Below, in pieces: positions 1 to 21,430 of a DNA stretch of 21,430 bases; positions within the stretch are counted from its first letter, which is position 1; each line of letters begins with the position of its first letter. The notes beneath the pieces were generated by a model. The model was not told the DNA's origin. It ran no database searches and was given only the letters and a program-made list of their open reading frames with translations. A program made the translations under genes and the position numbers. The stretch comes from a virus. Location: the IMG/VR virus record IMGVR_UViG_3300010885_058168, positions 1 through 21,430 of that record; one strand, given 5' to 3'.

Positions 1-1
1 C

Positions 2-199
2 CGAGATGGTGGAGTTGTACACGTGACTCTTACATCAACAACAGATCCGTACACCTCACTCAAGTCAGGCAGCCGAGGAGTTCTTCTCCGTGAGTTCTCT
101 GATTCAGTTCTTGTAAAATGGGAAGATGGATCGAGTTTGAAACTCATTCGTTATGAAGATCATTGGACTGAAAGCTGGCCGTGGGAATTAGGTACCTGA
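2..199 (+). CDS. DUF4314-like protein, 5' end outside window
   Basis: An open frame enters from the left edge and gives about 65 residues before TGA at 197-199. The visible part has the DUF4314 pattern: a DPYTSLKSGSRG segment (a DP-Y, then G-x-x-G turn), then VKWEDGSSLKLI (the W-[DE]-[ND]-G-S/R-x-L core), ending with a Trp-rich tail. DUF4314 is a small beta-rich domain common in actinobacteria and their phages, function unknown. The frame is read from codon 2 of the window, so the true start lies upstream. The stop codon is the TGA inside promoter P1 (TGATATAAT), so gene end and next promoter share bases. The family call rests on motif recall, not a search. Confidence 0.75.
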   Translation, partial: RDGGVVHVTLTSTTDPYTSLKSGSRGVLLREFSDSVLVKWEDGSSLKLIRYEDHWTESWPWELGT

Positions 200-214
200 T
201 ATAATAGATCCATA
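194..214 (+). promoter_or_regulatory. Extended -10 promoter P1
   Basis: ACCTGATATAATAGATCCAT. -10 TATAAT at 200-205 with TG at 197-198; predicted transcript start near 212, about 36 nt before the ATG at 248. No -35 hexamer resembling TTGACA is visible at the usual spacing. First of 27 near-identical elements. Confidence 0.85.
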
Positions 215-247
215 CGCAAGTTCACAACGACGGAAACGGAGAACAAC

Positions 248-523
248 ATGGATGTAGATAACCCAAACTACTCGATGTACACCAATCAAGGCAATCAAGC
301 TGTAGCAAGGCGAGTGCGCACAGCAGTCAAGGCAATCCGTTATGGATTAGTGACTGACATCGACGATGTTGTGAAGATGACAGAAGCTATCTTCACCTCA
401 GTCGAGAAGATCCACCCCGAGGTCTACGACACTGAACCACGAGAGATGATCCGCCAAATGATCTTTACAGCGTGTCAGCAGCACACTGGAATCTATTCAG
501 AAGATCTGCTGCAGCGCTTCTAG
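248..523 (+). CDS. Hypothetical 91-aa protein
   Basis: The start is ATG 248, preceded by GACGGAAACGGAGAA as ribosome-binding region. The 91-residue product is mostly helical in appearance, with a basic stretch near residues 21-31 (ARRVRTAVKAIR) and an acidic middle (TDIDDVV). There is one Cys and no membrane segment. It is monocistronic under P1 and is followed by P2 twelve bases after its stop. No family is recognised. Position in the array of single-promoter small genes suggests an early accessory role, which is inference only. Confidence 0.8.
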   Translation: MDVDNPNYSMYTNQGNQAVARRVRTAVKAIRYGLVTDIDDVVKMTEAIFTSVEKIHPEVYDTEPREMIRQMIFTACQQHTGIYSEDLLQRF

Positions 524-534
524 CGCCAACAGGT

Positions 535-555
535 ACCTGATATAATAGATACATA
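535..555 (+). promoter_or_regulatory. Extended -10 promoter P2
   Basis: ACCTGATATAATAGATACAT; -10 at 541-546. Preceded by AGGT, so AGGTACCT forms an 8-bp palindrome at its left edge. Leader to ATG 588 is about 35 nt, with no clear hairpin. Confidence 0.85.
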
Positions 556-587
556 AGCAAGTCCAACCACGACGGAACGAGGAACTC

Positions 588-851
588 ATGACGGAATTGA
601 ACAGCGTACTACTTGGAACATTCGCAGCAGACGAGATCATGCAGATGGCAGATCGTCAGATGCATGGCGAGCTGCACATCGCAGTTTCCGAACAGCTCGT
701 AAACATCATCGACGAAGAGATCGAGATCAGTGACGCACTGCGTGCACTTGACAAGAACGTAGTTATCAACGCAGCAGTTGAGAAGTTCCGAGAGATGTTC
801 TCTGAGCTGCTTGATGAATGCTTTGAGTATCACCTTGAGGACGAAGCGTAA
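588..851 (+). CDS. Hypothetical acidic 87-aa protein
   Basis: ATG 588 follows GACGGAACGAGGAA at good spacing. The product is strongly acidic, with EEIEISDALRALDKN in the middle and a C-terminal EDEA, and looks mainly helical. It has a single Cys (in DECFEYH) and no membrane segment or recognised domain. It is the only gene of the P2 unit. A 146-codon frame on the opposite strand across the same bases is rejected because it has no ribosome-binding site and reads through P3 and P4. Confidence 0.8.
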   Translation: MTELNSVLLGTFAADEIMQMADRQMHGELHIAVSEQLVNIIDEEIEISDALRALDKNVVINAAVEKFREMFSELLDECFEYHLEDEA

Positions 852-863
852 CTCGTCACAAGC

Positions 864-884
864 ACCTGATATAATAGATCTATC
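864..884 (+). promoter_or_regulatory. Extended -10 promoter P3 (no gene behind it)
   Basis: ACCTGATATAATAGATCTATCA; -10 at 870-875, start near 882. The next 140 bases up to P4 contain no frame longer than about 8 codons with a ribosome-binding site, but they fold (see ncRNA at 882-1010). Confidence 0.82.
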
Positions 885-1010
885 AAGCAAACTGAATAGC
901 GGAAAGCATGGGTGCTGGACACCAGCTAAGTTAGGCGGAACATGTGCCGAACAGATACCTGCTAAGACAGAGGTCAGACTTCCGAAGATCACCGCAGCCC
1001 ATGCTTCCCC
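882..1010 (+). ncRNA. Candidate structured small RNA from P3
   Basis: The transcript expected from P3 carries AAGCATGGG (904-912) and CCCATGCTT (998-1006), a perfect 9-bp pairing. It extends inward by TGC/GCA (913-915 with 994-996, one bulged G) and outward by GG/CC (901-902 with 1007-1008). The stem closes a loop of about 78 nt with internal arms: GCTGG-ACA-CCAGC at 914-926, an imperfect arm near 930-952, and a weak CTT-CCG-AAG arm near 979-987. The overall shape is a multi-branched closed RNA. The segment has its own promoter and is bounded by P4. It is not a tRNA: there is no T-loop or CCA. Function is unknown; the RNA call is inference from structure plus absence of a gene. Confidence 0.5.
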
Positions 1011-1023
1011 CGCTTGAAAGTCG

Positions 1024-1044
1024 ACCTGATATAATAGATCTATC
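1024..1044 (+). promoter_or_regulatory. Extended -10 promoter P4
   Basis: ACCTGATATAATAGATCTATCA; -10 at 1030-1035. P4 and P5 stand in tandem 78 bp apart ahead of the first WGR gene. The only frame between them is an 8-codon ATG at 1081 ending in the TGA of P5. Confidence 0.8.
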
Positions 1045-1101
1045 AGCACGCACGATGGAATCCAAAAGATCGGAAACTAAATGCGAGCTGCCGTCAGGGC
1101 A

Positions 1102-1122
1102 ACCTGATATAATAGAACTACA
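1102..1122 (+). promoter_or_regulatory. Extended -10 promoter P5
   Basis: ACCTGATATAATAGAACTAC; -10 at 1108-1113. The downstream tail departs from the consensus ATCTATCA. Leader to ATG 1163 is about 43 nt and ends with ACGACGGAAGGA. Confidence 0.83.
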
Positions 1123-1162
1123 AGCACGACAACGTAAGATCCCAACGACGGAAGGATACGCC

Positions 1163-1405
1163 ATGACAACAAAATGGTGCCTATTGAAAGTTAGCGACGG
1201 AGACCGCGGCGCTAATGGCAAGAAGAAGGTCTACGAAGTAGTAATCACCGGAACCACGGTGACGATGAGCTGGGGCATGGCAGAGAAGCCAAGTCGTCAG
1301 ACCAAGGTGATGACGTTCGCAACTGAAGGACGTGCACGCCAGGAAGCTCTCTCAAAGGTTTGGGAGAAGCAAGGAACTGGGTACGAGTTAGCGTACTCAG
1401 TCTAA
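1163..1405 (+). CDS. WGR-domain protein, copy 1
   Basis: This 80-residue protein is little more than one WGR domain (PF05406 type). It has W-C-L-L-K near the start, then DG-x-x-G-A-N-GKKKVYEV, VTMSWGMAEK around residues 38-47 (WGM in place of the name-giving WGR), and a C-terminal GYELAYSV. WGR domains occur in PARPs, where they contact DNA, and in some bacterial proteins; free-standing phage versions have no known function. ATG 1163 is chosen over an upstream GTG at 944 because the latter would read through two promoters, and because ACGACGGAAGGA sits just before 1163. Paralogues lie at 10386-10628 and 14076-14315. A hairpin follows at 1416-1447. Confidence 0.88.
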   Translation: MTTKWCLLKVSDGDRGANGKKKVYEVVITGTTVTMSWGMAEKPSRQTKVMTFATEGRARQEALSKVWEKQGTGYELAYSV

Positions 1406-1415
1406 GTTCTCCCCA

Positions 1416-1447
1416 GCGGTGCGGTCAGCGAGAGTTGGCCGCACTGC
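1416..1447 (+). terminator. Hairpin after WGR copy 1
   Basis: GCGGTGCGGTCAGC pairs with GTTGGCCGCACTGC around a GAGA loop, about 14 bp with four G-U pairs. No T-run follows. The hairpin after WGR copy 2 (10639-10670) is clearly related in sequence, so gene and hairpin seem to have been duplicated together. Confidence 0.6.
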
Positions 1448-1461
1448 ACTCTTCCCAATAG

Positions 1462-1482
1462 ACCTGATATAATAGATCTATA
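1462..1482 (+). promoter_or_regulatory. Extended -10 promoter P6
   Basis: ACCTGATATAATAGATCTATAA; -10 at 1468-1473; leader about 27 nt to ATG 1507. One of three copies (P6, P7, P12) with the CTATAAGCA tail. Confidence 0.85.
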
Positions 1483-1506
1483 AGCAAACGACGGAAGGAC
1501 AGCGAC

Positions 1507-1818
1507 ATGCGGAATCTACAAGCGCAAAGCGCGATTCGATTAGAAGACAACATGAACGTTGTAATCACGATGGCAGCTCTGGAAGAGTTCGTCCGTGACA
1601 ACATCAAGTTCATCACGCACTTGTCAGACGCAAGTTTCATTGCGGTGAACAACCACGACACTCTCAAACTCTTCACCGTGACGTACGCGTTGCCACAGGA
1701 TCAATGCGGTGATTGCGTGAGCAGCACAGACGAAGAACTCTCAGATGAGCTGTGCAGCACACACGTCAACTCAGAGGACGTTTGGTATGAGTACACGGAG
1801 ATCTACTATTACCAATAG
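1507..1818 (+). CDS. Hypothetical 103-aa protein
   Basis: ATG 1507 follows GACGGAAGGACAGCGAC. The N-terminal half is helical (residues 15-45, with VVITMAALEEFVRDNIKF). Residues 66-85 hold three Cys (QCGDC and ELC) in an acidic Ser/Asp/Glu-rich stretch. The end is aromatic (WYEYTEIYYYQ). An internal ATG at 1552 (MNVVITMA) has no ribosome-binding site of the usual type. No family is recognised. It is alone under P6, followed by the small hairpin at 1823-1835 and by P7. Confidence 0.78.
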   Translation: MRNLQAQSAIRLEDNMNVVITMAALEEFVRDNIKFITHLSDASFIAVNNHDTLKLFTVTYALPQDQCGDCVSSTDEELSDELCSTHVNSEDVWYEYTEIYYYQ

Positions 1819-1822
1819 GTGT

Positions 1823-1835
1823 GACCTTCTAGGTC
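1823..1835 (+). terminator. Small hairpin before P7
   Basis: GACCT-TCT-AGGTC, a 5-bp stem with a 3-nt loop immediately 5' of P7. Weak and without a T-run. It may limit read-through or be incidental. Confidence 0.3.
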
Positions 1836-1836
1836 G

Positions 1837-1857
1837 ACCTGATATAATAGATCTATA
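1837..1857 (+). promoter_or_regulatory. Extended -10 promoter P7
   Basis: ACCTGATATAATAGATCTATAA; -10 at 1843-1848; leader about 27 nt to ATG 1882. It drives the two-gene unit 1882-2046 and 2058-2282. Confidence 0.85.
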
Positions 1858-1881
1858 AGCAAACGACGGAAGGAATCCATC

Positions 1882-2046
1882 ATGACACATTTATTCACAC
1901 GCGGTAACGCCGCACACTGCGCTCACTGCGGAAACGACACTGCGTTCCCATTCGCATTAGTCTCACTTGGCTACAAGGTCTGGGCATGCGACCAGGCTTG
2001 CGCGCGAGCATTCATCAAGTCACTCACAACAGCACACTCACACTAA
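1882..2046 (+). CDS. Small zinc-finger-like protein, 54 aa
   Basis: ATG 1882 is preceded by ACGACGGAAGGAATCCATC, the standard leader of this region. The 54-residue product contains CAHC (residues 13-16) and CDQAC (residues 36-40), two Cys pairs about 20 residues apart. This is the layout of a small treble-clef or zinc-ribbon fold, flanked by several His. It resembles short zinc-binding proteins of the MYM/FCS kind in spacing, but I do not assign a family. Eleven bases separate it from the next gene, so the two are cotranscribed from P7. No catalytic motif is visible. Confidence 0.75.
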   Translation: MTHLFTRGNAAHCAHCGNDTAFPFALVSLGYKVWACDQACARAFIKSLTTAHSH

Positions 2047-2057
2047 AGGAGATCCAC

Positions 2058-2282
2058 ATGGATTCATACACATTCGCAATCAAGTTCACCACTGAGTACG
2101 TCGACGTCCGCATCAATAGCGACTTTGAGTTCTACGCAACTCTGCAACAGCTCGCGATCTTTGCACTTGCAGTTGTTCTGCTACGCGGACGCAAGCTCAT
2201 CAAGGAAGCAATCGCAAGTCGTCGAGTTACCAAGCGCGCGGCAGCAATCGACGAGATTCCCGTCATTGACGATTGGGCGTAA
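2058..2282 (+). CDS. Small protein with one hydrophobic segment, 74 aa
   Basis: ATG 2058 follows AAAGGAGATCCAC, a near-perfect Shine-Dalgarno sequence. A longer frame from 1986 overlaps the zinc-finger gene and is rejected. Residues 29-43 (LQQLAIFALAVVLLR) are hydrophobic and could form one membrane segment or an amphipathic helix. The rest is basic (KRAAAI, SRRVTKR) with an acidic end (DDWA). By charge, a membrane protein would have its C-terminus in the cytoplasm. No family is recognised. Confidence 0.75.
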   Translation: MDSYTFAIKFTTEYVDVRINSDFEFYATLQQLAIFALAVVLLRGRKLIKEAIASRRVTKRAAAIDEIPVIDDWA

Positions 2283-2311
2283 GGTGCAGCTCAACTTTGG
2301 CAAATGCACCT
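2282..2311 (+). terminator. Hairpin overlapping P8
   Basis: AGGTGCA (2282-2288) pairs with TGCACCT (2305-2311) across a 16-nt loop. The right arm includes the ACCT of promoter P8, so a terminator-like stem and the next promoter share bases. Confidence 0.4.
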
Positions 2312-2328
2312 GATATAATAGATCTATC
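2308..2328 (+). promoter_or_regulatory. Extended -10 promoter P8
   Basis: ACCTGATATAATAGATCTATCA; -10 at 2314-2319; leader about 33 nt to ATG 2359. Confidence 0.85.
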
Positions 2329-2358
2329 AGCAAGTACAAACGACGGAAAGAGGATGCC

Positions 2359-2631
2359 ATGTTGGAACTCACAAAGATCGAAGGTCGCACAGCAAAGTGC
2401 GGCTGCGGCAAGACTGCATCATCAACAGACGAGAACCTACCGTTCTTCAAGTACCTAGGCGAAGGTTCATACGACGCTACAGAGATCTGTGGCACATGCG
2501 GATTCCATGAGGTCGTACATCAAGAGATCAACCCATCAACTGGTCGCGCAGGAGTTACTGACCACGCATTCACTGCTCGCGGTGATGTTGGATTCGACAG
2601 CTTCTACTGTGGCTGCAAAGGATGGAACTAG
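2359..2631 (+). CDS. Cys-rich zinc-ribbon-like protein, 90 aa
   Basis: ATG 2359 follows GACGGAAAGAGGATGCC. An ATG at 2354 lies in another frame and is not used. The protein has CGCG at residues 14-17, CGTCGFHEVVH around residues 45-55, and YCGCKGW close to the C-terminus. That gives six Cys plus His in metal-binding arrangement and suggests one or two structural zinc sites. No enzyme motif or membrane segment is seen. It is the only gene under P8. It is one of at least eight small Cys-pair proteins in the window; nucleic-acid or protein binding would be usual for such folds, but this is inference. Confidence 0.82.
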   Translation: MLELTKIEGRTAKCGCGKTASSTDENLPFFKYLGEGSYDATEICGTCGFHEVVHQEINPSTGRAGVTDHAFTARGDVGFDSFYCGCKGWN

Positions 2632-2657
2632 CATCAATGCGGTCAGCGTCAAGTAGC

Positions 2658-2678
2658 ACCTGATATAATAGACTTATC
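2658..2678 (+). promoter_or_regulatory. Extended -10 promoter P9
   Basis: ACCTGATATAATAGACTTATCA; -10 at 2664-2669; leader about 29 nt to ATG 2705. It drives three genes (2705-3408). Confidence 0.85.
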
Positions 2679-2704
2679 AACAACCACGACGGAAGGATAA
2701 AGCT

Positions 2705-3025
2705 ATGGCTTTACTAATCACAGACGGAAACGCCTTCTCAATCATTGGCGCAGGAACCAAGGAGCTCAAGCGACTTGGACGCCGCGACGAGGTTGAAGCG
2801 TTCACAGCAGAGATGACTGCTGGAGACTACGACCACCTGCTGCGCACTGTAGTCAAGTGGTTCCCTGACGCAACAACTGCTGCGGAAGATAGCGACGACG
2901 ATAGCATGTGCGGGAACTGCTGCACTGCGTATGATGACGCAGACAATCTTCGGTCAATCACGGAGACAGGGTACTGCGTAGACTGCTGCTACCTCGACGA
3001 CACGGAGGACGACGAAGATGAGTAA
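2705..3025 (+). CDS. Hypothetical protein with C-terminal Cys pairs, 106 aa
   Basis: ATG 2705 follows ACGACGGAAGGATAAAGCT. Residues 1-60 form a compact basic/helical part (GTKELKRLGRRDEVEAF). The acidic second half carries CGNCC (near residue 69) and CVDCC (near residue 91), consistent with one zinc-ribbon-like site. It ends in a run of Asp/Glu (DDTEDDEDE). The N-terminal portion looks like a family I have met in actinophages, but no function is attached. It is first of the three genes under P9 and overlaps the next gene by 8 bases. Confidence 0.82.
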   Translation: MALLITDGNAFSIIGAGTKELKRLGRRDEVEAFTAEMTAGDYDHLLRTVVKWFPDATTAAEDSDDDSMCGNCCTAYDDADNLRSITETGYCVDCCYLDDTEDDEDE

Positions 3026-3212
3026 TACTCCAAAGAAGAATGCGGCTGCTGGCATCTGGCAGATTGTTGACGTACACACAGGCGAGGTGTTCATCAAGTT
3101 TCGAGCCCGCAAGCGCGCGGACGTGCAGCGACAGCTTCACGTCGTATCCATTGGATTGAAGAAGCCTCTCACAGACATCGAGGCAATCTATCTCACAGAC
3201 TGGGAGGACTAA
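3018..3212 (+). CDS. Hypothetical 64-aa protein
   Basis: ATG 3018 overlaps the 3' end of the previous gene by 8 bases, a coupling arrangement, with GACGACGAAGATG upstream. The product is basic in the middle (FRARKRADVQRQL, residues 27-39) and acidic at the end (DIEAIYLTDWED). The early stretch GIWQIVDVHTGEVFIKF looks like a beta hairpin. There is no Cys and no membrane segment. It is the middle gene of the P9 unit. No family is recognised. Confidence 0.72.
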   Translation: MSNTPKKNAAAGIWQIVDVHTGEVFIKFRARKRADVQRQLHVVSIGLKKPLTDIEAIYLTDWED

Positions 3213-3216
3213 CAAC

Positions 3217-3408
3217 ATGAGTCGAACAGACGCACACACACCCTTCAAGCACGTCAAGGCAGACACTCCCTGGCATGCAGCACGCAAACATTTTGCGAAG
3301 AGCGCACGTTGCAGTGAGAACTGCGGCCACTGCGGTGGAGGTCGAAAGACCATGGATCCACGAGCACGACGCAATCGCGAAGCTATGCGCTTTGAGCGTG
3401 TGGCATAG
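3217..3408 (+). CDS. Basic Cys-motif protein, 63 aa
   Basis: ATG 3217 follows GGGAGGACTAACAAC. The product is strongly basic (KHVKADTPWHAARKHFAK, RARRNREAMRFERV) and contains CSENCGHCGGG (residues 32-42), three Cys in C-x3-C-x2-C. With nearby His it could hold one zinc or form a knuckle. The charge suggests nucleic-acid binding; this is inference. It is third and last of the P9 unit, with its stop three bases before the first base of P10. Confidence 0.74.
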   Translation: MSRTDAHTPFKHVKADTPWHAARKHFAKSARCSENCGHCGGGRKTMDPRARRNREAMRFERVA

Positions 3409-3409
3409 C

Positions 3410-3430
3410 ACCTGATATAATAGATCCATC
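3410..3430 (+). promoter_or_regulatory. Extended -10 promoter P10 with 5' hairpin
   Basis: ACCTGATATAATAGATCCATC; -10 at 3416-3421, start near 3428. The leader opens with CGCCAC-AATTCC-GTGGCG (3430-3447), a 6-bp stem right at the RNA 5' end. It drives 3468-4242. Confidence 0.85.
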
Positions 3431-3467
3431 GCCACAATTCCGTGGCGCACGACGGAAGGACTACATC

Positions 3468-3695
3468 ATGACTGATGCAGCAACTTACATTGAAGACACT
3501 TACGGTACGCTACGCGGCAAGACAATCGCTCACGTTCGTCCAATGAAGGACGAAGAGATGACGCTCTTTGGTTGGACTCCACGATACGGTTCAACGCCGA
3601 TGATCATCATCCTGGACGATGGCACTGCAATCATTCCTTCAAGTGATCCTGAAGGCAACGAGGCAGGGCATCTCTTTGTGGAGGCGACCGAATGA
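3468..3695 (+). CDS. Hypothetical 75-aa protein
   Basis: ATG 3468 follows ACGACGGAAGGACTACATC. The sequence alternates in a way typical of beta strands (TIAHVRPM, PMIIILDDGTAIIPSSD), with a conserved-looking LDDGT turn near residue 50. It lacks Cys. Similar small all-beta proteins in actinobacteria carry this DDGT-x-x-x-P-S-x-D pattern, but I cannot name the family. It is first of the three-gene P10 unit, and its TGA overlaps the next ATG (ATGA). Confidence 0.78.
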   Translation: MTDAATYIEDTYGTLRGKTIAHVRPMKDEEMTLFGWTPRYGSTPMIIILDDGTAIIPSSDPEGNEAGHLFVEATE

Positions 3696-3931
3696 TTAAG
3701 AGACAAGTTCACTACTTCGCGCTTGATGGCAGCTATGGTCATGCGGATGGAATCAATCTCATCGAGACTGACAAGTGGCAGGAGGCAGAATGGGATCTCA
3801 TCGAGACAGCTCCTGACTGCGACCGTGCGGCGTTCGCCTTGGACATCGCCGAGTTCGTTCGACTAGGACGTCCTGATGACTTCTGGACTGACGACTTTAA
3901 GATCACTCCACGATACCGAGGTGCGCGATGA
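3692..3931 (+). CDS. Hypothetical 79-aa protein
   Basis: ATG 3692 overlaps the upstream stop by four bases (ATGA), so translation is probably coupled. The protein is acidic and aromatic, with several Trp and Asp. It begins with a short basic strand (MIKRQVHYFALDG), has a helical centre (DCDRAAFALDIAEFVRLG, residues 42-59), and ends basic (PRYRGAR). No domain is recognised. It is the second gene of the P10 unit and overlaps the next gene by four bases. Confidence 0.76.
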   Translation: MIKRQVHYFALDGSYGHADGINLIETDKWQEAEWDLIETAPDCDRAAFALDIAEFVRLGRPDDFWTDDFKITPRYRGAR

Positions 3932-4242
3932 CTAAAAGCTATGTAGTGTATGAACCAGAAGTACAGCTCTCCCTTGACGACATGCGACTGCTCATCTGGG
4001 GCTTCAACGCCAGCAATGAAGTCTCATGCTGGACGAGCCTCTCTCGTAAGCACGACTACGTTGAAGGTGACAAGATCACTCTGCGAGGCGCGAACGCAAA
4101 GCTGCATGCAGTTGTCATCATAAATGATGACGACGGTGTGCTAGTCGATCTCAGCGGCAAGTTCGAGCTGGATGGTCTGCGGTACAACACGCTACTTGAC
4201 TTGGACACTGGCGAAGTATCGTTTGTCACTGTCACAGACTAA
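3928..4242 (+). CDS. Hypothetical 104-aa protein
   Basis: ATG 3928 uses an ATGA overlap with the previous gene. The protein looks beta-rich, with strands VVIINDDDGVLVDLSG and LLDLDTGEVSFVTVTD near the C-terminus. It has one Cys (SCW). There is no signal peptide or membrane segment, and no family is recognised. It is third in the P10 unit. The last base of its TAA (4242) is the A that opens promoter P11. Confidence 0.77.
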   Translation: MTKSYVVYEPEVQLSLDDMRLLIWGFNASNEVSCWTSLSRKHDYVEGDKITLRGANAKLHAVVIINDDDGVLVDLSGKFELDGLRYNTLLDLDTGEVSFVTVTD

Positions 4243-4262
4243 CCTGATATAATAGATACATA
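4242..4262 (+). promoter_or_regulatory. Extended -10 promoter P11
   Basis: ACCTGATATAATAGATACAT; -10 at 4248-4253; leader about 35 nt to ATG 4295. Its first base is the last base of the preceding stop codon. Confidence 0.85.
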
Positions 4263-4294
4263 AGCACGAACCACGACAACGGAAAGAGGACGCC

Positions 4295-4510
4295 ATGACA
4301 AATGGACAAACTTCAGAGAATGACAATAATCTTCTCACAACCTACACAATCGAAGATCTGCACAATGACATCAAGTATGCGGCAGGAACAGACGACATCG
4401 AGATTAACATCACAGATGACGTTCTTGCTCAGCTCAAAAGTGACATCGCAGATGCGATACAGCAAGTCCTTGGAGACTTCATCGACAACGATGGGCGCTA
4501 CCTCAAGTAG
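4295..4510 (+). CDS. Hypothetical acidic 71-aa protein
   Basis: ATG 4295 follows ACGGAAAGAGGACGCC. The product is acidic. After a polar N-terminus (about 13 residues rich in Asn and Ser), it has the helix-like stretches IEDLHNDIKYAA and DDVLAQLKSDIADAIQQVL. There is no Cys and no membrane segment. An overlapping frame from 4302 reads basic and runs into P12, so it is a shadow. It is a single gene under P11. No family is recognised. Confidence 0.74.
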   Translation: MTNGQTSENDNNLLTTYTIEDLHNDIKYAAGTDDIEINITDDVLAQLKSDIADAIQQVLGDFIDNDGRYLK

Positions 4511-4525
4511 CGTCGTGTCGCATGT

Positions 4526-4546
4526 ACCTGATATAATAGATCTATA
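4526..4546 (+). promoter_or_regulatory. Extended -10 promoter P12
   Basis: ACCTGATATAATAGATCTATAA; -10 at 4532-4537; leader about 32 nt to ATG 4576. It drives 4576-4860 and 4865-5116. Confidence 0.85.
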
Positions 4547-4575
4547 AGCACGTTCCTACGACGGAAGGAAACCAC

Positions 4576-4860
4576 ATGAACAATCAGTGGACAAAGGTAC
4601 AACAGAATCTCAGCCTGATTGCAGCCACCAAACTTGGTGATGAATGGCTGAGCGAAGACATGGTCAAGCTCACCTTGATGAAGGAAGCTGGCAAGTCAAT
4701 CACAGAGATCGCAGAGACTCTCAATCGCTCGTACTACGCGGTTGCTACTCGTCTTCAAACAGTCGGACTCTCTACTCCACGTCAGAGCAAGCCTGCCGCA
4801 AAGGTTGAGCTGCCGCCAGCATGCGGACGCTGCTTCACCATCCATCGAGGAGAGTGCTAA
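4576..4860 (+). CDS. HTH DNA-binding protein with C-terminal Cys motif, 94 aa
   Basis: ATG 4576 follows ACGACGGAAGGAAACCAC. Residues 24-65 read as a Myb/SANT- or GcrA-like helix-turn-helix: WLSEDMVKLTLMKEAGKSIT then EIAETLNRSYYAVATRLQ, the typical I-A-x-x-L-x-R-S-x-x-A-V-x-x-R-L recognition pattern. The tail CGRCFTIHRGEC has three Cys and a His that could bind zinc. It probably acts as a DNA-binding regulator in the cytoplasm; the target is unknown. Given its place among 27 identical promoters, it is one candidate to act on them (inference). It is cotranscribed with the next gene, four bases downstream. Confidence 0.8.
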   Translation: MNNQWTKVQQNLSLIAATKLGDEWLSEDMVKLTLMKEAGKSITEIAETLNRSYYAVATRLQTVGLSTPRQSKPAAKVELPPACGRCFTIHRGEC

Positions 4861-4864
4861 TGCG

Positions 4865-5116
4865 ATGACAGACTCAGTTCTCGGTGAGCGAGCTGCGGTG
4901 GCGTTAGTCACCTCAGTTCGTTCACTACACGATAGTCCATTGGCGAACTCAAAACAGCTCAGAGACTTGTTCCATTCGTACGTTGAGGAACTGTCACCCG
5001 ATGAACTTGTCAACATGACTTACGCTCTAGTCATCATGGCAGCTAACCCCATGGACGACGAAGACCTACGTTTGTTTGCGGTGCAGCTGCTAGATGAAGA
5101 TCAGATGGGTACCTGA
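4865..5116 (+). CDS. Hypothetical helical 83-aa protein
   Basis: The start is ATG 4865, five bases after the previous stop, with GGAGAGTGC upstream. A longer frame from 4742 is rejected because it lies inside the HTH gene. The product is helical throughout and acidic in the second half (EELSPDELVNMTYALVIMAA). Its stop TGA (5114-5116) is the TGA of promoter P13, so the gene end and the extended -10 box are the same bases. No family is recognised. Confidence 0.74.
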   Translation: MTDSVLGERAAVALVTSVRSLHDSPLANSKQLRDLFHSYVEELSPDELVNMTYALVIMAANPMDDEDLRLFAVQLLDEDQMGT

Positions 5117-5131
5117 TATAATAGATTTATC
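5111..5131 (+). promoter_or_regulatory. Extended -10 promoter P13
   Basis: ACCTGATATAATAGATTTATCA; -10 at 5117-5122; leader about 25 nt to ATG 5154. It contains the stop codon of the preceding gene. Confidence 0.85.
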
Positions 5132-5153
5132 ACCACGACGCTAGGAGATCCAA

Positions 5154-5390
5154 ATGACGGAAATTCAGATTGACAGTAACGAAGCGCTAGACGTACTTGA
5201 CAATGGCTACGATCACCTGATGATCCTCGAGCTAGAGGACGACTATGGCACAGTAAAGTTGCCAGTCCGCCAGTCAGAGTCAGATGCTCTCTTGAAGAAG
5301 CACGAGGCACGCGGTGCAGTATGGTCAGACTTCGACCACGCATGCGCCTGCGACTGCGACTACATGCAGAAGGCAAACGCAGAGTTCTAG
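5154..5390 (+). CDS. Hypothetical 78-aa protein with Cys cluster
   Basis: ATG 5154 follows GCTAGGAGATCCAA, a stronger Shine-Dalgarno than the usual GACGGAAGGA. The product is acidic (ELEDDYGTVKLPV, residues 28-40), with a C-terminal CACDCDYM. Three Cys in C-x-C-x-C near residues 65-69, next to a His, might form a metal site or a redox motif. No family is recognised. It is the only gene under P13. The next 61 bases to P14 show no gene and no convincing hairpin. Confidence 0.77.
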   Translation: MTEIQIDSNEALDVLDNGYDHLMILELEDDYGTVKLPVRQSESDALLKKHEARGAVWSDFDHACACDCDYMQKANAEF

Positions 5391-5451
5391 AAGATCTTTG
5401 CTTAAGCTAAATGCGAAGTAGTAAGTCCAAGGACACGTTCTACTCGATAGT

Positions 5452-5472
5452 ACCTGATATAATAGATTTATC
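5452..5472 (+). promoter_or_regulatory. Extended -10 promoter P14
   Basis: ACCTGATATAATAGATTTATCA; -10 at 5458-5463; leader about 27 nt. It drives a run of five genes (5497-7030). Confidence 0.85.
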
Positions 5473-5496
5473 AAGCAATAACGAAAGACGGAAACG

Positions 5497-5616
5497 ATGA
5501 AACCAAAAGAGAAGATGATGGACGTAACGAGCAGGTACTCAGATCACGAGATCTGCAAGGCGCGCTTCATCGCGACGTATCTTACCTGGTGGACAATCGG
5601 CTTCGTCACCAACTAA
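5497..5616 (+). CDS. Small 39-aa protein with C-terminal hydrophobic stretch
   Basis: ATG 5497 follows AAAGACGGAAACG. The spacing is short, and an in-frame ATG at 5515 is an alternative. The 39-residue product starts basic (MKPKEKMMDVTSRY) and ends in a Trp-rich hydrophobic segment (FIATYLTWWTIGFVTN) that could insert in the membrane or pack against another protein. It lies between P14 and the DUF3846 gene, which starts 26 bases later with its own AAAGGAGAA. It is supported by its position behind a promoter; coding status is less sure than for neighbours. Confidence 0.55.
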   Translation: MKPKEKMMDVTSRYSDHEICKARFIATYLTWWTIGFVTN

Positions 5617-5642
5617 CCACGACACACGACAAAGGAGAAGCT

Positions 5643-5993
5643 ATGACAGCAGCACTTCAAATAACAACAGATGGATTCGCGATCCACATGGATCTCAGCC
5701 ACAACACCCTAGCTCAGCTTCAGGCTGCAGTTGGTGGATACGTTCAGGCAGTCGATCTCACACCAGAGCTTACGATGTGGTGCAACGAGGAAGGCAAGCT
5801 TCAGGGACTTCCATTTAACGCGGCTGCAACGCTAGCCTGGGCAATGAGCTTTGGCAAGACAGACATCATCGTAGGTAATGCGGTGTTCACCGGTGGCACA
5901 GATCACAATGGTGACATCAAGTCGCTTTCACCAGAGCTGATCGAGCGCCTGCTGGGAATCATCAAACTCTCAGAGATGGGAGAGCTCGCATGA
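5643..5993 (+). CDS. DUF3846 family protein
   Basis: The start is ATG 5643 after AAAGGAGAAGCT; the longer frame from 5589 lies inside the 39-aa gene. The 116-residue product matches the DUF3846 layout: LAQLQAAVGGYVQAVDL (residues 24-40), then CNEEGKLQGLPFNAAAT (the N-E-x-x-K-L-x-x-L-P-x-N core), then TDIIVGNAVFTGG, and a final Leu-rich helix. DUF3846 is a small domain found in phages and mobile elements of actinobacteria and firmicutes; its role is not established. The gene overlaps the next one by four bases (ATGA). The family call is by motif recall. Confidence 0.85.
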   Translation: MTAALQITTDGFAIHMDLSHNTLAQLQAAVGGYVQAVDLTPELTMWCNEEGKLQGLPFNAAATLAWAMSFGKTDIIVGNAVFTGGTDHNGDIKSLSPELIERLLGIIKLSEMGELA

Positions 5994-6391
5994 TAAACGA
6001 TGAGGACTACATGCGGTTCAACATGCTTGATGACATCACGCATCAGGACCTTGGTTGGTGGATCACCAAAGCTGGTGACACCGAAATGCAGTACGAGCTG
6101 AACGTTGTACAGCTTGCCTTGACATTAGGCTGGGACGGAATCGATCCAGAGACCATGGCCAAGGAAGCTCAGTATCTCATGTCAGACGAAGTTGACATCC
6201 AGGACATCGAGGACTTCGGCTTCGTCTGCGAGGACGCGGTTGCCTGGATGAACGAAGCGCTAGAAGCTACCGACTTTGGATTTACGCACTACACAGATGG
6301 ACTTCGTCTTGAGACTGTGCGATTCATAGCAGGTGGATCACCAATAGGTTCCAGAGGAGGACAAACACATGACTTTGCACTTGACGCCTGA
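5990..6391 (+). CDS. Hypothetical acidic 133-aa protein
   Basis: ATG 5990 overlaps the DUF3846 stop (ATGA). The protein is acidic, Trp-containing and mostly helical, with VQLALTLGWDGIDPETMAKE (residues 39-58) and a segment DIQDIEDFGFVCEDAVAWMN near residues 70-90. The last 25 residues (GGSPIGSRGGQTHDFALDA) are low in structure and overlap the following gene by 23 bases, including its Shine-Dalgarno AGAGGAGG. No family is recognised. The arrangement with DUF3846 suggests a functional pair. Confidence 0.8.
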   Translation: MINDEDYMRFNMLDDITHQDLGWWITKAGDTEMQYELNVVQLALTLGWDGIDPETMAKEAQYLMSDEVDIQDIEDFGFVCEDAVAWMNEALEATDFGFTHYTDGLRLETVRFIAGGSPIGSRGGQTHDFALDA

Positions 6392-6581
6392 ACTATGTGA
6401 AGTGTGCGGCAGCACACTTGAAGACTGCAAGAACACTGCAATCGAAGCAACAGCAGACTGGGCAGTGGTCGCGGCACTCGCCACGACACTTTCAGGCGAG
6501 TTGTTCAGCACCATCGATCGAGTTCTCACCGACTGGCGCACGCACGCACTGCCAGCCTGCAACCCGATTGCGATTAACTAA
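6369..6581 (+). CDS. Hypothetical 70-aa protein with N-terminal Cys motif
   Basis: ATG 6369 follows AGAGGAGGACAAACAC. CEVCGSTLEDC (residues 10-20) gives C-x2-C-x6-C, part of a zinc-ribbon-like site. The remainder is helical (TADWAVVAALATTLSGELFS) and could be mildly hydrophobic, but it is not a clear membrane span. The stop TAA and the next ATG share one base (TAATG), so it is coupled with the downstream Pyr_excise-type gene. No family is recognised. Confidence 0.74.
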   Translation: MTLHLTPELCEVCGSTLEDCKNTAIEATADWAVVAALATTLSGELFSTIDRVLTDWRTHALPACNPIAIN

Positions 6582-7030
6582 TGCAGACGTTCCTTCCGTA
6601 CGCTGACTTCGATGAGTCAGCTAGGGTGCTGGACTACAAGAGACTTGGCAAGCAGCGAGTTGAAACCTTTCAATTGATCAACGCCTTGAACGGCGTGAAC
6701 ATGAGAGGTGAACCTGCCAAGGGATGGGTCAACCATCCCGCTGCGGTAATGTGGCGTGGACACAAGCTAGAGCTTGCGGTCTACGGCAGAGCAATGTGTG
6801 TCGAATGGATTCGTCGTGGGTACAACGACACCATGCTCCCTCGCTTCGAGGTCATGATCGGTTCGTCGACTCCCAAGCTGGATCTTCCGTCCTGGCTTGG
6901 GAGCGGCGAGCTGCACATCTCTCATCAGTCAAACCTGATCCGCAAGGACCGAGAGTTCTACGCTCCCCTCTTCCCTGGAGTCCCCGATGACCTACCCTAT
7001 GTTTGGCCAGGCGAGACAACAGCTAACTGA
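6581..7030 (+). CDS. Pyr_excise / MSMEG_6728-type protein (pyrimidine dimer DNA glycosylase family)
   Basis: The 149-residue protein opens MQTFLPYADFDESARVLDYK, followed by RLGKQRVETFQLINAL, then WVNHPAAVMWRGHKLELAVY and CVEWIRRGYNDT. This is the pattern of MSMEG_6728-family proteins, which are grouped with the T4 endonuclease V-like Pyr_excise fold (PF03013). T4 endonuclease V cuts DNA at UV pyrimidine dimers using its N-terminal Thr as nucleophile. Here residue 2 is Gln, so that chemistry may not apply. Conserved Arg/His/Asn (LGKQRVE, NHPA) could bind DNA. A role in repair or nucleotide-level modification is possible; activity is not shown. ATG 6581 overlaps the upstream stop by one base. 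Confidence 0.8.
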   Translation: MQTFLPYADFDESARVLDYKRLGKQRVETFQLINALNGVNMRGEPAKGWVNHPAAVMWRGHKLELAVYGRAMCVEWIRRGYNDTMLPRFEVMIGSSTPKLDLPSWLGSGELHISHQSNLIRKDREFYAPLFPGVPDDLPYVWPGETTAN

Positions 7031-7042
7031 CCTTCTTGACCT

Positions 7043-7063
7043 ACCTGATATAATGGATCACAT
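7043..7063 (+). promoter_or_regulatory. Extended -10 promoter P15 (leaderless configuration)
   Basis: ACCTGATATAATGGATCACA; -10 at 7049-7054, start expected at 7061-7062, which is the ATG of the next gene (7062). It is the only copy with G in place of A right after TATAAT. Confidence 0.75.
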
Positions 7064-7214
7064 GAGCAAAAAACATAATCCACTTGACGGATTGGTCAAG
7101 ACGCGCGGGAACTACGTTCTCAACCAAAAGTCTGCTACGTTTGCAGATCGCCGCACAAAGCGTAATCGCACGCGAGGTGCACAGAATCGCCGAGCTATCC
7201 AGGAGGCATGCTGA
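7062..7214 (+). CDS. Basic 50-aa protein, probable leaderless message
   Basis: The ATG at 7062 lies eight bases after the -10 box of P15, where transcription should begin, so the mRNA would have no leader. The region between P15 and the ATG has no ribosome-binding site. An in-frame ATG at 6987 is inside the previous gene and upstream of the promoter; an ATG at 7053 lies within the -10 box. The product is highly basic (DRRTKRNRTRGAQNRRAIQ, residues 29-47) and so may bind nucleic acid. Its stop overlaps the next start by one base. No family is recognised. Confidence 0.7.
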   Translation: MSKKHNPLDGLVKTRGNYVLNQKSATFADRRTKRNRTRGAQNRRAIQEAC

Positions 7215-7402
7215 TGATGGACTGGGATCGCATTGACACGTTGGCTCTCGAGGTCAAGAACCTCGGGGTCGACGCGGTCACCGAGAAGAGTGGTGTGAAG
7301 CGCGCACGTGTTTCCCGCTTCGTGAAAGATCAGAAGTCAGTCACCATGGCCGAGCTGAACAAGATTCAGCTTGCGGTGACTGAGCTACAGGCTGCCAAGT
7401 AG
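7214..7402 (+). CDS. Small HTH protein, Cro/CI-like, 62 aa
   Basis: ATG 7214 is chosen because AGGAGG (7201-7206) is spaced seven bases from it; an ATG at 7208 is too close to the Shine-Dalgarno. Residues 8-55 contain LALEVKNLGVDAVTEKSGVK then RARVSRFVKDQKSVTMAELN, the helix-turn-helix arrangement of small phage regulators. The SGVKRARVSRFV part is the likely recognition helix. It is probably a cytoplasmic transcription regulator. It is coupled to the basic 50-aa gene by a one-base overlap (TGATG). The target is unknown; the 27-copy promoter element is an obvious thing to test. Confidence 0.78.
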   Translation: MMDWDRIDTLALEVKNLGVDAVTEKSGVKRARVSRFVKDQKSVTMAELNKIQLAVTELQAAK

Positions 7403-7415
7403 TCTTGGCGTACCT

Positions 7416-7436
7416 ACCTGATATAATAGATTCATA
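7416..7436 (+). promoter_or_regulatory. Extended -10 promoter P16
   Basis: ACCTGATATAATAGATTCATAA; -10 at 7422-7427; leader about 25 nt to ATG 7459. Confidence 0.85.
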
Positions 7437-7458
7437 ACGACGAACGATGGAGGAAACC

Positions 7459-7674
7459 ATGGGTTACTACGACGAACCAGAGACAAGCGAAGCTACCGTC
7501 TCATTCACCTGCTCAAACAACGAATGCGGTCACGAGAACAAAGAGCTCGAAGTCTCGTTCTACGGCAGCCGATTCACCGAGGAAATTGAAGTCGAGTGCG
7601 AGAAGTGCTGCCTTGACACCAAGGTCTTCATTGGAGATGACTCTTGCCACTGCGGCGACAGATGCGTGTGTTAG
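7459..7674 (+). CDS. Cys-rich zinc-ribbon-like protein, 71 aa
   Basis: The start is ATG 7459, with GGAGG at 7449-7453; the in-frame ATG 7447 overlaps that site and has none of its own. The protein has CSNNECGH (residues 18-25), CEKCC (residues 47-51) and a C-terminal CHCGDRCVC, nine Cys in 71 residues. The first two groups look like a zinc ribbon, with CxxC pairs about 28 residues apart around beta strands (ELEVSFYG). The Cys-dense tail could bind a second metal. No enzyme motif is seen. Single gene under P16. Confidence 0.78.
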   Translation: MGYYDEPETSEATVSFTCSNNECGHENKELEVSFYGSRFTEEIEVECEKCCLDTKVFIGDDSCHCGDRCVC

Positions 7675-7682
7675 TCACACGT

Positions 7683-7703
7683 ACCTGATATAATAGATTT
7701 AAC
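7683..7703 (+). promoter_or_regulatory. Extended -10 promoter P17
   Basis: ACCTGATATAATAGATTTAACA; -10 at 7689-7694; leader about 29 nt to ATG 7730. Confidence 0.83.
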
Positions 7704-7729
7704 AACGACAAACGACGGAAGGAAATGCA

Positions 7730-7852
7730 ATGGTCACATCAAAGATAGTTCATCGCCGCGAGGTCTGCGGCTGGTTCATCGAGCTAGAGCTCACTCCAAG
7801 CAAGATGACACGATCTGCGCGCCTGCTTTGTAAAGCACTGCGCCTGATATAA
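7730..7852 (+). CDS. Hypothetical 40-aa protein ending inside P18
   Basis: ATG 7730 follows GGAAGGAAATGCA at correct spacing; an ATG at 7725 gives only seven codons. The 40-residue product is basic (IVHRREVCGW near the start, KMTRSARLLCKALRLI at the end), with a short acidic-hydrophobic centre (FIELELTPS). Its last codons and stop (CTG ATA TAA, 7844-7852) lie inside the -10 region of P18, so the C-terminal Leu-Ile is encoded by promoter bases. No family is recognised. Being the only frame behind P17 with a ribosome-binding site supports it. Confidence 0.65.
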   Translation: MVTSKIVHRREVCGWFIELELTPSKMTRSARLLCKALRLI

Positions 7853-7862
7853 TAGATCTATC
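7842..7862 (+). promoter_or_regulatory. Extended -10 promoter P18
   Basis: GCCTGATATAATAGATCTATCA; -10 at 7848-7853. One of two copies preceded by G instead of A. Leader about 43 nt to ATG 7903. Confidence 0.84.
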
Positions 7863-7902
7863 AACGCAACATCCAAAAGATCCAAAAGACGGAGGACTCA
7901 AC

Positions 7903-8064
7903 ATGAGCGAAGTATTTGACAAAGAGTACGACTGCCCAACCGCGGTAAAGTACGATGGCGTGAAGGTGTACCACATGAAGGGTGTGAACGCAGGTTCGTG
8001 TGCTGCATGTGACAGGCATATCGATAAGCTAGAGCGAGAAGAGCGAAAGGCACGCGGTTACTAA
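7903..8064 (+). CDS. Hypothetical 53-aa protein with CxxC
   Basis: ATG 7903 follows AAGACGGAGGACTCAAC, a good Shine-Dalgarno. The 53-residue product has a beta-like N-terminal half (TAVKYDGVKVYHM), then CAACDRH (residues 33-39), and a charged helical tail (DKLEREERKARGY). The CxxC with the following His and the single Cys at residue 11 could form one metal site. The stop TAA shares its last base with the next ATG (TAATG). No family is recognised. Confidence 0.74.
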   Translation: MSEVFDKEYDCPTAVKYDGVKVYHMKGVNAGSCAACDRHIDKLEREERKARGY

Positions 8065-8333
8065 TGAGCATTAACAATCTTCAGATAGTCAACGCAGCTC
8101 ACCACAGAAATGGAGTCGCAGGCGTACCGTTCCAGGTAGCGCTTGTCGACGATCCAAATGACGGTGACACAAAGCTGGTAATCATGTTTGAGCAGCAGTA
8201 CTTCACTGCGGTACTCTCACTGGACAAGCTGATCCAAAATGAAGACATTGACTTTGGCTCGAACTCCCACAGAGGAGATCGTTTTGATGACGAGTTACGA
8301 GCAGAGCTATGGCCGGTTGAAGAACCTGCCTGA
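8064..8333 (+). CDS. Hypothetical 89-aa protein
   Basis: ATG 8064 overlaps the previous stop by one base. The sequence shows beta strands (PFQVALVDDP, TKLVIMFEQQYFTAVLSL) and an acidic end (FDDELRAELWPVEEP). There is no Cys and no membrane segment. Its stop TGA (8331-8333) is the TGA of P19. It is cotranscribed with the CxxC gene from P18. No family is recognised. A 98-codon frame on the other strand is a shadow. Confidence 0.77.
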   Translation: MSINNLQIVNAAHHRNGVAGVPFQVALVDDPNDGDTKLVIMFEQQYFTAVLSLDKLIQNEDIDFGSNSHRGDRFDDELRAELWPVEEPA

Positions 8334-8348
8334 TATAATAGATCTATC
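8328..8348 (+). promoter_or_regulatory. Extended -10 promoter P19 with 5' hairpin
   Basis: GCCTGATATAATAGATCTATCA; -10 at 8334-8339, start near 8346. ATCAG-CCAAACA-CTGAT (8346-8362) forms a stem starting exactly at the predicted first base. It contains the upstream gene's stop. Confidence 0.85.
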
Positions 8349-8380
8349 AGCCAAACACTGATGGAAACGGAAGGACGAAC

Positions 8381-8716
8381 ATGACACTCATGCACACACG
8401 CACGATGGAAGAAGCGATTCTCGCTGGCGAACTTGATGAAGCACTTGGTTCACTCAAGTCAGCTATTGAAACTCGCCAAGCTCAGATTCGCTCTGTTGCT
8501 AAGCCGACAGACTTTGGTATTGGCGACAAGGTTGTATTCAACAACTCTTGTGGTACGCGGTACCTAGTTGGTCACACAGCCACAATCACTGGAATGAAGC
8601 GCACAAAGGTTGTCGTTAAGCTCGACAAACCAATGGGACGCTTTGCTCGGATCGTCAATGGAGAACAGGTCTCCGCTGACATCACCGTGCCGATCTCAAT
8701 CATCGACGCGGTCTAG
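8381..8716 (+). CDS. Hypothetical 111-aa protein with SH3/KOW-like barrel
   Basis: ATG 8381 follows AACGGAAGGACGAAC. The N-terminal third is helical (EEAILAGELDEALGSLKSAI). Residues 50-105 look like a small SH3-like beta barrel: FGIGDKVVFNNSCGTRYLVG, then HTATITGMKRTKVVVKLDKP. The G-D-K-V-x-F and the G-x-x-A-T-I-T-G steps are typical of KOW/SH3-like folds. Such folds often bind RNA, DNA or protein partners; none is known here. It is a single gene under P19, closed by the long hairpin at 8722-8764. Confidence 0.78.
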   Translation: MTLMHTRTMEEAILAGELDEALGSLKSAIETRQAQIRSVAKPTDFGIGDKVVFNNSCGTRYLVGHTATITGMKRTKVVVKLDKPMGRFARIVNGEQVSADITVPISIIDAV

Positions 8717-8721
8717 CAATC

Positions 8722-8764
8722 TTGGTAGGAGTTAGCGTGTGGACGCCTCGCTAGCTCCTGCCAA
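8722..8764 (+). terminator. Long 16-bp hairpin
   Basis: TTGGTAGGAGTTAGCG (8722-8737) pairs with CGCTAGCTCCTGCCAA (8749-8764), all 16 positions pairing with two G-U, around an 11-nt loop. It is the longest near-perfect stem in the window. No T-run follows, so it may be a processing site, an RNA end protector or a factor-assisted terminator. Confidence 0.6.
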
Positions 8765-8783
8765 CCAACCAAAGGAGAACAGC

Positions 8784-9065
8784 ATGCATGCTGAACTTAC
8801 AAAAGCTGCTGAGCAGTTAAACGAGTACTACGCTGAGCTGCAGGAAGATGGCAGTGACGTTTGGGTGTCGATTCCCGCAGGATACAACACCGCGGTGGAG
8901 ATTGATCCAGACTTAGAATCTAATGACTACGCGGTTACCATTCGCGTTTGGTCTCCTGACCACGGCCTAGCTCATGAGGAGATCATGGCTGAAGGCGTGG
9001 ACATCGACACAGCCATCGCCAAGTCTCGCGAGGCAGCCAAAGCTCTTCTCAAAAGCGACTCGTAG
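8784..9065 (+). CDS. Hypothetical acidic 93-aa protein
   Basis: The start is ATG 8784 after AAAGGAGAACAGC; a GTG at 8739 in the same frame lies in the hairpin loop and is rejected. The protein is acidic, with an early helix (LTKAAEQLNEYYAELQED), a beta-rich middle (VWVSIPAGYNTAVEIDP, YAVTIRVWSPD) and an Ala-rich C-terminal helix. No Cys. It has no TGATATAAT promoter of its own, so expression depends on read-through of the hairpin at 8722-8764 or on a promoter I do not see. No family is recognised. Confidence 0.77.
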   Translation: MHAELTKAAEQLNEYYAELQEDGSDVWVSIPAGYNTAVEIDPDLESNDYAVTIRVWSPDHGLAHEEIMAEGVDIDTAIAKSREAAKALLKSDS

Positions 9066-9073
9066 GGAGAATG

Positions 9074-9101
9074 CCCAGGCTAAGGTGATTCCATAGCTGG
9101 G
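9074..9101 (+). promoter_or_regulatory. Hairpin touching the protease ribosome-binding site
   Basis: CCCAG-G-CTA (9074-9082) pairs with TAG-CTGGG (9094-9101), one bulged G and an 11-nt loop. The 3' arm includes the first G residues of the GGGAGG Shine-Dalgarno (9099-9104) of the gene at 9110, so the stem could limit its translation. Confidence 0.45.
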
Positions 9102-9109
9102 AGGAACCT

Positions 9110-9691
9110 ATGACAACTATTGTCGCCGTGCAGGGTGATGGCTGGGCAGTCATCGGTGCGGACTCACGAGTGTCTGATGACCGTCGCGCGTACACCATGC
9201 ACAAGACATACGGCAAGATCTCTCGCACGCGTGGCTACCTGCTTGGAGCTGCCGGCGACCTGCGCGCAATCAACATTCTGCAGGACGTCTTCACTCCACC
9301 TGACGCAGCTCAGCTGTCCGGCAGAAAGCTAGACAGCTTTATCACCAGCGAGTTCATTCCAGCTCTTCGCAAGTGTTTCGAGGAGCAAGGTTACGCGGCG
9401 CAGGACAAGAACGAGAAGGCGCAGCAGGACTCAGTTGTAATGGCGCTTGTCAACGGCAGCATCTATGAGATCTCTGAGGACTATGCGTGGAGCAAAGATG
9501 TCTCCGGCATGTACTCCATGGGGTCAGGCAGCTCATATGCTCTAGGCGCTCTACAGGCTCTTCTACCAGCACCCGGCTTCACGCTTGATGAAGCTAAGGA
9601 CGCGGTCAAGCAAGCGCTGATGATCTCAGCTAAACTCGATCTTTACACAGCTCCACCATTCACAATTCTGACTCAAACAGAGGAGACATAA
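9110..9691 (+). CDS. HslV/proteasome-beta-like Ntn hydrolase (peptidase family T1)
   Basis: This 193-residue protein has the T1-family pattern. Met-Thr-Thr-Ile-Val exposes Thr1 after Met removal, with the GADSR box (mature Asp17), a basic residue near mature 33-35 (KTYGKI), GAAGDLRA, GSGSSYALGALQALL (the conserved Ser of the G-S-G box), and the LDLYTAPPFTI ending that matches the ICIYTNHFHTIEEL region of HslV. HslV and proteasome beta subunits are ring-forming threonine proteases that need an unfoldase or cap; no hslU-like gene is in this window. It could act with a host ATPase, mature phage proteins, or degrade host factors (inference). ATG 9110 follows GGGAGGAACCT. It overlaps the next gene by one base. 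Confidence 0.85.
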   Translation: MTTIVAVQGDGWAVIGADSRVSDDRRAYTMHKTYGKISRTRGYLLGAAGDLRAINILQDVFTPPDAAQLSGRKLDSFITSEFIPALRKCFEEQGYAAQDKNEKAQQDSVVMALVNGSIYEISEDYAWSKDVSGMYSMGSGSSYALGALQALLPAPGFTLDEAKDAVKQALMISAKLDLYTAPPFTILTQTEET

Positions 9692-9852
9692 TGACAGAAC
9701 ATCCACTTCGTAACGTTTACCTAGCTGATGGCAGCTGGGCAGGCTGCTTTATCGACGAGGCAACCGCGGTAGCTTGGCTCAAGTCCAAGAAGATCGATCC
9801 AGCTTCCTGCGAGATCTCAACACGTCGTCCAGAGCGTGCAGCTAAGGCGTAG
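9691..9852 (+). CDS. Hypothetical 53-aa protein after the protease
   Basis: ATG 9691 overlaps the protease stop (TAATG), with AGAGGAGAC upstream. The 53-residue product starts with a beta-like segment (PLRNVYLADGSWAGCFIDEA), has a helix (TAVAWLKSKK) and ends basic (STRRPERAAKA). It has two Cys. Tight coupling to the Ntn hydrolase suggests a partner, substrate or inhibitor, but nothing in the sequence proves that. No family is recognised. Confidence 0.72.
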   Translation: MTEHPLRNVYLADGSWAGCFIDEATAVAWLKSKKIDPASCEISTRRPERAAKA

Positions 9853-9870
9853 CGGCTCTAGCTCCAACCT

Positions 9871-9891
9871 ACCTGATATAATAGATCTATC
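9871..9891 (+). promoter_or_regulatory. Extended -10 promoter P20 with 5' hairpin
   Basis: ACCTGATATAATAGATCTATCA; -10 at 9877-9882. CAAGC-GAACA-GCTTG (9894-9908) forms a stem just after the start. Leader about 43 nt to ATG 9932. Confidence 0.85.
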
Positions 9892-9931
9892 AACAAGCGA
9901 ACAGCTTGGAAATGACGGAAGGATGGACGCC

Positions 9932-10102
9932 ATGAAGAAGCGACCACAGGAGTTAACAAAGGCAGAGCTCTACAAGCAAGGTCTCCGCAAGGGACTACGC
10001 GACAAGGGTCCTGACTACTTCATCCTCACCATGCGGTTGGTCAGAGCTAAGAAGCTTGACCTCGAGCAGGCCGAAGAGATGATCCTGCGCTACTACCTGT
10101 AG
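9932..10102 (+). CDS. Hypothetical basic 56-aa protein
   Basis: The start is ATG 9932, eight bases after GGAAGGA; an in-frame ATG at 9923 overlaps that site. The protein is basic and helical (LTKAELYKQGLRKGLRDKG, residues 8-26), then LTMRLVRAKKLDLEQAEEMI. The repeated K/R and E suggest one or two amphipathic helices. No Cys or membrane segment. Single gene under P20. No family is recognised. Confidence 0.74.
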   Translation: MKKRPQELTKAELYKQGLRKGLRDKGPDYFILTMRLVRAKKLDLEQAEEMILRYYL

Positions 10103-10110
10103 TCCAACCT

Positions 10111-10131
10111 ACCTGATATAATAGACACAAC
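10111..10131 (+). promoter_or_regulatory. Extended -10 promoter P21
   Basis: ACCTGATATAATAGACACAACG; -10 at 10117-10122; the most divergent downstream tail apart from P15 and P27. Leader about 25 nt to ATG 10154. Confidence 0.82.
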
Positions 10132-10153
10132 GACAACACGCCGGGAGGCAAAC

Positions 10154-10297
10154 ATGAACTCAGTGGTAATCACAATCAACGGAACTTCTTACGTATTCGA
10201 AGCCCACTCAGCAATGAAGGCAGCGGAGATCATCTCAGCTCATTATGAGCTTGCGGTATCTCAGGGAAACACGATTGACTCATTCGAGGTTGTGTAG
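10154..10297 (+). CDS. Hypothetical 47-aa protein
   Basis: ATG 10154 follows CCGGGAGGCAAAC, a good Shine-Dalgarno different from the usual GACGGAAGGA. The 47-residue product begins with a strand pair (VVITINGTSYVFEA), continues with a helix (SAMKAAEIISAHYELAVSQG) and ends with a strand (TIDSFEVV). The beta-beta-alpha-beta order is a neat small fold without Cys. Single gene under P21. No family is recognised. Confidence 0.7.
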   Translation: MNSVVITINGTSYVFEAHSAMKAAEIISAHYELAVSQGNTIDSFEVV

Positions 10298-10312
10298 CAA
10301 GGCAACACACCT

Positions 10313-10333
10313 ACCTGATATAATAGAACCATA
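10313..10333 (+). promoter_or_regulatory. Extended -10 promoter P22
   Basis: ACCTGATATAATAGAACCATAA; -10 at 10319-10324. Longest leader (about 55 nt), with GCGG (10336-10339) able to pair with CCGC (10355-10358). Confidence 0.83.
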
Positions 10334-10385
10334 ACGCGGTGCACATAACGGAATCCGCACAAACGACGGAAGGACGGTGGATGCC

Positions 10386-10628
10386 ATGGACAAGAAATGG
10401 TGCCTACTCAAGACAAGCGATGGCGAACGTGGCCAGGCTGGCAAGAAGAAAGTGTACGAAGTGACAGTTACTGGAACAACAGTAACCATGAGTTGGGGAA
10501 TGGCTGAGAAGTCAAATCGCCAAACTAAGGTGATCCACACCTACTCTGCCGGCAAGGCACATCAGGAAGCTTTGACCAAGGTTTACGAGAAGCTAGGTTC
10601 AGGATACGTCCTGGCCTACTCAGTCTAA
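10386..10628 (+). CDS. WGR-domain protein, copy 2
   Basis: ATG 10386 is chosen over GTG 10377 because GACGGAAGGA (10365-10374) is correctly spaced from it. The 80-residue product is one WGR-like domain: KKWCLLKTSDGERGQAGKKK, VYEVTVTGTTVTMSWGMAEK, then a helical C-terminal part ending in GSGYVLAYSV. As in the other two copies, the name-giving motif is WGM. Copies 1 and 2 share the TGTTVTMSWGMAEK block exactly, and both are followed by a hairpin of related sequence. No PARP catalytic domain is attached, so a DNA-end or adaptor role is only a guess. Confidence 0.88.
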   Translation: MDKKWCLLKTSDGERGQAGKKKVYEVTVTGTTVTMSWGMAEKSNRQTKVIHTYSAGKAHQEALTKVYEKLGSGYVLAYSV

Positions 10629-10638
10629 GGACTCAGGA

Positions 10639-10670
10639 GAGTGCAGTCAGCCACGCGGTTGGCTGCACTC
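10639..10670 (+). terminator. Hairpin after WGR copy 2
   Basis: GAGTGCAGTCAGCC pairs with GGTTGGCTGCACTC around an ACGC loop, 14 bp including two G-U. It lacks a T-run. The sequence is homologous to the hairpin at 1416-1447. Confidence 0.62.
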
Positions 10671-10674
10671 ATCT

Positions 10675-10695
10675 ACCTGATATAATAGATCTATC
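10675..10695 (+). promoter_or_regulatory. Extended -10 promoter P23 with 5' hairpin
   Basis: ACCTGATATAATAGATCTATCA; -10 at 10681-10686, start near 10693. ATCAAC-AACAAC-GTTGAT (10693-10710) forms a 6-bp stem beginning at the predicted first base. Confidence 0.85.
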
Positions 10696-10728
10696 AACAA
10701 CAACGTTGATGGAAAGCTAGGAGCGCAC

Positions 10729-10968
10729 ATGAGACTTCAGATCAACAATGCACGAGGATATCGATTCCGCCGCTATGCGGCATTAACCAAGATCGCGACA
10801 GCAGCATGGACAGTGTTCGCGTCGATGGTGTTCTTCACTCAGCCTGATGTTGCTGACTTCTTCCTCGCGGTAGCAGTCGCAGCTTTTGGAGTTGTCCCAG
10901 GACTTATGTTCGCGACGATGTTTGATGACATCGCGGCAGCTGAGTTTGAAGTTAGGATTCAATCATGA
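10729..10968 (+). CDS. Two-TM membrane protein, 79 aa
   Basis: ATG 10729 follows GCTAGGAGCGCAC. The basic N-terminus (RGYRFRRYAALTK) is followed by two hydrophobic segments, roughly residues 21-37 (IATAAWTVFASMVFFT) and 44-64 (FFLAVAVAAFGVVPGLMFAT), with a short PDVAD turn between. The tail is acidic (DDIAAAEFEVRIQS). By the positive-inside rule both ends are cytoplasmic. It overlaps the next membrane-protein gene by four bases. It could be a holin-type, anti-holin or exclusion protein; none can be chosen from sequence. Confidence 0.78.
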   Translation: MRLQINNARGYRFRRYAALTKIATAAWTVFASMVFFTQPDVADFFLAVAVAAFGVVPGLMFATMFDDIAAAEFEVRIQS

Positions 10969-11129
10969 CTGACAAACAACTTCTAATAGCGGTGATGGTG
11001 TTCTGCTACACCATCCTGATCTCGATCTTTATCACGCGCAGGATAGTCAAGCGACGTGAAGCTATGATCCAGCCTCTCCTTGGAGTGGTAAGGCCAGATC
11101 CCGATAAGTTTACAAACGATCAAGGGTAG
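10965..11129 (+). CDS. Single-TM membrane protein, 54 aa
   Basis: ATG 10965 overlaps the upstream stop (ATGA). The 54-residue product has one membrane segment (LLIAVMVFCYTILISIFI, residues 6-23), then a strongly basic patch (TRRIVKRREAM) and a polar tail with PDPDKF. By charge the C-terminus is cytoplasmic. It is translated with the preceding two-TM protein, so the pair may work together in the membrane. The end of the gene contains the TTTACA -35 box of a separate promoter at 11109-11137. Confidence 0.74.
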   Translation: MTDKQLLIAVMVFCYTILISIFITRRIVKRREAMIQPLLGVVRPDPDKFTNDQG

Positions 11130-11137
11130 GTTATAGT
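11109..11137 (+). promoter_or_regulatory. Sigma70-type promoter TTTACA-N17-TATAGT
   Basis: TTTACA (11109-11114), a 17-bp spacer and TATAGT (11132-11137) make a conventional -35/-10 promoter, unlike the TGATATAAT elements. The start is expected near 11144, at or next to the ATG at 11145. Confidence 0.6.
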
Positions 11138-11168
11138 TCTACCAATGACACAATACGGAGGTGAATCA

Positions 11169-11492
11169 ATGCAGGGAACAGTTCAACGTGACAGGCACTA
11201 CGTCTATGCAACCTGTGAACGATGCAGTGAGCAGAACGTTCTCGTGTACGAACGCGATGGCATGTTGCTCTGCGCTGAGGATACCCGCAGGTGGATCGCT
11301 GCTAACCCAGCGAAGCAGACCTGCGACAGATGCGGTGACACGCGCAACGTGCTGCGTGATCCGTCACACCGACGTAACGAGTACCTATGCACGAGCTGCC
11401 ACAGTGATGATGGCTTCATTGCAACGGACACCGTCACAGGTCGAGCCTTTGTCTCGGCCGTGACATCACCAAAAAGTAAGAAAACCCGGTAG
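11169..11492 (+). CDS. Zinc-binding protein with three CxxC, 107 aa
   Basis: ATG 11169 follows ATACGGAGGTGAATCA, an excellent Shine-Dalgarno. An in-frame ATG at 11145 coincides with the expected transcript start and could be used as a leaderless start, adding eight residues. The product has CERC (residues 16-19), a lone Cys near 35, CDRC (residues 52-55) and CTSC (near residues 74-77), a pattern of one or two zinc ribbons, with a basic tail ending KSKKTR. DNA or RNA binding is usual for such proteins but not shown here. It probably forms an operon with the HTH gene at 11536. Confidence 0.78.
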   Translation: MQGTVQRDRHYVYATCERCSEQNVLVYERDGMLLCAEDTRRWIAANPAKQTCDRCGDTRNVLRDPSHRRNEYLCTSCHSDDGFIATDTVTGRAFVSAVTSPKSKKTR

Positions 11493-11535
11493 CAAAAGTT
11501 ACCGCTACACATTACGCAAGAAAGAAGGACACATC

Positions 11536-11736
11536 ATGGAAGATGTAACCACAGCAACAGCGGCCGTGACACCACAAGCTGCAGCAACGCTCTACACGGC
11601 CGGCAAGCCGGTTGTCGAAGTCGCCAAGGAACTTGGTATCACCTACGGTCGCGCTCGCAAGTTGATCGCTACCTCAGGTACACCAATCCGAGACTCCTCA
11701 AGCCGTCTACTCGGCCGCACACGACCAATCAAGTAG
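11536..11736 (+). CDS. Small HTH protein, 66 aa
   Basis: ATG 11536 follows AAGAAAGAAGGACACATC. After an Ala/Thr-rich start, residues 18-48 read LYTAGKPVVEVAKELGITYG then RARKLIATSGTPIRDSS. This is the resolvase/MerR-like trihelical HTH with G-K-P-V-x-E-V-A-K-E-L-G-I, followed by an arginine-rich tail (RLLGRTRPIK). It is a DNA-binding protein by fold. It lies 43 bases after the zinc protein with no new promoter, so it is probably cotranscribed. The target is unknown. Confidence 0.78.
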   Translation: MEDVTTATAAVTPQAAATLYTAGKPVVEVAKELGITYGRARKLIATSGTPIRDSSSRLLGRTRPIK

Positions 11737-11742
11737 CAACAC

Positions 11743-11913
11743 ATGCCTAATTGGTTGAATCGTTTTAAAGACATGGTCTGGCCCGCGATCCTTGCGGTCC
11801 TGTTCCTGACCCTGTCAATAGGAACAGCCTTCCTGACCCCTGAGAAGGGATCTCAGGCTGTTTCACTGGGATTGGCTGGCGTTACCATGGCGCTACTGGC
11901 CACCCGGGTCTAG
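11743..11913 (+). CDS. Two-TM 56-aa membrane protein, holin candidate
   Basis: ATG 11743 lies six bases after the HTH stop; the ribosome-binding site is weak (AAGTAGCAAC). The 56-residue product has a positively charged start (NWLNRFKD), a hydrophobic segment at residues 12-31 (VWPAILAVLFLTLSIGTAFL), a short PEKGS turn and a second segment at residues 39-54 (AVSLGLAGVTMALLAT), ending RV. Size and hairpin topology fit small class II-like holins, and the lytic enzyme gene is about 1.4 kb downstream. Other small membrane proteins in the window fit nearly as well, so the holin call is tentative. Confidence 0.65.
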   Translation: MPNWLNRFKDMVWPAILAVLFLTLSIGTAFLTPEKGSQAVSLGLAGVTMALLATRV

Positions 11914-11915
11914 AA

Positions 11916-11959
11916 CCCTCGAGCTGCCAAGCTCACGTTATTTGGCTTCTCCTCGGGGG
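11916..11959 (+). terminator. Interrupted hairpin before P24
   Basis: CCCTCGAG near 11916 can pair with CTCGGGG (11952-11958) outside an inner GCCAA (11926-11930)/TTGGC (11941-11945) stem. Internal loops make it weaker than the other stems, and no T-run follows. Confidence 0.4.
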
Positions 11960-11960
11960 C

Positions 11961-11981
11961 ACCTGATATAATAGATTTATC
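11961..11981 (+). promoter_or_regulatory. Extended -10 promoter P24
   Basis: ACCTGATATAATAGATTTATCA; -10 at 11967-11972; leader about 26 nt. CTCC-TGA-GGAG (11988-11998) can pair, placing the GAGGAGGA Shine-Dalgarno of the next gene in a small stem. Confidence 0.85.
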
Positions 11982-12004
11982 AACATGCTCCTGAGGAGGA
12001 CCAA

Positions 12005-12586
12005 ATGACAACAATGACGGAAATACACAACGCGGCTTCGGCAGCTCAGATGAACTTCATCAACGACCTACTCGCATCACGTCAGATGACTGACGACGTA
12101 CGCGAGGGCTTCACCGCGATGGTGAACGCACCTAGCTTCACCAAGAAGCAGGCTTCAATGGTTATCGACACCCTAAAGCTAATGCCGAAGGCAATCAACC
12201 CTGCGGCGGCAGCTACCAAGTCTCCAATGGCGGAAGCACTTTCACTCGTGCCTAAAGCACGCTACGCGGTGCCTGTCAACGAAGTTGACTTACTGCTCAG
12301 CTCAACGCCTCTAACTGGTGACCTGCTGTTCATCGAGGTACGCGAGTACAACGGCCACTTATACATGCGCCGTCTGACTGGCGCACCTGGTGGATTCAGC
12401 CGCTGGAAGATGGAAAGTGCAGACGTCATCACGCTTGCAAAGCACATCGCCACTGACTCCTACAAGTACACCAAGATGTTCGGCGAGCACTACAGCTGCT
12501 GCGGTAAGTGTGGTGCTGAACTTACCGATCCACTGAGCCGCCAACTTCTGCTTGGTCCAACCTGCCGACAAGCCTTCGGGCTCTAG
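12005..12586 (+). CDS. DUF6011-type zinc-motif protein, 193 aa
   Basis: ATG 12005 follows CTGAGGAGGACCAA. The N-terminal part (residues 12-60) is helical with AAQMNFINDLLASRQM and FTKKQASMVIDTLKLMPKA, a pattern seen in many actinophage proteins. The middle is beta-rich (DLLFIEVREYNGHLYMRRLT). The C-terminus holds YSCCGKCGAELTDPLSRQLL then LGPTCRQAFGL, the C-x2-C...G-P-x-C-R zinc motif of DUF6011, which appears at the ends of many phage DNA-metabolism proteins. Exact role unknown; nucleic-acid-related function is inferred from family context. The Shine-Dalgarno may be partly hidden in a hairpin. Confidence 0.83.
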   Translation: MTTMTEIHNAASAAQMNFINDLLASRQMTDDVREGFTAMVNAPSFTKKQASMVIDTLKLMPKAINPAAAATKSPMAEALSLVPKARYAVPVNEVDLLLSSTPLTGDLLFIEVREYNGHLYMRRLTGAPGGFSRWKMESADVITLAKHIATDSYKYTKMFGEHYSCCGKCGAELTDPLSRQLLLGPTCRQAFGL

Positions 12587-12591
12587 GCGGG

Positions 12592-12600
12592 TGATACTAT
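12592..12600 (+). promoter_or_regulatory. Extended -10 promoter, TGATACTAT type
   Basis: TG (12592-12593), A, TACTAT (12595-12600), just after the DUF6011-type gene. Start expected near 12607, giving a leader of about 28 nt to ATG 12635. It differs from the 27 repeated elements at TATAAT and lacks their flanks. Confidence 0.5.
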
Positions 12601-12634
12601 GGAATCACTAGACCCCAAGAAGAGAGGCGGCACC

Positions 12635-12814
12635 ATGGCCGACAAAGCACCAGTTGCCTACCGAGTTGTAGCTAAGAACAGAGACGGCGATGTTGTCTCC
12701 GACAGCTACGTCGCACCTGACGACTATCAACTCGTTGCCAAGGTACTACGTCAAGAGATGTTCACCGTTACGGTTGAGCCAGTAGACGAACTCCCCGATG
12801 GAGTAAAGCTGTAG
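12635..12814 (+). CDS. Hypothetical 59-aa protein
   Basis: The start is ATG 12635, preceded by AGAGAGGCGGCACC; an in-frame ATG at 12599 lies inside the -10 box and is rejected. The 59-residue product is a compact alternation of strands and one helix: VAYRVVAKNRDGDVVSDSYV, then DDYQLVAKVLRQEMFTVTVE. No Cys or membrane segment. It is followed by the terminator at 12831-12864. No family is recognised. Confidence 0.75.
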   Translation: MADKAPVAYRVVAKNRDGDVVSDSYVAPDDYQLVAKVLRQEMFTVTVEPVDELPDGVKL

Positions 12815-12830
12815 CTCCACAGCTCAGCTA

Positions 12831-12864
12831 AGTAAAGCGCTTGCAGCAATACCTGCGCTTTGCT
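12831..12864 (+). terminator. Terminator-like hairpin
   Basis: AGTAAAGCGC (12831-12840) pairs with GCGCTTTGCT (12855-12864), 10 bp with one G-U and a 14-nt loop. ATTTC follows, a weak T-run. The loop can also form GCAG/CTGC. Confidence 0.6.
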
Positions 12865-12928
12865 ATTTCACTAAAATGAAGAAACAAACTGATCCAGGTA
12901 AGCTGGGTCACTACGGAAGGACAACAAC

Positions 12929-13273
12929 ATGTGGTTATTCACAGAAACAGGATTCATCTCAGCAGTAAGACATCGTGACAAACCAGGTCACATGATGGTG
13001 CGTGCACGAGACAAGGAATCACTCGAGACGCTCGCGGCAATTGCGGCAAGCGACATCACACGAACGCCAACGGCTGACTACCCGTACCGAACGATAGTCA
13101 CCGACAATGATCTCACGACTTTCACGAGTGCCGCAGTCGACAGCCTTGACTACGACAACTTCAAAAGTCGTGTCGCAGTATCACGCGGGTACGACTATGC
13201 CCATGCCTTGATGGCAGTGTGGTCTGCAATGCACGACGTCGAGGATACAAAAGCTCGTCAACGATCTGCATGA
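12929..13273 (+). CDS. Conserved phage hypothetical (MWLFT family), 114 aa
   Basis: ATG 12929 follows ACTACGGAAGGACAACAAC. The opening MWLFTETGFISAVRHRDKPG, then VRARDKESLETLAAI, is a pattern I recognise from many actinobacteriophage and plasmid hypotheticals; the function is unknown. The centre has a strand with PYRTIVTDNDLTTF, and the C-terminal half is helical (YDYAHALMAVWSAMHDVE). The leader carries a 7-bp hairpin (GATCCAG/CTGGGTC, 12891-12909) just ahead of the ribosome-binding site, like several P-series leaders. A TAAAAT at 12872-12877 could be its -10, without a convincing -35. Confidence 0.82.
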   Translation: MWLFTETGFISAVRHRDKPGHMMVRARDKESLETLAAIAASDITRTPTADYPYRTIVTDNDLTTFTSAAVDSLDYDNFKSRVAVSRGYDYAHALMAVWSAMHDVEDTKARQRSA

Positions 13274-13306
13274 CCCTATCCCCTAACTAAGGAGGCGGAA
13301 CCGCCC

Positions 13307-13957
13307 TTGATAGCTCCCCATAACAAGACGGCACTAACGCTCATTGCATACGCGTTTGCGCTCACCGGAGTGCTTGCAGTAGTGCAGCAACCACAAGACC
13401 CTAAAGCCGTGGCAGCAGCCGTCATCGCAAAGCACAACGCGGTACCTGCTAAGCCGAAGGCCACGCACTCAGCTAAGCCGACAGCTTCAGTTGAGCCGAG
13501 AACAACAGCAACATCACGTGAACGGAAGCAAACTGGCTTAGGTTACTCGTCCTACGCTGGAGTTCACCAGCTAAACGGAGTTCAGCTTGCCGACATTCTC
13601 TGGCGAGCCGGCTTCAAAGGTGTTGCGCATCGCACGGCCTGGGCGATTGCCAACCGTGAGTCAGGCCGACGTCCAGGTGCGTACAACGGCAACCTCGGGA
13701 CCGGAGACAACTCCTACGGGTTGTTTCAGATCAACATGCTTGGTAGCCTGGGTCCGAGCCGGAGAGCTGCCTACGGCATCTCAAGCAACGCGGCTCTATT
13801 CGATCCATTGACCAACGCCAAGGCTGCATTTAAGCTGAGTCGTGGCGGTCGTGACTTTGGCGCCTGGGGAATTGGTCCCAATGCCTATCGCTCAGGAGCT
13901 GGTGAGTACACCATTTCCAAGTTCTACTCCAGCTATCCAGGTGATCTTCAGCCATAG
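13307..13957 (+). CDS. Membrane-anchored lysozyme/transglycosylase-like lytic protein
   Basis: This 216-residue protein begins with a short N-terminus, one hydrophobic segment at residues 8-25 (ALTLIAYAFALTGVLAVV) and an Ala/Lys/Thr-rich linker (residues 30-75). It then has a lysozyme-like domain: GVQLADILWRAGFKGVAHRT, AIANRESGRRPGAYNGN with the catalytic-type Glu in NRES, and TGDNSYGLFQINMLGSLGP, the Y-G-L-F-Q-I-N signature. This fold cleaves peptidoglycan glycan strands. The leading segment is a signal or anchor, so the enzyme is either exported for lysis or a virion-associated wall enzyme. The start is TTG 13307 with AAGGAGG 13-19 bases before it; no in-frame ATG exists. GGCG-GAAC-CGCC (13293-13304) can fold between Shine-Dalgarno and start. 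Confidence 0.82.
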   Translation: MIAPHNKTALTLIAYAFALTGVLAVVQQPQDPKAVAAAVIAKHNAVPAKPKATHSAKPTASVEPRTTATSRERKQTGLGYSSYAGVHQLNGVQLADILWRAGFKGVAHRTAWAIANRESGRRPGAYNGNLGTGDNSYGLFQINMLGSLGPSRRAAYGISSNAALFDPLTNAKAAFKLSRGGRDFGAWGIGPNAYRSGAGEYTISKFYSSYPGDLQP

Positions 13958-13960
13958 CTT

Positions 13961-14005
13961 AAAAAAGAGTTAGACACACGGTTAGTCACGTGTGTCTTTC
14001 TTTTT
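13961..14005 (+). terminator. Rho-independent terminator, bidirectional
   Basis: AGACACACG (13972-13980) and CGTGTGTCT (13989-13997) form a 9-bp stem with an 8-nt loop, followed by TTTCTTTTT and preceded by AAAAAAGA. It is the best intrinsic terminator in the window and can work on either strand. It ends the lytic-enzyme unit. Confidence 0.88.
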
Positions 14006-14012
14006 AACATGT

Positions 14013-14033
14013 ACCTGATATAATAGATCTATC
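14013..14033 (+). promoter_or_regulatory. Extended -10 promoter P25 with 5' hairpin
   Basis: ACCTGATATAATAGATCTATCA; -10 at 14019-14024. The leader has CGCGG (14035-14039) pairing with CCGCG (14050-14054). Leader about 45 nt to ATG 14076. Confidence 0.85.
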
Positions 14034-14075
14034 ACGCGGTAAACGAAATCCGCGAATGACGGAAGGACGGAATCC

Positions 14076-14315
14076 ATGACTAAATGGTGCCTGTTGAAGA
14101 CGAGCGATGGTGCTCGTGGAGTGAACGACAAGAAGAAAGTGTACGAGGTAACGCTTGACGGCAACACCGTTCGTACAAGTTGGGGAATGGCTGAGAAGTC
14201 AGCTCGTCAATCTGCGACTGTGGTCTACCACTCAGAAGGTCGCGCACGCCAAGAGGCGATGGTCAAGGTTCAAGAGAAGCTTGGCAAAGGATACGTGTTA
14301 GCCTACACGGTCTAA
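14076..14315 (+). CDS. WGR-domain protein, copy 3
   Basis: ATG 14076 follows ATGACGGAAGGACGGAATCC. The 79-residue product again is one WGR-like domain: TKWCLLKTSDGARGVNDKKK, VYEVTLDGNTVRTSWGMAEK, then SARQSATVVYHSEGRARQEA and GKGYVLAYTV. It lacks the TGTTVTMS block shared by copies 1 and 2 and is the most diverged of the three, but keeps the RARQEA block of copy 1. Differences cluster in the loop before WGM and the segment after RQ, the surfaces likely to set binding preference. The hairpin at 14322-14351 follows. Confidence 0.88.
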   Translation: MTKWCLLKTSDGARGVNDKKKVYEVTLDGNTVRTSWGMAEKSARQSATVVYHSEGRARQEAMVKVQEKLGKGYVLAYTV

Positions 14316-14321
14316 CAAGAC

Positions 14322-14351
14322 TTGCGTGACGTTCTTCGTTGCGTCACGCGA
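14322..14351 (+). terminator. Hairpin after WGR copy 3
   Basis: GCGTGACG (14324-14331) pairs with CGTCACGC (14342-14349), extended by T-G and T-A at the base. No T-run. It is first of a series of hairpins; its sequence is not like those after WGR copies 1 and 2. Confidence 0.6.
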
Positions 14352-14385
14352 CGACCTGGACAAGTCGATAAACTGTCCACCTTCT

Positions 14386-14417
14386 AGGTTCGCGGCTCAA
14401 ATAGCGCGGACCTTTTT
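14386..14417 (+). terminator. Rho-independent terminator
   Basis: AGGTTCGCG (14386-14394) pairs with CGCGGACCT (14405-14413), 9 bp with one G-U and a 10-nt loop, followed directly by TTTTTCT. A separate GGACA/TGTCC hairpin (14358-14378) precedes it. Confidence 0.8.
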
Positions 14418-14419
14418 CT

Positions 14420-14440
14420 ACTTCATGCTTTTGAAGTTTT
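14420..14440 (+). terminator. Second rho-independent terminator in tandem
   Basis: ACTTCA-TGCTTT-TGAAGT (14420-14437) followed by TTTCT. It is short and AT-rich and stands two bases after the tract of the previous terminator. Confidence 0.55.
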
Positions 14441-14480
14441 CTAGTTGAGCTGCTCTGTACATTTGCATGTAGTGGGATCT

Positions 14481-14501
14481 ACCTGATATAATAGATCTAT
14501 C
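14481..14501 (+). promoter_or_regulatory. Extended -10 promoter P26 with 5' hairpin
   Basis: ACCTGATATAATAGATCTATCA; -10 at 14487-14492. CGCGG (14504-14508) pairs with CCGCG (14517-14521) across 8 nt. The leader closely resembles that of P25. About 44 nt to ATG 14543. Confidence 0.85.
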
Positions 14502-14542
14502 AACGCGGTACAGAATCCGCGACCGACGGAAACGAGAAACTC

Positions 14543-14788
14543 ATGGAACTTCTAGATACACTAAAAACCTACCGAGTAGGTACATTAGCATTCATGCTGT
14601 TAGACACTCTACTGATCATCGCAGTTGTTCTTAACTGGGATTACCTATCAACTGTCCCAGTCTGGGGCGAAGGTTACGATGTGCCGAACGTTGCTAACTG
14701 GTTAGCGTTGGTCTTTGGCTCACTGTTCCTCATCCCAGTCGCGATGGTAATCGACGAAGTCGCTGACACCTACTTCGACATCGTTTAA
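14543..14788 (+). CDS. Two-TM membrane protein, 81 aa
   Basis: ATG 14543 follows GACGGAAACGAGAAACTC. The 81-residue product has two hydrophobic segments: residues 14-30 (LAFMLLDTLLIIAVVLN) and 53-70 (WLALVFGSLFLIPVAMVI). They are separated by an outside-type loop rich in Trp, Gly and Asp (DYLSTVPVWGEGYD), and the acidic tail is DEVADTYFDIV. A basic residue before the first segment (TYRVG) suggests both ends in the cytoplasm. It resembles the 10729 protein in topology and size, with an acidic D-x-x-A tail in both, so they may be distant paralogues. Function unknown. Confidence 0.78.
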   Translation: MELLDTLKTYRVGTLAFMLLDTLLIIAVVLNWDYLSTVPVWGEGYDVPNVANWLALVFGSLFLIPVAMVIDEVADTYFDIV

Positions 14789-14804
14789 CCAATAAACGTA
14801 AGGT

Positions 14805-14829
14805 TGCCGCAGGTAAATTGCCTGCGGCA
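14805..14829 (+). terminator. Hairpin before P27
   Basis: TGCCGCAGG (14805-14813) pairs perfectly with CCTGCGGCA (14821-14829) around TAAATTG. No strong T-run (GCTCCATTTCATC follows). Confidence 0.68.
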
Positions 14830-14846
14830 GCTCCATTTCATCATCT

Positions 14847-14867
14847 ACCTGATATAATTAAACTATC
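14847..14867 (+). promoter_or_regulatory. Extended -10 promoter P27 (variant)
   Basis: ACCTGATATAATTAAACTATCA; -10 at 14853-14858. It is the last copy and the only one with TTAA in place of AGAT after the -10. The leader holds CG-C-GGC (14870-14875) facing GCC-A-CG (14880-14885). About 43 nt to ATG 14908. Confidence 0.8.
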
Positions 14868-14907
14868 AACGCGGCACAAGCCACGGAAAATGACGGAGGA
14901 CAGAATC

Positions 14908-15198
14908 ATGACATACATAGTTATCTCAAAGCACCAGGGCGCACTTCACATCGACGGCCTTGAAGCTGCTACCAAGCCAGTATCTTGGATCTGCGACGAA
15001 GACAAGATCAACGAAGAAGGCTACGTGCCTTACATGGCTGAATCAGCCTGCGCAGCAATTACCCGCATCGGCAGCTTCCGCTTCGAACACAAGAAGTTCG
15101 AGGAGCTAGCTGAGCTGCTCTCCTACATGGACACTGCGCGACAGCTATACAAGGTCTGCAAGCGCTGCGAAAAGGCGCTGCAAGCCCTGGGCAACTAG
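14908..15198 (+). CDS. Hypothetical 96-aa protein
   Basis: The start is ATG 14908 after ATGACGGAGGACAGAATC; a frame from 14818 would begin upstream of P27 and is rejected. The N-terminal part is beta-like (YIVISKHQGALHIDGLE), with WICDEDKINEEGYVPYMAES in the middle. A Cys near residue 64 and the C-terminal CKRCEKALQALG (CxxC) could form a metal site. The helix EELAELLSYMDTARQLYKVC leads into the CxxC. A 7-bp hairpin overlaps the stop codon. It is the last gene of the TGATATAAT array. No family is recognised. Confidence 0.78.
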   Translation: MTYIVISKHQGALHIDGLEAATKPVSWICDEDKINEEGYVPYMAESACAAITRIGSFRFEHKKFEELAELLSYMDTARQLYKVCKRCEKALQALGN

Positions 15199-15204
15199 CC
15201 CAGG
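15186..15204 (+). terminator. Hairpin over the stop codon
   Basis: CCTGGGC (15186-15192) pairs with GCCCAGG (15198-15204), with the TAG stop spanning loop and stem. GGCGC-TT-GCGCC and CGCCGC...GCGGCG (15211-15216 with 15230-15235) follow, so 15186-15235 is a run of G+C-rich stems without a T-run. This closes the early array. Confidence 0.55.
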
Positions 15205-15235
15205 CGCTTGCGCCGCGGGAAATGTCATAGCGGCG

Positions 15236-15244
15236 TGATACAAT
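15236..15244 (+). promoter_or_regulatory. Extended -10 promoter, TGATACAAT type
   Basis: TG (15236-15237), A, TACAAT (15239-15244). The start is expected at about 15251, directly at ATG 15252. First promoter of the packaging region. Confidence 0.6.
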
Positions 15245-15275
15245 TTGGAACATGACAAACTACGAGGAGACGCAC

Positions 15276-15848
15276 ATGCGCAAACCAATAAAACAACTTC
15301 ACATACTTCCTGATGACGTGGTAGCTCGCTTTGCGGGCATCACCACACATCATCCAGACCGAGACGGCTACATGAAGGCGCTGCGCGAACGGGGTTGGAC
15401 ACTTGAGTCCATCGCCCATGCAGCAGGACAGATGAGCCGTGAGCGCGTGCGACAGGTCTGCAATGAGACTCCGCTCGCTGAGGCGCTGCGCGTAGCGCTG
15501 CTCGGCTACCCAGTTCCAGAGCCGCCGTTCAACGAGATCATCATCAATCCTCCGCCTGTTCACATTGAGCCGGCTCCTGAAACTTTAGCTCGGCTCCTTG
15601 AGCTACAGCCGCTGGCTCAGCAGGTGCGATCTAACTCACCACGCTACCGCAAGGAGTCTGAGGACTACACGGCTCTCCTCGACCATGCTCACAGGGTCGA
15701 GGGAGTGACCCTGTACCGTTTGGCTAAGCGCCTTGGCATTACGCATGGCGCAATTCGTTTTCGCCTAGTACGTTACGGCTACCTCGAGACAAACGGCACC
15801 AGCAAGGTCTATCAAAAAATAACTGAGGCTAATCGCGCTAAGTTGTAG
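15276..15848 (+). CDS. Two-HTH DNA-binding protein A, small terminase candidate
   Basis: The 190-residue product has an N-terminal helix-turn-helix around residues 30-60 (LRERGWTLESIAHAAGQMSR then ERVRQVCNETP, like sigma region 4 or GntR-type helices). It has a Pro-rich linker (residues 75-95), a LELQPLAQQVRSNSPRYRKE segment, and a second HTH near residues 145-172 (GVTLYRLAKRLGITHGAIRF). ATG 15276 has GAGGAG six bases before it. An in-frame ATG at 15252 coincides with the transcript start and could be a leaderless start. It lies 23 bases before terL, where the DNA-recognising small subunit gene usually is; that identification is inference. A paralogue lies at 18744-19253. Confidence 0.8.
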   Translation: MRKPIKQLHILPDDVVARFAGITTHHPDRDGYMKALRERGWTLESIAHAAGQMSRERVRQVCNETPLAEALRVALLGYPVPEPPFNEIIINPPPVHIEPAPETLARLLELQPLAQQVRSNSPRYRKESEDYTALLDHAHRVEGVTLYRLAKRLGITHGAIRFRLVRYGYLETNGTSKVYQKITEANRAKL

Positions 15849-15857
15849 TACTAGCGG

Positions 15858-15865
15858 TGTACTAT
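15858..15865 (+). promoter_or_regulatory. -10 box TACTAT at the terL start
   Basis: TG-TACTAT (15858-15865) puts the start at about 15872, the terL ATG. No -35 is apparent and no ribosome-binding site precedes the ATG, consistent with a leaderless message. Translation after read-through from 15236 is the alternative. Confidence 0.5.
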
Positions 15866-15871
15866 GTACAC

Positions 15872-17290
15872 ATGGCTAAGAGTGTGATGGAGCAGCTTGC
15901 TCTGCTTTCAGATGAAGAGCGTGCAGTGATCCTTGCGGGCATGGACCCAGACTCAATGTTGTGGGACTGGTCTCTTTGGGGTCGACCTGAACAGCAAGCC
16001 CCACCTGGAGATGACTGGAACATCTGGGCCTACATCGCAGGTCGTGGTGCTGGCAAGACCAGGACCGCAGCGGAGTGGGTTCGCGAGCAAGCCAAGTACA
16101 CCACAACAGGTCAGCGGCGCTTCGCCTTGGTTGCGCGTACCGCGGCTGATGTTCGCGACGTCATCGTTGAAGGTGAGTCCGGCATCATCAACGTCACGCC
16201 CCCAAGTGAGCGCCCACTCTATGAGCCGTCAAAGCGACGGTTGACCTGGCCAAACGGCAACACAGCTACCTGCTTCACGGCTGATGAGCCGGACAGCCTC
16301 CGTGGTCCTCAGTTCACGCACGCCTGGGGTGATGAGGTCGCAGCCTGGCGACAGACGCCTGATGCAGCCGGCATGACGGCCTTCGACAACCTGCGGGTTG
16401 GAACTCGTCTTGGTGCTAACCCAAAGATCATGGTTACCACAACGCCTAAACGTGTGCCGCTGCTCTATGCCCTCATAGCTGAAGCCGAGCGCACTGGCAA
16501 GGTCGTCATCACAAAAGGCTCGACGCTGGACAACTCAGGCAACCTTTCTTCAGCCTACCTGGACGCAATCACCGGCGTCTACGCCGGCACTCGGCTTGCT
16601 GCCCAGGAGCTCTACGGTGAGATGCTTGACGATGTCGAGGGAGCGCTGTGGACACAGGAGCTCATCGACCGTGGGCGTGAATCAGCCATGCCGATCGGCA
16701 CGCCTCTCAGGGTCATCGGGGTTGACCCGTCCGTAGCCGAGAACCCTCGCGATGAGTGTGGGATCATTGTCTGCGCCTCAACTGGCGAACGCGATCTTTA
16801 CAAGCGACAGAGCTGGGTGCTGGAGGATGCGTCGATCCTCGGCTCACCTGATGTGTGGGCGAACAAGGTTGTGCAGATGGCTCGCAAGTGGGGTTGCCCG
16901 GTCGTAGCTGAGGTCAACCAGGGTGGTGCTTTGGTGCGCAACGCCATCAACACCATTGACCCAACCGTCAAGGTGCTGGAGGTGCACTCCAAGTACGGCA
17001 AGGCGCTACGAGCCGAGCCGATCACCCTTGCCTACGAGCAGAACCGCGTGCACCACGTTGGCTACCTTGCGGACCTAGAGAGCCAGATGTTTAGCTGGAT
17101 CCCAGGTGAGACCAGCAAGTCGCCTGACCGCGTTGACGCCCTTGTCCACGCGCTAACGGCTTTGCTTATCAAGCCACCTGCCGGCTTCGTTGGTGGCCGG
17201 ATCACGGCTAGGTCACCAGCCGGTCGCAAGATCCCGCGCGTTGGTCCTGGTGAAGCCGGTGGTACACGCGGCATCTTCAGGGTTCGCTAG
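15872..17290 (+). CDS. terL: Terminase large subunit
   Basis: The 472-residue packaging motor is complete. The ATPase domain has Walker A AGRGAGKTR (near residue 60), Walker B-like THAWGDEVAAW (near residue 150) and the TTTPK coupling motif (near residue 190). The nuclease domain follows with VIGVDPSVAENPRDE (first acidic residue, near 285), AEVNQGG (near 345) and DRVDALVHALTALL at the end of the fold (near 420), the three acidic positions of an RNase H-like nuclease. It cuts concatemers and drives DNA into the prohead through the portal. ATG 15872 is chosen; the frame also opens at GTG 15857, inside the -10 box. No ribosome-binding site precedes it. Confidence 0.97.
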   Translation: MAKSVMEQLALLSDEERAVILAGMDPDSMLWDWSLWGRPEQQAPPGDDWNIWAYIAGRGAGKTRTAAEWVREQAKYTTTGQRRFALVARTAADVRDVIVEGESGIINVTPPSERPLYEPSKRRLTWPNGNTATCFTADEPDSLRGPQFTHAWGDEVAAWRQTPDAAGMTAFDNLRVGTRLGANPKIMVTTTPKRVPLLYALIAEAERTGKVVITKGSTLDNSGNLSSAYLDAITGVYAGTRLAAQELYGEMLDDVEGALWTQELIDRGRESAMPIGTPLRVIGVDPSVAENPRDECGIIVCASTGERDLYKRQSWVLEDASILGSPDVWANKVVQMARKWGCPVVAEVNQGGALVRNAINTIDPTVKVLEVHSKYGKALRAEPITLAYEQNRVHHVGYLADLESQMFSWIPGETSKSPDRVDALVHALTALLIKPPAGFVGGRITARSPAGRKIPRVGPGEAGGTRGIFRVR

Positions 17291-17296
17291 TACGGT

Positions 17297-17302
17297 TACA
17301 AT
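17297..17302 (+). promoter_or_regulatory. -10 box TACAAT before the PG-binding gene
   Basis: GGTTACAATAGA, with TACAAT at 17297-17302; start near 17309 and leader about 29 nt to ATG 17338. It lacks TG at the extended position and has no clear -35, so support is limited. Confidence 0.4.
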
Positions 17303-17337
17303 AGACTCAGCATTGCAACGCTAGAGATTGGAACATC

Positions 17338-17865
17338 ATGAGTGAAGAAATAGAAGAAGCCGTAGCAGCCGAAGAGCCTGCGGTTGAAGTTGAAGCTGCC
17401 GGCGAGCCGGCTCCTGCTTCTGAGCCAGAGGTGCTGGAGCCAGCGCCTGCGGTCATTAACCTGGACCCACAGCCCGAGATTGATGAGCCCAAGCCGAAAG
17501 CTAAGCCGAGGGGCGCAGCCTTTGCGGCTGACGTTGAGAAGACTGAGGCTGAGGTAGCGGCCTACGATCCAACCGGCTTCGTGTTTGGCAACGGCGAAAA
17601 GGACGACATCCGGCTTGACGCCTGTGTCTACAAGAACCTATACGCCAGGAAGTCACTAAGTGTGCACCATGTGCAGCGGCTCTTGGTTGGGCACGGTCAC
17701 CATGAAGCGGGCGGAGACCTGGACGGTTACTACGGTGATGGCACCAAGTACTCCGTAGCCGAGTTCCAGACAGCCTGCGGGCTTGAGGCTACCGGCTTCA
17801 TGAATGCGGAGACCCTGACTCAGCTTGCGGCAGACGATCCGTACACGAACTTGGTTATCAGCTAA
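17338..17865 (+). CDS. Peptidoglycan-binding (PGBD1) domain protein, 175 aa
   Basis: ATG 17338 follows GAGATTGGAACATC, a weak ribosome-binding site. Residues 1-58 are acidic and rich in Glu, Ala and Pro, with no signal peptide. The C-terminal half (residues 103-168) is a PG_binding_1 domain: SVHHVQRLLVGHGHHEAGGD, then LDGYYGDGTKYSVAEFQTAC and GLEATGFMNAETLTQL. This is the Q-x-x-L...G-Y-x-G-x-x-T-x-x-A-V-x-x-F-Q...G...T-x-x-L pattern. Such domains bind cell-wall glycan or stems. Placed between terL and the next structural genes and lacking an enzyme domain, it is probably a virion-associated adhesion or decoration protein, or a lysis accessory (inference). Its stop lies in the first CAGCTAAC repeat. 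Confidence 0.85.
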   Translation: MSEEIEEAVAAEEPAVEVEAAGEPAPASEPEVLEPAPAVINLDPQPEIDEPKPKAKPRGAAFAADVEKTEAEVAAYDPTGFVFGNGEKDDIRLDACVYKNLYARKSLSVHHVQRLLVGHGHHEAGGDLDGYYGDGTKYSVAEFQTACGLEATGFMNAETLTQLAADDPYTNLVIS

Positions 17866-17898
17866 CCAGCTAACCAGCTAACCAGCTAACCAGCTAAC
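17859..17898 (+). repeat. Five tandem copies of CAGCTAAC
   Basis: Five perfect 8-bp units run from 17859 to 17898; the first holds the TAA that ends the PGBD gene. Because 8 is not a multiple of 3, the TAA falls in all three + frames across the array. Likely a slippage-expanded repeat, located directly before a terminator. Confidence 0.95.
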
Positions 17899-17909
17899 AA
17901 CTAGAACTA

Positions 17910-17941
17910 GGCCAGTCCATTGCGGGCTGGTCTCTTTCTTT
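17910..17941 (+). terminator. Rho-independent terminator
   Basis: GGCCAGTCC (17910-17918) pairs with GGGCTGGTC (17924-17932), 9 bp with two G-U and an ATTGC loop, followed by TCTTTCTTT. It closes the terL/PGBD unit. Confidence 0.82.
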
Positions 17942-18729
17942 GCAGCCTGCGGGTCGAGTTTAACGAGCCGGCTCTCAGCTAAGCTGAAGCTGATCCGTGA
18001 TGAAGTCAACTGAGTGCTCTTGGCTAAAAGCTAGGCGCAGCAGCACCTTGCCTGCTGGCTTGTCCACCAGCCAGGCGGCCCTGTCGACAAATAACAGCCT
18101 GTCTACTGAGTCTAGACCTAGTCCAAGGGCAACTCGACATGTTGTCAGGGGACTCCAGGGGGCTCCTGTAGCTTACTTTCCTGCCTGCTTTGGTTAGCTT
18201 ACTGGCTTTAGGCTGCTGGCTTACATCACCCTAGAAGCACTCAGTAGGCAGGCAGCACAGGCCAGGCAGGCAGGGGGGAGGGGGCAGGGGCAGGGTAGGC
18301 AAAGCTAGCTGGAACCTAAGCTGATCATCAGCCTGTCAGCCTGTCATAGCTCATCACCTAGCTCACAGCCTGTTGTCCATAGCTCGTCTAACCTTAACCT
18401 TGTCATTCACACTTGGCCTTGGCCTTATCTTCCTAGTAGACCTAGCCTTGGCAGCTCCTCTCCTCCACAAGCTTCACTTACTTTTGTTTTAGAAAATAAG
18501 AATACTTCTTTCTTAGAAAATAAAAACTTTTTTTCTTTCTCTCTTTTTCTGCTCGAGACACTTTCAACTTTCTCCCGTATATACGAAGGCCGTCTCTCAC
18601 GTCCAAGGCACCTAGCCTTAATGTACAAAGATCTCCTCTGTACACTCCTCCTCTTACTCTCATCCCTCTTGCTTCGTGTATTCTTCTCTTACTTTCTCGG
18701 TTGATCAACGCACGTATTTGTACAGTACG
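17942..18729. other. Gene-free segment of unusual composition
   Basis: No frame here has a credible start, ribosome-binding site or length on either strand. From 17942 to about 18420 it is rich in AGCCTG/CAGCCTG words and AGCT, with G-runs at about 18264-18300 (GGCAGGCAGGGGGG, GGGGGCAGGGGCAGGG). From about 18420 to 18700 the + strand is almost all pyrimidine, with two copies of TTAGAAAATAA (18489-18499 and 18513-18523). Stems include GCCTGCTGG (18050-18058) with CCAGC-C-AGGC (18067-18076), TCAGCT-A-AGCTGA (17975-17987), and GTACA/TGTAC (18623-18643). Palindromes CGTATATACG (18576-18585) and GTTGATCAAC (18700-18709) follow. Possible roles are packaging or replication signal, recombination scar or regulatory RNA; none is established. 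Confidence 0.8.
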
Positions 18730-18738
18730 TGTTACTAT
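18730..18738 (+). promoter_or_regulatory. Extended -10 promoter TGTTACTAT
   Basis: TG (18730-18731), T, TACTAT (18733-18738); start at about 18744-18745, which is the ATG of the next gene. GTAC repeats (18719-18722, 18725-18728 and 18739-18742) and the palindrome GTTGATCAAC surround it and could be operator sites. Confidence 0.6.
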
Positions 18739-18743
18739 GTACT

Positions 18744-19253
18744 ATGACCACTCGCCGCCCTGCCCGTAAACAGGCACTGCCATCAACCGAGGTCTCACTT
18801 ATTCACTCTCTCCCCGAGGATCTTGTCTACGCACGCCTCGGTGAACTCTTTGAGGCTGGCTGGACGCTCTCGTCCATTGGCAATGCATTCGACCCTCCGC
18901 GCGTTCGCTCAACCGTCCGCAGCTGGATACTCAGAAGCCAGAACCCGGCCCAAACCACAACAGGCTACCTAGTTCCCGTTCCCAAGCTCAAGACACAGCC
19001 GCGTGGCGCCTATGTTTCACGTCGCCCCGTCTCGCCGGGAATCGCCGCGGACGTTCACGCCCGCATCGAGCAGCTCTCGCCACTTGCGCGTCGCTATCGC
19101 TCAGGTATGCTTCGCACGACTGCCGTTGCCCAGGCAAACGACGAGTTAACACAGATCTGCACCGAACTTCACGCGCAAAACGTGACGGTGAAGGAGCTAG
19201 CCACCGCGGCTGGTGTTACGTACCGCGCAATGGCACGGCGACTAGGGAGATGA
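18744..19253 (+). CDS. Two-HTH DNA-binding protein B, paralogue of 15276-15848
   Basis: ATG 18744 sits at the expected transcript start, with no ribosome-binding site, so a leaderless message is likely; a GTG at 18729 lies within the promoter. The 169-residue product has the same order as protein A. An LPEDLVYARLGELFEAGWTL start leads into an HTH with arginine-rich recognition helix (RVRSTVRSWILR). A Pro-rich linker, then RIEQLSPLARRYRSGML (compare LELQPLAQQVRSNSP in protein A), and a C-terminal HTH (VKELATAAGVTYRAMARRLG) follow. It could be a second small-terminase-like protein or a regulator of the structural operon. It overlaps the next gene by four bases. Confidence 0.82.
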   Translation: MTTRRPARKQALPSTEVSLIHSLPEDLVYARLGELFEAGWTLSSIGNAFDPPRVRSTVRSWILRSQNPAQTTTGYLVPVPKLKTQPRGAYVSRRPVSPGIAADVHARIEQLSPLARRYRSGMLRTTAVAQANDELTQICTELHAQNVTVKELATAAGVTYRAMARRLGR

Positions 19254-19636
19254 ACCACCGCTTGAAGGTACTACAGGACGTGTTTCCCGCCATTATTGCA
19301 CTTGGACCGGCCAACCTGGTCTTTGACATTACTACCCTGACGTCACAGCCGCTTACCGAGGGCGCGTACCTTGTTACAAAGGCGCGCATCATTGTTACAG
19401 ATGAGCGCATTACCATCGCGGTTGATGACTCAGACGGACCAAAGGTTGTCTTTAACCAGCCGTATGATCCGGCACTCTACATTAAGTCACTATCAAAAAC
19501 AACCGACACGTACGTTACTACGATGTCCGGCCAGCAACTCGCGTTCAAGAAGGACGAGAACTGTGGGTGTGGCTCACGCCTACGCAGCTGGAACCCGTAC
19601 AACGTCATCTACTCATCACAGGACCCAACAGAATGA
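19250..19636 (+). CDS. Hypothetical 128-aa protein with CGCG motif
   Basis: ATG 19250 overlaps the stop of HTH protein B (ATGA) after CTAGGGAG. The product is beta-rich (NLVFDITTLTSQPL, YLVTKARIIVTDERITIAVD, PKVVFNQPYDPALYIKSL), with a C-terminal DENCGCGSRLRSWNPYN block whose two Cys sit close to Arg and Trp. It looks soluble. I have seen this kind of protein before portal genes in actinophages, without an assigned role. It overlaps the DUF1360 gene by four bases, so 18744-19935 is one coupled unit. Confidence 0.8.
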   Translation: MNHRLKVLQDVFPAIIALGPANLVFDITTLTSQPLTEGAYLVTKARIIVTDERITIAVDDSDGPKVVFNQPYDPALYIKSLSKTTDTYVTTMSGQQLAFKKDENCGCGSRLRSWNPYNVIYSSQDPTE

Positions 19637-19935
19637 CAAACATCACAGATATAACCCCGCTTCAGTTCATAGTTCTCGCGCTTGCCGCGTATCGTCTCTG
19701 CCGCCTTGTTATCCAGGATACGGTCACCGAGGCGCTACGTAACCGCGTGTGGAGACACTTTCCACCAACTACCAGCCTAGGTTACCTCATCACGTGTTAC
19801 TGGTGCACTGGCATCTGGGTGTCATCACTCATTGTTTGTCTGTATACTATTGTTCCATTGCCTACTTTTGCAGTGTCGCTTGTTCTTGCACTTTCGGCAG
19901 CAGTAGGAATCGTAGCCGCGCGAGTTGATTCATGA
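19633..19935 (+). CDS. DUF1360-type membrane protein, 100 aa
   Basis: ATG 19633 overlaps the preceding stop (ATGA). The 100-residue product matches DUF1360: LQFIVLALAAYRLCRLVIQD (first hydrophobic part with the A-x-Y-R-L-x-R-L motif), then CYWCTGIWVSSLIVCLYTIV (the C-x-W-C-x-x-x-W motif and second membrane segment), and a third hydrophobic stretch FAVSLVLALSAAVGIVAARV. DUF1360 proteins occur in many actinophages between terminase and portal genes, and in Bacillus; their function is unknown. A membrane location is likely. Forty bases separate it from the portal. Confidence 0.87.
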   Translation: MTNITDITPLQFIVLALAAYRLCRLVIQDTVTEALRNRVWRHFPPTTSLGYLITCYWCTGIWVSSLIVCLYTIVPLPTFAVSLVLALSAAVGIVAARVDS

Positions 19936-19974
19936 ATCAAACTTGCTCCGTTATTAAGAGACTAGGAGTTTAGC

Positions 19975-21430
19975 GTGGGTGTATTTAGTCGCGATGATTC
20001 ATCATCGTCACGAGGTTCGTTCTACCAGTCAGCTACCTACTCAACTCCTCGTGCAATAACAGCCGCCGCTACACAGATTCGCCTTAACGATAAGGGCGAG
20101 GCCGAGCAGTTTAAGAATCGCCGCGCAGGCAACTCTGCAGCCTGGCAAAGTGAAGCCTGGGAATACTATGACGCAATTGGTGAAATCAAGTATGCGTTTA
20201 ACCTTGTCGCCTCAGTTGTATCGCGCATCCGTCTCTACGCCGCTGTTGTACAGGATCCATCAGAAACCCCAATTCCAATCAGAAACTCCGACTCAGTTGA
20301 CGCGCGTCTATCGTCCGCCGCTGAGCGTGCGCTTACTCGCCTAGACTCCGCGTACGGAGGTCAGGCTGGTCTTCTCAAGGACGCGGCACTAAACCTTGCC
20401 GTTGCAGGTGAATGCTATCTTGTGCAGATGCCTGCACTTCTTGGATCAGGTGTCGCTGAGTCATGGGACATTCGCTCAGTTGATGAACTTAACCTTGACG
20501 CCAAGAACAACTACGTAGTTAGTGGCAGTCGCACGGCTGGTTCACCAAGCTCAAACTCAGGTGGAAAAAACCGTGGAACACTACTGCCAGCGAACACGTT
20601 TGTTGGTCGTATATGGCGAGCGCACCCACGCTACTCCGAGGAGGCGGACTCAAGTCTGCGAGGGTTGCTGGATCTCTGCGCTGAGCTACTTCTTCTTAAC
20701 CGCACGTTCCGCGCCACTGCCCGCTCACGTCTCAACGCTGGTGCACTGTATCTTCCAGATGGCCTAAGCGTCTCGTCTGCTCCAGCTCCAGACTATCCAT
20801 ACGCCGATGACACTGACCTAGACCCTAGCTACCTTGTCGAGGAGCAGCAGGACGACTTTGAGGAGCAGCTCATCGACGCGATGACTACTCCAATCAAGGA
20901 CGAGGACTCAGCCTCAGCTGTTGTTCCACTTATTATTCGTGGTCCGGCGGAGCTTGGTGACAAGATTAAGCAGTTTAAGTTTGAGCGCTCGTTTGATGCA
21001 AGTCTTGTTCAACGCGCGGATCGCGTGCTAGAACGCATTCTTCAGGGTCTTGATGTTCCAAAGGACGTCGTCACTGGTCTTGCCAACGTTAAGTACTCAA
21101 ACGCGCTGCAGATAGATGAGTCACTGTACAAGGCTCACATCGAGCCGTTAATGCTCGTCATCGCTGACGCAATAACGGTTATGTACCTACGTCCGTACCT
21201 TCTTGCCAATGGCTTTGACGAGGTTAACGTTGAACGCATCTGCGTTTGGTTTGATCCATCGCAGGTTGCCACACGTAATGACCGCGCGGCAGATGCTGAC
21301 GCAGGCTTTGACAAGATGGCGGTTAGCCTTGATACCTGGCGTCGCACGCACGGCTTCTCCGAGGCAGACGCGCCTAATCCAACTGAACTTGCCCTTCGCC
21401 TTCTCATTGAGAAGGGAATGCTAACCCCAG
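19975..21430 (+). CDS. Portal protein, 3' end outside window
   Basis: A frame from GTG 19975 is open to the right edge, giving 485 residues without a stop. GACTAGGAG precedes the GTG, and no ATG is better placed. After a Ser-rich start it shows AWEYYDAIGEIKYAFNLVAS then VVSRIRLYAAV (residues 62-90), KDAALNLAVAGECYLVQMP, and VPKDVVTGLANVKYSNALQI followed by a helix (HIEPLMLVIADAITVMYLRP) and WFDPSQVATRNDRAADADAG, a typical actinophage portal layout. Portals form the dodecameric ring at the capsid vertex through which TerL pumps DNA. Codon choice here seems to differ from the early array, with more CTT/GTT and CGC/CGT (by eye). Confidence 0.88.
   Translation, partial: MGVFSRDDSSSSRGSFYQSATYSTPRAITAAATQIRLNDKGEAEQFKNRRAGNSAAWQSEAWEYYDAIGEIKYAFNLVASVVSRIRLYAAVVQDPSETPIPIRNSDSVDARLSSAAERALTRLDSAYGGQAGLLKDAALNLAVAGECYLVQMPALLGSGVAESWDIRSVDELNLDAKNNYVVSGSRTAGSPSSNSGGKNRGTLLPANTFVGRIWRAHPRYSEEADSSLRGLLDLCAELLLLNRTFRATARSRLNAGALYLPDGLSVSSAPAPDYPYADDTDLDPSYLVEEQQDDFEEQLIDAMTTPIKDEDSASAVVPLIIRGPAELGDKIKQFKFERSFDASLVQRADRVLERILQGLDVPKDVVTGLANVKYSNALQIDESLYKAHIEPLMLVIADAITVMYLRPYLLANGFDEVNVERICVWFDPSQVATRNDRAADADAGFDKMAVSLDTWRRTHGFSEADAPNPTELALRLLIEKGMLTP

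Follow-up and report, generated by a model that had tools for sequence, protein, structure and literature searches.

Comparison with related phages strongly supports the view that the segment behind promoter P3 of the window, by which we mean the whole 21.4-kb IMG/VR phage fragment analysed here, encodes a structured non-coding RNA that is conserved by its pairing. This RNA, designated E, occupies positions 882–1014 of the plus strand with a core at 904–1006, as delimited by a profile, a covariance model and folding, and no terminator was found for it. On the sequences compared here, E is rather likely to be an accessory small structured RNA gene, most likely one that acts in trans.

In the mechanism that we propose, the host-type extended −10 promoter P3 would produce a transcript with a folded 5′ part. 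The fold is predicted to be a closed three-way junction formed by a closing helix (P1), a hairpin (P2) and a third helix that bears a variable arm; at and near this junction, unpaired letters are conserved. E would be one of several unrelated structured RNAs placed before or between the promoters of an array of small genes, and such RNA cassettes would be gained, lost and swapped, plausibly by recombination between near-identical promoter repeats. E itself would most likely be a trans-acting RNA, with a host RNA, a host protein or a host defence as its target.

Promoter Array and the Position of E

The window contains 27 sites of the extended −10 motif TGATATAAT, all in one direction, and the 15-mer CCTGATATAATAGAT, with at most three mismatches, gives 27 matches where 0.28 are expected; no description of this promoter motif was found in the literature searched. 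At 24 of the 27 promoters, a gene start with a ribosome-binding site (RBS) follows 40–61 nt downstream. Three promoters depart from this rule: P15, P4 (position 1027), which forms a tandem promoter together with P5, and P3, behind which there is no gene. Promoter P3 was identified by motif match on the plus strand, with the extended −10 at 867–875 and its TATAAT at 870–875, and its transcript is expected to start at about position 882. The initial annotation had described P3 as a promoter without a gene, every other strong promoter leading to a gene or, for P4, to a tandem promoter. This description holds, with the short-leader open reading frame (ORF) of P15 added to the 24 genes and with P4 leading to P5. 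Its further statement, that about 140 bases without a translatable frame follow P3, was correct in that there is no gene, but P3 and P4 stand 160 nt apart and the segment contains two very short ATG frames.

The P15 ORF (window 7046–7214; MSKKHNPLDGLVKTRGNYVLN...) has its ATG at 7068, only about 7 nt past the expected transcript start, which makes it nearly leaderless, and a similar layout is also seen in contig L153. Promoter P5 (1103–1117, plus strand, identified by its motif) is predicted to drive a gene at 1163–1405 encoding a small WGR-domain protein (Pfam PF05406, E = 2.9e-5). Genes of this type occur three times in the window (1163–1405, 10377–10628 and 14076–14315), each with its own array promoter, and in one or several copies in the relatives.

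A 22-nt promoter repeat, present in two identical copies on the plus strand, encloses E exactly, as read from the sequence: the first copy, ACCTGATATAATAGATCTATCA at 864–885, forms the left flank, and the second, at 1024–1045 together with P4, forms the right flank. These repeats could be recombination sites for the RNA slot. The promoter-RNA-promoter layout of the window is also found in L142/L222. E is presumably transcribed, and expression early in infection, as proposed in the initial annotation, may be suggested by the promoter type and the gene neighbourhood only.

Folding of the Window Segment

The strands AAGCATGGG (904–912) and CCCATGCTT (998–1006) pair perfectly, and an outer extension, in which AGCGG at 898–902 pairs with CCGCT at 1010–1014 (plus strand), brings the closing helix to 14 bp with bulges; the extension belongs to the window only and is not seen in the relatives. 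The helix with its extension and the inner hairpin GCTGG-ACA-CCAGC (914–926) had both been predicted from the window alone, and both were found in place, the former with the bulges included. The fold of 882–1020 has an energy of −41.2 kcal mol−1 (z = −2.4), which is equalled by 2 of 200 shuffles, and a perfect stem of at least 9 bp around a loop of at least 60 nt occurs in 3 of 300 dinucleotide shuffles. Taken by itself, the fold of the window is only moderately above chance, and the comparison with the relatives is therefore decisive.

Homologs of E in Related Phages

Relatives were obtained by a promoter-motif scan followed by tblastn, which gave many viral contigs that have the same proteins as well as the promoter array; a protein-based search added 80 loci, and the homologs of E surfaced by listing the gene-distant promoters in the related contigs. 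They share a layout of GGGTGCTRGNCACYAGYTAARYTAGGCGGA, a variable arm and CCGAAG(N)ATCACCGCRGCCC, set inside a closing helix with phage-specific letters. A pattern scan located E in 14 IMG/VR contigs, all of the same phage group, and the window and seven relatives give eight distinct E sequences in all, seven of which are mutually close. The profile built from the seven relatives, with the window left out, matched window positions 907–1003 with E = 1.9e-11, and covariance model R1 scored the window copy at 90.4 bits. In 1.1 Mb, the covariance model found 15 copies of E and no other matches. The covariance-model search in related phages proposed at the outset thus recovered homologs, in which the pairing is kept. 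E is single-copy where present, and it occurs in 7 of 20 whole contigs and is absent from 13.

The phage group appears to consist of freshwater actinobacteriophages that are uncultured and mostly derived from metagenomes. The closest named relative is Actinomycetia phage DSL-LC01, which was assembled from a lake metagenome (PMC10611076) and whose record holds CDS annotation only. The terminase of the window (15857–17290) shares 80% identity with the DSL-LC01 enzyme and about 60% with its counterparts in Microbacterium phages. Among the named relatives, neither DSL-LC01 nor the phages of Microbacterium, Gordonia or Arthrobacter gave a copy of E, the E pattern had no match in the bacterial genome contigs scanned, and a blastn search of window 800–1200 against 50,697 phage records gave no DNA similarity. 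No family of Rfam 15, CRISPR repeat families included, matched E at gathering or permissive thresholds.

The first pattern match, L128, was rejected as a chance match, its sequence not continuing as E. Six contigs (L226–L231) obtained with a relaxed 3′ pattern were also attributed to chance, as they have neither promoters nor the 5′ half of E and reach a best model score of 13.4 bits.

Pairing and Covariation

Helix P1 is formed by positions 904–913 with 997–1006 (plus strand, from the alignment), and its 10 pairs are 100% paired in the eight sequences. Four of these pairs are doubly changed with the pairing kept, and all four differ in the window from the relatives; the changes at pairs 2, 3 and 6 are unique to the window, and that at pair 1 is common to the window and at least one other sequence. 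Hairpin P2 (914–926, plus strand), whose five pairs are formed in all eight sequences, has one pair that alternates between G-C and A-U and another that alternates between G-C and G-U. It is followed on the same strand by the conserved unpaired junction at 927–934, which reads TAAGTTAG in the window and TAARYUAG in the family, and by the strand GCGG (935–938), which pairs with CCGC (992–995) in four pairs that are invariant in all copies. The variable arm (945–981) differs in length and sequence among the relatives, the E core measuring 103–122 nt, and the stem within it is formed in seven of the eight sequences, being absent or different in the window. The conserved 3′ segment CCGAAGATCACCGC follows at 982–995. 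Conservation as strong as that of the helices is seen in the unpaired letters that link P2 to GCGG and in those around CCGAAG-CACC.

Across the eight E sequences, 99.0% of the cells are paired, compared with 91.5% in shuffled alignments and 24–49% in slid registers. Eight pairs carry double changes, a number that is reached by none of 500 shuffles, and the covariation is 0.251 compared with 0.100 in shuffles. With only eight sequences, seven of them close together, one or two branches account for most of the double changes. One pair is U-G in all eight sequences and another alternates between G-U and G-C, which points to pairing in RNA of this strand. The proposal of a structured non-coding RNA behind P3 is borne out by these comparisons, as the relatives keep the pairing through double changes, show no conserved peptide and exchange E as a unit.

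The kept U-G pairs also bear on the reading of E as a DNA-level element that mimics an RNA, such as a recombination hot spot, a protein-binding inverted repeat, or a packaging or replication site. Its position between 22-nt direct repeats, in a slot that recombines, would suit such an element. However, the U-G pairs, the three-way junction with asymmetric conserved loops, the constant orientation directly behind a promoter and the absence of E from most relatives make this reading highly improbable.

The two tiny ATG frames of the window, at 908–934 (8 aa) and 942–965 (7 aa), are not conserved. With their weak RBS-like letters, they could be taken for a leader peptide or for the remains of a decayed gene, but the first ATG (908) reads AAG in the relatives, and the second frame, 7 aa in the window, measures 23 aa in L219 and 9 aa in L221 and is missing from L160 and L217 (ACACG). 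In addition, the differences among the E lengths of 103–122 nt are not multiples of three. The alternative of a conserved small peptide had been raised beforehand, and no reading frame or peptide is conserved across the relatives of E; a decayed gene or leader peptide is improbable in the extreme.

Genomic Context and Exchange of E

The motif TGATATAAT is found directly upstream of E in all eight sequences, as a sequence match only, and the start of P1 lies exactly 6 nt past TATAAT in each of the seven relatives, which places it close to the expected +1. The window copy has a 5′ tail 16 nt longer than in the relatives, in addition to the extra outer helix. In most relatives, an RBS and a gene follow about 10–25 nt past the closing helix, with the usual leader AACGACGAAAGGA directly after E. 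No terminator-like site was found after E in the window, and none is apparent in the sequences of the relatives; together with the RBS and gene directly after E in most relatives, this indicates that in those relatives E would count as a 5′ UTR at least, and that it may form the beginning of an mRNA rather than the separate small RNA of 125–160 nt proposed at the outset.

The main rival explanation is, in these terms, a general 5′-UTR element acting in cis, which would protect the mRNA, raise or tune translation, or bind a phage RNA-binding protein, and which would be portable through being independent of the gene. Such an element is compatible with the order of promoter, E, RBS and gene and with the lack of a terminator; the start of P1 at about +1, which would leave the 5′ end paired, and the portability of E also suit a generic leader. 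However, E and the gene are separated by further promoters, P4 and P5 in the window and a single one directly after P1 in L142, and closely related genes manage without E. The invariant unpaired junction letters and the single copy per genome exceed what a generic stabiliser would need, and RNA family A, described below, has terminated copies. We regard a 5′-UTR element as possible but somewhat unlikely.

Six unrelated gene families are found downstream of E, and five of them have related members without E elsewhere. The MEYTITL gene is accompanied by E in L221 and by none in L138/L141/L142, and the MQTKARS gene by E in L147 and by none in L145/L159/L144, while the MSKYDAY gene has E in L157/L162, RNA F in L130, and neither at window P10 and in L133. 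As far as gene order can tell, these arrangements show that E is independent of the neighbouring gene, and since the neighbouring genes vary while E stays the same, action in trans would be most likely. The same independence largely refutes a riboswitch or ligand-sensing leader of the next gene, for which a conserved junction with variable arms would be aptamer-like and a leader position usual. E has no fixed downstream gene or pathway, no directly attached gene in the window or L142, no conserved alternative pairing with an RBS or terminator that we could see, and no Rfam match, so that a riboswitch is improbable.

Contigs L142 and L141 are near-identical over about 1 kb, and in the same slot L142 has a promoter with E where L141 has a promoter with RNA A. 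The two contigs share the neighbours of this slot, a divergent gene on one side and a promoter-gene unit (MNNDSIVYEF...) on the other. Judged from these contigs, E is shown to be a portable unit that is exchangeable with another RNA. A role in packaging, one of the functions initially suggested, finds no support, as E lies away from the terminase gene (15857–17290) and is absent from most relatives (13 of 20). The neighbour of the terminase in the relatives is another RNA type, D.

Other RNA Families in the Promoter Slots

Rfam 15 gave no match for A, B, C, D, F or G. RNA A is present in 13 of the 27 records searched (L141:3268–3346, L133:2783–2858 and 11618–11695, L160:2412–2491, and others) and not in the window. 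It has a conserved core, UGGYCA...GAAACAAU, and a long closing helix, in which 10 of 10 pairs show double changes; the covariation is 0.822 compared with 0.235. A strong terminator-like hairpin of 13–14 bp comes after A in L143 and L130, which indicates that at least one slot family can be a separate, terminated RNA. A hammerhead-like or kink-turn reading of A was rejected by eye, as the core letters do not fit.

RNA B (L010:4599–4675 on the minus strand, L142:8709–8763 and L160:3342–3400) lies between promoter and RBS and has covarying outer and inner helices with a nearly invariant internal loop, GGAYATGAAACC / CAGACTTTCTTCC. RNA C, of about 215 nt (L160:10760–11010, L010:2362–2613 on the minus strand, L035:6365–6620, and others), is found behind the same promoter type in many of these phages, and in several of them a hairpin that ends in a T-rich tail comes next; the L035 copy stands directly after an A RNA. 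RNA D (L160:18850–18986, L076:3236–3327, L022:3959–4050 on the minus strand, and others) consists of a promoter, a covarying RNA of about 90 nt and a terminator, and in several contigs it lies near and upstream of a long ORF of terminase size. Its loop GTACTCCAATCC recurs in the hairpin that ends family C and, being common to both, may be a shared binding site. The hairpin leaders F (GCAGGGGGTTCCAGA..TACGGATCCGGCCTCCTGC; L130:4166, L137:3179, L140:8636 and L143:4162) and G (GGGGCACGYGGAACATCGCTCACTACAGCGGTCGTCTGCGGTARGTCCTCTG; L141:13029 and L142:12191) are short and occupy promoter slots, and related genes also occur without them.

Relation to Known RNAs

The Pleft RNA of the cluster A mycobacteriophages L5, D29 and StarStuff is an abundant non-coding RNA made from a strong promoter, in L5/D29 from a region of about 500 bp at the genome end (PMC5712189). 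Like E, it is a non-coding RNA of an actinobacteriophage behind a strong phage promoter, with no conserved frame and with its function open. In contrast, E is about 110–130 nt long, accessory and swapped between promoter slots, and blastn of window 800–1200 against the phage records showed no similarity between the two. RNA anti-CRISPRs (Racrs) are small phage non-coding RNAs that mimic CRISPR repeats and serve as interchangeable counter-defence units (PMC10651486); they are comparable to E only in the way they would work, as E is a longer three-way junction and matches no Rfam CRISPR repeat family. By analogy, we take Pleft RNAs and Racrs as precedents of the kind, membership of E being shown for neither. 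Comparative genomics of bacteria and metagenomes has also yielded unclassified structured RNAs, covarying orphans with open function (PMC2864571), which E resembles in its covariation and its origin from environmental DNA, but no Rfam 15 model matches E. The phi29 packaging RNA is likewise a small structured phage RNA, whereas E has no Rfam match, lies away from the terminase and is absent from 13 of 20 contigs.

No description of such swappable phage RNAs turned up in the literature and collections that were searched. In this one phage group, promoter slots are shared and swapped by at least six structured RNA families that have no Rfam match, and RNAs such as E get passed over by phage annotation, which seeks proteins and tRNAs. 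We tentatively suggest, as a broader and rather unlikely reading, that E, A, B, C, D, F and G are exchangeable promoter-RNA cassettes of one freshwater actinobacteriophage lineage, forming a trans-acting arsenal for counter-defence or host takeover. Such an RNA arsenal would turn over as anti-defence protein genes do. If these RNAs act in trans, they would amount to an entire class of accessory phage genes that consist of RNA, whose likely targets would lie in host defence or gene expression. The question is open to test through the pair L142/L141, a natural experiment in which one slot holds either E or A.

Elsewhere in the window, about 850 nt at 17865–18720 have no convincing gene and contain pyrimidine-rich tracts. 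This stretch, which is possibly a regulatory or terminator region after a lysis-like gene, opens with a tandem repeat of AGCTAACC at 17860–17900.
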